NCBI GenBank assembly: GCA_019510125.1 | Contig: JAEKKX010000013.1 | Location: 102,183-166,182, forward strand | Length of the DNA stretch: 64,000 nt | From: Lysobacterales bacterium | GTDB taxonomy: Bacteria > Pseudomonadota > Gammaproteobacteria > Xanthomonadales > Xanthomonadaceae | Direction: 5' to 3' | Part shown: positions 1-64,000 of the stretch, piece after piece | Numbering within the stretch: the stretch's first letter is position 1 | Layout of the letters: each line of letters begins with the position of its first letter | Translations under genes and position numbers: made by a program | Notes under the pieces: model-generated | Told to the model about the DNA's origin: nothing | The model's database searches: none | What the model saw: only the letters and a program-made list of their open reading frames with translations

Positions 1-405
1 CCGGATCGCGGCGCCGGCGTCTGTGGAGAGGTGGACGTGCTGCCGATCGCGCCGGTCCAGGCCCTCGCGCAGGATCGCGTCGAGGAAGCGGGTCGCGGTG
101 CCGTGGTACAGCACCGGCGGCGGCGCCAGCGCCGGCAGGTCCAGGTCCACGGCGACCGCATGCGAATGTCCCTGGCGCGCGCGGATCCGCCGGCCGTCGT
201 CGCTGATCGCGTAGCGCTGCTTGTCGTTCTCGGCGACCGCCCGCTCGATCAGGGCGCGGGTCAGCGGATGGTGTCCGGCGGCGCGCGCGACCAGCTCGTC
301 GATGTCGGCCCAACCGGACGCATCGAGGGTCAGGCCGATCAGCCCGGGGCGGTGGCGCAGGACCAGGGCGAGGAACCTGCTGGCGGCGGCGACCGGCTCG
401 GACAT
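1..405 (-). CDS. kptA: RNA 2'-phosphotransferase (KptA/Tpt1 family), C-terminal part cut by window edge
   Basis: Reverse-complement reading from ATG at 405: [84 protein letters not shown]...[65 protein letters not shown] and RQHVHLS motifs are KptA/Tpt1 hallmarks. Missing from ORF track because it runs off the edge. Confidence 0.9.
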
Positions 406-535
406 GCGGCAAGGCTAGCGCGGGAGCCGGTCGGAGGTCACGTTTCGGCCCGGCGCGGGCGTCGCGGGCCCGGGGAAGGCTGCTCCCGTCGTCGTTTCGC
501 CTTATCCTGACCGTTCCGCAGGGAACGGAGCAAAC

Positions 536-2617
536 GTGATGCGTTCAGCGTGGCTGTGCGTCGGGGTCATCGCGATCCTGTCCATGTCGGGGTGCAAGAA
601 GGCGGAGGCGCCGAAGACGCCGAACCTGCCGATCCCGCAGTGCAAGGAGGTGCCCGAGGCCGGCGCCAAGAATTTCGCGCGCCTGGTCCACGCCATGGAC
701 CGCGCCGGCGACCTGCCGACGCTGACCCAGGCGTTCGCCGGCTATCGCAAGGCGCTCGACGCCGAGATCGCCAAGCGCGATCCGGCGCTGGCGCAGAAGC
801 TCAAGCCGGTCCTCGACCGCCACTTCTCGCAGGACGCCCTGCGCGCGCGCGCGGCCTGCGCGCTGTTCGCGCCGCTGGCGGCCAAGTCCGGCGGCGTGGC
901 CGCGCTGGACGCGTGGTCGAAGTCGCCCGAGATGCACGCGGTGAACGTGTCGATCTGGACCCGCGCGCCGGCGCCGTCGGAGGAGGACAACGTCCCGAAT
1001 TCCGCGCGCCGCTCGCAGCGCCTGCGCGACGTGGTCACGGCGATGGCGCTGGAACAGGTCCAGGCCAACCGCAAGGCCGGCGAGGGCCCGGAACCGAAGG
1101 CGCTGATCGCCGCGCTCGACTCCGCCGCGCTCAGCCTCCCGGCGCCCGCGCCGCGCGAACGGATCGACCGCAACGCGCTGATCGAACAGTGGCTGCAGCC
1201 GGCGCTGATCAAGACGTCCGACGACGACATCGAGACGTTCATGAACTTCGCGGAGAGTCCGTTCGGCGCCGACTACTACGTCGCGCTCGCCTCGGCCTAC
1301 GATTTCCGCTACGGCGACTGGTACAGCCAGCTCTACCAGGACCTGCGCGAAGCCGCGGCGCCCGGCGAGCTGCCCGGCGGCGCCCCCGGCGGCAAGGACG
1401 CGGTGATCGCCCAGGCCCGCGGCCTGCTGCGCAACGTCGCCACGCCCGCGGCCGCGGCCCAGGCCAGTGCGATGCTGCAGGAAGTGGAGCGGATCGATCC
1501 GCGCAACGCGCAGGTGCACCTGCTGCTGGGCGAGGCGGCGATCAAGAGCGCGCCGCCGATGCCGCTGCGCCAGGACCAGTTGCGCGCCGTCATCGACGTG
1601 CCGAACTACTACGCCGCCGAACAGGAACTCACCAAGGCGCTGGAACTGGCGCCGAACGAGCCCGATGCGCTGATGTGGCTGAGCCGGCTGCGCTACCTGC
1701 AGGGCCGCGACGCCGAGGCGAACCAGTTGCTGCAGCAGGTGCAGTCGATCGACGCGGACCATCCCTACCTCGACCTGTACACCGCGGACCTGATCTTCGA
1801 GACCGGCGACTACACCAAGGCCATGCGCTTCTACCAGGCCGCGATCGACAAGGCCGAGGGCGTGCCGTTCCTGCACGAGACGGCGATGGCGCACCTGATG
1901 AGCGCGATGCGCCGCGGCAACCGCAGCGACGACTTCCCGCGCATCGCCGACGCCTTCCTCGCCAAGCATCCGGACGCGTGGAACGTCCGCCTGGATTTCG
2001 CCGACTACCTGATGGCCACGCCGAAGGCGAAGGCCGACCGGATCGTCGCGGTCGTCGATCCGGTGCCGGACACCTGGCTGCCGCAGCGCAAGTACGCGGT
2101 GCTGTCGGCCGCGCTGGTGCGCAAGTCCACCGAGCTGCTGGACCGCAAGACCGGCGCGCCGGTCGGCGCCAGCCTGGCGGCGATGAAGCGCGCCATCTCG
2201 CTCAATCCCGATCCGCGGACGCTCAGCGAGGCGGTGTGCCGCGCCGGCCTCGACGCCAAGCTGGCGCAGCTCTACGTCGACGCCACGCCCAACCCGAAGG
2301 CCACCATCACCCCGCTGACGGTGTGCGCGTTGCGCTGGCAGCGGATCGACATCCTGCGCGCCATCACGCCGTACGGAGACGGCGTCGCGCTGAGTGCGCC
2401 GCAGCCGGACCTGCTCGGCGACACCCCGCTGTGCTACGCCGCGGCGACCAAGAACGTGAAGGCGTTCGTCTCGCTCGCCAAGCTGCAGGTCAGCCCGGTG
2501 CAGCGCTGCAGCGACGGCAACACCGTCGTCGAGCGTCTTTCGCGCATGGCCTACGGCGGCGATCCGGCGATCGCGCAGATGCAGTCGGTGCTGAGCCGGT
2601 TCTACCGCAAGAGCTGA
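536..2617 (+). CDS. Lipoprotein with TPR-like repeats
   Basis: Signal peptide plus lipobox MSGCKK; helical repeat region with EQELTKALELAPNEPDALMWLSRLRYLQGRDAEA. Confidence 0.75.
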   Translation: MMRSAWLCVGVIAILSMSGCKKAEAPKTPNLPIPQCKEVPEAGAKNFARLVHAMDRAGDLPTLTQAFAGYRKALDAEIAKRDPALAQKLKPVLDRHFSQDALRARAACALFAPLAAKSGGVAALDAWSKSPEMHAVNVSIWTRAPAPSEEDNVPNSARRSQRLRDVVTAMALEQVQANRKAGEGPEPKALIAALDSAALSLPAPAPRERIDRNALIEQWLQPALIKTSDDDIETFMNFAESPFGADYYVALASAYDFRYGDWYSQLYQDLREAAAPGELPGGAPGGKDAVIAQARGLLRNVATPAAAAQASAMLQEVERIDPRNAQVHLLLGEAAIKSAPPMPLRQDQLRAVIDVPNYYAAEQELTKALELAPNEPDALMWLSRLRYLQGRDAEANQLLQQVQSIDADHPYLDLYTADLIFETGDYTKAMRFYQAAIDKAEGVPFLHETAMAHLMSAMRRGNRSDDFPRIADAFLAKHPDAWNVRLDFADYLMATPKAKADRIVAVVDPVPDTWLPQRKYAVLSAALVRKSTELLDRKTGAPVGASLAAMKRAISLNPDPRTLSEAVCRAGLDAKLAQLYVDATPNPKATITPLTVCALRWQRIDILRAITPYGDGVALSAPQPDLLGDTPLCYAAATKNVKAFVSLAKLQVSPVQRCSDGNTVVERLSRMAYGGDPAIAQMQSVLSRFYRKS

Positions 2618-2659
2618 CGGCAGCGGCGGCGGCGCCCCGCCGCCGCCCGCCGCTCCGGA

Positions 2660-4090
2660 TCAGGGCGCGGCCACCGCCCGCAGCATCCGCACCCAGTGGT
2701 CGACGTCGTCGGCCAGGGCCTTGACCGGCAGGCGTTCGTCGCGACCGTGCGCGCGCATGTCGTCCGGCACCACGCCCCACGACCCGTCGACGCCGTACAC
2801 CGGCAGCCCGTGCACGCGGAACGGCCGGGCATCGCTGGCGCCGGTGCTCATCTCCGGCAGGATCGGCGCGCCGGGAAACATCGCGTGGACGCTGTCGGCA
2901 TAGACCTTGAGCAGGTCCGGGCGCAGCGGCGAGGCCAGCGAGGCCTGCTCCTTGTCCAGTCGGGTCACTTCGACCCTGTCGCCGGCGATGGCCTGCAGTT
3001 CGTCGCGGATCGCGTCGGGCGAGACGCCCGGCAGGATCCGGCAGTTGACCGTCGCCCGCGCCATCTGCGGCAGCGCGTTGGGCGCGTGTCCGCCGGCGAG
3101 CATGGTCGCGACGCAGCGCGTGCGGGTGAGCCCGACCTCGCCGATGTCGGCCTCGATCGCGTCGGCCGCGGCGCCGTCCGCCGGGTCCTTCAGCCAGGCC
3201 CGCATCGCATCGCCCAGCGCGCCCGGTTCGCTGCGCTGGCGCACGTCGAAGTAGGCGCGGGTGGTGTCGTTGAGCTTCGGCTCGAAGCGGTAGTGCGACA
3301 GCCGCGCCAGCGCGTCGGACAGTTCGTAGATCGCGTTGTCCGGTCGCGGCTTGGAACTGTGTCCGCCGGGATTGTGCACGGTGAAGGCATAGTCGGCGTA
3401 GGTCTTCTCCGCGGTCTGGAAGGTGAAGCCGATCGGCTTGCCGTCCGCCGCGAACCCGCCGCCGCCGCCGTCGGCATTGAGGCCGTACTCGGCGTCGGTC
3501 AGCGCGCGCCATTCGGTCGCGCCCTTGAGCGCGCCGATGCCGGTGGTCTCCTCGTCGCCGGTGAAGAACACGATCAGGTCGCGCTTCGGCCGGAAGCCCT
3601 CGGCCTTGAGTTTCAGCAGCGCCGTGGTGACCGCGACCACGCCCATCTTGTCGTCGGAGGTGCCGCGGCCGTAGAAGTAGCCGTCGCGCTCGGTCAGCGT
3701 GAACGGGTCCAGCGACCAGTCCTCCGGTTTCGCTTCCACCACGTCCATGTGCGCCATCAGCAGCACCGGCTTCGCCTTCGGCCTGCCGGCGGCAGGCCAG
3801 CGCACGATCAGCGCGGCGGTGTGGTTCTCCGGCGTGGCGTCGTAGGGCATCACGTGGATGTCGGCGTCGGCCCAGCCCGCGGCGCGGTACTGGTCGGCGA
3901 GATACTGCGCCAGTTCCGGCACCTTGCCGCGCCCGGCCACCGTCGGCACTTCGATCGCGTGTTCGTACAGTGCGCGCGCCCTGCCGTGCCAGGGATCGTC
4001 CGCGGCCTGCGCGAGCAACGCGGCGAAGGGCAGGGCGGCGGCGAGCAGTGCGGCGGACAGCGGTGCGGCGGCGGGCGGGACGATGCGCAT
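2660..4090 (-). CDS. M20/M25/M40 family metallopeptidase, secreted
   Basis: Signal peptide; LLMAHMDVVEAKPEDW, GRGTSDDKMGV, FFTGDEETTG motifs of the M20 family. Confidence 0.9.
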   Translation of the reverse strand: MRIVPPAAAPLSAALLAAALPFAALLAQAADDPWHGRARALYEHAIEVPTVAGRGKVPELAQYLADQYRAAGWADADIHVMPYDATPENHTAALIVRWPAAGRPKAKPVLLMAHMDVVEAKPEDWSLDPFTLTERDGYFYGRGTSDDKMGVVAVTTALLKLKAEGFRPKRDLIVFFTGDEETTGIGALKGATEWRALTDAEYGLNADGGGGGFAADGKPIGFTFQTAEKTYADYAFTVHNPGGHSSKPRPDNAIYELSDALARLSHYRFEPKLNDTTRAYFDVRQRSEPGALGDAMRAWLKDPADGAAADAIEADIGEVGLTRTRCVATMLAGGHAPNALPQMARATVNCRILPGVSPDAIRDELQAIAGDRVEVTRLDKEQASLASPLRPDLLKVYADSVHAMFPGAPILPEMSTGASDARPFRVHGLPVYGVDGSWGVVPDDMRAHGRDERLPVKALADDVDHWVRMLRAVAAP

Positions 4091-4181
4091 GGCGACCTCG
4101 GCGGACGGGATCGTCGCATCCTACCCGCAACCCGCGCCGGCCGGAGCGGACTGCAAGGCCGGGGTCTGCGATCATGTGCGG

Positions 4182-5564
4182 ATGACCACGCCCGCCGATT
4201 TCGCCGCCCTGTCGCTGTCCCCCGCCCTGTCGCAGGGGCTCGACGCGCTGGGCTACACCACGATGACGCCGGTGCAGGCGCAGGCCCTGCCGCCCATCCT
4301 CGACGGCCGCGACGTCATCGCGCAGGCCCCCACCGGCAGCGGCAAGACCGCCGCGTTCGGCCTCGGCCTGCTGCATCGGCTCGACCCTGCGGACGGCCGC
4401 ACCCAGGCGCTGGTGCTGTGCCCCACGCGCGAGCTCGCCGACCAGGTCGGCAAGCAGTTGCGCCGGCTCGCCACCGGCATCGCCAACCTGAAGATCTCGA
4501 TCCTCTGCGGCGGCCTGCCGCTGGCCCCGCAGCTCGCCTCGCTCGCGCACGCCCCGCACGTGGTCGTCGGCACCCCCGGGCGCGTGCTCGAACTCGTCCA
4601 GAAGGACGCGCTGTCGCTGCGCGGCGTGCGCACGCTGGTGCTGGACGAGGCCGACCGCATGCTCGACATGGGCTTCGAGGACGCGATCCGCGATCTCGTC
4701 AAGCGCACGCCGAAGGACCGCCAGGGCCTGCTGTTCTCGGCGACCTTCCCCGACGCCATCCGCGCGCTCGCCAACGCGATGCTGCGCGATGCGGTCGAGG
4801 TCAGCATCGAGGGCGGCGCCGAACCGGCGACGATCGAGCAACTGTTCTTCGAGGTCGAGCCCGCGCGCAAGATGCCGCTGCTCGCCGCGCTGCTGCTGCG
4901 CTACAAGCCCGCGTCGTGCGTGGTGTTCTGCAACATGCGCAAGGACACCGAGGAGGTGGTCGGCTCGCTGTCGCACTACGGCTTCACCGCGCTGGCGCTG
5001 CACGGCGACATGGAGCAGCGCGATCGCGAGGAGGTGCTGGTGCGCTTCGCCAACCGCAGTTGCAGCGTGCTGGTCGCCAGCGACGTGGCCGCGCGCGGAC
5101 TGGACGTCGAGGACCTCGCCGCGGTCGTCAACTTCGACCTGCCCAGCGATGCCGACACCTACCTGCACCGCATCGGCCGCACCGGCCGCGCCGGTCGCGA
5201 CGGCCTCGCGCTCAGCCTGTGCGTGCCCACCGACCTGCCGCGCGAGAAGGCGATCAGCGAGCGCATCGGCAAGTCGCTGCGCTACGAGAGCATGCAGCCG
5301 CTGGCCGGCCGGCCGCCGCACGTGCCCGCCGCGGCGATGGTCACGCTCAGGATCGACGCCGGCCGCACCGACAAGCTGCGCCCGGGCGACATCGTCGGTG
5401 CGCTGACCGGCGAGGCGGGCCTGAAGGCCGACGCGGTCGGCAAGATCGACGTGTTCCCCACGCGCTCGTACGTCGCGATCGCGCGCGCGCAGGCCGACAA
5501 CGCGCTCGCCAAGCTGCGCAGCGGCAAGATCAAGGGCCGCAAGTTCCGCGTGAACCGGCTCTGA
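4182..5564 (+). CDS. dbpA: ATP-dependent RNA helicase DbpA
   Basis: MTTPADFAALSLSPALSQGLDALGYTTMTPVQAQALP; APTGSGKT, DEAD box, SAT, HRIGRTGR motifs and C-terminal DbpA-type RNA-binding domain ending GRKFRVNRL. Confidence 0.92.
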   Translation: MTTPADFAALSLSPALSQGLDALGYTTMTPVQAQALPPILDGRDVIAQAPTGSGKTAAFGLGLLHRLDPADGRTQALVLCPTRELADQVGKQLRRLATGIANLKISILCGGLPLAPQLASLAHAPHVVVGTPGRVLELVQKDALSLRGVRTLVLDEADRMLDMGFEDAIRDLVKRTPKDRQGLLFSATFPDAIRALANAMLRDAVEVSIEGGAEPATIEQLFFEVEPARKMPLLAALLLRYKPASCVVFCNMRKDTEEVVGSLSHYGFTALALHGDMEQRDREEVLVRFANRSCSVLVASDVAARGLDVEDLAAVVNFDLPSDADTYLHRIGRTGRAGRDGLALSLCVPTDLPREKAISERIGKSLRYESMQPLAGRPPHVPAAAMVTLRIDAGRTDKLRPGDIVGALTGEAGLKADAVGKIDVFPTRSYVAIARAQADNALAKLRSGKIKGRKFRVNRL

Positions 5565-5610
5565 GGCGCGACCTGGGGCGCGGTGGACACGGTGGCCGCA
5601 CGCGCCTCGC

Positions 5611-7365
5611 TCACGGCGCGGGTTCGGGCTCCGGCTCCGGTTCGGCTTCGGGTTCGCCGTCGGCCTCGGGTTCCGGCGTGCCCGCAGGCGCATCGCCGGC
5701 GCGGACGAAGTCCATGTCGACGCTGAAGCGGGCGAAGGCGCGCGCCATCGCGTCGCGCATCTCCGGCCGGATCTCGGGCGACTGCAGCATCGCCGCGGGG
5801 TCGCCGGCCTGGGTCAGGTGCAGGCCGTCGCCGTCGCAGTGGTAGGCGTGCCCGATCGATTGCGCGCCGGCTTCACGGGTTTCGACCGTCACGTGGCCCG
5901 GTGTGTGGAGCTCGTTGTGCAGCGTGATCCGGTTGTCGTGCCCGGTGTACGTCGTCAACAGCCGTCCGCCCACCGTGCGCCAGGTGAAATGGGTGTCGCC
6001 GCGCTTGGTCTGCCGCAGCCAGACGCCGTCGTGGGGCTCGGTGCGGGTGACCACGTCCTGGTAGGTGAGCGAGCCGGTATGGTCCGGGTTGAGCGCGAGC
6101 ACGCGCGTGCCGGAAACGTAGCGCGGCGGCGCCGCGTTGCCGGTGGCGCTCTGCTCGAAGTAGCGGCGCAGCGAGGCTTCGGTTTCCTCCCAGCGGCCGG
6201 CCGGGCAGGCGCAAAGGCTGGTGGTCGCCGGCTGCGCGACGATGACGATGTCGCCCAGTTGGCGGGTGCGCGTCGTCGTCCACAGCGCGCGGTAACGCAC
6301 CGGGCCGTCGCAGGTGGACACCGTGGTCAGCGGCGGCCCCCAGGCGCCGCCCTCGGCCTTGCGCCAGAGGTGGCGCGCGTCGTCCGGCAACGGCGCGTGG
6401 GTGAGGGTGTAGACCTTGCCGCGATCGAAGGCGAACACCGCGTTGCCGATCGTGTACGGCGTGGAGGGCGGCATCCGCAGGCGATCGTCGCCGTGGATCG
6501 CGATCGTGCCGCCCAGCACCGGCGTCGACGGCATCGCGCGACCGTCGGGCATGCGGATCCGGCGATCGAAGTAGGCCAGTGCGAAATCGCCCCACTGCGT
6601 CGCATCGATCGATTCGATGCCGCGCGCCGAGGCGACGAAGTCGCGCACCGCCTGCGGGCCCTCGGCGTCGCCCAGCCACAGGTACCACGGCACCGCTTCG
6701 TAGCTCATCGCGTCCATGCCCATGCCGTTGATCTCGGCGTCGAAATTGGGGATGTAGCCGGGGCCCATGCCGGACTTCGCGAGGTAGGCGAAGTATTCCG
6801 CGCTGGCTTCGGTCAGCCAGCCTTCGTCGGGCATCCGCGCCCAGGTGGCGTACTGGATGCAGTGGAAGATTTCGTGCGACAGCACGAACACCAGGTCGTC
6901 GCCGCCGGCGCGGCGATTGAGCTTGTAGTAGCTCACCGGGCATTCGGGCACGCCGACGGAATGCGCCGCCGCGGTGTAGGCGCCCGCGTCGAAGCCGCCG
7001 TCGGGTCCGTCCTCCTGCGGCGAGGGATAGCTGGTGAACATCACCGTCACGTTGCCCAGCCGCATGTCGCCGCCCATCGCGTCCATCGCCGTGCCGACGG
7101 CGGCGGCGAGTTCGTGGATGCGACCGGCCAAGGCCGGATTGCCGGTGATCGGCATGCCGTGCGGATGCACCGCGCGCAGCTTCGCGCTGCCGCCGCGCCA
7201 GACGATGTCGGCCGTCGTGATCGTGTCGCAGTCCTGCGGCGTCAGGCGATCGTCGAAATAGCCCGCATAGGTCGCGTCCGTGCACTGCCCGAAGTCGTCG
7301 GCCCGCGCCTGGCAGGCGAACAGACAGGCGCACATCCCCACCACCCACCATGCTGCGCGGATCAT
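5611..7365 (-). CDS. Secreted putative zinc metallopeptidase with acidic Pro/Glu C-terminal tail
   Basis: Signal peptide MIRAAWWVVGMCACLFACQARA; HEIFH motif in FVLSHEIFHCIQYATW followed by GWLTEASAEYFAYL; C-terminus PEPEADGEPEAEPEPEPEPAP. Start taken at ATG 7365, shorter than the track ORF. Confidence 0.6.
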   Translation of the reverse strand: MIRAAWWVVGMCACLFACQARADDFGQCTDATYAGYFDDRLTPQDCDTITTADIVWRGGSAKLRAVHPHGMPITGNPALAGRIHELAAAVGTAMDAMGGDMRLGNVTVMFTSYPSPQEDGPDGGFDAGAYTAAAHSVGVPECPVSYYKLNRRAGGDDLVFVLSHEIFHCIQYATWARMPDEGWLTEASAEYFAYLAKSGMGPGYIPNFDAEINGMGMDAMSYEAVPWYLWLGDAEGPQAVRDFVASARGIESIDATQWGDFALAYFDRRIRMPDGRAMPSTPVLGGTIAIHGDDRLRMPPSTPYTIGNAVFAFDRGKVYTLTHAPLPDDARHLWRKAEGGAWGPPLTTVSTCDGPVRYRALWTTTRTRQLGDIVIVAQPATTSLCACPAGRWEETEASLRRYFEQSATGNAAPPRYVSGTRVLALNPDHTGSLTYQDVVTRTEPHDGVWLRQTKRGDTHFTWRTVGGRLLTTYTGHDNRITLHNELHTPGHVTVETREAGAQSIGHAYHCDGDGLHLTQAGDPAAMLQSPEIRPEMRDAMARAFARFSVDMDFVRAGDAPAGTPEPEADGEPEAEPEPEPEPAP

Positions 7366-8005
7366 CGCGGTGCCCCCGGCGTGTCGGTGGGCGGATTCTA
7401 GCGCCGGCGAGGTCCTCGTGGCGGTGGCCGCCGGCTGGCCTGCTTGCGAGGAAGGCCGCCTTGCCGACAAGTCGCCCGCGCTCCAGTTGCACGCCGCCGC
7501 CGGTTGGGACCTGTTCTTCCTCTGTCCGGAAAAGGCGCTCGCCGGCTTCGAGCGCGCCGCGGCGCACTGCAGCGCACCGCACCGCAGCGCGTGTGCCGCC
7601 TGAAACGCCGCGCTCGTGCGCCTCGAACGCGAGGCCGACGGCGACGGCGAAGCGGCGCTCGTGCGCCTTGAACGAGGGGCGGCGCTGGGCGACGACAAGT
7701 CGAGGTCGCGGCTGGAAACCGAGCGCGATCGCGACCGGACTGCAGGCGCCGGGGGCGACGCGCCGGCCCCCGCCCCCGGGGGCGCACGACCGGCCCGGCT
7801 GACCGGGGAAGGGCCGCCCGATTTGCTTTGCGCGCCCGTTGGCCCCATAGTAGCCCCCGCTGAATGTCAAGGGTCACCTTGGATCGTGGCCTGCCGCTGT
7901 AGATCAAGCTTCACCGCGCCTACGCCGTTTCGCTCGTTTCCTCCTTGCAGCCAGCCCCTGCCGCCCCGCGGCATCCACATCCCCTGACTCAAGAGAAAAC
8001 AGAAC

Positions 8006-8215
8006 ATGTCCCAGAAACAGACCGGCACCGTGAAGTGGTTCAACGACGCCAAGGGCTTCGGCTTCATCACCCCGGAAAGCGGCGCCGACCTCTTCGTGCA
8101 CTTCCGCTCGATCCAGGGCTCGGGCTTCAAGACCCTCCAGGAAGGCCAGCGCGTGTCGTTCATCGCCACCCAGGGCCAGAAGGGCATGCAGGCCGACCAG
8201 GTCGAAGTGATCTGA
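8006..8215 (+). CDS. Cold-shock protein, CspA family
   Basis: [33 protein letters not shown], canonical RNP1/RNP2. Confidence 0.97.
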
Positions 8216-8243
8216 TCCCGCTGCACCCGTCTCGCTGCACCCG

Positions 8244-8266
8244 GAAGCCCGGCCATCGGCCGGGTT
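8244..8266 (+). terminator. Rho-independent-like terminator after csp gene
   Basis: aagcccggccatcggccgggttt: GC stem, tetraloop-like ATCG, short T run, about 30 nt after the stop. Confidence 0.6.
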
Positions 8267-8360
8267 TCCTGCGTCTGGAGGCGCCAACGCCTCTCTCCCG
8301 CACCAACGCCTGCCGATCCCGCCGCCTTTGATACCCTGGCGACCAGCCGAGGGAGGGGAG

Positions 8361-9212
8361 ATGGCGTCGAATCCGGATTGGTCGCGTGAGGAAGTCGAGG
8401 CCTGCGTCGCCGACTACCTCGACATGCTGACGCTCGAACTGAACGGCCAGCGCTACAACAAGCGGGCGCACGCCCGCGCCCTCATGGCGCGCCTGAACCA
8501 GCGCAGCCTGCCATCGATCGAATTCAAGCGCTGTAACATCAGCGCGGTGCTGATCGAACTCGGCTACCCGTACATCGGCGGCTACAAACGCCGCGACAAC
8601 GTCCAGGCCATGCTGATCGACGCCGTGGAGGCGCGGCTTTCGGCCGACCAGCCCCTGCAGGACGCCGTGCTGGCCGCAGTGCAGCGACCCGCCATGCCGG
8701 TGGCGCCGTACGACGATCCGTGGGTGGCGCGCCCCGTGCCGGACAAGCGCATCGCCGATGAGGCAGCGGCGTATGCGCCACGCTTCTCCGCATCGCGTCG
8801 CGACTATCTCGCGCAGGAGGCGCGCAACCGCTCGCTCGGGCGCGCCGGCGAACTGTTCGTGCTCGAACTCGAAAGCCGCCGCCTGCATGCCGCGGGCAGG
8901 AAGCGCCTCGCCGATCGTGTCGAGCATGTCGCCTCCACGCAGGGCGACGGTCTCGGCTACGACGTGCATTCCTTCGAGGAAAGCGGCAAGCCGCGCCTGA
9001 TCGAAGTGAAGACCACGGCGTTCGGAGAGCAGACGCCGTTCTACGTTACCCGCAACGAAGTGGCCCGCTCCGAACGCGACGCCGACGTCTATCACCTCTA
9101 CCGCCTGTTCGACTTTCGCGCACGACCGCGCCTGTTCTCGATCGACGGCCGCATCGACCAGTGGTGCCGGCTGGATCCGGCGACGTATCTCGCAACCTTG
9201 TCGGCGCGCTGA
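8361..9212 (+). CDS. DUF3883 domain-containing protein
   Basis: C-terminus LGRAGELFVLELESRRL...DGLGYDVHSFEESGKPRLIEVKTTAFGEQTPFYVTRNEVARSERDADVYHLYRLFDF matches the DUF3883 pattern (PD-(D/E)XK-like core). Confidence 0.75.
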   Translation: MASNPDWSREEVEACVADYLDMLTLELNGQRYNKRAHARALMARLNQRSLPSIEFKRCNISAVLIELGYPYIGGYKRRDNVQAMLIDAVEARLSADQPLQDAVLAAVQRPAMPVAPYDDPWVARPVPDKRIADEAAAYAPRFSASRRDYLAQEARNRSLGRAGELFVLELESRRLHAAGRKRLADRVEHVASTQGDGLGYDVHSFEESGKPRLIEVKTTAFGEQTPFYVTRNEVARSERDADVYHLYRLFDFRARPRLFSIDGRIDQWCRLDPATYLATLSAR

Positions 9213-9262
9213 GCAGCGACGCGTGCCCGGGCAGCGCTTCCCGTGCGAAGCCTCCGCGCGTG

Positions 9263-10369
9263 TTACCCGGCCTGCCGCCCCGCGGGCGTCAGGAACGCCT
9301 GCATGCGCGCCAGTTCCGCCTCGAGCCCGGTCCTGAAGGCGGGGTCGCGCGGGGCCTTGCCGGCGACGTAGCCGAAGTCGCTCGCGAGCGCGCCGTCGCG
9401 CAGCGACAGGTTGCCCCAGCCGATCACGCGGTCGCGCCACAGCAGCGGCAGCGCGTAGTAGCCGAGCTTGCGCCTCGGCGCGGGCGTGTAGGCCTCGAAG
9501 CGGTAGATCCAGCCCCACAGCAGCTCGAAGCGGCGGCGGTCCCAGACGATCGGGTCGAACGGCGTCAGCAGCCGCACCGCGTCGTCGGGCGCCCAGCGCT
9601 TCGACGACGGCGTTTCGTCCGCCGGCCAATACCAGTCGACGCCGTCCACGCGCGCGGTGCCGAGACGCCGCTTCGCGTGCGCCAGTGCCGCCGCGCGCCG
9701 CGCCTCCCACTGCGGCACGCCGCCGGCGAGGAAGCGCACGAGCTGCGCCAGGCTCGCGGCGGGCAACGGGGCGTACTTGCGCACGATCACGTCGACCAGG
9801 GCGTCCATGCGCGCGTCCGCGTCTTCGTCGCCGACCGGCGCGGCATCGCCTTCGCGCGGCGCATAGACGCGCGTGCCGCCGTCGCGCTGCGCCACGCGCA
9901 GCAGCCCGCGGTAGTGCATGCCGTCCAGCAACTGCGTGCTTGCGTTCGACGACCCGCCGAACCAGTTGGTCACCTTGCCGTGCGCGAAATGCGCGTCCAC
10001 CTCTCGCGGATGCGCGGTGCCGCGTTCGGCGATGAAGGCCAGCACCGCGCGCGCCTGCTTCCAGCGCGCGGGCGTCCACGCGGTCCGCTCGGCGCGCGGA
10101 TGCATCAGCGCGTGGTGCGCACGCGGCAGGAACCCGTAGTTGACGAAGAAGTCCTCCTCGACCGGCAGCCGCGGATACCGTCGTTCGAGATCCCCGGCCC
10201 GATAATCCTTCACCCGATGCCGCAGCGTCAGGTCCTGTGCCCGCGCCGGCGCCCGGATCGGATCCGCCTGCACGAATCCCAACCGCTCGATCGCCCGCAT
10301 CAGCGTCGTCGGCTTGAACAGCGTGCGCGCCACCGCATGGCGGCGCAGATGGTCGAGGGTGAGGGGCAT
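9263..10369 (-). CDS. YcaQ-family winged-helix DNA glycosylase-like protein
   Basis: LGFVQADPIRAPARAQDLTLRHRVKDYR and LLTPFDPIVWDRRRFELLWGWIYRFEAYTPAPRRKLGYYALPLLWRDRVIGW are typical of the YcaQ (HTH_42) family. Confidence 0.88.
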   Translation of the reverse strand: MPLTLDHLRRHAVARTLFKPTTLMRAIERLGFVQADPIRAPARAQDLTLRHRVKDYRAGDLERRYPRLPVEEDFFVNYGFLPRAHHALMHPRAERTAWTPARWKQARAVLAFIAERGTAHPREVDAHFAHGKVTNWFGGSSNASTQLLDGMHYRGLLRVAQRDGGTRVYAPREGDAAPVGDEDADARMDALVDVIVRKYAPLPAASLAQLVRFLAGGVPQWEARRAAALAHAKRRLGTARVDGVDWYWPADETPSSKRWAPDDAVRLLTPFDPIVWDRRRFELLWGWIYRFEAYTPAPRRKLGYYALPLLWRDRVIGWGNLSLRDGALASDFGYVAGKAPRDPAFRTGLEAELARMQAFLTPAGRQAG

Positions 10370-10507
10370 GGGGGAAGTCCGCGAATGGGGCGAGCGCGGG
10401 TCATCTTATCGTCGACGCGATCGCGCGCATGGCCGTCACCGTCATCGCGCATGCACCAGGCCGCATGCGCACCGCATCGCGATCGCGCACGACATCGCCA
10501 TGCCTCC

Positions 10508-10655
10508 GTAGGGTGGCGGTGAGCGCAGCGAACCCCACCGGAACGAAGCGTCGCCCGCACTGTGGACATCGCACCGACCATGCCCGGGGCTTCGCTGACG
10601 TCACCGATGCGGTCACGCCGGATGGTGGGGTTCGCTGCGCTCACCGCCACCCTAC
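10508..10655. repeat. Perfect 32-bp inverted repeat with 84-nt loop
   Basis: gtagggtggcggtgagcgcagcgaaccccacc (10508-10539) and its exact reverse complement (10624-10655). Confidence 0.85.
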
Positions 10656-10908
10656 GACGGCCTCCCGTGCCCTTTTTTGGTGCAACGCCGACGGTTTCAG
10701 GGCCAAGCGTGCCGCTTCGAGGGGCATCGATGCCGCCGGGCGTTCGGAGGAGCAGGGAAGGAGGGCATGGCGTCGAAAGCGGGCGCCATCCGCAGGCGGC
10801 GGCGGGTCGTCGGGGATCGCACGGGCGGCGGATTCGGTGCGGTTGACCGCCCGCAGGGGGTGCGTAGAGTCGATGGCGGTGCTGAACACACCTCTCTCTA
10901 GGCGGCCA

Positions 10909-10936
10909 ACCGCCCTCGTCAGTCAGGCGGTTTTTT
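10909..10936 (+). terminator. Rho-independent-like terminator/attenuator upstream of the symE-like gene
   Basis: accgcc-ctcgtcagtca-ggcggttttttg: stem followed by T6. Confidence 0.55.
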
Positions 10937-11085
10937 GCGTCCACAGGATTCGTGTTGCCCGGATTCGAGCGACGCCTCTCTCCATGGCCGGGTGGCGCGC
11001 AGCCATACAACACCCGAAAGGGGAAAACTGCGGGCCGTCCTAGAGCGGTGTTCAAGCACCCGGCCGCCCCTCTGAACAGGGGGCG
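10937..11085 (+). ncRNA. Candidate structured leader/ncRNA upstream of the symE-like gene
   Basis: Nested pairing ggccgggtg...aacacc...ggtgtt...cacccggcc (about 10986-11065) followed by hairpin gcccctctgaacagggggc (about 11066-11085), just before the ATG at 11111. Class unknown; a C4-like antisense RNA is one possibility, unverified. Confidence 0.4.
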
Positions 11086-11110
11086 CAATCGAACATCCTA
11101 GAAATCCGAC

Positions 11111-11326
11111 ATGTCCGCACGTCCCCGCACGCCGCGCAAAGAGCGGCACCTCACCACCACCTACACCCATCGCGACTACTACGACGACGGCTTCTGGGTC
11201 AGGTCGCAAAGCTTCCCCGTCCTCCGCTTCGGTGGCGCCTGGCTCGCACAGGCCGGCTTCGCCATCGGCCAACGCGTCCGCGTGAAGGTCCACAAGCGCC
11301 GCATCGTCATCGAACCGGCGACGTAG
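11111..11326 (+). CDS. SymE-like toxin (type I toxin-antitoxin)
   Basis: 71 aa ending SFPVLRFGGAWLAQAGFAIGQRVRVKVHKRRIVIEPAT, matching the SymE fold pattern (G.WL..AGF..G..V.V.V....IVI). Confidence 0.75.
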   Translation: MSARPRTPRKERHLTTTYTHRDYYDDGFWVRSQSFPVLRFGGAWLAQAGFAIGQRVRVKVHKRRIVIEPAT

Positions 11327-11366
11327 TCGCGCACGACGCCATCTCACGGGTTTCCGCTCCGTCCAC

Positions 11367-11424
11367 GGCGGGCCAAGGCCCGCCCTACGTCCATCCTCGC
11401 TCGTAGGGCGGGCTCAAGCCCGCC
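11367..11424. repeat. Intergenic palindromic repeat pair
   Basis: ggcgggccaaggcccgccctacg ... cgtagggcgggctcaagcccgcc, mutually inverted and each self-complementary. Confidence 0.7.
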
Positions 11425-11525
11425 TTGTGAGTTGATTCCGCGAGGCTCTACCAAGCCCAATCGCTTCTCAGCATAATCATGCCTGCTTGGGTAAGGAGTT
11501 TTACCTAACCCATTGTTTTAACTGG

Positions 11526-12473
11526 ATGAGGGACGCTATGCCGACGGCCGTTTCGTTGTTCACGGGATGCGGGGGATCAGATGCCGGGTTGGTTGAGGCC
11601 GGCTTCGACATCCTCATGGCCAACGACATCCTGGCCTACGCTGCCGAGGTCTACAGGGCCAATTTGCCTGAGACTGACTATCGAGTCTGCAGCGTCGAGG
11701 ATATTGAATCGTTTCCCAAAGCCGACCTGCTGGTGGGCTGCTACCCGTGCCAAGGCTACAGTCAAGGCGGCGCGCGTGAAGCTGGCAGAGACATCAACTA
11801 TCTTTTCAGGGAATTCGGTCGCGCTTTGCGTGCGATCAAGCCGCGCGCATTCATCGTCGAGAACGTGTCGGGTTTGACGCGTGCGGACAACAAGGAATTA
11901 TTCAATTGGCAGCTGCGCAATTTCCGATCTGCGGGATACAGAGTGTCATGGCAGTTGCTCAATGCGGCAGATTTTGGTGTCGCACAGGAGCGTCATCGAG
12001 TCATCATCGTGGGCGTTCGCAGTGATATCGGCGTGACATTCCAGTTTCCCAATCCTACTCATGGGCCGGAAGCCTCAAGGCCTTATATGACGATCAGGGA
12101 TGCACTGAAGGGTCTGCCAGAATGGCCTGAAGGCGAATTCAATGCCGAGCCTTTCCATTGGTATTACATGTCTCGAAATCGACGTAGGGGCTGGGACGAA
12201 ACTTCAAAGACAATTGTGAGTCGCGCGAGGCATATGCCTTTGCACCCTATGAGTCCGGAACTCGTATACAAAGGGCCTGATACTTACGAATTTTCCTCGA
12301 TGCAGCCGGCGCGGCGCTTCAGTTATCGTGAAGCAGCGAGATTACAGGGTTTCACCAGAGATATCGACTTCCCGGATAGTTGTGGAATGTATACGCGCTA
12401 TAAAGTCATAGGCAATGCGGTTCCGCCGCCGCTTTTTGCAGCTGTTGCCAAAGCTCTCCCAAGCATTTGGTAA
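11526..12473 (+). CDS. DNA (cytosine-5)-methyltransferase
   Basis: C5-MTase motifs: I SLFTGCGGSDAGLVEAGF, IV GCYPCQGYSQGG, VI FIVENVSG, VIII QERHRVIIVG, X YKVIGNAVPPPL. Start 11526 or 11538 (track uses TTG 11487). Confidence 0.95.
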   Translation: MRDAMPTAVSLFTGCGGSDAGLVEAGFDILMANDILAYAAEVYRANLPETDYRVCSVEDIESFPKADLLVGCYPCQGYSQGGAREAGRDINYLFREFGRALRAIKPRAFIVENVSGLTRADNKELFNWQLRNFRSAGYRVSWQLLNAADFGVAQERHRVIIVGVRSDIGVTFQFPNPTHGPEASRPYMTIRDALKGLPEWPEGEFNAEPFHWYYMSRNRRRGWDETSKTIVSRARHMPLHPMSPELVYKGPDTYEFSSMQPARRFSYREAARLQGFTRDIDFPDSCGMYTRYKVIGNAVPPPLFAAVAKALPSIW

Positions 12474-12474
12474 G

Positions 12475-13377
12475 TCATACCAAATCAAGCCTTGCTGAAA
12501 GAAAATCTGAAAATATTTTTGGCGTCCCTACAGTCTGCATTGCGTTGGATTCTTTGGTAAGTCTTAAAATGCGAAGCCTATCAAGCAGTATTGTTGAGGC
12601 AACGTCCCCATCAAAAGCCCAGCGACCTTGGTTGTTGCGGAAGCAGATGGGAATACATATAACTTGCATCCATGGGTGGGTCGGTACTAGAAGCTTCTTG
12701 AGGCGATCTCCAGAAACTTCCGCCTGTTTAGACACCCAGTCTTCCCGTGAGCATGCGCATTGACTAAGGCTAGACGGTATGTTTTCTTGCTCATAATCGT
12801 CCAGTGGAATCCAAGAAACTATATCTATACCTCCGTCGCCGGAATCCTTTGATCTGTACGATTTTGGTGATAGCTGTGGTCTTGCGCCTATGTCCTGCCC
12901 AAGCTTGTTAATTCTTTCCCATTTCTTTCCGGCGTATTCGGTCTCATTTTTCCCAAAGGGTTTTGTTTGAGCAGCCGGCCATATTTTCTTCAAGGCAAAA
13001 AGGCATAGCCTTTCGAAAGCATCGGTAAGTAGCATCCTGTCGGATTGACTTCGTACTGTGGGGAGATTGGCGCATAGCAAAATGAAAGCATAGAGGTTTT
13101 GATCGACTTCTAGGCTTTGCGGCGACTCAATTATGTTTCTGCTGGAGTTAATGCTAAAGGGATAGCTCTCTCCAAAAGCAGCTGATCTCCAACGAAGGTG
13201 AGAAAAGCAATCTTCCAATTCTTCGGAGGATAAGTTGCCGCCATTATCTCTGACGTGATCGGCAATCGAATCTGAGCCAATAATTCGATCAGGTGTTAGA
13301 AGGCATTCACGAGGTGTCTCAATCTTCAGCATCCTGCGTCGCCTCGACAAGTCCTTTAATACTTGAATGCAGTCCAA
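12475..13377 (-). CDS. Putative PD-(D/E)XK-like protein / candidate restriction endonuclease
   Basis: 300 aa; KDSGDGGIDIVSWIPLDDYEQENIPSSLSQCACSREDWVSKQ resembles a DGGID...QCA nuclease-like core. Convergent with the C5-MTase (3' ends 1-2 nt apart). Nuclease call is inference. Confidence 0.5.
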   Translation of the reverse strand: MDCIQVLKDLSRRRRMLKIETPRECLLTPDRIIGSDSIADHVRDNGGNLSSEELEDCFSHLRWRSAAFGESYPFSINSSRNIIESPQSLEVDQNLYAFILLCANLPTVRSQSDRMLLTDAFERLCLFALKKIWPAAQTKPFGKNETEYAGKKWERINKLGQDIGARPQLSPKSYRSKDSGDGGIDIVSWIPLDDYEQENIPSSLSQCACSREDWVSKQAEVSGDRLKKLLVPTHPWMQVICIPICFRNNQGRWAFDGDVASTILLDRLRILRLTKESNAMQTVGTPKIFSDFLSARLDLV

Positions 13378-14404
13378 TGGCGCTTTTGCGTAGTCTTTCT
13401 GCCTGACCTGCGTCTTGGTTTGTCAGGCCGTCTGCCACCGCGAGTGTTTCTTGAGCTGCTTTGACTGAGTTTTCCGCCAGAGACATATGCTTCCGAATTG
13501 CCTCTAGTGGGCCTGAGGTTAAAAGATCTGCCGTGTCAATTGAGTCGCCTCTGCGGAGTGAGGCTAGCGCACTTTCATTTGCCACAATACGTGCAAGTTT
13601 TTGAAAGTTTCTGGATTCTCCAAGAACGGTGGATCCCCTGTGCTCTTTGTCAAATACCCAGCGAAAGAATTCTTCAAATTCTTCTGCCTTAAGGCCTTTG
13701 GCTTCAACATCGCCCGCCCCTTCTAGTCCGATAAAGCTGGATATGCTCTCCCAGCCTATTCCGGTTGTAAGTAGTGAAAATGCTATGTCGTCTTCTTGCA
13801 TTTTTAATCTTGTGAGTATCCCAAGCTCGCCAGCTTTTTTTAGCAATGTGTATCCAGTTAGAAGTTTGGCAACATGAGCTGCTTTGCTGCCGATTTCTTT
13901 AGCAAGAGCCTTGTGGGCTTCTTGGTGATCTGGGCTGTGCAGCGCGCGCAACTGAAAAACATATCTGGCTTTTGCCAGTGCATCCCACTCTTTTATTCCT
14001 GTGATATGTCTGTAGCCGAGATAAGTAAGGATGTCATCTCGCTTGTCAAATCGAAGGACAGGGACGCTCGTTGGTCTCTCTTTTGCCCCTTTCCTCGCCA
14101 GCGATACCTGAGTATTTAGGACGGGCGGTTCTACATCATCTTGGAGTAGCTTCAATGCTCCGAGTCGACGATTGCCTTCTACAACTCGATAGAAACCCCC
14201 TTCATCTGGTACCACCATGAGTGGTTCCCCAGAGAAATAGCCTTTTTCCCCGATCGACATCATGAGTTCGATGAGGTTGCATTCTAAGAGCAGGTAACGA
14301 AGAACTTCTTCGTCAGGCTTGTTCTTATATTTTTCGGGTAGCCGTGGATTGTCGGGATCAAATCTCAGAAGGTTTACTGAAACAGAATCAAATTTTGGAT
14401 TCAT
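13319..14404 (-). CDS. ParB/Srx N-terminal-domain protein
   Basis: VNLLRFDPDNPRLPE...LIELMMSIGEKGYFSGEPLMVVPDEGGFYRVVEGNRRLGALKLL, ParB/sulfiredoxin-like EGNRR motif. Overlaps the downstream ORF by 59 nt. Confidence 0.8.
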   Translation of the reverse strand: MNPKFDSVSVNLLRFDPDNPRLPEKYKNKPDEEVLRYLLLECNLIELMMSIGEKGYFSGEPLMVVPDEGGFYRVVEGNRRLGALKLLQDDVEPPVLNTQVSLARKGAKERPTSVPVLRFDKRDDILTYLGYRHITGIKEWDALAKARYVFQLRALHSPDHQEAHKALAKEIGSKAAHVAKLLTGYTLLKKAGELGILTRLKMQEDDIAFSLLTTGIGWESISSFIGLEGAGDVEAKGLKAEEFEEFFRWVFDKEHRGSTVLGESRNFQKLARIVANESALASLRRGDSIDTADLLTSGPLEAIRKHMSLAENSVKAAQETLAVADGLTNQDAGQAERLRKSAIGLHSSIKGLVEATQDAED

Positions 14405-14439
14405 TGGTCATCTCCTAACACAGTCAATCCTGTGCGGGC

Positions 14440-17130
<2,691 letters not shown>

Positions 17131-17289
17131 GGGGGCTCCGCGGGCGGCCCGGGGCCGCCGAAAGGGGGATCGTCTGTCTAGAGTCCGAATTCTAACAGTG
17201 CGCTCCCGCTGCGCTCCGTACGGTGGCGTGCGGTGGGCGCCGGCGGGTGCGGGAATTCGATTGCAGCCCCCATCGGAGGCAGGTGCGGG

Positions 17290-18147
17290 TCAGCCGGCCG
17301 AGAGGGCGAGGCAGCGTTCGCGGAACGCGGCCAGCCGTGCGCCATGGCGCGGGATCGCCTGCAGGCGCTTCGACACCTCTTCATCCGCGGCGGCGTGCAG
17401 CCGAAGATCCCAGCCATTGAGCAGCATCACGGTGTCGAATGTGTCGGTCCCCCACACTTCCCGACAGCGGGCGAGCAGCGCATCGGACGACAGGGTGCGC
17501 TCGCCCTCCGGCGAGGACAGGTTCTGCGCCACATAGGCGAAGTCGAGCTGAGGCACGGACGGGCGCACGAAGTATTCGCCGGCGACGAGGCTTTCGTCGA
17601 AGCGTTCGACCACGCCGGGTACCGACATGTCTTCCAGGCGTTCGAGCGCCAGTTGCAGGTCCCGGGCGTGCGCGGGCCGCGAGAACATGGATCCGTTGGC
17701 GAGGAAATGGAGCTGGACGTCGCTCACCACGAACGGCGACCGATCGACGAGATCCGCGACGAACCCGGCTTCGTCCCGTTGCCCTGCCAGTTGTCCCAGC
17801 CAGTGGGCGGAATCGAGCCGGCGTCCGTAGTGGTACAGCGAACGGATCCGCGACAGCGGGTGGCGGATGAAGCAGATGTCGTGGAACTCGATGCCGCGCA
17901 CCCTCGGCTTCGGATAGCGGACGTGATGGCTGCTGATCGCCGCCACCTCCGGGTCTTCCTGCACGAGCCGGACGATGTCCTCCGCCATCAGCCGGGCGTC
18001 ATCGTGTTCGCCGTGCAAATCCACCAGCGCATCGCCGAAACTTCGGCGGAGCGCGTAGTCGATCGTGCTGCCGCCGTTCTTGAAGATGTGGTAGTGCAGC
18101 ACGACGAAGCGGTCGCGCGTCACCGGGACACGAAGATCGCGGGTCAT
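17290..18147 (-). CDS. Sulfotransferase family protein
   Basis: FVVLHYHIFKNGGSTIDYALRRSFG (PAPS 5'-loop-like) and DICFIRHPLSRIRSLYHYG. Start at ATG 18147. Confidence 0.75.
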   Translation of the reverse strand: MTRDLRVPVTRDRFVVLHYHIFKNGGSTIDYALRRSFGDALVDLHGEHDDARLMAEDIVRLVQEDPEVAAISSHHVRYPKPRVRGIEFHDICFIRHPLSRIRSLYHYGRRLDSAHWLGQLAGQRDEAGFVADLVDRSPFVVSDVQLHFLANGSMFSRPAHARDLQLALERLEDMSVPGVVERFDESLVAGEYFVRPSVPQLDFAYVAQNLSSPEGERTLSSDALLARCREVWGTDTFDTVMLLNGWDLRLHAAADEEVSKRLQAIPRHGARLAAFRERCLALSAG

Positions 18148-18158
18148 CGCCGCCGTCC

Positions 18159-20483
18159 TCAATCCTCCCGCGACGCCCGGCGGTTGGAGGCTTCGGCCTC
18201 GCGCTGCTGGCGGATCTGGGCGTCGACGGCGGCGATCGCGGTCATGTTGACCACGCGGCGCGGGGTGGAGGCGGGGGTGAGGATGTGCGCGGGCTGGTCC
18301 AGGCCCATCAGGATCGGGCCGATCGCGACGCCGTCGGTCATCACCCGCACCATGTTGTAGGTGATGTTGGCGGCGTCGAGGTTGGGCAGCACGAACAGGT
18401 TGGGGCGGCCGCTGAGCGTGGTGTGCGGGAACATGCGCTGGCGCAGGCCCTCGTCCCAGGCGGTGTCGGCCATCATCTCGCCGTCGATCTCCAGCTTCGG
18501 CGCGCGCTGGCGGACGATCTGGTAGACCTTGCGCATCTTCGCGGCGCTGGGGTTCTCGTGGCTGCCGTAGTTGGAGTGCGACAGCAGCGCGACCTTGGGC
18601 TCGATCCCGAACAGCTTGAGCCGGTAGCTCGCCATCAGCGTGGCCTCGGCGATCTGTTCGGCGCAGGGGTCGACCTGCACGTGGGTGTCGAGGAAGAACC
18701 ACACGCCCTGGTTGTTGATCACCCCGGTCATCGCCGCGGTGCCGCTGACGCCGCGGTCGAAGTCGAAGACGCTGCGCAGGTAGCCGAGCTTCTTGTGGAA
18801 GCGCCCGACGAGGCCGCAGATCATGGCGTCGGCCTCGCCGCGCTCGACCATCAGCGCGGCGATCAGGGTCGAGCGCGAACGCACCAGGTTCTTCGCCGCG
18901 GCCGGGGTCACGCCGCGGCGCTCGGTCAGCGCGTGGTACTGCTGCCAGTAGTCGTTGAAGCGCGGGTCGTCGTGGATGTTGGTGAGGTCGAAATCGACGC
19001 CCGGGCGCATCCGCAGGCCCAGCCGATGGATGCGCGCGTCGATGACGTCCGGGCGGCCGATCAGGATCGGTCGCGCCAGGCGTTCGTCGATCACCGTCTG
19101 CACCGCGAGCAGCACGGTCTCTTCCTCGCCTTCGGCGTAGACCACGCGCTTGGGGTCGTGGCGGGCGCGGTCGTACACCGGCTTCATCAGCAGGCCGGTG
19201 CGGTAGATGAACTGCGCCAGCTTCTCCTCGTAGGCGGGCATGTCCGCGATCGGGCGCAGCGCGATGCCCGAGTCCATCGCCGCCTTCGCCACCGCCGGCG
19301 CCAGCACCGTGAGCAGGCGCGGGTCGAACGGGCGCGGGATGATGTATTCGGGGCCGAAGCGCGGCACTTCGCCGCCGTAGGCGCCGCCGAGGTCGGAGGC
19401 TTCCATCCGCGCCAGCTTCGCGATTGCGCGCACGCAGGCGAGCTTCATCGCCTCGTTGATCTCGGTCGCGCCCACGTCCAGCGCGCCGCGGAAGATGTAC
19501 GGGAAGCACAGCGCGTTGTTGACCTGGTTCGGGTAGTCGCTGCGGCCGGTGGCGATGATGCAGTCCGGGCGCACCCGGCTGGCGTCCTCCGGCAGGATCT
19601 CGGGGTTGGGATTGGCCAGCGCCAGGATGATCGGCCGCTCGGCCATCGTCGCGACCATCTCCGGCTTCAGCACGCCGCCGGCGGACAGGCCCAGGAAGAT
19701 GTCTGCGCCGGCGACGATCTCGGCCAGCGTGCGCTTGTCGGTGTCGCGGGCATAGCGCGCCTTGTCGGGGTCCAGGTGCGGGCGGCCGGTGTAGAGCACG
19801 CCGTCGCGATCGACCGCGAGGATGTGCTCGGGCTTCATGCCCAGCGCGACCAGCATGTCGAGGCAGGCGATGCCCGCGGCGCCGGCGCCGGAGGTGGCGA
19901 GCCTGACGTCCTCGATCCGCTTGCCGACGATCTCCAGCGCGTTGAGCACGGCCGCGCCGACGATGATCGCGGTGCCGTGCTGGTCGTCGTGGAAGACCGG
20001 GATGTTCATCCGCTCGCGCAGCTTGCGCTCGACGATGAAGCATTCCGGCGCCTTGATGTCCTCGAGGTTGATGCCGCCGAAGGTCGGTTCCAGCGAGGCG
20101 ATGATGTCGACCAGCTTGTCGGGATCGCGCTCGTCCACCTCGATGTCGAACACGTCGATGCCGGCGAACTTCTGGAACAGCACGCCCTTGCCTTCCATCA
20201 CCGGCTTGCCGGCCAGCGGGCCGATGTCGCCCAGGCCCAGCACCGCGGTGCCGTTGGTGATCACCGCGACGAGGTTGCCGCGCGCGGTCATCTCGCTGGC
20301 GGCGTTGGGATCGGCGACGATCGCCTCGCAGGCGTAGGCCACGCCGGGCGAGTAGGCCAGCGACAGGTCGCGCTGCGTCACCAGCGGCTTGGTCGGCGCG
20401 ACCCTGATCTTGCCCGGCGGCTCGTGGCGGTGGTACTCGAGGGCGGAGGCTTTCAGGTCGAGGGCTGCGTCGTGGTCGGACAT
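18159..20483 (-). CDS. maeB: NADP-dependent malic enzyme with C-terminal phosphotransacetylase-like domain
   Basis: 774 aa; [36 protein letters not shown], and PTA-like [19 protein letters not shown].. Confidence 0.93.
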
Positions 20484-20656
20484 CGCGGTGGATCCAGGGG
20501 CCGGGGGGACATTCTAGTGGAAGGGGTCCGTCGGCGTCGTCGCGCCGACGCTGCGCCGGCGTATGGAACGCCGGCGCACGGTACGGCGGACCGGGCGGCG
20601 GTCCGGCGCCGCCGTGGAGATCGGACCGGTCCCGGCTCCGCGCGCGGCGACCGCGG

Positions 20657-21922
20657 TCACACGCCCAGTCCCAGCACCAGGTCGTCGGCATCGACCCGGT
20701 CGAGCCGGATCTTGTTGGCGAACAGCGAGAACGCGAGCATGCCGGCCAGCCCGTTGGCGCGGCGCATCCACGGCGGCAGGTAGTGCGGCGGGGCGATCGC
20801 GCCGGCGTCGAACATCGGCTGCAGCGCGAACACGTCCTCCAGCGCCAGCTTGCCGGCGAACAGTTGCCGCGCCATCGACAGCTTGCGGTGGCGCAGGCAC
20901 CAGCGGAAGAAGGTGTGCACGCCGAGCAGGCCGTGCAGGTAGACGGTGTCCTTGGTGAACGCCGCGCCGCCGCCCAGCGGCGCACCGCGGAACACGCGCT
21001 GGGCCGAGGCGAAGCTGTCCTCCGGCGTCTGCCCGGCATCGAGGAAGAACCGGAACACCTGCACGAAGTCGGCGCCGTCGATCGCCATGTCGATCGCGAC
21101 GATGCGCAGACTGATGCGCTTCATGCGCTCGATGTCCATCGAGCCGGAGATCAGTTCGGCGAAGGTCGCCAGGCCCTCCTGGGTGGCGGTGGTGCGCGGC
21201 GCGCCGCGGGCCAGCGACTGCAGTTGCGGCTGTTCGCGGCCGTTGAGGCCGGTGAGCGTGTGCACGAACGCTTCGTGGACCAGCAATTGCTGGTGGTCGT
21301 AGTCGCTGAACCCGGTGTTGGTGCGGATGCGGATGCGGGTCGGGCTAGCCGCGGCCTTCGCGATCAGCTCGGGATCGAGTTCGACCTTGATCCGGTGGTC
21401 GACGAAGAACGCGTCGATCTCCGGCTGCAGCAGGTCGCGCAGCGATTCGGCCGACATCACCGCCTCCGGCTCGATCTCGCGCAGCTCCTGGTCCATGTCG
21501 TCGGCGAGCGCGATGAAGTGCTGCGCCGCCTCCAGGTTGGTGGGCCCGTCGCCGGGCAGCATTTCCACCGGCCGGCCATAGAGCCGGGTCGAATACGCGG
21601 TCATCCGGTAGGTGCCGGCGGCATCGAGCAGCCGGGTGGCGATGCGCCAGCTTTCGGCGTTGGCGATGAGGTAGGCGCCGAGCGGATGATCGGCGTCGGC
21701 GGCCCGGGCGACGGCCTCCAGTTCGGCGCGCACCTCGGTGAAGTCGGTCTTCGCGTAGGCGACCGTCGGCAGGTGGATGCGGCCGATCTTCCACGCCGCG
21801 AGGAACGTCTCCTGCGCGCTGGCCGGCCAGCTCACGGTGTCGAGCAGGCGGATGCCGCGGACCGCCGCGACCAGCCGCGCGTCCAGCGCGACGTGATGGG
21901 CAATGGCGTCGGCGTCGGTCAT
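20657..21922 (-). CDS. Flavohemoglobin expression-modulating QEGLA motif protein (DUF1704)
   Basis: TATQEGLATFAE motif, VHEAFVHTLTGLNG, full-length family architecture. Start at MTDADAIAHH. Confidence 0.88.
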   Translation of the reverse strand: MTDADAIAHHVALDARLVAAVRGIRLLDTVSWPASAQETFLAAWKIGRIHLPTVAYAKTDFTEVRAELEAVARAADADHPLGAYLIANAESWRIATRLLDAAGTYRMTAYSTRLYGRPVEMLPGDGPTNLEAAQHFIALADDMDQELREIEPEAVMSAESLRDLLQPEIDAFFVDHRIKVELDPELIAKAAASPTRIRIRTNTGFSDYDHQQLLVHEAFVHTLTGLNGREQPQLQSLARGAPRTTATQEGLATFAELISGSMDIERMKRISLRIVAIDMAIDGADFVQVFRFFLDAGQTPEDSFASAQRVFRGAPLGGGAAFTKDTVYLHGLLGVHTFFRWCLRHRKLSMARQLFAGKLALEDVFALQPMFDAGAIAPPHYLPPWMRRANGLAGMLAFSLFANKIRLDRVDADDLVLGLGV

Positions 21923-21942
21923 GCCGCGCCTCCGACCCATCC

Positions 21943-22022
21943 TGTGGGAGCGACGGAAGTCGCGACGGGCAGCGGCAAGGCATTCGGCAGAGCGTCGCGA
22001 CTCCCGTCGCTCCCGCGGGACA
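21943..22022. repeat. Dispersed GGAGCGACG..GTCGCGAC palindromic element
   Basis: tgtgggagcgacggaagtcgcgac ... gtcgcgactcccgtcgctcccgcg, inverted pair between rsgA and the QEGLA gene. Confidence 0.7.
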
Positions 22023-22045
22023 GGTCGTCGATGCCGCGGAGGCGC

Positions 22046-23161
22046 TCAGTGCCGGCCATATTTCTCGTCCAGCCGCTTGTGCAGCGCCTTGCCCTGCACG
22101 CGCGCGTCGGATTTCTGCGCCAGCCGGGTGGCGAGGCGGTCGGCCGCCCCGGCGACCTCGTCGCGGAGCTTGAGGTAATTCGCGAAGCGGCCGGCGTCGA
22201 GCGCGCCGGCCTCGATCGCCGCGCGCACCGCGCAGCCGGGCTCGCTGGCGTGGCGGCAGTCGCGGAACCTGCAGGTCGCCGCCAGCGCCTCGATGTCGGC
22301 GAACCCGCCGTCGGCCAGCGTCTCCTCGCCGGTGGGCTTGAGCTCGCGCATCCCGGGCGTGTCGATCAGGCAGGCGCCCGACGGCAGCGGGATCAGCGTG
22401 CGGAACGTGGTGGTGTGGCGGCCGCGGGCGTCGCTCTCGCGCACTTCGCCGGTCTTCATCTTCTCGACGCCGAGCAGCGTGTTGGTCAGCGTCGATTTGC
22501 CCGCGCCCGACGACCCGACCAGCACCGCGGTGCGGCCCGCCGCCAGCCAGGGATCGAGCGCGGCGACGCTGGCGCGGTCCTTGGCGTTGACCGCGACCGC
22601 CGGGATGCCCTGTGCGGCCAGCTCGGCCAGCGCGGCCAGGCTGGCGTCGGCGTCGCTGCCGTCCTTGTCGGCCTTGGTCAGCACGACCACCGGGGTCGCG
22701 CCGCCGCCGCCGACCAGCAGCAGGTAGCGCTCGATCCGTCGCGGGTTGAAGTCGGCGTCGAGGCCGCAGACCACGAACACCGTGTCGATGTTCGCGGCGA
22801 TCAGTTGCTGGTGGTAGTGCTCGCCGGCGGCGGCGCGCTTGATCGCGGTGCGCCGCGGCAGCAGGGCGACGATCCGCGGCCGCGGAGTCGCCTCCTCGAT
22901 CAGCGCCCAGTCGCCGACCGCGGCCCGGTCCTGCGGCGGAAAGCGGCGACGGGCCCACTCCGGCGGCGAATCCACCGCCAGTGCATGCCCGGCCGCCTCG
23001 GCGACCTGGTAGCCGGTCCGGTGCTGTTCGATGACCCGGGCCGGCCGGGCCTGCGGATGGGCGGCGAGGACCGCGGCCCAGGCCGGATCGTCGACGCCTG
23101 CCGGGCCGGTGCCGTCGAACGGCCAGCCGATGGCGCGGAGGGCGGATGCGGCGGGGGTCAA
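22046..23161 (-). CDS. rsgA: Ribosome small subunit-dependent GTPase A
   Basis: Circularly permuted GTPase: LTKADKDG, GSSGAGKSTLTNTLLG, DTPGMREL, zinc site CRFRDCRHASEPGCAV. Confidence 0.95.
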   Translation of the reverse strand: MTPAASALRAIGWPFDGTGPAGVDDPAWAAVLAAHPQARPARVIEQHRTGYQVAEAAGHALAVDSPPEWARRRFPPQDRAAVGDWALIEEATPRPRIVALLPRRTAIKRAAAGEHYHQQLIAANIDTVFVVCGLDADFNPRRIERYLLLVGGGGATPVVVLTKADKDGSDADASLAALAELAAQGIPAVAVNAKDRASVAALDPWLAAGRTAVLVGSSGAGKSTLTNTLLGVEKMKTGEVRESDARGRHTTTFRTLIPLPSGACLIDTPGMRELKPTGEETLADGGFADIEALAATCRFRDCRHASEPGCAVRAAIEAGALDAGRFANYLKLRDEVAGAADRLATRLAQKSDARVQGKALHKRLDEKYGRH

Positions 23162-23262
23162 GCGGGGCGCGGACGGGCGTGCATGCGGCGATTCTATGCC
23201 CGGCGGGCGGAGGGCGGCGATTTCCGCTAGGCTTTGTCGACGTTTTCGCCACCGCCGACACG

Positions 23263-24540
23263 ATGTCCTCCTCCAGTCCCCGCCCCGGTCTCAAGACCCG
23301 CGAACGCCTGTCCGAAGTCCGTTACGAGATCCGCGGCGAACTCGCCCGGCGCGCCCGGGAGCTGGAAGGGCAGGGCCGGCAGCTCATCAAGCTCAACATC
23401 GGCAATCCCGGCGCCTTCGGCTTCCGTGCGCCCGAGCACCTGCAGCGCGCGATCGCCGACCGCATCGCCGCGACCGATCCCTACACCCACCAGCAGGGCC
23501 TGCCGGCCGCGCGCGAGGCGATCGCCGCCTTCCACAGGCAGCGCGGCACGCCGAACGCCTCGCCCGAGCGCGTGTTCGTCGGCAACGGCGTCAGCGAGCT
23601 GATCGACCTTTCGCTGCGCGCGCTGCTCAACCCGGGCGACGAAGTGCTGCTGCCGTCGCCGGACTACCCGCTGTGGTCGGCCGCGACCATCCTCAACGAC
23701 GGCCGCCCGGTGTACTACCGCTGCCGCCCGGACCACGGGTTCCTGCCCGATCCCGACGAGATCGCCGCGCTGGTGTCCTCGCGCACCCGCGCGATCGTGC
23801 TGATCAACCCGAACAACCCGACCGGCGCGACCTATCCGCGCGAGATCCTCGAACGCATCGTCGCCATCGCCCAGAAGCACGACCTGCTGCTGATGGCCGA
23901 CGAGATCTACGACCACATCCTCTACGACGGCGCCACGGGGTCGAAAAGCGTGTTCCAGCCGCTGGCGCCGCTGGCCGGCGACCATCCCTGCCTGTCGTTC
24001 GGCGGCCTGTCGAAGGTGCATCGCGCCTGCGGCTGGCGCGTGGGCTGGGCGGTGCTCAGCGGCGATCCGCTGCGCAGCGGCGACTTCCACCATGCGATGG
24101 ACCTGCTCGGCGCGCTGCGCCTGTGCGCCAACGTCCCGGGGCAGTTCGCGATCGATGCCGCGCTGCACGGCGTCGACACCATCAGCGCGCTGACCGCGCC
24201 CGGCGGCCGCCTGTACGAGACCCGCCGCGCGCTGATCGAATGCTGCGACGCCAGCGAGCACCTGTCGCTGGTCGCGCCCGCCGGCGCGCTGTACGGGTTC
24301 CCGGCCGTGGTCGGCGACGCCGCCCGGGGCTTCGACGACCACGCCTTCGCGCTGGAAATGCTGGAAACCGAGGACGTGCTGATCGTCCCGGGCTCCAGCT
24401 TCAACGTGCCCGATCGCAACCATTTCCGGGTCACCCTGCTGCCCGAGGCCGACACGCTGCGCGAGGTGTTCGCGCGGATCGACCGCGTGCTGTCGCGTCG
24501 CGCCGAGCAGGCCCGCGTCGCACGCGTCGCGGTGGCATGA
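23263..24540 (+). CDS. alaA: PLP-dependent aminotransferase, AlaA-like
   Basis: LIKLNIGNPGAFGFRAPEHL, INPNNPTGATYP, DEIYDHILYDG, SFGGLSKVHRACGWRVGW. Confidence 0.85.
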   Translation: MSSSSPRPGLKTRERLSEVRYEIRGELARRARELEGQGRQLIKLNIGNPGAFGFRAPEHLQRAIADRIAATDPYTHQQGLPAAREAIAAFHRQRGTPNASPERVFVGNGVSELIDLSLRALLNPGDEVLLPSPDYPLWSAATILNDGRPVYYRCRPDHGFLPDPDEIAALVSSRTRAIVLINPNNPTGATYPREILERIVAIAQKHDLLLMADEIYDHILYDGATGSKSVFQPLAPLAGDHPCLSFGGLSKVHRACGWRVGWAVLSGDPLRSGDFHHAMDLLGALRLCANVPGQFAIDAALHGVDTISALTAPGGRLYETRRALIECCDASEHLSLVAPAGALYGFPAVVGDAARGFDDHAFALEMLETEDVLIVPGSSFNVPDRNHFRVTLLPEADTLREVFARIDRVLSRRAEQARVARVAVA

Positions 24541-25241
24541 CCATGCGCGCCGCGCCGGCGCTGCTGGCGGCGGTGCTCGCGACCGCGCCATCGGGCGACG
24601 GCGGCGCCGCACCGGCCGCGCTGCGCGCGCTGGCCCTGGGCGACAGCTACACCATCGGCGAAGGCGTGGCCGCCGACGGGCGCTGGCCCGCGCGGCTCGC
24701 CGCCGATCTGCGCGAGGACGGCTTCGCGATCGACGACCCGCGCATCGTCGCCACCACCGGCTGGACCACCGACGAACTGGCGTCCGCGCTCGACGCCGCC
24801 GAACCGCTGGGCCGCGACTGGGACCTGGTCAGCCTGTTGATCGGCGTCAACGACCAGTACCGCGGCCGCCCGGTCGCGGATTACGCCCCGGCGTTCGCGA
24901 TGCTGCTCGATCGCGCGATCGGCTACGCCGGCGGCCGCGCCGACCGGGTGTTCGTGCTCGCGATCCCGGATTGGGGCGTGACCCCGTTCGCCGCCGCTTC
25001 GGGCCGCGACCCGGCGACCATCGCGCGCGAACTGGACGCCTACAACGCCGTCGCCGCGCGGATCTGCGCCGAGCGCGGCGTGGCCTTCGTGGACATCGCG
25101 CCGGTCAGCCGCGCGCGCGGCGCCGAGCCGGCGATGCTGGCCGACGACGGCCTGCACCCGTCGGCCGCGCTCTACGCCGAGTGGGCGCGGCTGGCGCGGC
25201 CGGTCGTGCGCCGGCGGCTCGCCGGCCCGCCCGCGCCGTGA
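24537..25241 (+). CDS. SGNH/GDSL hydrolase, secreted
   Basis: ALALGDSYTIGEGV (GDS block), LLIGVNDQYRG, DGLHPSAALYAEW. ATGA overlap with upstream gene. Confidence 0.85.
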   Translation: MTMRAAPALLAAVLATAPSGDGGAAPAALRALALGDSYTIGEGVAADGRWPARLAADLREDGFAIDDPRIVATTGWTTDELASALDAAEPLGRDWDLVSLLIGVNDQYRGRPVADYAPAFAMLLDRAIGYAGGRADRVFVLAIPDWGVTPFAAASGRDPATIARELDAYNAVAARICAERGVAFVDIAPVSRARGAEPAMLADDGLHPSAALYAEWARLARPVVRRRLAGPPAP

Positions 25242-25936
25242 GCGCATCGGCCGTCGCCACGCACGCCCTCGAGGCGACCGCGGCGCGCCGCATCGCGTCG
25301 GCGTTCCTGCCGGACTTCGCGCTGGGCAACCGCTACGACTACTACTACGTGCAGGGCAAGCTGCGCAGCGATCCGCTGTATCCCGGCGCGCTGGCCGCGC
25401 TGCGCGGCAGCACTGCGCCGCTGCTCGACCTCGGCTGCGGCCTCGGCCTGCTCGCGCATGCGCTGCGCGGCGACGGCCAGGCGATGGCGTACCGCGGCGT
25501 CGACACCGATGCCGCGAAGATCGCCCGCGCCACCCGCGCCGCGCGCCGCGCGTCGCTCGCCGACGCGACGTTCGAGGTGGTCGATCTCGCGCGCACGCTG
25601 CCGCAACACCGCGGCAGCGTCGCCCTGCTGGACGTGCTCCAGTATCTCGACGTCGAAGCGCAGCAGCGACTGCTCGCCGGGATGTCGGCGATGCTGACGC
25701 CGGAGGCGGCGCTCGTGATCCGCAGCCCGGTGGCCGACGACGGCGGCCGTTCGCGCACCACGCGTCTGTTCGACGGCCTCGCGCACCGCATCGGCTGGAT
25801 GGGGATGCGGCCGCAGCATTATCCGACGCTCGAGGGCCTGCGTGCCGCGCTCGAATCGCACGGCCTGTATGTCGACTGCACGCCGCTGTACGGCCGCACG
25901 CCGTTCAACAACTGGCTGATCGTCGCGCGCCGCTGA
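25238..25936 (+). CDS. Class I SAM-dependent methyltransferase
   Basis: LLDLGCGLGLLAHAL (motif I), VALLDVLQYLD. GTG start overlapping the previous stop. Confidence 0.8.
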   Translation: MSASAVATHALEATAARRIASAFLPDFALGNRYDYYYVQGKLRSDPLYPGALAALRGSTAPLLDLGCGLGLLAHALRGDGQAMAYRGVDTDAAKIARATRAARRASLADATFEVVDLARTLPQHRGSVALLDVLQYLDVEAQQRLLAGMSAMLTPEAALVIRSPVADDGGRSRTTRLFDGLAHRIGWMGMRPQHYPTLEGLRAALESHGLYVDCTPLYGRTPFNNWLIVARR

Positions 25937-25960
25937 GCGACCGATGCAAGAGGACTCGCT

Positions 25961-26126
25961 GTAGGAGCGGCGTGAGCCGCGACGCGGCGGGCGCTCCGTC
26001 GGAAGCAGGGCGTGCTTGCCGAGGGCGGACGATTCCGGGAAGGCCTCGTCGCGACTGACGTCGCTCCTACAGGAGCGGGCGTCGTGCTTGGCGCGCGGTG
26101 TGGTAGGAGCGGCGTAAGCCGCGACG
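25961..26126. repeat. Three copies of the GTAGGAGCGRCGTNAGYCGCGAC element
   Basis: Copies at about 25961-25984 (+), 26048-26070 (-), 26103-26126 (+). Confidence 0.75.
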
Positions 26127-26154
26127 AGGGCCGGTAGCGCTGTCCACGTGCCCC

Positions 26155-26952
26155 TCAGCCCGGTATCGGCAGCACCGCGCGATAGCCCAGCGCATCGAGC
26201 CGCTGCAGCAGCAGGCGCAGCGTCGCGAGGTTGCCGCCGTGCGTCGCACCCTCGTGCAGCAGCACGATCGCGCCCGGCGCGAGGCCGCGTTCGATGCGCG
26301 CCACCACCTGCGCCGGATCGCCGGCGACGCCGTCGAAGCCGCGCGCGCTCCAGGCCACGCGCGCGAGCCCGTGCGCGCGCAGCGGCGCCTGCGCGAACGG
26401 ATTGCACATGCCGACCACCGCCCGGAACCAGCGCGGCGGCGCGCCGGCGATGTCGGCGAGGATACGCTGGGTGTCGGCGACCTCGCGCCGCATCCGCGCC
26501 GGGCCCAGCGCCCAGAACCACTTCGCCGGATGGGTCGCACTGTGGTTCCCGATGTCGTGGCCGCGGCGCACGAGTTCGCGCACGAGCTCCGGACGCCGCG
26601 CCGCGCGCGCGCCGACCAGGAAGAACGTCGCCTTCGCGCCGTGCGCATCGAGCAGGTCGAGCACCGCCGGCGTTTCGTCGGAGGGGCCGTCGTCGATCGT
26701 CAGCCAGACCACGCGCGCCGATGTCGGCAGGCGGTCCAGCACCGGCCCGAACATCGCCGAGCGCGGCCACAGCGTGCCCCACCAGAAGGGCGCGTGGCTC
26801 AGCACCATCGCCGGCAGGCCGACGCTCCATCCGTATCGCCACCATGCCGCGACGACCAGCGCCTGCGACGCCAGCAGCAGCCACAGCCACGCCCACGGCC
26901 ACCGCGGTACGCGATGCGGCGCGATGGGCGGACTGGCGGGAGGCGTGGACAT
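26155..26952 (-). CDS. Polysaccharide deacetylase family protein, membrane-anchored
   Basis: VVWLTIDDGPSDETPAVLDLL, RGHDIGNHSATHP NodB motifs; N-terminal hydrophobic segments. Confidence 0.88.
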   Translation of the reverse strand: MSTPPASPPIAPHRVPRWPWAWLWLLLASQALVVAAWWRYGWSVGLPAMVLSHAPFWWGTLWPRSAMFGPVLDRLPTSARVVWLTIDDGPSDETPAVLDLLDAHGAKATFFLVGARAARRPELVRELVRRGHDIGNHSATHPAKWFWALGPARMRREVADTQRILADIAGAPPRWFRAVVGMCNPFAQAPLRAHGLARVAWSARGFDGVAGDPAQVVARIERGLAPGAIVLLHEGATHGGNLATLRLLLQRLDALGYRAVLPIPG

Positions 26953-26992
26953 CGCGGCATCATGCCACGACCCCACCGCCGCCGAGATCGCC

Positions 26993-27313
26993 ATGGCCTT
27001 CCGCAATCTTTCCGTCGTCGATGCCGACGCCCGCGCCCGCGAAGGCGCCGTGACCCTCGTCGACGTGCGTCCACCGGCCGAACGCGCCATCGCCGCCGTG
27101 TCGGCACCGTACCAGTCTTTGGAGGACGGCGGCCTGGAGCGCCTCGCCGCGCTGCCGAAGGACACGCCGCTCGCCTTCCTCTGCCACCACGGCGGCCGCA
27201 GCGCGCAGGCCGCGATGTACTTCGCCCAGCAGGGCTTCACCGACGTGTGCAATGTCGTCGGCGGGATCGATGCGTGGAGCCTGCAGGTGGATGCGGGGAT
27301 CCCGCGTTACTGA
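26993..27313 (+). CDS. Rhodanese-like domain protein
   Basis: TLVDVRPPAER, FLCHHGGRSAQAAMYFAQQGFTDVCNVVGGIDAW; active-site Cys in CHHGGRS. Confidence 0.85.
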   Translation: MAFRNLSVVDADARAREGAVTLVDVRPPAERAIAAVSAPYQSLEDGGLERLAALPKDTPLAFLCHHGGRSAQAAMYFAQQGFTDVCNVVGGIDAWSLQVDAGIPRY

Positions 27314-27563
27314 CCGGAGCGATGCGCAGGCGGGCCTTGGCCCGCCATGACGGCATCGTCGAGCGCGCCGCGGGCGGACCGAAACGGTTTCGGTCCATGT
27401 CGTTCCCACCGAAACGTCCTGCTGGCGGACCAGGACCGGCCCTGCGGATCATCCGGGAACACGTCGCTCGCTTCCACCGCCGCAAGGGTGACGGGGTGAG
27501 CGCAGCGTTTCAACGTCGATCCCTCGATCAGGCGGTGTCGAGCGCTCAGGTGTTTCTGCTCGA

Positions 27564-28019
27564 TCAGGTCGTGGATTCTCGTATCTGCACACCGCGGCGG
27601 ATGGCTTCCTCTGCAACACGACGATGCAGTTCATCGTCCTCTATTTGCAGTGTGTCATTCGTATGTTCGTTGAAGATGCGATAGAACGCGTGAGAGCGAG
27701 TACGCCTTTCGAGCTCGAGGCCGGCGTCGAGACCCGCCCGGTGGAGGTATTCCGCGTCCAGGCCGTCGAGCACCTCGGTTTCGATACCGCCGTCCGCGTC
27801 CAGTCTTGCGCGGAACTCGGATGTCGACATATCCGAAAATTCAGTCAACAGTGAGCGCACGGTCTTGAAGAAGGCTGGCGTGATGCCCTCCGCGGGAATC
27901 GGGACCCAGATCGTGGCGGCATCGTCGTGGTGGATGTGGACGACCCAGCCAGGCGCACTGCCGTTCCACACGTATTCGAACGCGTCGATCTCATTCGGCA
28001 GGCTGTTCACGGCGGTCAC
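27564..28019 (-). CDS. Hypothetical protein
   Basis: 151 aa ORF with plausible composition in a tightly packed same-strand arrangement. Confidence 0.5.
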   Translation of the reverse strand: MTAVNSLPNEIDAFEYVWNGSAPGWVVHIHHDDAATIWVPIPAEGITPAFFKTVRSLLTEFSDMSTSEFRARLDADGGIETEVLDGLDAEYLHRAGLDAGLELERRTRSHAFYRIFNEHTNDTLQIEDDELHRRVAEEAIRRGVQIRESTT

Positions 28020-28020
28020 G

Positions 28021-28461
28021 CTAGGTTCCCAACGGCGGCTGCCCCAGCGACGCCAGCAGCCGATTCACGTCCGCTTTCGCCATCGAGCGCGGCAGCCGGA
28101 CGAGGAAGCCGCCGCCGCTCAGTGCGATGTCGCCCTTGACCAGCAGGCCATCGATCTGCACGTAGGCCTTCAGGCTGTGCCGGTCGCCGTCTGCAACGTA
28201 TTCAACGAACGCCGGCGAGGTCAGCACGTTGCGACCGCGCTTGTAGACCTGCGTAGTGCCTTCTGTGCGTACGAGACGGAAGCCGTGGGCCTGCGCCCAG
28301 TCCGCGACGAGGCTGCGCACGTCGCCTTCGCGCGTGAAGGAAAGCGTATCGCACGGGCGCTTCATGCCGCGTGCGACCAGCGCCATCACGTTGACCAGGC
28401 CGATGCCGCACACGGCGCCGAATGCGCCGAACGCGAGGATCGTCGTCGCGATCGCCGACAC
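28021..28461 (-). CDS. Hypothetical protein with N-terminal hydrophobic segment
   Basis: 146 aa, MSAIATTILAFGAFGAVCGIGLVNVMALV N-terminus. Confidence 0.55.
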   Translation of the reverse strand: MSAIATTILAFGAFGAVCGIGLVNVMALVARGMKRPCDTLSFTREGDVRSLVADWAQAHGFRLVRTEGTTQVYKRGRNVLTSPAFVEYVADGDRHSLKAYVQIDGLLVKGDIALSGGGFLVRLPRSMAKADVNRLLASLGQPPLGT

Positions 28462-28468
28462 GGCGCCG

Positions 28469-29854
28469 TCAGTTCGCCAGCGCCAGATCGTCCAACATCG
28501 CGCGCAGGAAGCGCGCCGCTTCGCCGCCGGTGCAGGCGCGGTGGTCGAAGGTCAGCGACAGCGGGACGACCTTGTGCGACTCGAAGCCGCCGATCACCGG
28601 GGTGATCTGGTGGCGGGCGCGGCCGGCGGCGACGATCGCGACGCACGGCGGCACCACCACCGGCGTGGCGTAGCGACCGGCGAACATGCCGAAGTTCGAC
28701 AGCGAGATCGTGTAGCCGGTGAGTTCGCTGGCCGGCAGGCTGCGGTCGCCGACCTGCGCGCGCAGGCGGTTGACGCCTTCGCGCACGCCATGCGCGTCGA
28801 GCAGGTGCGCGTTGCGCAGCGCGGGCACGAACAGGCCGTCGTCGGTGTCCACCGCGATGCCGATGTCGACGTGCGGATGCAGGGTGCGGGTCAGGGCGTC
28901 GCCGTCGAACCAGGCGTTGAGCGCGGGCACCGCCTTCGCGGCCGCGACGATCGCACGGATCAGGCGCACGGTGACGTCGTTGCCCGGCGTCCAGGCCTGG
29001 ATGTCGGCATCGTCGCTGAGCGTGGTCGGCACCACCTTGCTGTGCGCGTCGGCCATCACCCGCGCCATGTTGCGGCGCACGCCCTTGAGCTGTTCCGGCT
29101 GGCCGCTGACCGAGACCGACGGCGGCTGGGTGCGCATCGGCTTGCCGCTGGCGGAGAGCTGGGTGCGCGCCGGTGCGGATGAGGGCGCGCCTCCACCCAT
29201 GCCCGCTGCGCGCGCATCGCCCTCTCCCCCGCGCGAGGGAGCCTGGGGGAGGGGGGCGCCGGGTTTGGCGGAGCCGTCCGCCGCCGCGCGCTTCACGTCG
29301 TCCATCGTCACCACGCCGTCGGCTCCGGTGGCGCGGACGCGGGCGAGGTCGACGCCGAGCTTGCGCGCCATCGCGCGCACCGCGGGCATCGCCTTCACGC
29401 CGCCGACCGCGATCGCGGCTTCGGCATGGACCGCGTCGGAGGTCTGCATCGCGCCGACGACCGTGCCGCTGTCCTCGCGCAGGACCTCGGTCTTCGTCGC
29501 GGCGGGCGGCGCGCTGGGGGCGGGGACCGCCGGTGCGGGTGCGGGCGCGGCGTGGCCGCCGCCGTGGTGGTGGCCGGTGTCCTGGCCCTCCGCGCGCTGC
29601 GGCATCGACGGATCGATCTCGAACTCGGCGAGCATCTTCCCGGTCACGATCACGTCGCCGGCGTTGCCGGCGAGCTTCAGCACCTTGCCAGACACCGGCG
29701 ACGGCACTTCGACCACCGCCTTCGCGGTCTCCATCGACACCAGCGGTGCGTCGAGCTTGATGACGTCGCCCGGCTTCACGAACCACTCGACGATGGTCGC
29801 GTCCGGCAGGCCTTCGCCGAGGTCGGGGAGGAAGAAGGTCTTGGTCTGGCTCAT
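28469..29854 (-). CDS. 2-oxo acid dehydrogenase E2 (dihydrolipoamide acyltransferase)
   Basis: Lipoyl domain FKP/ETAKAVVEVPSPVSGKV, E3-binding domain RAMARKLGVDLARVRATGADGVVTMDDV, catalytic SLTFDHRACTGGEAARFL. Confidence 0.93.
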   Translation of the reverse strand: MSQTKTFFLPDLGEGLPDATIVEWFVKPGDVIKLDAPLVSMETAKAVVEVPSPVSGKVLKLAGNAGDVIVTGKMLAEFEIDPSMPQRAEGQDTGHHHGGGHAAPAPAPAVPAPSAPPAATKTEVLREDSGTVVGAMQTSDAVHAEAAIAVGGVKAMPAVRAMARKLGVDLARVRATGADGVVTMDDVKRAAADGSAKPGAPLPQAPSRGGEGDARAAGMGGGAPSSAPARTQLSASGKPMRTQPPSVSVSGQPEQLKGVRRNMARVMADAHSKVVPTTLSDDADIQAWTPGNDVTVRLIRAIVAAAKAVPALNAWFDGDALTRTLHPHVDIGIAVDTDDGLFVPALRNAHLLDAHGVREGVNRLRAQVGDRSLPASELTGYTISLSNFGMFAGRYATPVVVPPCVAIVAAGRARHQITPVIGGFESHKVVPLSLTFDHRACTGGEAARFLRAMLDDLALAN

Positions 29855-30216
29855 GCAATCGTTCTCTCGGATTGTCCGTTCGGTTGAAGGTGCCCGTCGG
29901 GCACCCATCCATACTGTCCATCGCTTGTCGTGCACCACCACCAGCCGCCGAGTTCGGAATGCAGCACGACCTCGTCGCCCGTCTCCACGTCCAGTTCCCG
30001 TGCGGAGTAATCGCGCAGCGCTTCGGCGCGGCCGTCGCCCAGCGGCTTCAGCCAGTCGGCCGGCGCCCAGCCGGCGTTGCCGTCGGCGGTGGTGGTCCAG
30101 GCGAACGCGGGCCATTCGGCATCGCGCGCGCCGAGGGTCACCACCTCGCCCTCCACGAACCGGATCGGGTTCGCGTACTGGGCGCGGTAGTCGCGGACGA
30201 CGCGGGCGCGGATCAT
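29851..30216 (-). CDS. SH3-domain protein
   Basis: ARVVRDYRAQYANPIRFVEGEVVTL and ALRDYSARELDVETGDEVVLHSELGGWWWCTTSDGQYGWVPDGHL, two SH3-like units. 4-nt overlap with E2. Confidence 0.7.
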   Translation of the reverse strand: MIRARVVRDYRAQYANPIRFVEGEVVTLGARDAEWPAFAWTTTADGNAGWAPADWLKPLGDGRAEALRDYSARELDVETGDEVVLHSELGGWWWCTTSDGQYGWVPDGHLQPNGQSERTIA

Positions 30217-30593
30217 AGCCACACGTCGTTCGGCGCGGTCAGCGCGCCGCCGGCGTCGCCGGTATTGACCACGCCGCGCGGCTCGATCAGCAGCACGTGG
30301 CATTCGTCCTGCGCATGGGGGCAGTGCTCGACGCCGCGCGGGACGACGATCATCTCGCCTGCGCGCACGGTCTCGACCCGATCGCGGAACCGCATCGACA
30401 GCGTGCCGTGCAGCACGACGAAGGTCTCGTCGGTGTCCTCGTGGGCGTGCCAGACGAACTCGCCGCGCAGCTTGGCGAGCTTGAATACGATGTTCGAAGG
30501 CGCGTAGTCGTTCATTTCGGCGATCACGCGCGGCGACCAGGGCTCGGCGAAGAGCCCCAGCTTCTGCGCGAAATTGATCGCCGATGCGACCAT
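30213..30593 (-). CDS. Cupin domain-containing protein
   Basis: GEFVWHAHEDTDETFVVLHGTLSMRF....GEMIVVPRGVEHCPHA cupin motifs 1 and 2. Confidence 0.88.
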   Translation of the reverse strand: MVASAINFAQKLGLFAEPWSPRVIAEMNDYAPSNIVFKLAKLRGEFVWHAHEDTDETFVVLHGTLSMRFRDRVETVRAGEMIVVPRGVEHCPHAQDECHVLLIEPRGVVNTGDAGGALTAPNDVWL

Positions 30594-30597
30594 CGGC

Positions 30598-31587
30598 TCA
30601 ACCCGCCGCCAGCGTCCGCTTGGCCGCGGCGACGATCTTCTCGACGCTCGGCAGGTACTTCATTTCGAGGCGGAACAGCGGGATGTGGGTGTCGTAGCCG
30701 GTGACGCGCTCGACCGGGGCGAGCAGGTTGTACATCGACTCCTGCGCGAGGCGCGCGGCGATCTCGCCGCCGAAGCCCGCGGTCCTCGGCGCCTCGTGCA
30801 CGATCACGCAGCGGCCGGTCTTGCACACCGATTCGGCGATGGTGGCGAAGTCGAGCGGCTTGAGCGTGGCGACGTCGATGACCTCGGCGCTGATGCCGTC
30901 CTTCGCCAGCGCGTCGGCGGCTTCCAGGCATTCCTTGACCTGTGCGCCCCAGGTCACCAGGGTCACGTCGCTGCCGTCGCGCAGCACGTAGCACACGTCC
31001 AGCGGCAGCGCTTCGCCGTCGTCGGGCACCAGTTCCTTGTACTGGCGGTAGATGCGCTTGGGCTCCATGTAGATGACCGGATCCGGGTCGCGGATCGCGG
31101 CCAGCAGCAGGCCGTAGGCGCGCTGCGGCGAGGACGGCATCACCACGCGCAGGCCGGGCACGTTGGTGAAGATCGCCTCGTTGGCTTCGCTGTGGTGTTC
31201 CGGCGCGCGGATGCCGCCGCCCCACGGCACGCGCAGCACCATCGGGCAGGTGAGGCGGCCGCGGGTGCGATAGCGGAAGCGCGCGGCGTGGCAGATGATG
31301 TGGTCGACCATCGGGTACACGAAGCCGTCGAACTGGGCCTCGGCCACCGGGCGCATGCCCTGCGCGGCGAGGCCGACAGTGAGCCCGGCGATCGTGGTTT
31401 CGTCCAGCGGCGTGTCGAGCACGCGCTCGGGCCCGAAGATCTTCTGCAGGCCGGCGGTGGCGCGGAACACGCCGCCGTTGACGCCGACGTCCTCGCCGAG
31501 CACAAGCACACGCTCGTCGGCGCGCATCTCGTGGGCCAGCGCCTGGGTGATCGCTTCGATGAGGGTGATGGGCGTCGCCTCAGCCAT
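30598..31587 (-). CDS. 2-oxoisovalerate-type dehydrogenase E1 component, beta subunit
   Basis: RVLVLGEDVGVNGGVFRATAGLQKIFGPERVLDTPLDETTIAGL. Confidence 0.93.
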   Translation of the reverse strand: MAEATPITLIEAITQALAHEMRADERVLVLGEDVGVNGGVFRATAGLQKIFGPERVLDTPLDETTIAGLTVGLAAQGMRPVAEAQFDGFVYPMVDHIICHAARFRYRTRGRLTCPMVLRVPWGGGIRAPEHHSEANEAIFTNVPGLRVVMPSSPQRAYGLLLAAIRDPDPVIYMEPKRIYRQYKELVPDDGEALPLDVCYVLRDGSDVTLVTWGAQVKECLEAADALAKDGISAEVIDVATLKPLDFATIAESVCKTGRCVIVHEAPRTAGFGGEIAARLAQESMYNLLAPVERVTGYDTHIPLFRLEMKYLPSVEKIVAAAKRTLAAG

Positions 31588-32662
31588 GGCGGCGGCCCTC
31601 CGCGGCGGCGACCTCGTCGCGCTGCGCGACGTAGTCCTCCGGCAGTTCGGCGTAGAGATAGTCGAACATCGCGGTCGCGGGCTGCACCGGGGTCTCCAGG
31701 TAGGCGTTGATCTCGGTGTCGACGCGCTTGCCGCACTCGTCCGCCCAGGCCGCTTCCTGGGCTTCGTCCCAGAGCCCGGCGGCGGTGAGATAGGTGCGCA
31801 GCCGCGCGATCGGCTCGCGCGTCCACGCGGCCTTCACTTCGTCGTCGTTGCGGTAGCGACGGGCGTCGTCGGCGGTGGTGTGGTCGTGCAGGCGGTAGGT
31901 CATGAACTCGATCACGCTGCCGCCTTCGCCGGCGCGGGCGCGATCGAGCGCGCGATGCATGCCTTCGAGCACCGCGATCAGGTCGTTGCCGTCCACCTGC
32001 AGGCAGTGCAGTCCGCCGGCCAGGCCCTTCTGCGCCAGGGTCGGCGCGCCGGTCTGGGCCTTGCGCGGCACCGAGATCGCCCAGCCGTTGTTGATGATGC
32101 ACTGGACGAACGGCAGCGCGTACGCGCCGGCGGAATTGATCGCGGCGTAGGTGTCGGTCTTGGAGCTGCCGCCGTCGCCGCAGCAGGCCACGGCGACGCG
32201 CGGTTCCTTGCGCAGTTTGAACGCGAGCGCGGCGCCGGCGGCGTGCAGGCACTGGGTGGAGATCGGCACGCACCAGGCGTAATCGTGCTTCGGCGCTTCG
32301 GCGAAGTCGTTGCCGCGCTCGTCGCCGCCCCAGTACAGCAGGATCTCGCGCGGGCGCACGCCGCGCACCATCTGCGCGCCGTACTCGCGGTAGCTGGGCG
32401 CGAACACGTCCTCGCGCCGCATCGAGGCGCCGATGCCGACGTGGGTGGCCTCGTGGCCGAGGCAACTGGCGTAGGTGCCGAGCTTGCCGGTGCGCTGCAG
32501 GGCGATCGCCTTGCTGTCGAAGGTGCGCACGAACAGCATCTGCTTGAACCACGGCAGCAGGGTGGCGGGATCGGCGAACCGGGAGGGCGGCTCGGCGACG
32601 AGGGCGCCGTCCGGGCCGAGGTACTGCAGGTATTCGATTTCGAAGCGTGCTGCGACGGTCAT
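31580..32662 (-). CDS. 2-oxoisovalerate-type dehydrogenase E1 component, alpha subunit
   Basis: TPP motif GDGGSSKTDTYAAINSAGAYALPFVQCIINNGWAIS; overlaps E1-beta by 8 nt. Start at ATG 32662. Confidence 0.93.
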   Translation of the reverse strand: MTVAARFEIEYLQYLGPDGALVAEPPSRFADPATLLPWFKQMLFVRTFDSKAIALQRTGKLGTYASCLGHEATHVGIGASMRREDVFAPSYREYGAQMVRGVRPREILLYWGGDERGNDFAEAPKHDYAWCVPISTQCLHAAGAALAFKLRKEPRVAVACCGDGGSSKTDTYAAINSAGAYALPFVQCIINNGWAISVPRKAQTGAPTLAQKGLAGGLHCLQVDGNDLIAVLEGMHRALDRARAGEGGSVIEFMTYRLHDHTTADDARRYRNDDEVKAAWTREPIARLRTYLTAAGLWDEAQEAAWADECGKRVDTEINAYLETPVQPATAMFDYLYAELPEDYVAQRDEVAAAEGRRHG

Positions 32663-32812
32663 CGTGCGTCCGTTGCGGGGGAGCGGTGCGCCGATGATAC
32701 CCGCAGCGCCGTGGCGATTCGTTGCGCGGCGCGTCATGACGTTCGGCGTGCGTTGGCGTATGGCGTCGCGCCGCGGTTGCGGTCGCCGCGGTCGTCCACT
32801 GGACGACCGCGC

Positions 32813-32843
32813 AAAAAAGAAGCGCGGCCGGAGCCGCGCTTCT
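32813..32843 (-). terminator. Rho-independent terminator downstream of the ExeM/NucH-like gene
   Basis: Minus-strand reading agaagcgcggctccggccgcgcttctttttt. Confidence 0.75.
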
Positions 32844-32883
32844 GGGGGCTGCCGCCGGCTGGGCGGCGGCGGTGTCGCCGGGA

Positions 32884-35800
32884 TCAGCGGCGGCAGTAGC
32901 GGTGGCGGCACATGTCCGGCAGGCCCGCGCCGACGAGGGTGCGCACGGCGGTGTTGTTGGCCGTGTTCGGGTCGGGCGTGGTCGAGGTCACGTTGGCGGT
33001 GACGGTCACCGTCTGCGGGCCGCGTCCGGCCAGGGCCAGGCCGAAGTAGGCGTCGGCGCCGGCGGCCATCGGGCCGCTGGCGGTGCAGACGAAGCGGAAG
33101 CCCGTGCCGACGGCGGCGGAGGTGCAGGTCCAGCCGCTGGCGGGGACGATCGAGACGTTGCGCGGCAGCAGGTTGCCGGTGACCGTGACGACCGGCGCGG
33201 CGGCGCTGGCCGGACCGGCGTTGTGGACGGCCAGCATGAACACGCCGGCGCGTTCGCTGCGACCGATCATCCGCACCGACAGGTCGGCATCGAGCGTCGG
33301 CGCGGCGATGGACACCGTGGCGCTGGCGCTGTTGTTGCCGGTGGCCGCGTCGGGCGACGCCGAGGCGACCGTCGCGGTCATGCGCACCGTGCGGCCCGCC
33401 AGCGCGGCCGTGGCCGGGAAGCTGGTCGCGAACGCGGCGTTGGCGCCGGCGGCCAGCGACGCCGTGGTGCAGACCACGCTGGTGGCGCCGGCGGTCTGGG
33501 TCGGCGTGCCGCAGGTCCAGCCGGCGGGCGCGGTGGTGATCGGCGAGACCAGCGCGTCGAAGCCCAGGGTGAGCGAGACGGCGCCGGCCGGCGCCGGACC
33601 GGCGTTGGCGACGCTGGCGGTGTAGGCGGCGGTGCCGCCGACCGGGACGTTGGCGACGGCCGCGGCGGCGGTGGCCGACAGGTCGGCGTTTCCGTCGATC
33701 GACGCCTGGGCGGTGGCGCTGTTGTTCTCGGAGTTCTGGTCCGTGGAGCTGGCGTTGGTGTCCAGGGTCAGGCTCACCGTGGTCCCGGCCAGCGACGGCG
33801 TCGCTTCGAAGGACACCGAGAAGGCGGCGCTTTGCTCGGCGGCGAGCACATTGCCGAAACACACGACGCTGGTGCTGGCGCCGTTCTGGGTCGGCACGTC
33901 GCAGAACCAGTCCGCCGGCGCAGTGAAGACCGGACTGACGAGCGCATCGAACGTGAAGATCGCCAGCGGCGAGCTCGAGGAACCGGGGCCTGCATTCGAC
34001 ACGCTGGCCGTGAAGCTGACCGTCTGGCCGACGACGACGGCCGGCGTGACCGCGGTGACGCTCGCGCCCAGGTCGGCCGGGAACTCGGTCACCGACACGA
34101 CCGCCGTCGCCTGGTTGTTGCTCAGGCTGAAATCGGTGACGGGCGCCGAAATCGAAGCGGTGACGACCACCGGCCGGTTGGTCAGGGACGCGTCCGGGAC
34201 GAAGTCCAGGCCGAACTGGTCGACGGTGCCCGCGGCAAGACCCGTGGAATTGCAGGTGACCGTCGTGGTCGAAGCGGTCTGCACCGGTGCGGCGCACGTC
34301 CAGCCCGCCGGAGCGGTCACCGTCGGGGTGATCACCGCGTCGAAGCCGAACGTGGCGACCGCACCGCCGATCGTGACGTGCCCGTTGTGCGAGACCATGG
34401 CATCGAAATGCACGTTCTGGCCGGGATAGACCGACCCGGGGCCCGGGCTGAGCGTCATCGAGAGATCCGCGTAGACCTTGATGGTCACGCTGGCGTTGCT
34501 CGTGTTGTTGCCCGGGACGTCGTCCGGGATCTGCGAGGTGATGGCCGCGGCGAGGTTCAGCGTCCTTTCCGACTCGACGCTGGCGCCGGTGGGCACCCGG
34601 ATGGCGAACTCGGCGCCGGCGACGAAGCTGGGCGTCGTGCAGGTGACGGTCGTGGTGGTGGCGTCCTGGACGGGCGCGGCGCAGGTCCAGTCGGCGGGCG
34701 CGGTCACCACCGGCGAGACGAGCGCGTCGAACACGAACGCGGTGCTCGCGAACACGGCGCGGTCGATGCCCATGTTGAAGACGTTCACCGTGAAGTTCGC
34801 GTCGTCGCCGGCATTGATGGTGCCGACCGCCGCGGTCGCCTGGATGCCGAGGTTGGCGTTCGCGAAGGTATCGACGCTCACGGACGACTGGTTGTTGGCG
34901 TTCGCCGGGTCCGTCGTGACGGAAGCGGTGGTCGCATCCATCCTGAGGGTGCGGTTGGCCAGGCTCGCGTCGACCACGATGTCCGCCGCGAAGACCATGG
35001 CGAAATTGGTGTCGAGCGACGGCGTGGTGCAGGTCACGGTGGTGTTGCCGCCGGCCTGGACGGGCGCGTCGCAGGTCCAGCCGCTCGGGGCGGTGATCGC
35101 CGGATTCACGAGCGCGTTGAAGACGAGGACGATCGAGGACGCACCGGCCACGCTGGGCCCGAGGTTCAGCACGCGCGCGGAGAACCGCACGGTCTGGTCG
35201 AGACGCGGGAACGCGGGCGTCACCGAGGTCACGACCGACAGGTCGGCGCTGCGGAACGCGGCGACGGTGATCGCCACGCGCACCGGATCGTGGTCGGAGA
35301 TGCGGGTCGGGACGCCGGCCACGCCGTAGTTCAGCACGCTGAAGTCGGCGTCGATGCGGGCGTGCTCGACCTTGATGTCGGCCGCGTCCATCACCACGGC
35401 TTCGTTGAGCAGCGCATGGTCGAGGGTCTGCGCGCTGCCGTCGAAGGTGTAGGAGTAGCGTTCGGCCGGGTCGAGGGTGAACAGGGCGCCGTCGACCAGC
35501 GGGGTGGTGATCGGGCTCGGCAGCCAGGTGATGACCTGGTCCTCGGCCACTTCGTCGCCGCGGACGATGCCCATCACGTCGACGTAGCCGTCGCTGAACT
35601 GGTAGGCGTTGAAGTCGCCCAGCAGCACGATGTGCTCGGCCGGGTTGGCGGTCTGGATCGAGTGCACCAGGTTCGCCAGGAACACCGCCTGCTGGCCGCG
35701 CTTGTTGCGCACGCGGTCGCCTTCGGTGGCCCAGCCGTTGCTGCCCGGCGTGGTGTCGTCGAGGCCGTTGAGCGAACGCAGGTGGTTGATGATGACCGTG

Positions 35801-38145
35801 ATCGGGTAGCTGGCGCCGTTGTCGTGGTGGACGAGCGCGCGCAGCAGCAGCGGCGGGCGGTCGTTGAGCAGGCTGGTGCTGTTGTTCGGGTTCGTGAAGA
35901 CGGTGTTCTTGCCGTACTGGGTGACCTCCAGCACTTCGACGCGCTCGGTGGTGCCGACGGCCTTGGTGTTGACCAGGTAGGCGACGTTGATGCCGCCGAC
36001 GTCGTTGCCCTGCACCAGGTACGGCACGTAGATCGGGGCGCTGGGGCAGGTGCTGTTGATGCGGTCGGCGAGCAGGCCGATGACGCGCAGGTTCTCGACT
36101 TCCACCAGGCCCAGGATGTCCGGGGTCTTGAGGTAGTTGCAGATCGCCAGGCTGGCCTTGGTCAGGCGCTTGTCGACGGCGGCGGCGGTCAGGGTGGTGG
36201 CGCCGTTGCTGTCGTTGACCTCGTCGAAGAAGCGCTGCAGGTTGAAGCCGGCGACGGTGACGTCGTCGTAGCGGGCGTCGGAGACCGGGGTCGGGGTCTT
36301 GCCGCCGGTGACGGTGCCCGAGCCCACGTCGGGCAGCAGCGCCCAGACGCCGGAGAAGTAGTCCATCACGCCGGTCATGTTGGCGATCTGGGCGTCGACC
36401 TCGGGGGTCAGCGAGCTGGCGCCGACCTGGCCGCGGCTGCGGACCATGATGCGCTCGGCGTTGTGGTCGAAGCGCGGCGGGTTCTTGCCGGCCGGGATCG
36501 GGAACAGGTCGAGCACGTCGATGCCCGGCTCGCGGAACGGACGGGCGACGCCGTCGAGCACGATCTGGAACACGCCGGTGGTGCTGGACGTGGCGCTGGA
36601 CTCGGTGATGTTGCCGTCGGTCGGCGCGACCACGCGGCCGGCGGCCACGGTGACGCGCATGCCCTCGAACTTCTCGGCGGTGCCCGGGGTGGCGCCGGGG
36701 CCGAAGTCGGCGGTGGTCAGCACGACCGGCGCCGGCAGCGGGTTGCCGCTGCTCAACTGGACGACGGTCGGCGACACCAGCTCGGTGATCGAGAGCTGGT
36801 TGAGGTTGCTGGTCGGGGTGAATTCGCTGACCGTCGCGGTCACGCGCACGCGGTTGCCCACGGCGGCCGCGGCCGGCGGCGCGGTCGAAGTGAAGACGAA
36901 GATGCCTTCCGAGGTGTTCGGATCGGCGTCGGCCTCCGCGTCGGGCGCCTGCAGGAAGAAGCCGTTGTTGAACTTCAGCGCGGTGACGATGCCCTCGGTG
37001 ACGACCACGCCCCCGTTGAGCGGCGACAGCAGGCCGTTGCCCTGGATGTCGTGGATCGGCACGACGTTGACGTCGTCGTTGAGGATCGTGCCGAGGCCCT
37101 GGCCGTCGGCGATGTTGGCGCCGGTCGCCGAGACGATGTTGAGGAAGAACGTTTCGTCCGGTTCGGTCGTGGTGTCGCCGATCACGTTCACGGTGACGGT
37201 GGCGGAGGTCGAACCTTGCGGGATGACGACGGTGCCGCTGGCGGCGACGTAGTCGCTGCCGGCGGTGGCGGTGCCGTCGGCGGTGGCGTACTGGATGGCC
37301 ACGCCGCCGACGCCGGCCGGCTGGCTGAGGCCGAAGCCGAAGGTGAACGCGGTGGTGCCGCTGTTGCCTTCGGCGGCGCTGACGTCGTTGACCGCCAGCG
37401 CGGGCGTGGCCGAGCCGGTGGTGGTCAGCGAGAAGTCGTCGACCGCCAGGCCGTCGTCCGCGCCGGAGGCGTCGATGTCGGCCCAGCGGATGCAGAAGCT
37501 CGCGCCGTTGGCGATCGCCAGGCCGGTGATGCTGCCGCTGATCGCGGTGCGGTTGGCGGCGGCGTTGCCGTCCTTCGCGCCGGTGGTGGTGGTGTTCGGG
37601 GTCGTGAAGCTGAGCGCCGCGACGTCGGTCCAGGTGCCGGTCGTCACCGAGGTGGCGTCGAGGCTGTACTGGAAGTTCAGGCTGTCGGTGCGCGCGGCGG
37701 TGCCCAGGCGCCACTGCTCGCCGGTGTAGGCGATGTCGAGGCTGCTCAGGGTCGTGGCGGTGTTGTTGGTGAAGCAGGCGCCGAAGTTCGGGATCAGCGT
37801 GCCGCTGCGCAGGGAGCCGAACGCGCGTTCGGTGCTGCCGGCCGAGCCGTAGCTGTAGGTGTCGCCGGTGGTGCTGGCGCCGGTGTCGACGGCGTACTGC
37901 TCGTTGTCGCGCGCGCCGCCGCCGGTTTCGTTCAGTTGCCAGCCCGTGGGCAGCGCGGTGTTCGTCGTCGAGCCCGCGGTGTTCGACAGCGTGTCGAAGT
38001 TCTGCGTGTACGTCCCGCCGGTGAGGCTGACGTTCTGCGCGAGGGCGGGCGCGCCGATGCCGCAGAGCAGCAGGATCGGCAGCGAACGACGGATGAGATG
38101 CGACAAGAAACCGGCCCCACGCCGGCAGCCTGACAGACGAAGCAT
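32884..38145 (-). CDS. ExeM/NucH-type extracellular endonuclease with Calx-beta-like domain and C-terminal tandem repeats
   Basis: Signal peptide ...LPILLLCGIGAPALAQ; IHDIQGNGLLSPLNGGVVVTEGIVTA, EEP domain (ILGLVEVENL, INHLRSLNG, LLGDFNAYQ, SDHDPVR); C-terminus has repeated FxFDALVxPxxTAPxxWTCxxPxQxxxTTxVTCxTxxL units. Start at ATG 38145. Confidence 0.88.
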   Translation of the reverse strand: MLRLSGCRRGAGFLSHLIRRSLPILLLCGIGAPALAQNVSLTGGTYTQNFDTLSNTAGSTTNTALPTGWQLNETGGGARDNEQYAVDTGASTTGDTYSYGSAGSTERAFGSLRSGTLIPNFGACFTNNTATTLSSLDIAYTGEQWRLGTAARTDSLNFQYSLDATSVTTGTWTDVAALSFTTPNTTTTGAKDGNAAANRTAISGSITGLAIANGASFCIRWADIDASGADDGLAVDDFSLTTTGSATPALAVNDVSAAEGNSGTTAFTFGFGLSQPAGVGGVAIQYATADGTATAGSDYVAASGTVVIPQGSTSATVTVNVIGDTTTEPDETFFLNIVSATGANIADGQGLGTILNDDVNVVPIHDIQGNGLLSPLNGGVVVTEGIVTALKFNNGFFLQAPDAEADADPNTSEGIFVFTSTAPPAAAAVGNRVRVTATVSEFTPTSNLNQLSITELVSPTVVQLSSGNPLPAPVVLTTADFGPGATPGTAEKFEGMRVTVAAGRVVAPTDGNITESSATSSTTGVFQIVLDGVARPFREPGIDVLDLFPIPAGKNPPRFDHNAERIMVRSRGQVGASSLTPEVDAQIANMTGVMDYFSGVWALLPDVGSGTVTGGKTPTPVSDARYDDVTVAGFNLQRFFDEVNDSNGATTLTAAAVDKRLTKASLAICNYLKTPDILGLVEVENLRVIGLLADRINSTCPSAPIYVPYLVQGNDVGGINVAYLVNTKAVGTTERVEVLEVTQYGKNTVFTNPNNSTSLLNDRPPLLLRALVHHDNGASYPITVIINHLRSLNGLDDTTPGSNGWATEGDRVRNKRGQQAVFLANLVHSIQTANPAEHIVLLGDFNAYQFSDGYVDVMGIVRGDEVAEDQVITWLPSPITTPLVDGALFTLDPAERYSYTFDGSAQTLDHALLNEAVVMDAADIKVEHARIDADFSVLNYGVAGVPTRISDHDPVRVAITVAAFRSADLSVVTSVTPAFPRLDQTVRFSARVLNLGPSVAGASSIVLVFNALVNPAITAPSGWTCDAPVQAGGNTTVTCTTPSLDTNFAMVFAADIVVDASLANRTLRMDATTASVTTDPANANNQSSVSVDTFANANLGIQATAAVGTINAGDDANFTVNVFNMGIDRAVFASTAFVFDALVSPVVTAPADWTCAAPVQDATTTTVTCTTPSFVAGAEFAIRVPTGASVESERTLNLAAAITSQIPDDVPGNNTSNASVTIKVYADLSMTLSPGPGSVYPGQNVHFDAMVSHNGHVTIGGAVATFGFDAVITPTVTAPAGWTCAAPVQTASTTTVTCNSTGLAAGTVDQFGLDFVPDASLTNRPVVVTASISAPVTDFSLSNNQATAVVSVTEFPADLGASVTAVTPAVVVGQTVSFTASVSNAGPGSSSSPLAIFTFDALVSPVFTAPADWFCDVPTQNGASTSVVCFGNVLAAEQSAAFSVSFEATPSLAGTTVSLTLDTNASSTDQNSENNSATAQASIDGNADLSATAAAAVANVPVGGTAAYTASVANAGPAPAGAVSLTLGFDALVSPITTAPAGWTCGTPTQTAGATSVVCTTASLAAGANAAFATSFPATAALAGRTVRMTATVASASPDAATGNNSASATVSIAAPTLDADLSVRMIGRSERAGVFMLAVHNAGPASAAAPVVTVTGNLLPRNVSIVPASGWTCTSAAVGTGFRFVCTASGPMAAGADAYFGLALAGRGPQTVTVTANVTSTTPDPNTANNTAVRTLVGAGLPDMCRHRYCRR

Positions 38146-38373
38146 GGTGATCCCCCGATCCAGATTGAGCCCCGCGGCGGTGCGCGGGGTCGACGATTGT
38201 GACCGAAATTGTGACGGTTGTGGGTTGCAGTCCGATGACCGGCCGGGCGGGGCGCGCCGGGGCCGTCGGCGGGGCGGCGCTGTAACGCGATGTTCGACGC
38301 CGATGTCGCGGTTCCCGCAACACGTCGCGGCGGGCGGCGGGCGTTCCATACGCTGCTGCGCTACTCTGTACGG

Positions 38374-39234
38374 ATGACGCTCGAACGCAACGAACGCCCC
38401 CTCGAGGCGGGCATCCACACCGACCTCGCCGGCCGGATGACCTATGGCGGGTACCTGCACCTGGACCGGCTGCTCGCCGCCCAGCATCCGCTGTCCGACC
38501 CGCCGCACCACGACGAGATGCTGTTCATCGTCCAGCACCAGGTGGCGGAGCTGTGGATGAAGCTGCTGGTCCACGAACTGAGCGCCGCGGTCGACCACCT
38601 GCGCCACGACCGCGTGTGGCAGTTCGGCAAGGTCGCCGCCCGCTGCAAGCGGGTGCAGGAACAGCTCACCTCGATGTGGGCCGTGCTGGAGACGCTCACG
38701 CCGTCTGAATACATGGAATTCCGCGACGTGCTCGGCCCGTCGTCCGGGTTCCAGTCGCTGCAGTACCGGACCATCGAATTCCTGATGGGCAACAAGAACG
38801 CGGCGATGCTGCGGGTGTTCGACTACGACCCCGACGCGCAGGCGGGACTGCGCGCGGTGCTCGAGGCGCCGAGCCTGTACGACGAATTCCTGCGCTACCT
38901 CGCGCGCTGGGGCCACGCGGTGCCGGCCGGACACGTCGAACGCGACTGGACCCGGGCCCACGTGTCCGACCCGGCGCTGCTGCCGGTGTTCGAGCGCATC
39001 TACGAGGACACCGGCACGTACTGGCGCGAATACGCGCTGTGCGAGGACCTGGTCGACCTGGAGACGCAGTTCCAGATCTGGCGGTTCCGCCACCTGCGCA
39101 CGGTGATGCGCGTGATCGGCTTCAAGCGCGGCACCGGCGGCTCCAGCGGCGCGGGTTTCCTGAAGCAGGCGCTGGACCTGACCTTCTTTCCGGAGCTGTT
39201 CGAAGTGCGTTCGAGCATCGGCCCGGGGCGCTGA
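38374..39234 (+). CDS. kynA: Tryptophan 2,3-dioxygenase
   Basis: [71 protein letters not shown]. Confidence 0.96.
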
Positions 39235-39241
39235 GCGGCGG

Positions 39242-39889
39242 ATGGACGCGGTCCCGCTGCCGCCCCTCGCGCAGGGCCTGGCCTGGACCGCGGCCCTGGC
39301 GACCCTGGCGTGGTCGGCGCGGCGGCTGCCCTGGTACAAGGTGCGCGGCGACGAGGAAGCGCTGCGCGTGCTGCTGCTGGCGACCGCCGCGCTCGCCGCG
39401 ATGCGCTGGTTCAATACCGATGCCCTGCAGGGCGTGAGCCTGCATTTCATCGGCGCGACCGCGGCCACGCTGATGTTCGGGCCGCGCTTCGCGCTGTGGG
39501 CGATGGCGGCGGTCAGCGCAGCCGCGCTCGGCATGGGCAGCGCGTGGCAGGGCTGGGCGGCGGATTTCCTGGTCTGCGGCGCACTGCCGGCGCTGACCAC
39601 CGAAGCCGTCGGCCGCTTCATCGAATCGCGCCTGCCGCAGAACCCGCTCATCTATGTCTGGGTGCGCGGGTTCCTGGGCGGCGCGCTGGCGATCGCCGCC
39701 TCGAACCTGTCCAAGGCCGCGGTGTCGGTCTGGCTGGACGACCCGGCCGCGGCCGCCTATCTCGCGGCCACGCCGCCGATGATGTTCGGCGAGGGTTTCT
39801 TCTGCGGCGGCGCGATGGCCCTGATCGTGGTGTATCGCCCGCAGTGGTGCGCCAGCTTCGACGACGCCCGCTACCTGCGACCGCGCTGA
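39242..39889 (+). CDS. CbiM-like energy-coupling factor ABC transporter permease
   Basis: SLHFIGATAATLMFGPRFALWAM, TPPMMFGEGFFCGGAMALIVVYRPQW; multi-TM. Confidence 0.75.
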   Translation: MDAVPLPPLAQGLAWTAALATLAWSARRLPWYKVRGDEEALRVLLLATAALAAMRWFNTDALQGVSLHFIGATAATLMFGPRFALWAMAAVSAAALGMGSAWQGWAADFLVCGALPALTTEAVGRFIESRLPQNPLIYVWVRGFLGGALAIAASNLSKAAVSVWLDDPAAAAYLAATPPMMFGEGFFCGGAMALIVVYRPQWCASFDDARYLRPR

Positions 39890-40097
39890 AGCGCGCGCGG
39901 CCTTGCCGAATGCGGCGATTCGCCGGCGCCGCCGGTCCGGGGCCCCGCGGAAAGGGCATGCTGCGGCGGAGCCCCGCTTGTTGCGGCGCAGCATCGGCGC
40001 CGGTTTGACGCATGGGGGCGGGTCGGTCATCCTCCGGCGGCCCGCAGCGCCGCGCGGCATCTGATTCCCGTTTCCATCGCCAGAAGAGAGAAACCGC

Positions 40098-41603
40098 ATG
40101 AGCGGAGCCCCCGTGACCGACGACCGAACCCCGGCCATCCCCGAATTTCCGCAGGTGATGGGGCATCCCCGTCCGCTGTGGATGCTGTTCATGTCGGAGT
40201 TCTGGGAACGCTTCGCGTTCTACGGCATCCGCTGGGCGCTCGTGCTGTACATCGTGGCCCAGTTCCACAACGGCGACGCGGCGGGCCAGGCGCCCGCGGG
40301 CCTGATCTACGGCTCGTACCTGGCGCTGGTCTACGCCGGCGCGATCTTCGGCGGCTACGTCGCCGACCGCTTCATCGGTTACCAGCGTTCGATCCTGATC
40401 GGCGCGGTGATCATGGCCATCGGCCTGTTCCTGGTCAGCATCCCGAACCAGGACGTCTTCAAGCTCGGCCTGGCGACGATCGTGGTCGGCAACGGCCTGT
40501 TCAAGCCGATCATCTCCACCGTCGTCGGCAAGCTCTACGCCCCGGGCGACGGCCGCCGCGACTCGGGCTTCACCATCTTCTACATGGGCATCAACGCCGG
40601 TGCGTTCATCGCGCCGATCCTGACCCAGATCCTCGCCGAGAGGGTGTTCGGCACCGAAACGGTCCCGGCCTACAAGGTCGTGTTCATCTGCGCCGCCATC
40701 GGCATGCTGGTCAGCACCTTCTGGTTCTGGCTCGGCCGCGGCCAGCTCCAGGGCATCGGCGCGCCGCCGGCCGGCGGCGAGAGCCTGGCGCGGGTCGCGA
40801 TCGTCGCCATCGGCGCGGTCTGCGTGGTCCCGGTCGTCTACTTCCTGCTGGCGCTGGGCGCCGAGCGGCTGCAGGTCATCCTGACCGTGATGTTCGTGCT
40901 GCTCGCGGTGATGCTGATGATCGAAGGCATCCGCAGCGGCGCGGTCGCGCGCGACAAGGTGATCGCGATGCTGATCATCTTCGCCTTCAACATCCTGTTC
41001 TGGATGTTCTTCGAGCAGGCGGGCAGCTCGTTCACCTTCCTCGCCGAAAACATCGTCGATCGCAAGCTGGGCGACTGGACCTTCCCGACCGCGTGGTTCC
41101 AGAGCGTGAACTCGGTGGCGATCATCTGCCTGGCCCCGATCATCGCCTGGATCTGGGTGAAGATGGGCAACCGGAACCCGTCGATCCCGCGCAAGTTCGG
41201 CCTCGGCCTGATCTTCAACGGCCTCGCCTTCCTGCTGCTGATGTTCGCGCTGTCGAAGCTGGTCGACCCGGCGTCGATGAAGATCCCGTTCTGGACGCTG
41301 TTCGCGGTCTACTGGATCCAGTCGATCGGCGAGCTGTGCCTGTCGCCGATCGGCCTGTCGATGGTGACCAAGCTCGCGCCGGTCCGCCTGGTCGGCTTCG
41401 GCATGGGCGGCTGGTTCCTCTCGACCGGCATCGGCAACAACCTGTCCGGCATCTTCGCCGGGCATGTCAGCGGCGAGGGCGGCATGACCACCGCGTCGGC
41501 GCTGTCGGGGTACACCTTCGGCTTCTGGTCGCTGATCGGCTTCGGCGTGCTGCTGTTCCTGATCGCCCCGCTGATCCAGAAGCTGATGCACGGCGTGAAG
41601 TAA
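40098..41603 (+). CDS. POT-family peptide MFS transporter
   Basis: LFMSEFWERFAFYGIRWALVLYI, GGYVADRFIGYQRSI, GFTIFYMGINAGAFIAPI, WMFFEQAGSS. Confidence 0.94.
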   Translation: MSGAPVTDDRTPAIPEFPQVMGHPRPLWMLFMSEFWERFAFYGIRWALVLYIVAQFHNGDAAGQAPAGLIYGSYLALVYAGAIFGGYVADRFIGYQRSILIGAVIMAIGLFLVSIPNQDVFKLGLATIVVGNGLFKPIISTVVGKLYAPGDGRRDSGFTIFYMGINAGAFIAPILTQILAERVFGTETVPAYKVVFICAAIGMLVSTFWFWLGRGQLQGIGAPPAGGESLARVAIVAIGAVCVVPVVYFLLALGAERLQVILTVMFVLLAVMLMIEGIRSGAVARDKVIAMLIIFAFNILFWMFFEQAGSSFTFLAENIVDRKLGDWTFPTAWFQSVNSVAIICLAPIIAWIWVKMGNRNPSIPRKFGLGLIFNGLAFLLLMFALSKLVDPASMKIPFWTLFAVYWIQSIGELCLSPIGLSMVTKLAPVRLVGFGMGGWFLSTGIGNNLSGIFAGHVSGEGGMTTASALSGYTFGFWSLIGFGVLLFLIAPLIQKLMHGVK

Positions 41604-41735
41604 GCCGACGCCGGCAGGGAACGCGTCGCGGCCCCTGCCGCGGCGCCGCGTCCGGCGCGCCGGGCGCCAGGGACGGGTCCGCATGCGTGCGGGCCGTTCG
41701 TCCGTGAGGCGGGCCGCGCCCGCGAAGGGGGAAGG

Positions 41736-42167
41736 ATGCAGAGGTCGAATCGGCTGCCGCCCTGGTACTGGCTCGTCGCGCTCGCGATGCTGGCCTGGAA
41801 CGGCATGGGGGTGATGGCCTACATCGCCCAGGCCACGATGACGCCCGCGGCGCTCGCCGCGCTGCCCGAGGCCGAGCGCGCGGTGTACGCGGGCATTCCC
41901 GCCTGGGTGACGGCGGCGTTCGCGTTCGCGGTGTTCGGCGGCGCCGGCGGCTGTCTGCTGCTGTTGCTGCGCAGCCGCTGGGCGGTGCCGGTGCTGCTGC
42001 TGTCGCTGGCCGGCGTGATCGCGCAGATGAGCTACGTCGTGGTGATCAGCCGGGGCTACGAAGTCCGCGGCGCCACCGGCATGGTGATGCCGGCGCTGGT
42101 GGTCGCCGGCGCGCTGTTCCTGGTCGGGTTCTCGCGGTTCGCGCGCAGGCGCGGCTGGCTGCGCTGA
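41736..42167 (+). CDS. Hypothetical multi-TM membrane protein
   Basis: 143 aa with four hydrophobic segments. Confidence 0.65.
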   Translation: MQRSNRLPPWYWLVALAMLAWNGMGVMAYIAQATMTPAALAALPEAERAVYAGIPAWVTAAFAFAVFGGAGGCLLLLLRSRWAVPVLLLSLAGVIAQMSYVVVISRGYEVRGATGMVMPALVVAGALFLVGFSRFARRRGWLR

Positions 42168-42183
42168 GCCTCGCCGTGGCGGC

Positions 42184-42771
42184 TCAGCCGCCGTCCAGTT
42201 CGCGCAGGCCCCGTGCGAGCTTTTCGAGCAGCGTTTCGAGCAGCGCCTTCTCGCCCTCGGCGAAGTGCGCGAGCAGCGCCTGCTCGCGCGCCAGCGCCAG
42301 CGGCACCACCTCGTCGTAGATGCCGTAGCCGGTCTCGCTCAGTTCCAGCACCGAGCGGCGGCGGTCCTCGCCGTGGGTGTCGCGCTGCACCAGCCCGCGC
42401 TCCAGCAGCCGCGCCAGCGCACGGCTGACCGCGACCTTGTCCATCGCGGTGCGCTCGGCGACGGCGTTCGCCGACAGGCCCGGTTCACGGCCCAGCACCG
42501 CGATCACCCGCCACTCGGTGATGCCGATGCCGAAACGCGCCATGTAGGTGTCCGCGATGCGCTGGCTGATCCGGTTGCTGACGACGCTCAGCCGATAGGG
42601 CAGGAAATGCTCCAGATCGAGCCGGGCATGGCGGGGGCCATCGTCGGGCGCCGCGTCGGGGATTGCGTCTGGCGTGTCGTCTGGCGTGTCGTCTGGCATG
42701 TCGTCTGGCATGTCGTCTGGCATGTCGTCTGGCATGGCGTCGTGGGTGGCGTCGCTTGCAATTAGTTTCAT
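42184..42771 (-). CDS. MarR-family transcriptional regulator with N-terminal Asp/Pro repeat tract
   Basis: wHTH ITEWRVIAVLGREPGLSANAVAERTAMDKVAVSRALARLLERGLVQRDTHGEDRRRSVLELSETGYGIYDE; N-terminus MPDDMPDDMPDDMPDDTPDDTP. Confidence 0.9.
   Translation of the reverse strand: MKLIASDATHDAMPDDMPDDMPDDMPDDTPDDTPDAIPDAAPDDGPRHARLDLEHFLPYRLSVVSNRISQRIADTYMARFGIGITEWRVIAVLGREPGLSANAVAERTAMDKVAVSRALARLLERGLVQRDTHGEDRRRSVLELSETGYGIYDEVVPLALAREQALLAHFAEGEKALLETLLEKLARGLRELDGG
42667..42737. repeat. 12-bp coding tandem repeat (about 6 copies)
   Basis: gtctggcRtgtc repeated within the 5' end of the MarR gene. Confidence 0.9.
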
Positions 42772-42780
42772 GTGAAACTA
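42763..42780. promoter_or_regulatory. Perfect palindrome, candidate MarR operator
   Basis: tagtttca-tg-tgaaacta, overlapping the MarR start codon (cat at 42769-42771) and upstream of divergent hppD. Confidence 0.6.
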
Positions 42781-42870
42781 TATTCCCGGGGCGTATCCGC
42801 GACAAGCCTCGCACGTCCTGGGTGTCCGCGATGATCGCGCACCGTCTCGTCCGTCTTCAGGAAGCCCGCC

Positions 42871-43965
42871 ATGAACGCCCAGCCCGACACCGGCATGCAA
42901 GTCGTCACTTTCGAGAATCCGATGGGGATCGACGGTTTCGAGTTCGTCGAGTTCGCCGCGCCCGCCGGCCAGGCCGAAGCGCTGCACGACTACGTCAAGC
43001 GCCTGGGCTTCGTGCAGGTGGCGCGCCACAAGACCCGCCCGATCAGCACCTATCGCCAGGGCGACTGCACGTTCCTGATCAACGAGGACCCGGATTCCTT
43101 CGCCGCCGACTTCGCCGCCAAGCACGGGCCCTGCGCCTGCGGCTTCGCGATCCGCGTCAACAAGCTCGCCGAATGGGTGCGGGTGCAGGCGCTGAAGAAC
43201 GGCGCCACCCCGATCGGTCCCCGCGAACTGACCAAGGCGGTCGCCGCGCCGGTGATCGAGGGCATCGGCGGCTGCATGCTGTACATCGTCGATCGCTACG
43301 ACGACAAGGGCACCATCCACGACCCCGACTACGAATGGCTGCCCGGCGCCGAGATGATGCCCAAGGGCCTCGGGCTGACCTTCATCGACCACCTCACCCA
43401 CAACCTCTACTTCGGCAACATGGCGAAGTGGTCGGACTACTACGAGCGCCTGTTCAACTTCCGCGAGATCCGCTACTTCGACATCAAGGGCGCCAAGACC
43501 GGGCTGCTGTCGAAGGCGATGACCGCGCCGGACGGCATCGTGCGCATCCCGCTGAACGAATCCAGCGATCCGAAGTCGCAGATCAACGAATACCTGCAGC
43601 AGTACAACGGCGAGGGCATCCAGCACATCGCCTGCTTCACCGACGACATCTACGCCACCGTCGAGGCGATGCGCGCCAACGGCATCGACTTCCTGGACAC
43701 GCCGGACACGTACTTCGAGGTCGTCGACCAGCGCGTGCCGAACCACGGCGAGGACCTGCCGCGGCTGGCGAAGAACAAGATCCTGATCGACGCCGACCCG
43801 GGCGATTCGCAGCGCAAGCTGCTGCAGATATTCACCCAGAACGCGATCGGCCCGATCTTCTTCGAGATCATCCAGCGCAAGGGCAACGAAGGCTTCGGCG
43901 AAGGCAACTTCAAGGCGCTGTTCGAGAGCATCGAACGCGACCAGATGCGCCGCGGCGTGCTGTAG
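42871..43965 (+). CDS. hppD: 4-hydroxyphenylpyruvate dioxygenase
   Basis: GIDGFEFVEFAAP, DHLTHNLYFGNMAKWSDYYERLFNFREIRYFDIKG, GEGIQHIAC, FFEIIQRKGNEGFGEGNFKALFES. Confidence 0.95.
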   Translation: MNAQPDTGMQVVTFENPMGIDGFEFVEFAAPAGQAEALHDYVKRLGFVQVARHKTRPISTYRQGDCTFLINEDPDSFAADFAAKHGPCACGFAIRVNKLAEWVRVQALKNGATPIGPRELTKAVAAPVIEGIGGCMLYIVDRYDDKGTIHDPDYEWLPGAEMMPKGLGLTFIDHLTHNLYFGNMAKWSDYYERLFNFREIRYFDIKGAKTGLLSKAMTAPDGIVRIPLNESSDPKSQINEYLQQYNGEGIQHIACFTDDIYATVEAMRANGIDFLDTPDTYFEVVDQRVPNHGEDLPRLAKNKILIDADPGDSQRKLLQIFTQNAIGPIFFEIIQRKGNEGFGEGNFKALFESIERDQMRRGVL

Positions 43966-44139
43966 GGCCGGCCCCGGCCGGCCATCGCGGCCTTCCGGTT
44001 CGCGATCGCAACGATCAAAGCGGTTTCGATGACTGCAACGTTCTTCGGGTAGGCCGCAGCGGCGGGCAAGGACCCGCCCTGCATGCCCTCTCCCCAACCC
44101 CCTCCCGTCGGGAGAGGGGCACAAAGCGAGCGAAATCCC

Positions 44140-45441
44140 ATGAAATCCAACGGCTACCAATCCGGTTTCGGCAACGAGTTCGCCAGCGAAGCGGTGCCCG
44201 GCACGCTGCCCGCGGGGCGGAACTCGCCGCAGAAGGTCGCGCACGGGCTGTACGCGGAGCAGATCAACGGCACCGCGTTCACCGCGCCGCGGCACCAGAA
44301 CCGCCGGAGCTGGATGTACCGCATCCGTCCCGGAGTGATGCACGGCGCGTTCGTCGCGCACGCGCACCCGGAGTTCCACAACGACTTCGGCGGCCCGATC
44401 TCGCCGGAGCAGTTGCGCTGGAGTCCGCTGCCGCTGCCGGGCACCGACGCCGCCGCAGCCGCGGTCGATTTCGTCGACGGCCTGTTCACGATGGCCGGCA
44501 ACGGATCCCCCGAGGCGATGTCGGGCGTCGGCATCCACCTGTACGCCGCGAACCGCGACATGGTCGACCGCTTCTTCTACGACGCCGACGCCGAGCTGCT
44601 GATCGTGCCGCAGCAGGGCCGGCTGAAGATCGACACCGAACTGGGCGTGCTCGAGGTCGAACCGCAGGAGATCGCGGTGATTCCCCGCGGCATCCGTTTC
44701 CGGGTGTCGCTGCCGGACGGCGTCGCCCGCGGCTACGTGTGCGAGAACTTCGGCGCGTTCCTGCGCCTGCCCGACCTCGGGCCGATCGGCAGCAACGGCC
44801 TGGCCAATCCGCGCGATTTCCTCACGCCCAACGCTGCGTTCGAGGACGTCGAAGGCGATTTCGAGCTCCTCGCCAAGTTCCAGGGTCGCCTGTGGCGTGC
44901 GCCGATCGACCACTCGCCGCTCGACGTGGTGGGGTGGCACGGCAGCCACGCGCCGTACAAGTACGATCTGCGCCGCTTCAACACCATCGGTTCGATCAGC
45001 TTCGACCATCCGGATCCGAGCATCTTCCTGGTGCTCAGCTCGCCGACGGATTCGCCCGGCGTGGGCAACCTCGATTTCGTGATCTTCCCGCCGCGCATCC
45101 TGGCGATGGAGGACACCTTCCGCCCGCCGTGGTTCCACCGCAACATCGCCAGCGAGTTCATGGGCCTGATCCACGGCGTGTACGACGCCAAGGCCGACGG
45201 TTTCGCGCCCGGCGGCTGCTCGATCCACAACTGCATGACCGGCCACGGTCCCGACGCGGCGACCTTCGAGAAGGCGTCGAGCGCCGACACCGCGAAGCCG
45301 GACTACATCCGCGAGACCATGGCCTTCATGTTCGAGACCCGCGCGACGATCCGGCCCACCCGGCAGGCGCTGGACGCCGGCCATCGCCAGCGCGACTACG
45401 CGCAGTGCTGGGCCGGGCTGCGCAGGCATTTCACCGGCTGA
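44140..45441 (+). CDS. hmgA: Homogentisate 1,2-dioxygenase
   Basis: [72 protein letters not shown]. Confidence 0.96.
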
Positions 45442-45602
45442 CCCCGGCGCGGAGCGATCGGCAGGCGACCCGGCCGATCGCAAGGAAGATCGCACGGAAG
45501 ATCGTGCAAGGTGCGCGGCGAGCGATCGTGCACGGCGGGGTATCCACCGCTTCAGCCTCGCGCGCGCAGGCTGCGATTCTGGTCCCCGCCCGGAGTCGCC
45601 GC

Positions 45603-46226
45603 ATGCCCACCCGTCCGCTGTTGCTGTCCTGCCTTGCCGTCGCCCTCATCGCCGCGGCCGGCTGTCGCGAACAAGCGCCGCCGCCCGCGGCGGAAGCGGC
45701 GTCCCCCGTCCCGCCCCCCGCAGCCGTCGCCGAACCGTCTGCGCCTTCGCCGTCTGCGCAGGGCGGGGCGCCGGCGCCGGGCACGATCACCTACGCGGGA
45801 TTCGGCCCGGCCGCGTTCGGCGCCGACGAGGAACAGGTCCGCATGGCGTGGGGCAAACCGCTGGAGGGCGCGCCCTCCGCGCCCGGCGGCTGCCACGTGC
45901 TCGCGCCCGCGCCGCGCGGGGACGGGCCGCCGCGTTTCGGCTTCCTGATCGAGGGCGGCCGGCTCGCGCGGATCGACGTGGCCCTCCCGGGCGTGGTCGC
46001 GCCCGGAGGCGGCCAGGTGGGCATGTCCACCGCGCAGATCCTCGCCAGGTATCCCGGTGCGCAGTCGATGCCGCACAAATACGTCGAGGGCGCGCGCACG
46101 CTGCGCGCGGCCGATCCGGACGGAGGCGCTTCGGCGCTGGTGTTCGAGACCGCCGCCGACGGCACCGTCACCGCATGGCGCGTCGGCGTCCCCCCGCAGA
46201 TCGATTACGTCGAGGGCTGCGGCTGA
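45603..46226 (+). CDS. Lipoprotein, hypothetical
   Basis: Signal peptide with lipobox IAAAGCRE, Pro/Ala linker, GPAAFGADEEQVRMAWGKPL. Confidence 0.65.
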   Translation: MPTRPLLLSCLAVALIAAAGCREQAPPPAAEAASPVPPPAAVAEPSAPSPSAQGGAPAPGTITYAGFGPAAFGADEEQVRMAWGKPLEGAPSAPGGCHVLAPAPRGDGPPRFGFLIEGGRLARIDVALPGVVAPGGGQVGMSTAQILARYPGAQSMPHKYVEGARTLRAADPDGGASALVFETAADGTVTAWRVGVPPQIDYVEGCG

Positions 46227-46296
46227 CCCGCGTTCGATGGGCGCGACCGGCCATCTGGCATAGAATCGGACGGTCGATCCCTTCCGGAGAACCGCG

Positions 46297-47247
46297 ATGT
46301 TCGAAGCCATCGGCTGGTGCCTGCTGGCGCTGCTGCTCCTGGCGCTTGGCGGCGATTCGATCCTCAAGGGCGCCTCGGGCCTGTCGCGCAGGCTCGGACT
46401 GTCGTCGTTCACCACCGGCCTGCTGCTGGTCGCGTTCGGCACCTCGATCCCCGAACTCGCGGTCAACGTCCGCGCGCTGTTCGTCGGCAGCCAGAGCCTC
46501 GCGCTCGGCAACGCCATCGGCAGCAACATCGTCAACTTCGGGCTGACCCTCGGCCTGGCCGCGCTCGCCGCGCCGCTGGTGGTCCGCTGGCGCGCGCTGG
46601 CGCCGCTGCTGGTGTGCCTGATCGTGGCGACGATCGCGCTGATCGCGCTCGGCTACGACGGCGTGCTCACCCGCGTCGAGGGCGGGCTGTTCGTCGTCGC
46701 CTTCGCCGTTGTCGTCGCGATCGGGCTGGCGTTCGAGCGCCGCGAGTCGCCCGAACTGCACGCCACCCTGTCCGGCTACCTGTCCACCGACACCGGCCTG
46801 GGCCGCAACCTGCTGCGCTTCGCGCTCGGCGGCGTGTTCCTGTGGTTCGGCGCGAAGCTGCTGGTGCAGCACGCGCCGGTGGTCGGCCTGGGCTGGGGCC
46901 TGACCCCGCTGATGACCGGCCTGATCGTGGTCGCCATCGCCACCGCCCTGCCGGAGGCCGTCGCCGCGGTCTCGGCGGCGCGGCGCGGGCAGGGCGACAT
47001 CGTCGTCGGCCACGTCATCGGTTCCAGCGTGTTCAACCTGCTGATCGTGGTCGGCGGGATGGCCGCGGTGCGCGATCTGCCGATCCCCGCATCGTTCGTG
47101 CGCTTCGAGCTGCCGGCCGCGCTCGCTGCCGCGCTGCTGCTGTACCCGATGCTGCGCAAGGACCTGAAGATCAGCCGCGCCGAAGGCGGCGTGCTGCTGG
47201 TGGCCTTCGTCGCCTGGGTGGCGTTCGAACTGCTGTGGTCGAGGTGA
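46297..47247 (+). CDS. Calcium/sodium antiporter (CaCA family)
   Basis: GLLLVAFGTSIPELAVNVRAL, LGNAIGSNIVNFGLTLG, IVVAIATALPEAVAAVSAARRGQGDIVVGHVIGSSVFNLL alpha repeats. Confidence 0.92.
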   Translation: MFEAIGWCLLALLLLALGGDSILKGASGLSRRLGLSSFTTGLLLVAFGTSIPELAVNVRALFVGSQSLALGNAIGSNIVNFGLTLGLAALAAPLVVRWRALAPLLVCLIVATIALIALGYDGVLTRVEGGLFVVAFAVVVAIGLAFERRESPELHATLSGYLSTDTGLGRNLLRFALGGVFLWFGAKLLVQHAPVVGLGWGLTPLMTGLIVVAIATALPEAVAAVSAARRGQGDIVVGHVIGSSVFNLLIVVGGMAAVRDLPIPASFVRFELPAALAAALLLYPMLRKDLKISRAEGGVLLVAFVAWVAFELLWSR

Positions 47248-47254
47248 GCGGCGC

Positions 47255-48499
47255 ATGACGACACCCGGTGGCGCCCTGGTCCGAGTCCTGCCCGAGCGCG
47301 CGGCGCGTGCGCTGCAGGAATTCCTGCGGCTCGAAGCCGCCGGCGGCATCCTGCTGATCGGCGCGGCGGTGCTGGCGATGCTGCTGGCGAATTCGCCGCT
47401 GTCCGGCCTCTACGACGGATTCCGCGAGCTGCCGGTGCAGGTGCGCATCGGCCAGTTGAACCTCGCCAAGCCGTTGCTGCTGTGGATCAACGACGGGCTG
47501 ATGGCGATCTTCTTCCTGCTGGTGGCGCTGGAGATCAAGCGCGAAGTGCTCAGCGGCCAGTTGTCGAGCTTCGGCCAGTTGCTGCAGCCGCTGCTGTGCG
47601 CGGCGGCCGGCGTGGCGCTGCCGGCGATCCTCTACGCCTGGATCAACCGCGGCGACGCCGCGGCGATGCGCGGCTGGGCGATCCCGGCGGCCACCGACAT
47701 CGCGTTCGCGCTCGGCATCCTGTCGCTGCTCGGCACGCGCGCGCCGGTGGCGATGAAACTGCTGCTGTCCACCATCGCGGTGCTCGACGACCTCGCCGCG
47801 ATCGTGATCATCGCCGTGTTCTACACCAGCGACCTGTCCGGCGCCGCGCTGGCCGCGGCCGGCGTGGCGATCGCGGCCATGTTCGCGCTGAACCGGCTGG
47901 GGGTGCGTGCGCTCACCCCGTACCTGCTGCTCGGCGCGGTGGTCTGGGTGTGCGTGCTGAAGTCCGGCGTGCACGCCACGCTCGCCGGCGTGGTCACCGG
48001 CCTGATGATCCCGCACGTCCGCCGCAACGACGCGGTCGACGACGAGATCGAGCATTCGCCGCTGGAGCATCTCGAACACGCGCTGCATCCGTGGGTGGCC
48101 TACGCGATCCTGCCGCTGTTCGCGTTCGCCAACGCCGGGCTGGCGCTGGGCGGCCTGTCCGTGGCCGACGCGATGGCGCCGGTGCCGCTGGGCATCGCCT
48201 GCGGGCTGCTGGTGGGCAAGCCGGTCGGCATCGTCGCCGCGGCGGTGCTGGCGCACGTCACCGGCCTGGCGCGTTTCGGCGAGGGCATGAGCTTCCGCGC
48301 GGTGGTCGGGCTCGGCCTGCTCTGCGGCATCGGCTTCACGATGAGCCTGTTCATCGCCTCGCTCGCGTTCGAGGCGACGCCGGCGCTGGCCCGCGCCAGC
48401 GTGCTCGGCGTGCTCGGCGCCTCGCTGCTGGCGGCGACCGCCGGCTACGTCTGGCTGCGGTTCGCGCTGCCGGGGCCGCGACCGGCGCCGGCGGCATGA
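47255..48499 (+). CDS. nhaA: Na+/H+ antiporter NhaA
   Basis: GLMAIFFLLVALEIKREVLSGQLSS, WAIPAATDIAFALGILSLLG, STIAVLDDLAAIVIIAVFYT. Confidence 0.96.
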   Translation: MTTPGGALVRVLPERAARALQEFLRLEAAGGILLIGAAVLAMLLANSPLSGLYDGFRELPVQVRIGQLNLAKPLLLWINDGLMAIFFLLVALEIKREVLSGQLSSFGQLLQPLLCAAAGVALPAILYAWINRGDAAAMRGWAIPAATDIAFALGILSLLGTRAPVAMKLLLSTIAVLDDLAAIVIIAVFYTSDLSGAALAAAGVAIAAMFALNRLGVRALTPYLLLGAVVWVCVLKSGVHATLAGVVTGLMIPHVRRNDAVDDEIEHSPLEHLEHALHPWVAYAILPLFAFANAGLALGGLSVADAMAPVPLGIACGLLVGKPVGIVAAAVLAHVTGLARFGEGMSFRAVVGLGLLCGIGFTMSLFIASLAFEATPALARASVLGVLGASLLAATAGYVWLRFALPGPRPAPAA

Positions 48500-49911
48500 G
48501 CGTGGCGTCGCGTCGCCGCGCAGCGATCGCCTGCGCGTCCGCCGCGCTGCTCGCGCCCGCCAGCGCCTTCGCCGGCGTCGCCGGCATCGACCTGACCGCG
48601 CACTGGGCCGGCTACGCCGCGGTCGCCATGTTCATCGGCGCCTACCTGCTGGTGATCGCCGAGGAATACACCCACCTGCGCAAGTCGCAGCCGGTGATGA
48701 TGGCCGCCGCGGCGATCTGGGCGGTGCTGGCGATTGCCTCCGCGCAGATGGATCTGTCCGCGCGCGTCCACGACGCCGTGCGCGAATATCTCGTCGAATA
48801 CGCCGAACTGCTGCTGTTCCTGCTCGCGGCGATGACCTACGTCAACGCGATGAGCGAGCGCAACCTGTTCGAGGCCTTGCGCGTGCGCCTGCTGCGCCGC
48901 GGCTGGGGCTACCGTCGCCTGTTCTGGGCGACCGGCGCGCTCGCGTTCGCGATGTCGCCGCTGATCGACAACCTCACCACCGCGCTGGTGACCTGCGCGG
49001 TGGTGCTGGCGGTGGGGCGGGACAGTCCGAAGTTCGTCGCCATCGCCTGCGTCAACATCGTGGTCGCGGCCAACGCCGGCGGTGCGTTCAGTCCGTTCGG
49101 CGACATCACCACGCTGATGGTCTGGCAGCACGGCATCGTCGGCTTCTGGACGTTCTTCGCGCTGTTCGTGCCGGCGCTGGTCAACTGGCTGGTGCCGGCG
49201 CTGTGCATGCATCCGGCGCTCCCCGGCGGCGCGCCCGCGGCGTCGGGCGAGACCATCGTGCCCAAGCGCGGCGCGCTGGCGATCGTCGGCCTGTTCGCGT
49301 TGACCATCGCGCTCGCGGTCGGGTTCCACCAGTTCCTGCACCTGCCGCCGTTCCTGGGGATGATGGCCGGCCTCGCGCTGCTCAAACTCTACGGCTGGCG
49401 GCTCTCGCGCACCGCGCACGTGCAGGAGTCGGCCGAGTTCGCGCGCCAGGGCGCGCCCGGCGACGTCGACGCCTTCGACAGCTACGAGCAGGTCGCGCGC
49501 GCCGAGTGGGACACGCTGCTGTTCTTCTTCGGCGTGATCCTGTGCGTGGGCGCGCTGGGCTACTGCGGCTGGCTGGCGCTGGGCTCGCAGGTGTTCTACG
49601 GCGGGCTGGGCCCGACCGAGGCGAACATCCTGGTCGGGCTGATCTCCTCGGTGCTCGACAACATCCCGATGATGGTCGCGGTGCTGCAGATGGAGCCGCA
49701 GATGAGCACCGGCCAGTGGCTGCTGGTGACCCTGACCGCCGGCGTCGGCGGCAGCCTGCTGTCGGTGGGCTCGGCCGCGGGCGTGGCGCTGATGGGCCAG
49801 GCGCGTGGGCAGTACACCTTCTTCAGCCACCTCAAGTGGAGCTGGGCGGTCATGCTGGGCTACGTGGCCAGCATCGCCGCGCACTTCGCGATCAACGCGC
49901 GCTACTTCTGA
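48496..49911 (+). CDS. nhaD: Na+/H+ antiporter NhaD
   Basis: MSPLIDNLTTALVTCAVVLAVG, ANAGGAFSPFGDITTLMVWQ, SSVLDNIPMMVAVLQM. Confidence 0.92.
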   Translation: MSVASRRRAAIACASAALLAPASAFAGVAGIDLTAHWAGYAAVAMFIGAYLLVIAEEYTHLRKSQPVMMAAAAIWAVLAIASAQMDLSARVHDAVREYLVEYAELLLFLLAAMTYVNAMSERNLFEALRVRLLRRGWGYRRLFWATGALAFAMSPLIDNLTTALVTCAVVLAVGRDSPKFVAIACVNIVVAANAGGAFSPFGDITTLMVWQHGIVGFWTFFALFVPALVNWLVPALCMHPALPGGAPAASGETIVPKRGALAIVGLFALTIALAVGFHQFLHLPPFLGMMAGLALLKLYGWRLSRTAHVQESAEFARQGAPGDVDAFDSYEQVARAEWDTLLFFFGVILCVGALGYCGWLALGSQVFYGGLGPTEANILVGLISSVLDNIPMMVAVLQMEPQMSTGQWLLVTLTAGVGGSLLSVGSAAGVALMGQARGQYTFFSHLKWSWAVMLGYVASIAAHFAINARYF

Positions 49912-49913
49912 GC

Positions 49914-50777
49914 ATGCGCACCGCGCTCGTGTTCGGCGCCAGCGGGCAGATCGGGCGACCGCTGCTGGATCGGCTGCGCGACGACGGCTGGCGGGTGCTG
50001 GCGGTGTCGCGCAGCGTGCAGGCCGACCATCCCGGCCTGCAGTGGCGGCTCGGCGATCTCTCCAGCGACGCCGGACTGCCCGCGCGCGTGGACGCGATCC
50101 TCTGCTGCGGCCCGCTCGACCGCTTCGCCGACTGGTACGCGAAGACCGCGGTGGAGGCGCGGCGGGTGATCGCCTTCGGTTCGACCAGCATCGACGCCAA
50201 GCGCGGCTCGGCGGATGCCGAGGAGCGGACGCTGGTCGAGCGCCTGCGCAGCGCCGAACAGCGCCTCTTTGAAACCGCCGGGACGCGCGCCGCCGCGGCG
50301 ACGGTGCTGCGCCCGACCCTGGTCTACGGCCGCGGCGCCGATCGCAACCTCACCCGGATCGCCGCGATCGCGCGCCGCTTCGGCCGCATCGTGCTGCCGC
50401 GGCGAGCCGACGGCCTGCGCCAGCCGGTGCACGCGGACGATCTCGCGCGCGCGGCGTTCGACGCGCTCGACGCCGCCGCGACCCACGGCCGTGCCTACGC
50501 GCTGCCCGGCGGCGAGACGCTGGCGTATCGCGAGATGGTGGCGCGGGTCTGCGCGGTGCTGGAGCCGCCTGCACGCCTGCACGAATGGCCCGCGCCGCTG
50601 TTCAACACCGTACTCGCGGCGGCGCATGCCGCGGGCTTCGCGCGCGACTTCAACGAAGCCGCGGTGCGGCGCATGCGCAGCGACCTGGTGTTCGACCCCG
50701 CCGACGCGCAGCGCGATTTCGGCTACGCGCCGCGCGCGTTCCGGCCGACCGCGTCGATGTTCCGCGCGGCCGGGTGA
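49914..50777 (+). CDS. NAD-dependent epimerase/NAD(P)-binding protein
   Basis: ALVFGASGQIGRPLLDRL Rossmann motif; LRPTLVYGRGADRNL. Confidence 0.8.
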   Translation: MRTALVFGASGQIGRPLLDRLRDDGWRVLAVSRSVQADHPGLQWRLGDLSSDAGLPARVDAILCCGPLDRFADWYAKTAVEARRVIAFGSTSIDAKRGSADAEERTLVERLRSAEQRLFETAGTRAAAATVLRPTLVYGRGADRNLTRIAAIARRFGRIVLPRRADGLRQPVHADDLARAAFDALDAAATHGRAYALPGGETLAYREMVARVCAVLEPPARLHEWPAPLFNTVLAAAHAAGFARDFNEAAVRRMRSDLVFDPADAQRDFGYAPRAFRPTASMFRAAG

Positions 50778-50792
50778 GGGCGCGGCCCGCGC

Positions 50793-51428
50793 TCACGGCG
50801 CGAAGTCGTCCGGCGAGGTCTTGAGGTTGCGCTCGAAGCGCAGGATCGACACGAACAGCGACGTGCCGTCGGCGAAACGCAGGTCCAGCCCGGTCGGGCT
50901 GCCGTTCGCGAACCAGGCGATGGCGTCGGCGACGCCGGTGCGGTACGTGTCCGGCGCCAGTCGCGCGCCGTACACGCCGGACTTGGGCGCGCCCAGCGGC
51001 AGGTCGAACGTCTTGCCGAAGCGGGCCAGATCGCCGGCGGTGCCGAGCAGCCACACCGCGAGCGGATCGAGCGCCGCGTCCGCGGTGTCCTTGCCGGACA
51101 GCCCGGTGGCCTTGTCCTGCCAGCGCACGCTGCCGGCCTCGGCGACGGCGATGAATTCGTTCCACGCGCCGGGCCGCAGGCGCAGGCGCAGGCGGTCCGG
51201 GCGTTCGAACAGCAGCTCCGCCGGATAGCGTTCCGGCGCGCCCCGCTTGCCGTTCTTGTCGGGCGCGGGATAGCGATCGACGCTGGCCTCGACCAGGCCG
51301 CTGTACAGCGTCTTGTCGAGCGTCGCGAGGTCGGCGGAGGCGGACGCCGCGTGCGCGGCCGGCAGGCCGCCGGCGCCGAACGCGAGCGCCAGTGCGAAGG
51401 CGATGCGGAGGAAGGAACGCGAAGTCAT
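50793..51428 (-). CDS. Secreted protein, family B copy 1
   Basis: Signal peptide; SADLATLDKTLYSGLVEASVDRYPAPDKNGKRGAPERYPAELLFERPDRLRLRLRPGAWNEF, paralogous to 52437-53063. Confidence 0.7.
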   Translation of the reverse strand: MTSRSFLRIAFALALAFGAGGLPAAHAASASADLATLDKTLYSGLVEASVDRYPAPDKNGKRGAPERYPAELLFERPDRLRLRLRPGAWNEFIAVAEAGSVRWQDKATGLSGKDTADAALDPLAVWLLGTAGDLARFGKTFDLPLGAPKSGVYGARLAPDTYRTGVADAIAWFANGSPTGLDLRFADGTSLFVSILRFERNLKTSPDDFAP

Positions 51429-51462
51429 GTCGGGGCTCCTGGAATCGGGCGGGGGCGGCGCG

Positions 51463-52293
51463 TCACTGGCCGCAGCCGAGGGTCACGGTGGTGCGCAGCG
51501 AGGCGGGCGGCCTCATCCCCTGCAACGCGCTGCACTGCGCATTCGGGTCCACCGTCAGCGCGCGCACCGCGTAGGTGCGCAGCGCGGCGGCTTCTGCGGG
51601 CACGCCCGGTTCCGAGGTGTCGAAGCATTGTCCGGGCGCGAGATCGCGTTCGAGCATGCTGCCCGGCGCGCCCGGGACGGTGATGCGGATCGGCGCCGCG
51701 CTGGCGTTGCAGATCGTGCGCAGGCGCAGGCTCGGCGACAGTTCCGGCGGGCCGGGGATCACGCCGTCCGCGTTCACCGGCTGGCTGCCGGCGCACATGC
51801 CGCCGTGCTCGACGGTGCGCATGACCGTGCCGGCCAGGCGGCGCGCGGAGGCGGTATTGTTCTCCATGATGCGGCTGCGCAGCCCGGCGACGCCGCTCAT
51901 CGACACCACCGGGTAGACCAGCCAGGACGAGGCCGCGGTGAAGGTCACCGCGGTGCTGTCCGTCGACGGCGTGAAGTCGACGTTGCCGGTGAAGCCGGTC
52001 GAGGTCAGCGGCGCGAAGTCGGCGGGCACGCTGCTCATGGTGATCGTCGGCGCGAAGTCGGGGCAACTGAAGCCCGGGCGCGACACGCAGGGCTGTTCCT
52101 GGGTGAGGTTGTAGCTCGCGCTGACGACATCGCCGGGGCAGTACAGCGCCGGCGAGACGCGGCCGATGCTCTGGCCGGGCGGGGCGTCCGCGTGCGGCAG
52201 GGCGCAGCCGTTGGTGAGCAGGACGCCGGCGGCGAGCGCCGACAGGCCGCCGCGGACGAGAAGGCGGATCGGGAGCATGCGGAAGATCTCCAT
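51463..52293 (-). CDS. Lipoprotein, family A copy 1
   Basis: Lipobox LLTNGCAL; SPALYCPGDVVSASYNLTQEQPC...GMCAGSQPVNADGVIPGPPELSPSLRLRTICNASA, paralogous to 53101-53916. Start 52293 or 52278. Confidence 0.65.
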   Translation of the reverse strand: MEIFRMLPIRLLVRGGLSALAAGVLLTNGCALPHADAPPGQSIGRVSPALYCPGDVVSASYNLTQEQPCVSRPGFSCPDFAPTITMSSVPADFAPLTSTGFTGNVDFTPSTDSTAVTFTAASSWLVYPVVSMSGVAGLRSRIMENNTASARRLAGTVMRTVEHGGMCAGSQPVNADGVIPGPPELSPSLRLRTICNASAAPIRITVPGAPGSMLERDLAPGQCFDTSEPGVPAEAAALRTYAVRALTVDPNAQCSALQGMRPPASLRTTVTLGCGQ

Positions 52294-52436
52294 GGGGAGG
52301 GCGAGGACGGGTGCGTGGACGCGGAGCGACGCAGGCCGTCGAACGCAGCGCATGCGACGACGTCCCTGTCGTGGAGCGGATGGCCTGACGGCCGCGGATT
52401 GCGGCCGTCAGGTGGCGGCGTGCTGCCGCGCGGGGG

Positions 52437-53063
52437 TCAGAGCGAGAAGTCGCCGGGCTTGACCGTCACGTTCTGCTTGAACGACAGCACCGAAACGAAG
52501 ATCCGGCGGTTGTCAGAAAGCACGAACTCGAAGCCGGTGGGCTTGTCGTTGCCGAACCACGCGCGGCCCGAAACGATCCCCGAGCCGTAGACGTTGGTCT
52601 GCAGCGAGGCGCCGCGGGTGATGCTGTTGCTGCCCATCGGCAGCTCCTTCATCGGCGCGAAGCGGGTGATCGAACCGATCGTGCCGAGCATGGTGCGCAC
52701 GAACGGATCGACCAGCGTGGCGTAGGCGCCCTTGCTGGCGTTGCCGGTGCCCATGTCGATCCAGCTCACCATGCCGTCGCCGCTGGCGGCGAGCCGGTAT
52801 TCGTTGTTGGCGCCCGGTCGCAGCACGAGCCGGAAGCGGCCGTCGCGCGAGAACAGCAACTGCGCCGGATAGACGCTGGGCGTGCCGGCGTTGCCCTTGG
52901 CGTCGGGCGCCGGGTACAGCGCGATCCGCGCTTCGAGGTAGCCGGTGGTGGTGGTCTTGTCGAGCGCGACGAGATCGGCGCTGGCGGTGTTGATCGCCTG
53001 CGCGGCGCCCAGCGGCAGCAGCAGGGCGAGCGCGGCGGTGGCGAGATGGCGGATGCGGATCAT
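52437..53063 (-). CDS. Secreted protein, family B copy 2
   Basis: SADLVALDKTTTTGYLEARIALYPAPDAKGNAGTPSVYPAQLLFSRDGRFRLVLRPGANNEY, aligned by eye with copy 1. Confidence 0.7.
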   Translation of the reverse strand: MIRIRHLATAALALLLPLGAAQAINTASADLVALDKTTTTGYLEARIALYPAPDAKGNAGTPSVYPAQLLFSRDGRFRLVLRPGANNEYRLAASGDGMVSWIDMGTGNASKGAYATLVDPFVRTMLGTIGSITRFAPMKELPMGSNSITRGASLQTNVYGSGIVSGRAWFGNDKPTGFEFVLSDNRRIFVSVLSFKQNVTVKPGDFSL

Positions 53064-53100
53064 GGGAAGTCCCTCGGCGTTCGTGGGCGACGCGACGGCG

Positions 53101-53916
53101 TCAGCGGCAGGCGACGTGCGCGACCGTGCGCAGCGTGGCGGGCGGCGTGTTCGGGCCGAGCGCGCTGCAGCGCGCGAGCGGGTCGGGACTCAGCGGCCGC
53201 ACGTCGACGACGCGGGCGGCATCGGTGCCGGTGGGGATGCCCGGCGCGCTGGGGTCCAGGCATGCGCCCGGCGACAGCATCTGCGTGTAGGTCGCGCCCG
53301 GCGCGCTGCCGTTGAGGGTGACGACGATCGTCACGCTGTTGGTGTTGCAGATGTCGACCAGGCGCAGGTTCGGCGACATCCGCGGCGGGCCGGGGAGTTC
53401 GCCCGGGCCGTAGGTCGGCGTGCCGCCGGCGCACATGCCCTCGTGGGTGAGCTCGAACGTCTGCGTGCCGACGATGCGTCGCGCGGTGGCGTTCACGTCG
53501 GTGACGCCGGTGCGCTGCAGGAACACGCGACTGCTCCCCTCGAAGCGGTCGGTCGGGATCGTCACTGGATTGGCGTTGCTGTGGAAGCCGACGGTGACGC
53601 TGTCGCCGATCGCCGCGAAATCCAGATTGCCGCGATAGCCCGGCGCCAGCGAGGTCGGCGACGGGAACGCGCCGCTGCTCGTGGTCAGCGTGACCGTGGG
53701 GAAGTACGGCGTGCAGTCGGTGGTGGTGGCGCAGGTGTCGCTGCGCAGGAAATCGTAGGACGCGCGCAGCGTGTCGCCCGGGCAGTACTGGGCGGGCGCG
53801 ACCGTGCCCCAGCCCGGCGGGATCGCGCTGCGATCGAGGACGCAGCCGGTCGCGACGATGGCGGCGCAGGCGGCGATGACGGAGAAGCGGAACGCTTGGA
53901 CGAGCGGGGAACGCAT
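53101..53916 (-). CDS. Lipoprotein, family A copy 2
   Basis: Lipobox IVATGCVL; APAQYCPGDTLRASYDFLRSDTC...GMCAGGTPTYGPGELPGPPRMSPNLRLVDICNTNS. Confidence 0.65.
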   Translation of the reverse strand: MRSPLVQAFRFSVIAACAAIVATGCVLDRSAIPPGWGTVAPAQYCPGDTLRASYDFLRSDTCATTTDCTPYFPTVTLTTSSGAFPSPTSLAPGYRGNLDFAAIGDSVTVGFHSNANPVTIPTDRFEGSSRVFLQRTGVTDVNATARRIVGTQTFELTHEGMCAGGTPTYGPGELPGPPRMSPNLRLVDICNTNSVTIVVTLNGSAPGATYTQMLSPGACLDPSAPGIPTGTDAARVVDVRPLSPDPLARCSALGPNTPPATLRTVAHVACR

Positions 53917-54022
53917 CGGGGGCCTCCGGGGCTGGCGGCCGCGCGCGGGACGGCGGCCTCGCTTCGAAGTCACGTCAACCGCCGCGGGGAGCGGACAGCC
54001 CGCCCCGGAGGCCCCCATGCGT

Positions 54023-54928
54023 TCAGCCGCGGCCCAGCGCCTTCGCCCGCGCCCGCAACGCGATCGCCAGCACGCCGCCGAGCACCATCGCGCCGCCCAG
54101 CCACAGCCGCGGTCCGGGACGATCGCCCCAGACCGCGATGCCCAGCGCGACCGCGAACACCGGCACCAGCAGCAGGTAGGGCATGACCTGCGCCACCGGA
54201 TGCCGCTGCACCAGCCGGAAGAACAGCGTGTGGCCGATCAGCGACGCGACGATCGCCGAATACGCGGCGGCCCCCCACACCACCGGACTCGCGGCGCGCA
54301 GCGCATCGAGGCCGCCGGGCTCGATCGCCGCGCTGATCGCCAGCAGCGGCAGCACGCCGATCAGCGCGGTCCAGCCCTGCAGGCCGATCGCGTCCACGCC
54401 CGAGAGGCCGCGCATCAGCACCGTGCCGAGCGCGATCAGCAGCGCCGAGAACAGCATCATCCCGAGCGCGGCGGGATGGTCCAGCACCAGCGGATCGAAG
54501 CCCAGCACCAGCACGCCGGCGAAGCTGACCGCGATCGCCGTGCCCGTGCGCCAGGCGAAGCGTTCGCCGCGCAGCCACCATGCCAGCAGCACCGACATCG
54601 GGATGTAGCTCTGCAGCACGATCGCCGGCGACGACACGTCGCCGGCCATGCGCAGCGCCCACAGGCTGGTGCCGAAATGCAGCGCGCCGTTGAGCAGCGC
54701 CACCGCGACCAGCCGCGACCACTGCGCGCGCGGCGGCGCGCGCACGAACCCGACCAGCAGCACCGCCATCAGCCCGAGCCGCAGCGCGCTGAACAGGAAC
54801 GGCGGCACTTCGCGCAGGGCGAAGGCGGAGGTGAGGAAATTGCCCGCCCACGCGAGGCAGACGATCAGCGCGAGGGTGAAGTCGCGCGCGCCGAACGCGG
54901 GGACGGCGTGCGCGCCGCGCTCAGCCAC
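54023..54928 (-). CDS. EamA-family (DMT) transporter
   Basis: About 10 TM segments, duplicated EamA architecture, FLTSAFALREVPPFLFSALRLGLMAVLLV. Confidence 0.88.
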   Translation of the reverse strand: MAERGAHAVPAFGARDFTLALIVCLAWAGNFLTSAFALREVPPFLFSALRLGLMAVLLVGFVRAPPRAQWSRLVAVALLNGALHFGTSLWALRMAGDVSSPAIVLQSYIPMSVLLAWWLRGERFAWRTGTAIAVSFAGVLVLGFDPLVLDHPAALGMMLFSALLIALGTVLMRGLSGVDAIGLQGWTALIGVLPLLAISAAIEPGGLDALRAASPVVWGAAAYSAIVASLIGHTLFFRLVQRHPVAQVMPYLLLVPVFAVALGIAVWGDRPGPRLWLGGAMVLGGVLAIALRARAKALGRG

Positions 54929-54967
54929 GGGCGCGCGTCCCGCGGGCGGGTGCGGGGCGCGTTCGCA

Positions 54968-55450
54968 TCAGTACGACAGGCCGAGCCGGCGCAACAGCTT
55001 CGCCAGCACCCAGGCCGGGCCGATCAGCAGATAGACCAGGTCGGTGAGGAAGCTCGGCTTCTTGCCTTCGAGCTTGTGGCCGACGAACTGCGCGATCCAT
55101 GCGATCACGAACACCCCGATCGCGACCTCCAGCAGCAGGCGCAGGCCGAGCGCGTCCTGCAGCAGCCGGTTCAGGCCGAGCATCAGCACCAGCACCGCCA
55201 GCATGCCGAACCCGAGCGTGCGCGAGGCGCGGTAGTAGAACATCCACGCCGCGAACGACGCGAACGCGGCCCACGCCCCCGCGCCGAACAGCGTGCCCGG
55301 CACCGGCACGCACCACAGCAGCGCGGTCACCGTCCACAGGATGGTCGGCACCGCGACGTAGTGGATCGCCTGGTTGGTCGGATTCTGGTGGTCGGCCGAG
55401 TATTTGGCGAACCAGGCGTCGATGGGGCGTTCGGCGGTTTCGGTCGTCAT
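54968..55450 (-). CDS. Mpo1-like/DUF962 family membrane protein
   Basis: WFAKYSADHQNPTNQAIHYVAVPTILWTV and QFVGHKLEGKKPSFLTDLVYLLIGPAWVLAKLL. Confidence 0.85.
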   Translation of the reverse strand: MTTETAERPIDAWFAKYSADHQNPTNQAIHYVAVPTILWTVTALLWCVPVPGTLFGAGAWAAFASFAAWMFYYRASRTLGFGMLAVLVLMLGLNRLLQDALGLRLLLEVAIGVFVIAWIAQFVGHKLEGKKPSFLTDLVYLLIGPAWVLAKLLRRLGLSY

Positions 55451-55482
55451 GGCGGGCTCCGGCGGAAAGGGACGATGCGCGC

Positions 55483-55974
55483 TCAACGGAAATGCAGGTT
55501 GACCGCGAGGAAGAACAGGAACAGGCCGGTCGGGCCGTCGACGGACGCCGGCAGATCGAAGCGGAAGCTGCGCTTCCACAGCGTGAACCCGGTGGTCTCC
55601 GCGAGCGTTCCCACCTCCCGGCCGGTGTCGTCCAGCAGCGCGTAGCGCAGCGAGAACAGGCCGGCGCGCTTCTCGAAGCGGAACGTCGTCCCGTGGAGGT
55701 TCGCCACGTAATCGTGCTTGCGCTTCACCTTGTCGGCGGACGCGAGCGTCTCGCCATTGCCGTCGACCAGCGAGAAACGGAAATCGTCGGCGACGAAACC
55801 GTCCCGGGTGCGCGCGTAGTCGATGCGGTAGCTGCGGCCGTCGAAGTCGATCACGATCGGATCATTCGGCCACGTCTTCAGCCGCAGCTCGCCCTTCGCC
55901 GTGCCCGAGGCGACCGCGACGGCGTAGCGGAACTTCGAGAAGCCGCAGGTGATGAGGAGGGACGTGGCAGGCAT
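55483..55974 (-). CDS. Hypothetical protein
   Basis: 164 aa, RFEKRAGLFSLRYALLDDTGREVGTL; start ATG 55974. Confidence 0.55.
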   Translation of the reverse strand: MPATSLLITCGFSKFRYAVAVASGTAKGELRLKTWPNDPIVIDFDGRSYRIDYARTRDGFVADDFRFSLVDGNGETLASADKVKRKHDYVANLHGTTFRFEKRAGLFSLRYALLDDTGREVGTLAETTGFTLWKRSFRFDLPASVDGPTGLFLFFLAVNLHFR

Positions 55975-56003
55975 GGGAGTCCGTGGGCGTCGTCGTGCGG
56001 GAA

Positions 56004-56567
56004 TCAGGAGGTCGCCAGTGCGGCGCGCCGGCGATCGCGCAGGGCGCGTGCGCAGGCCCCGAAGCGCGGCAGCAGGAAGTCGGCGATCCACTGCAGGTGT
56101 TCGGGCCGGTAGTAGCGCAGCCACACGTCCACCTGCCGCCACTGCGCCGGCGTCCAGTCGTGCGCCTCCAGGTCCTTCGGATACGGATCGAAGCCGGGGA
56201 TCGCCACCGGCGGATCCGGCGGCAGGCTCGCGCGCACGCGGCGGTTGGCCTCGAGCACGGCCGGCACGTCGTCGTCCGCCAGCAACGCCAGGTAACGGGC
56301 GCGGTCGTCCAGCCCGCCGGGCAGCGGCGAGGGCGCGCCGGCGTCGTACTGGAACTCCACGGTGAGTTCGCTGCCGAAGCCGTCCCACCAGCCGTACTTG
56401 TCGATCTGCACCCAGAACGACACGCTGTCGCCGCCGTCGGCCAGCGACCATGCAGAAGGCGAAAGTTTCGAGCGCTTCCAGCCCGCGGCCTTCAGCGGCC
56501 CCGCCCACGCCTCGCGCAGGTGCGCATGCACCTCGCGCGACAGCAGCTTGGCGGGGAGCGGCTGCAT
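56004..56567 (-). CDS. Hypothetical protein
   Basis: 187 aa; LLSREVHAHLREAWAGPLKAAGWKRSKLSPSAW...FWVQIDKYGWWDGFGSELTVEFQ, DUF4304-like pattern (tentative). Confidence 0.55.
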   Translation of the reverse strand: MQPLPAKLLSREVHAHLREAWAGPLKAAGWKRSKLSPSAWSLADGGDSVSFWVQIDKYGWWDGFGSELTVEFQYDAGAPSPLPGGLDDRARYLALLADDDVPAVLEANRRVRASLPPDPPVAIPGFDPYPKDLEAHDWTPAQWRQVDVWLRYYRPEHLQWIADFLLPRFGACARALRDRRRAALATS

Positions 56568-57497
56568 TCAGTCGACGCTGATCCCCGCCAGCCGCTGCAA
56601 CGCCTCGGCGTACTTCGCGCGGGTGCGGTCGATCACGTCCTGCGGGAGGCGCGGGCCGGGCGCGGTCTTGTTCCAGTCCAGCGTCTCCAGGTAGTCGCGG
56701 ACGAACTGCTTGTCGTAGCTCGGCGGGCTGATGCCGACGTCGTATTCGTCGGCGGGCCAGTAGCGCGACGAATCCGGGGTCAGCATCTCGTCCATCACGT
56801 ACAGGCGGCCGTCGGCGTCGGTGCCGAACTCGAACTTGGTGTCGGCCAGCAGGATGCCGCGCTGCGCGGCGTAGTCGGCGGCGTGGCGGTACAGGCGCAG
56901 CGTGGCGTCGCGCACCTGTTCGGCCAGCTCGGCGCCGACCGTGCGCACCATCGTGTCGAAATCGATGTTCTCGTCGTGGTCGCCGACCGCGGCCTTGGTC
57001 GAGGGCGTGAAGATCGGTTCGGGCAGTCGTTCCGCCTGGCGCAGGCCGTCGGGCAGCGCGATCCCGCTGACCCGGCCGGTGCGCTGGTAGTCCTTCCAGC
57101 CGCTGCCGATGAGGTAGCCGCGGGCGATCGCCTCCACCGGCACCGGCCTGAGCTTCTTCGTCACCACCGCGCGCTTCGCGTACAGCGCGGCGTCGACGCC
57201 GTCGGGCAGCACCGCCGCCACGTCGATGCCGGTGAGGTGGTTGGGCAGGATGTGCGCGGTCTGCGCGAACCAGAAATTGCTGATCTGGCAGAGCATCTCG
57301 CCCTTGCCGGGAATCGGGTCCGGCAGCACCACGTCGAAGGCGCTGAGCCGGTCGGTGGCGACCATCAGCAGCAGCGGGCCGTGGTCGCGCGCTTCCGGCG
57401 GCAGGCGCTCGGCCGGCAGGTCGAACACGTCGCGGACCTTGCCGCGATGTCGCAGGGGCAGGCCGGGCAGATCGGAGTCGAGCAGGGTGGTCGCCAC
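56568..57497 (-). CDS. purC: Phosphoribosylaminoimidazolesuccinocarboxamide synthase
   Basis: [71 protein letters not shown]. Confidence 0.95.
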
Positions 57498-57583
57498 GCG
57501 CAGTCCGTCGGGAACGTCGGGCCGCCTAGTGTACGGCGCACCGCGCCCACGGGAAGGGCGGGCGGCCCTGTAAACTGTGCGCC

Positions 57584-57958
57584 ATGACGCGCTGGTCCGG
57601 AAAAGTCCTCGGCCTCGTCGCCGGCTGGCTGCTGACGCGACACCCCGACGGCGCCCTGCTGGGCCTGCTGCTGGGCCACGCCTGGGACGCCGGCTGGTTC
57701 CACGGCCCGCTGCGCCGTCCGCTCGCCCGCCCGGCCGCGCCGGCGCCCGACGATGCGGCCTACGGCGTGCTGGGCGTGACCGGCGACGCCAGCGACGCCG
57801 AGATCGACCGGGCCTACCGCCGCCTCATCGCCCGCTACCATCCCGACCGCCTCGTCGGCGTCGCCGATGACCGCCGCCGCCAGGCCGAACGCAAGGCCGG
57901 CGAGATCAACGTCGCCTACGACCGCATCCAGACCCTTCGTCGCAACGCCCGGAAATGA
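57584..57958 (+). CDS. J-domain protein
   Basis: [36 protein letters not shown] motif. Confidence 0.88.
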
Positions 57959-57963
57959 GCCCC

Positions 57964-58653
57964 ATGCACCCCACCGTCATCGCCCCGTCCATCCTCTCCG
58001 CCAACTTCGCCAGGCTCGGCGAGGAGGTCGACGCGGTCCTCGCCGCGGGCGCGGACTGGGTGCATTTCGACGTGATGGACAACCATTACGTGCCCAACCT
58101 CACCATCGGCCCGCTGGTGTGCGAGGCGCTCCGGAAACATGGCGTCACCGCGCCGATCGACGTGCATCTCATGGTCGAGCCGGTGGACCGCATCGTGCCG
58201 GACTTCGCGAAGGCCGGCGCGTCGCTGATCAGCTTCCATCCCGAGGCCAGCCGCCACGTCCACCGCACGATCCAGCTCATCAAGTCCTCCGGCTGCCAGG
58301 CGGGCCTGGTGCTGAATCCGGCGACCCCGGTCGAGGTGCTCGACTACGTGCTCGAAGAGCTCGACCTGGTGCTGCTGATGTCGGTCAATCCGGGCTTCGG
58401 CGGGCAGAGCTTCATCCCCTCGGCGCTGGACAAGCTGCGCGTCGTGCGCCAGCGGATCGACGCGGTCGCCGCGCGCACCGGCAAGGCGATCCGGCTGGAA
58501 ATCGACGGCGGCGTGAAGGTCGACAACATCGCGCAGATCGCGAAGGCCGGCGCCGACACCTTCGTCGCCGGCTCGGCGATCTTCGGCCAGCCGGACTATC
58601 CCGGCGTCGTCTCGGCGATGAAGGCCGCGGTCGCGGCCGTGCGCCATGGCTGA
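57964..58653 (+). CDS. rpe: Ribulose-phosphate 3-epimerase
   Basis: [61 protein letters not shown]. Confidence 0.96.
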
Positions 58654-59581
58654 GGCCGCGCGCGGCCTCGGGCTCATCCTCAACGGCAACGCGGCGGGCG
58701 ATCCGGACCTGCGCAGTGCCGTCGGCGACCTGCGCGCGGCGGGGACGCCGGTGCACGTCCGCGTGACCTGGGAAGACGGCGACGCGGCGCGACAGGCGGA
58801 CGAACTGATCGCGCTCGGCGTCCGCACGCTGGTGGCCTGCGGCGGCGACGGCACGCTGGGGGCGGTGGCCGCGGCCCTCGCCGCACGCGACGCCGACGCC
58901 GCGGCGCTCCCCGCGCTGGCCGCGATCCCGCTGGGCACCGCGAACGACTTCGCCACCGCGGCCGGCATCCCGTCGGCCCCGGCCGAGGCGCTCGCGCTGT
59001 GCGCGCGGCCGCCGCAGCCGATCGACCTGCTGCGGATCGACGCCGACGGCGCGCGGCGCTGGTGCCTCAACCTTGCCACCGGCGGCTTCGGCGCGCAGGC
59101 CACCCAGGCGGCGGGCAGCGGCCTGAAGAGCGCCCTCGGCGGCACCGCCTACCTCCTGCGCGGACTGATGTCGCTGGGCAACCTCCAGCACGAGCGCGCG
59201 CGATTCACGGCCGACGGCTTTGCGTGGACCGGCGACTTCATCGCGGTCGGCATCGGCAACGGCCGGCTCGCCGGCGGCGGGCAGCCGCTGTGCCCGGACG
59301 CATGCATCGACGATGGCCTGCTCGAACTGACCCTGGTCCCGCCGCTGGAGGGCGAACTCGGGGCCACCCTCGGCAAGCTGCTCGCCGAAGGCCGCGAGGC
59401 GGCGCTCGAACAGGCGGCGCTGCGCCGGCGGCTGGCCGCGGTGCGCATCGAGGCCGACACGCCGCTCACCCTCAACCTCGACGGCGAGCCCTGCGAAGCC
59501 CGATGCTTCGAGATCGCCTGCGTGCCGCGGCGCCTGCGCATGCACCTGCCGGACGGCTGCCCCCTGCTGGCGTCGTCGTGA
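58646..59581 (+). CDS. YegS/diacylglycerol-type lipid kinase family protein
   Basis: [31 protein letters not shown]. Confidence 0.88.
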
Positions 59582-59628
59582 CGCCACGGGCCGCGCGCCA
59601 CGCCGCATGCCCCCCCCCCCGCCTCTTC

Positions 59629-59775
59629 GTAGGAGCGACGTCAGTCGCGACCCCGCCCCCGCACCACCTCTTCGCAGGACCGACGTCAGTCGTGACCCCA
59701 CCCCTCGCTTCCTGGCACGAGCCGCATCCGTCGCGACCCGATGCGCCCCCAGGTCGCGACTCACGTCGCTCCTAC
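59629..59775. repeat. Three copies of the GTAGGAGCGACGTCAGTCGCGAC element
   Basis: Copies at 59629-59651 (+), 59674-59696 (+), 59753-59775 (-). Confidence 0.8.
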
Positions 59776-59806
59776 GGAAAAGGAGGCCTCGCCGGGCGCC
59801 GCAACG

Positions 59807-59833
59807 AAAAAGAGCGGCGCCTTGCGGCGCCGC
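59807..59833 (-). terminator. Orphan minus-strand rho-independent terminator
   Basis: Minus-strand reading gcggcgccgcaaggcgccgctcttttt; no minus-strand CDS lies immediately upstream (trpE is on +). Confidence 0.6.
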
Positions 59834-60126
59834 CCCGGTGAAATTGGAAGCAATCCCGCTTCCGTCCGTCGTCCCTGCGATGGCCTTCCATGTTCCGGGT
59901 GGACGGTGACGGTTCCGTGACGACCGCATGGCGCAGGGAAGTCAGGGCGCGGGTGCGGCAGGCCCCGGAAGCCGCTAGCATGGCGGGATGCACACGATCG
60001 ACGACCTCCGGCGGGCGCTCCCGCATCGGGCGGCCCCCGCGGCCGCGCAGGGACGATGGCGCGGCTGAGCCGCCTTCCGCCCACCCCCGCCTGACCGCGC
60101 CCCCGCGCGCCCTCGAGGATTCCCGC

Positions 60127-61632
60127 GTGATCTCGTTCGAACAGTTCCAGCAGCATGCCGCCGACGGCAACACCCTCGTGCCCGTCGTCCGCGAAGTGCT
60201 CTCCGACCTCGACACCCCGCTGTCGGTCTACCTCAAGCTGGCCGACGGCCCGCATACCTACCTGTTCGAGTCGGTCGAGGGCGGCGAACGCTTCGGCCGC
60301 TATTCGATCATCGGCCTGCCCGCGCATCGCGTGTACGCCTTCGCCGGGCACACGCTGTTCGTCACCGAACTGGGCGAACTGGTCGAAAGCCGCATCGTCG
60401 ACGACCCGCTGGCCGAGGTCGAACGCCTGCGCACCGCGCAGAAGATCCCGCGCCTCCCGGGCCTGCCGGGCTTCACCGGTGGCCTCGTCGGCTGGTTCGG
60501 CTTCGAGTGCATCCAGTACATCGAACCGCGCCTGCGCGGCAGCGACGGCCTGCATCGCGACTACCACGACGAACTGGGCACGCCCGACATCCTGCTGATG
60601 GACAGCCGCGACGTCGCGGTGTTCGACAACCTCAAGGGCCGGCTGTACCTCATCGTCCACGCCGACCCGCGCGAACCGCAGGCCTGGGCGCGCGCCAACC
60701 GCCGCCTCGACGAACTCACACACCGCCTGCGCCAGGGCGGCCCCGGCTATCCCGAGGCGCGCGATTCCGCCGGCCTCAACGAAGGCGATTTCGTCTCCGG
60801 CTTCACCCGCGAGGGCTTCATCGCCGCGGTCGAGAAGTCGAAGGATTACATCCGCGCCGGCGACATCTTCCAGGTCGTGCTGAGCCAGCGCATGTCGGTG
60901 CCGTTCAAGGCGCGCCCGGTCGACGTCTACCGCGCCCTGCGCGCGCTCAATCCCTCGCCGTACATGTATTTCCTCGACGTCGGCGGCACCCAGGTGGTCG
61001 GCTCCTCGCCGGAGATCCTGGTGCGTCTCGAACACGACGCCGAAGGCGCGGGCAAGGTCACCGTGCGCCCGATCGCCGGCACCCGCCCGCGCGGGCGCAC
61101 GCACGAGCAGGACCTCGCGCTGGAAGCCGAACTGCTGGCCGACCCCAAGGAACGCGCCGAGCACCTGATGCTGATCGACCTCGGCCGCAACGACGTCGGC
61201 CGCGTCAGCGAACCGGGCACGGTCGAAGTCGGCGAGCGCTTCGTGATCGAACGCTACAGCCACGTCATGCACATCGTCAGCGAAGTCACCGGCACCCTGA
61301 AGCAGGGCCTGAGCTACGCCGACGTGCTGCGCGCCACCTTCCCCGCCGGCACCGTCAGCGGCGCCCCCAAGATCCGCGCGCTGGAAGTGATCCGCGAACT
61401 CGAACCCGTCAAGCGCAACGTCTACGCCGGTAGCATCGGCTACATCAGTTGGCACGGCGACGCCGACACCGCCATCGCCATCCGCACCGCCGTCATCCAG
61501 GACGGCCGCCTCTACGTCCAGGCCGGCGCCGGCATCGTCTACGACTCCGACCCGCAGACCGAGTGGGAGGAGACGATGAACAAGGGACGGGCGTTGTTCC
61601 GGGCGGTGGAGGAGGCGGCGCGGGGCCTCTAA
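60127..61632 (+). CDS. trpE: Anthranilate synthase component I
   Basis: GTG start; [79 protein letters not shown]. Confidence 0.95.
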
Positions 61633-61744
61633 ACCGGCGCTACAACGCCTGTAGGCGTCCGTGTGGGTGTTTTCTGCAATGTGTCGACAGCGAGCCTCAA
61701 GCGACTAAGATCATGTGGTCTTGGGGTGTGGGGGGGGGCGTGCT

Positions 61745-63877
61745 ATGGAGAGCAGTACAGAATTCTTGCCGATATCGTTGGATCGACCTGCATCGGTAGA
61801 TGAAGCCTTGGCGGCAGACAAGCTTGAGCGACGGGGCTTCGCCGAAGAGATCGCGCAGCTTCTGCGGAACGTCGGGCCGAATGCGAGTTTTGCGCTATCG
61901 ATCGAAGGCCCTTGGGGCAGCGGAAAAACCCAAGTGTTGCACATGATCGAAGCGCTCCTGCGCGACGAGCCGCAATCGACGCGGCCAGTCTTGGTGCATT
62001 TCAATCCATGGCTGGTGGGCGACAAGGATGCGCTGCTGCGGCAATTCTTCACGCAGATGGCGGCGGCGCTGGAGCTGACAAAGCATGTCAGTAATGCGAA
62101 AAGTGCGGCCAAACAGCTCATTTCGTATTCAAAGGTGTTCGACTTAGTGAAATGGGTGCCCGGTGCAGAGCCATGGGCGTCCATCATGAAAGGCGTGTTA
62201 GAAGCCACCGGGACGGGTGTTCAGGCCGCCGCGGAACAGAAATCACCGGGGCTAGAAGAACAAAAGACCGGCGTGGAACGGGCGCTCAGGAAATTCGGTC
62301 GTCGGATCATCGTTTTCATCGACGACGTCGACCGCCTGTACCCGCAGGAAGTCTTCGAGATGATCCGGATCATCAAGTCGGTCGGTGATCTACCCCATAT
62401 CGGCTACATCGTCGCTTGGGATCATGCTTACGTCTGCGAGGCACTTCGCAACGCGTCGGTTCCTTATCCGGAAAGCTATTTGGACAAAGTAATCCAGCAG
62501 CGCGTAAATATGCCGACGCTCTCTTCCGCTGGCCGAGAAAAGCTGATTGAGGAGCAGTTGAAGCTCGTCGATCCAGACGCATTCAAGCCTTACTTTTCAC
62601 ATGGTGATCGACGCTATGCCGCGCTATATGTTCATGATGTATTCGAGTTGCTGGAGCATCCTCGTGATGTAGTACGTGCGTTCAATGTACTCCGTGTTCT
62701 CGAAAAACGCGTACGTGGCAACGTGGTTTTTGCAGATCTTGTTGCTTTCTCGATCCTGCAGATCAAAGCGGCATCTGTGTGCCGACTCATCAGGAAGAAT
62801 AAGAGATGGTTCGTTGGCAAAAGTTTCAATGATTTGACTGGTGATGATGCGGGTGCAGGTAAAGAAAAGGAAATTTCTTTGGATTCAGCGCTTGCCGATT
62901 GCTCAATGCCTTGGCTGGTCAGAAGAGTAATTGGCTATCTTTTTCCTCTGGTCTTTGATGAAAAATTATCGGCCAAAAACAATTCTGATTACGGGCACAT
63001 AGGGGCGCCGGGTCGGTTGGATATTGTGTTGAATCAAGGGGCGGGCAGCCGGGATGTCGACTACTTAAAGATCCGGTCTTATGTGCTCGATTTCAAGAAT
63101 AGGCCCATCATTGAGGCTTCGATTACCGCATCAATCGCATACGAATTCCTGGCAGAGGTCGCTGAATTTGTTGATCAGGCTTTGCAGGTTGAACTCGCAG
63201 GCGTATTGCATGGGTTGTGCGTTTCGTTGGCGGAGTTCGCCGACAGCACTGAGTTTGTAATTCGCGCACGTAAAAATGAGATTTCGTCTGGTCCGCATGT
63301 AGCATTCGGCGTGTTGGATAAAATATCGAGAAAAATTAAGCCGGAAAAAATAGCCGGGCTTGCTAAGCAAATCGCCTCATCCTCGAAGTCCATATCTGTG
63401 GCTTCAGTCCTCATTGATGCCAGCTATCTCGACCCGGATGGGTCTGACGCGTTGCGGTGTGCTCCTGAGGACAAGGAGTTCATATTGGACTGTTTCTCCA
63501 CAAATGTGATGGATATGGCGAGGGTTGGTAAACTTGCGCAGCTAAGCGGTTTTCGTATTGTGCTGCACGTAATGAGCGAGCAGATGCCAGACATATGTCC
63601 GGAATTATTTGATTTGATCAAAAATAATCGAATTATGTTGGATGCCTTCGTCCTTTCGTTGGCTGATTATGGCGTCGATTCAATCAACGGGCAGCGGTAT
63701 TCTCTGTCCAGAAATCTGGATGTCGTCCAATGCTTTTGTTCGTTGGAATCTCTCCGAGACTTGGCGGCAAAGCGATTGAGTGACTCGACAATGTTGCCAC
63801 GTTGCCGTGCTGCATGGCAGGCGGTAGCTGATGGAAAAATCTACTATGGACGTGACGGAACAGAGGCGAAAAGGTGA
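61745..63877 (+). CDS. KAP-family P-loop NTPase
   Basis: Walker A FALSIEGPWGSGKTQVLHMIEALL, KAP-type VHFNPWLVGDKDALLRQFF, Walker B RRIIVFIDDVDRLYPQEVFEMIRIIKSVGDLPHIGYIVAWD; distinctly lower GC than neighbours. Confidence 0.9.
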   Translation: MESSTEFLPISLDRPASVDEALAADKLERRGFAEEIAQLLRNVGPNASFALSIEGPWGSGKTQVLHMIEALLRDEPQSTRPVLVHFNPWLVGDKDALLRQFFTQMAAALELTKHVSNAKSAAKQLISYSKVFDLVKWVPGAEPWASIMKGVLEATGTGVQAAAEQKSPGLEEQKTGVERALRKFGRRIIVFIDDVDRLYPQEVFEMIRIIKSVGDLPHIGYIVAWDHAYVCEALRNASVPYPESYLDKVIQQRVNMPTLSSAGREKLIEEQLKLVDPDAFKPYFSHGDRRYAALYVHDVFELLEHPRDVVRAFNVLRVLEKRVRGNVVFADLVAFSILQIKAASVCRLIRKNKRWFVGKSFNDLTGDDAGAGKEKEISLDSALADCSMPWLVRRVIGYLFPLVFDEKLSAKNNSDYGHIGAPGRLDIVLNQGAGSRDVDYLKIRSYVLDFKNRPIIEASITASIAYEFLAEVAEFVDQALQVELAGVLHGLCVSLAEFADSTEFVIRARKNEISSGPHVAFGVLDKISRKIKPEKIAGLAKQIASSSKSISVASVLIDASYLDPDGSDALRCAPEDKEFILDCFSTNVMDMARVGKLAQLSGFRIVLHVMSEQMPDICPELFDLIKNNRIMLDAFVLSLADYGVDSINGQRYSLSRNLDVVQCFCSLESLRDLAAKRLSDSTMLPRCRAAWQAVADGKIYYGRDGTEAKR

Positions 63878-63900
63878 ACTCGTAAGGCGGCCTTGAGTGC

Positions 63901-63967
63901 CGTAGGCAGGGTCATTGACCCAGCGATTTTTCACCGGCCATGCTGGGTGCAAAGCACCCAGCCTACG
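63901..63967. repeat. Inverted intergenic repeat downstream of the KAP gene
   Basis: cgtaggcagggtcattgaccc ... gctgggtgcaaagcacccagcctacg. Confidence 0.6.
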
Positions 63968-64000
63968 AGCGATGAAGGCTTTCCCGAGATATGCCCGCCG

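Follow-up and report, generated by a model that had tools for sequence, protein, structure and literature searches.

The cassette and its genomic setting

The window, that is, the whole 64,000-nucleotide stretch of Lysobacterales DNA that was analyzed, contains a low-GC accessory island with three genes lying between a symE-like gene and aceE. The island has a GC content of 49% compared to 69% in the whole window and is its 3-kb GC minimum (0.49, window median 0.71), in agreement with the AT-richer block that the initial annotation had described at this site. The features are as follows.

About 11111-11326: SymE-like gene, read from the sequence
11440-14435: low-GC accessory island between the symE-like gene and aceE
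11538-12473, plus strand: C5-cytosine DNA methyltransferase (MTase), M.HaeIII-like, 311 aa; a longer ORF runs from TTG 11487
12471-12477: tail-to-tail junction of the MTase and nuclease genes, with one base between the stop codons
12475-13332, minus strand: Mrr/MspJI-like putative nuclease, 285 aa; a longer ORF runs from TTG 13377
13319-14404, minus strand: ParB-like protein, 361 aa, with an N-domain, a helix-turn-helix (HTH), a helical C-terminus and its own ribosome-binding site
14440-17130, same strand as the ParB-like gene: aceE

Each of the three ORFs is found, uninterrupted, at the position given previously, and the arrangement described there, an intact C5-MTase convergent with two overlapping minus-strand genes, was confirmed with revised start codons. 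For the MTase the most likely start is ATG 11538 (MPTAVSLF), as in its homologues, rather than at TTG 11487, and alignment with homologues places the most likely start of the nuclease at ATG 13332 (MLKIE; 285 aa) rather than at TTG 13377 (300 aa). With the nuclease starting at ATG 13332, its gene overlaps the ParB-like gene by 14 bp, and its stop codon (12475-12477) faces that of the MTase gene (12471-12473) across the single base. The ParB-like gene, which shares its strand with aceE, begins 35 bp past the aceE stop and has the ribosome site AGGAG. Five congeners carry different cargo at this site downstream of aceE (loci L155-L159), which by ORF reading consists in three relatives of DUF262-like and C5-MTase genes, a PIN-like gene, or ImmA/IrrE-like, PIN-like and HNH-like genes, and in the two others of kinase-like ATPase, response regulator-like and C5-MTase genes, or dCTP-deaminase-like and thymidylate-synthase-like genes. 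As judged from these ORFs, the 3′ side of aceE is a cargo hotspot in the window's genus and several of its cargoes are defense-like.

Predicted properties of the three proteins

The MTase gene is intact and its product matches the Pfam family DNA_methylase with an E value of 3e-63. Its closest match among PDB sequences is M.HaeIII (1dct, E 3.5e-42; next enzyme E 2.6e-22), in an alignment that spans the target-recognition domain, and the window enzyme keeps S224, R225, and R243 (MSRNR...R), which contact the target site in M.HaeIII (PMC11879396), while S219 and Q244 differ. This recognition motif is retained in 43 of the 58 C5 members of the cassette family described below, and in one P2-like record the MTase of the cassette is annotated as BspRI-like. 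From the relation to M.HaeIII, the target is probably GGCC or GGCC-like. PADLOC models for DruM also match the MTase, and assignment to Druantia was rejected, as these matches reflect generic C5-MTase similarity and no Druantia model matches either of the other proteins.

Assignment of the second protein to the ParB/Srx group, made previously from its EGNRR motif, has weak support in Pfam (E 0.07), whereas PADLOC, PHROGs and structure make it clear. The PADLOC model PD-Lambda-5_A matches it with an E value of 1e-18, over the N-terminal 154 aa only, and in PHROGs it corresponds to phrog_3694, annotated as unknown function. Its AlphaFold2 model (pLDDT 91) retrieved ParB, KorB, and Noc in Foldseek at probability 1.00 (E from 1.2e-5), with both the nucleotide-binding N-domain and the HTH covered, a clear match of the predicted fold to these CTP clamps. 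The N-domain carries the motifs NPR, EGNRR, and RH, and the invariant positions are NPR, E60, EGN-R (R80), H133, and W140. The EN pair of ParB CTPases aligns by eye with R132-H133, so that CTP switching is not assured and hydrolysis may differ.

The third protein has no match in Pfam, NCBIfam, PADLOC, or PDB sequences and corresponds to phrog_3984, also annotated as unknown function. With its AlphaFold2 model (pLDDT 78.5, pTM 0.81) the top three Foldseek matches were all MspJI chains, at probabilities of 0.95-0.99 with marginal E values (2.4e-3 to 1.2e-2) and low TM-scores, followed at low probability by SduA and the nickase BspD6I, and among viral models it matched an Mrr-like domain protein (probability 0.92). 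The family is predicted to be an Mrr-type nuclease resembling MspJI, with a D-x20-Q core, and the reading of the then 300-aa protein as a putative nuclease has gained a predicted fold, its best MspJI match reaching 0.99. In a non-redundant set of 65 ParB-nuclease pairs (<90% ParB identity), R49, P58, D170, Q191, R252, and R254 are invariant in 65/65 members and D166, K202 (64/65; Q+11), and D251 are near-invariant. We take the D170-x20-Q191 spacing to agree with the motif of MspJI. The nuclease of MspJI is an Mrr-type variant of PD-(D/E)XK, (D/E)..(D/E/Q)xK (PMC3874153), but the Mrr lysine position (Q+2) is occupied in the 65 members by Gly (41), Ala (23), or Thr (1) and in none by Lys. Hence catalysis would need another residue, for which K202 is a candidate, and is not certain. 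The cassette protein also differs from MspJI and Mrr in its linkage to an MTase and a ParB-like gene and in that Pfam and structure searches revealed no SRA, SRA-like or Mrr-N modified-base-binding domain.

Loss of the catalytic lysine position would be in keeping with another division of labor, in which nicking falls to the ParB/Srx domain itself and the nuclease fold of the 285-aa protein is dead, leaving that protein a structural or regulatory role, and ParB/Srx domains have indeed been reported as non-specific nucleases (PMC5512222). Such an arrangement is very improbable given that D166, D170, Q191, and K202 are invariant or nearly so in a family with a mean identity of 29%, and that the ParB-like protein keeps its HTH and the overall ParB-clamp fold.

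In the nuclease of the window an in-frame gap of 39 bp removes 13 residues from an N-terminal helix (ADFxEL) that inspection of the alignment located in the other 64/64 non-redundant members. The window copy may therefore be restriction-deficient, and judging from its sequence this cassette may modify only, or restrict weakly. The functional conclusions below rest on the whole cassette family rather than on the window copy.

Co-occurrence and co-divergence of the three genes

A search of IMG/VR with the ParB profile only, which is blind to neighboring genes, yielded 80 viral loci, in which the nuclease-like gene is adjacent in 79/80 and a C5-MTase is present in 77/80, the exceptions being contig ends (L061, L121, and L127). 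P2-like prophages dominate this set, which was ranked by how closely the loci resemble cassette members. Searching bacterial genomes with the nuclease alone identified six members, in about 1% of the species sampled, all six with an adjacent MTase, which is of the C5 class in the window, G125, and G581, of the D12 class in G176 and G250, and of the N6_N4 type in G071. The three genes thus co-occur in many genomes, as would be expected of the unit that the initial annotation had proposed. Two scans of genome contigs with the nuclease-like protein found no relatives, and viral scans with the nucleases of L004 and L010 gave no matches; the members came from bacterial genomes, plasmids, phages, and viral contigs, and those from plasmids and phages include Pseudomonas phage D14A, Wphi, phages 12474II-V, and rhizobial plasmids.

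An MTase could be assigned in 62 of the 65 non-redundant pairs, comprising 58 C5, two D12, and one N6_N4 enzyme (the non-C5 families by Pfam) and one split C5 gene further upstream. The remaining three pairs are at a contig end, the second pair on one contig, and in Persicobacter, the one genuine exception, where the region from 325 to 370 kb of plasmid NZ_AP025294.1 (L001/L142) contains a ParB-nuclease pair with no annotated MTase in 45 kb. The Persicobacter pair lies among small ORFs in a run that resembles a cassette array. The MTase gene is convergent with the pair in 52 of the 58 C5 triads, mostly with overlapping or near-touching stop codons, and since the other six are otherwise arranged, convergent orientation is not essential.

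Distances between the ParB-like proteins are closely correlated with those between the nucleases (r 0.95; 0/2000 shuffles), whereas the MTase distances are only weakly correlated with either (r 0.36-0.37). Mean identities are 37% for ParB, 29% for the nuclease and 63% for the MTase. These distances and identities suggest that the ParB-like protein and the nuclease form a tightly bound pair and that the MTase is a slowly evolving and exchangeable component. By sequence classification, the ParB-nuclease core is re-paired with at least three classes of MTase (C5, D12 adenine, and N6_N4), and this exchange of the MTase while the pair stays constant argues for a restriction-modification-like system.

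Cassettes in Escherichia coli and P2-like prophages

The cassette type of phage Wphi (gp98-gp96-mth) is at least 80% covered in 103 of 5,426 complete E. coli genomes. Signs of a diverged type occur in a further 36 (two of which were checked) and a third type is found in 48, giving 187/5,426 (about 3%) on the assumption that the three types share no genome. All of the E. coli copies are chromosomal, and their products are annotated in RefSeq as ParB N-terminal domain, hypothetical, and DNA cytosine methyltransferase. In Wphi and the E. coli prophages the cassette is situated between the portal gene Q and the replication gene A, an interval that is an antiviral hotspot of P2-like phages (PMC9122126). 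Together with the variable cargo beside aceE, this location favors the defense role that had been suggested from the window alone. In two cases an insertion lies in or beside the nuclease gene and the MTase is intact: an IS5-family element lies at the start of the nuclease gene in E. coli 98206, and an IS3-type transposase lies inside that of locus L022. Although there are only two, such insertions would be expected if the nuclease rather than the MTase can be dispensed with.

A "putative plasmid partitioning system" has been noted in about a fourth of P2-like phages (PMC9122126) which, with the ParB fold, raises the question of whether these are genes for plasmid-type partition or prophage maintenance beside an orphan MTase. 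This is scarcely credible, as no ParA gene is found in the cassette or among its immediate annotated neighbors, the island in the window is chromosomal, and the nuclease-like gene and the MTase are almost always neighbors, and a partition system was rejected on these grounds. The lack of a ParA in the cassette and the co-divergence with the nuclease instead favor a role for the ParB-like protein in partnership with the nuclease over one in segregation, as the initial annotation had it. Conversely, some of the "partitioning systems" of P2-like phages could be ParB-like defense cassettes of the present kind.

Relationship to known systems

The nearest relative is PD-lambda-5 (Vassallo et al. 2022, PMC9519451), an experimentally established anti-phage system that is also prophage-borne and also has a ParB-like N-terminal domain encoded beside a DNA MTase. 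By its loci, however, PD-lambda-5 has one protein of ~440-490 aa, which differs at its C-terminus and is encoded next to a D12 adenine MTase, and no separate Mrr-like nuclease gene. The best PD-Lambda-5_A models (428-508 positions) match about residues 1-154 of the ParB-like protein, with one weaker model extending to 195, and in place of the D12 enzyme the window and 58/65 pairs have C5-MTases, D12 enzymes being few. Membership was rejected for these two reasons, and on sequence the cassette is related to PD-lambda-5 through the ParB domain without being a member.

PD-lambda-5 has been called a compacted RM+Abi system (PMC9519451), and an abortive-infection variant of this kind can be envisaged in which methylated host DNA holds the ParB-nuclease pair inactive until disturbance by a phage leads to cell death or arrest. 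The shared ParB N-domain (E 1e-18) and the D12 MTases common to PD-lambda-5 and some cassette members are consistent with it. We consider this unlikely, however, as the similarity ends at about residue 154, neither the C-terminus nor the separate nuclease gene has a counterpart in PD-lambda-5, and the presence of a dedicated Mrr-like nuclease is in keeping with direct cleavage of DNA.

The initial annotation had proposed a modification-dependent system. In the strict type IV sense, an MspJI-like protein would cut methylated or otherwise modified phage DNA, and the closest fold, MspJI, is that of a 5mC-dependent enzyme. This is improbable, as no SRA-like domain was found, the cassette's own C5-MTase would turn host DNA into a target, adenine MTases are among the partners, and Mrr-type nuclease domains alone do not predict methyl-dependence (PMC3874153). 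Protective methylation accounts better for an MTase fixed beside the nuclease and for the two nuclease-gene insertions in which the MTase remains, and modification dependence is the weaker reading.

Like Type II restriction-modification systems of the HaeIII/BspRI kind, the cassette pairs a C5-MTase of predicted GGCC type with a putative PD-(D/E)XK-type nuclease, but it differs in having a ParB-like partner, for which a requirement is inferred, and a nuclease that matches no PDB sequence. A similar ParB-like N-terminal region is found in PDC-M38A of the PADLOC candidate PDC-M38 (profile positions 60-346, E 2e-15), which has a further C-terminal half, ATPase-like by many unrelated matches, that is absent from the cassette. 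ParB-superfamily domains also occur in the DNA conflict systems GmrSD, DndB, DpdB, and ParB-methylase fusions (PMC12839542, PMC5512222), but with other domain partners, and no profile match indicates membership. The three-gene unit has no description in the databases and literature searched; REBASE, subscription journals, and supplements such as the hotspot table of PMC9122126 lie outside that scope, and a prior mention is possible. It is very probably an unnamed relative of restriction-modification immunity.

Proposed mechanism

The three genes are likely to constitute one restriction-modification-like anti-phage cassette in which a ParB-like protein is a partner and self DNA is protected by its methylation. 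The MTase would mark the sites of the host itself, which are probably GGCC or similar, and the ParB-like protein, through its nucleotide-binding-type N-domain and HTH, would recognize sites left unmarked and, perhaps acting as a clamp switched by NTP, recruit or license the nuclease, which would then cut incoming unmethylated DNA. The ParB-like and nuclease genes are probably translationally coupled, as their 14-bp overlap in the window copy suggests, and the convergent MTase gene may lower expression of the nuclease by means of overlapping transcripts. A more specific version, which we put forward tentatively and regard as doubtful in its details, is that the specificity subunit is a ParB-type nucleotide-switched clamp. 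In that version the clamp would load wherever a site is unmethylated and either slide the nuclease, an Mrr-like enzyme whose catalytic lysine has moved, or license it; this core is the one that is re-paired with the various classes of MTase.

The cassette, which is present in the classical phage Wphi and in about 3% of the complete genomes of E. coli, is without a function in PADLOC or PHROGs. Should it prove to restrict, the ParB fold would underlie an additional restriction architecture, and ParB proteins would act in self/non-self discrimination rather than segregation. The versions in Wphi and other E. coli prophages make the cassette testable in standard laboratory strains.

Cassettes within larger gene clusters

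In the Neorhizobium plasmid NZ_CP147997.1 (69-79 kb; L005/L141), the ParB-nuclease pair ends a cluster consisting of a C5-MTase (two ORFs), DUF262, Z1, and PD-(D/E)XK genes, which suggests that larger, multi-gene restriction clusters can incorporate the pair. The human-gut phage contig MT835579.1 (11856-24461; L010) has a cluster of Vsr, C5-MTase, Z1, ParB, and nuclease genes, and it also carries a second, convergent nuclease-ParB pair.
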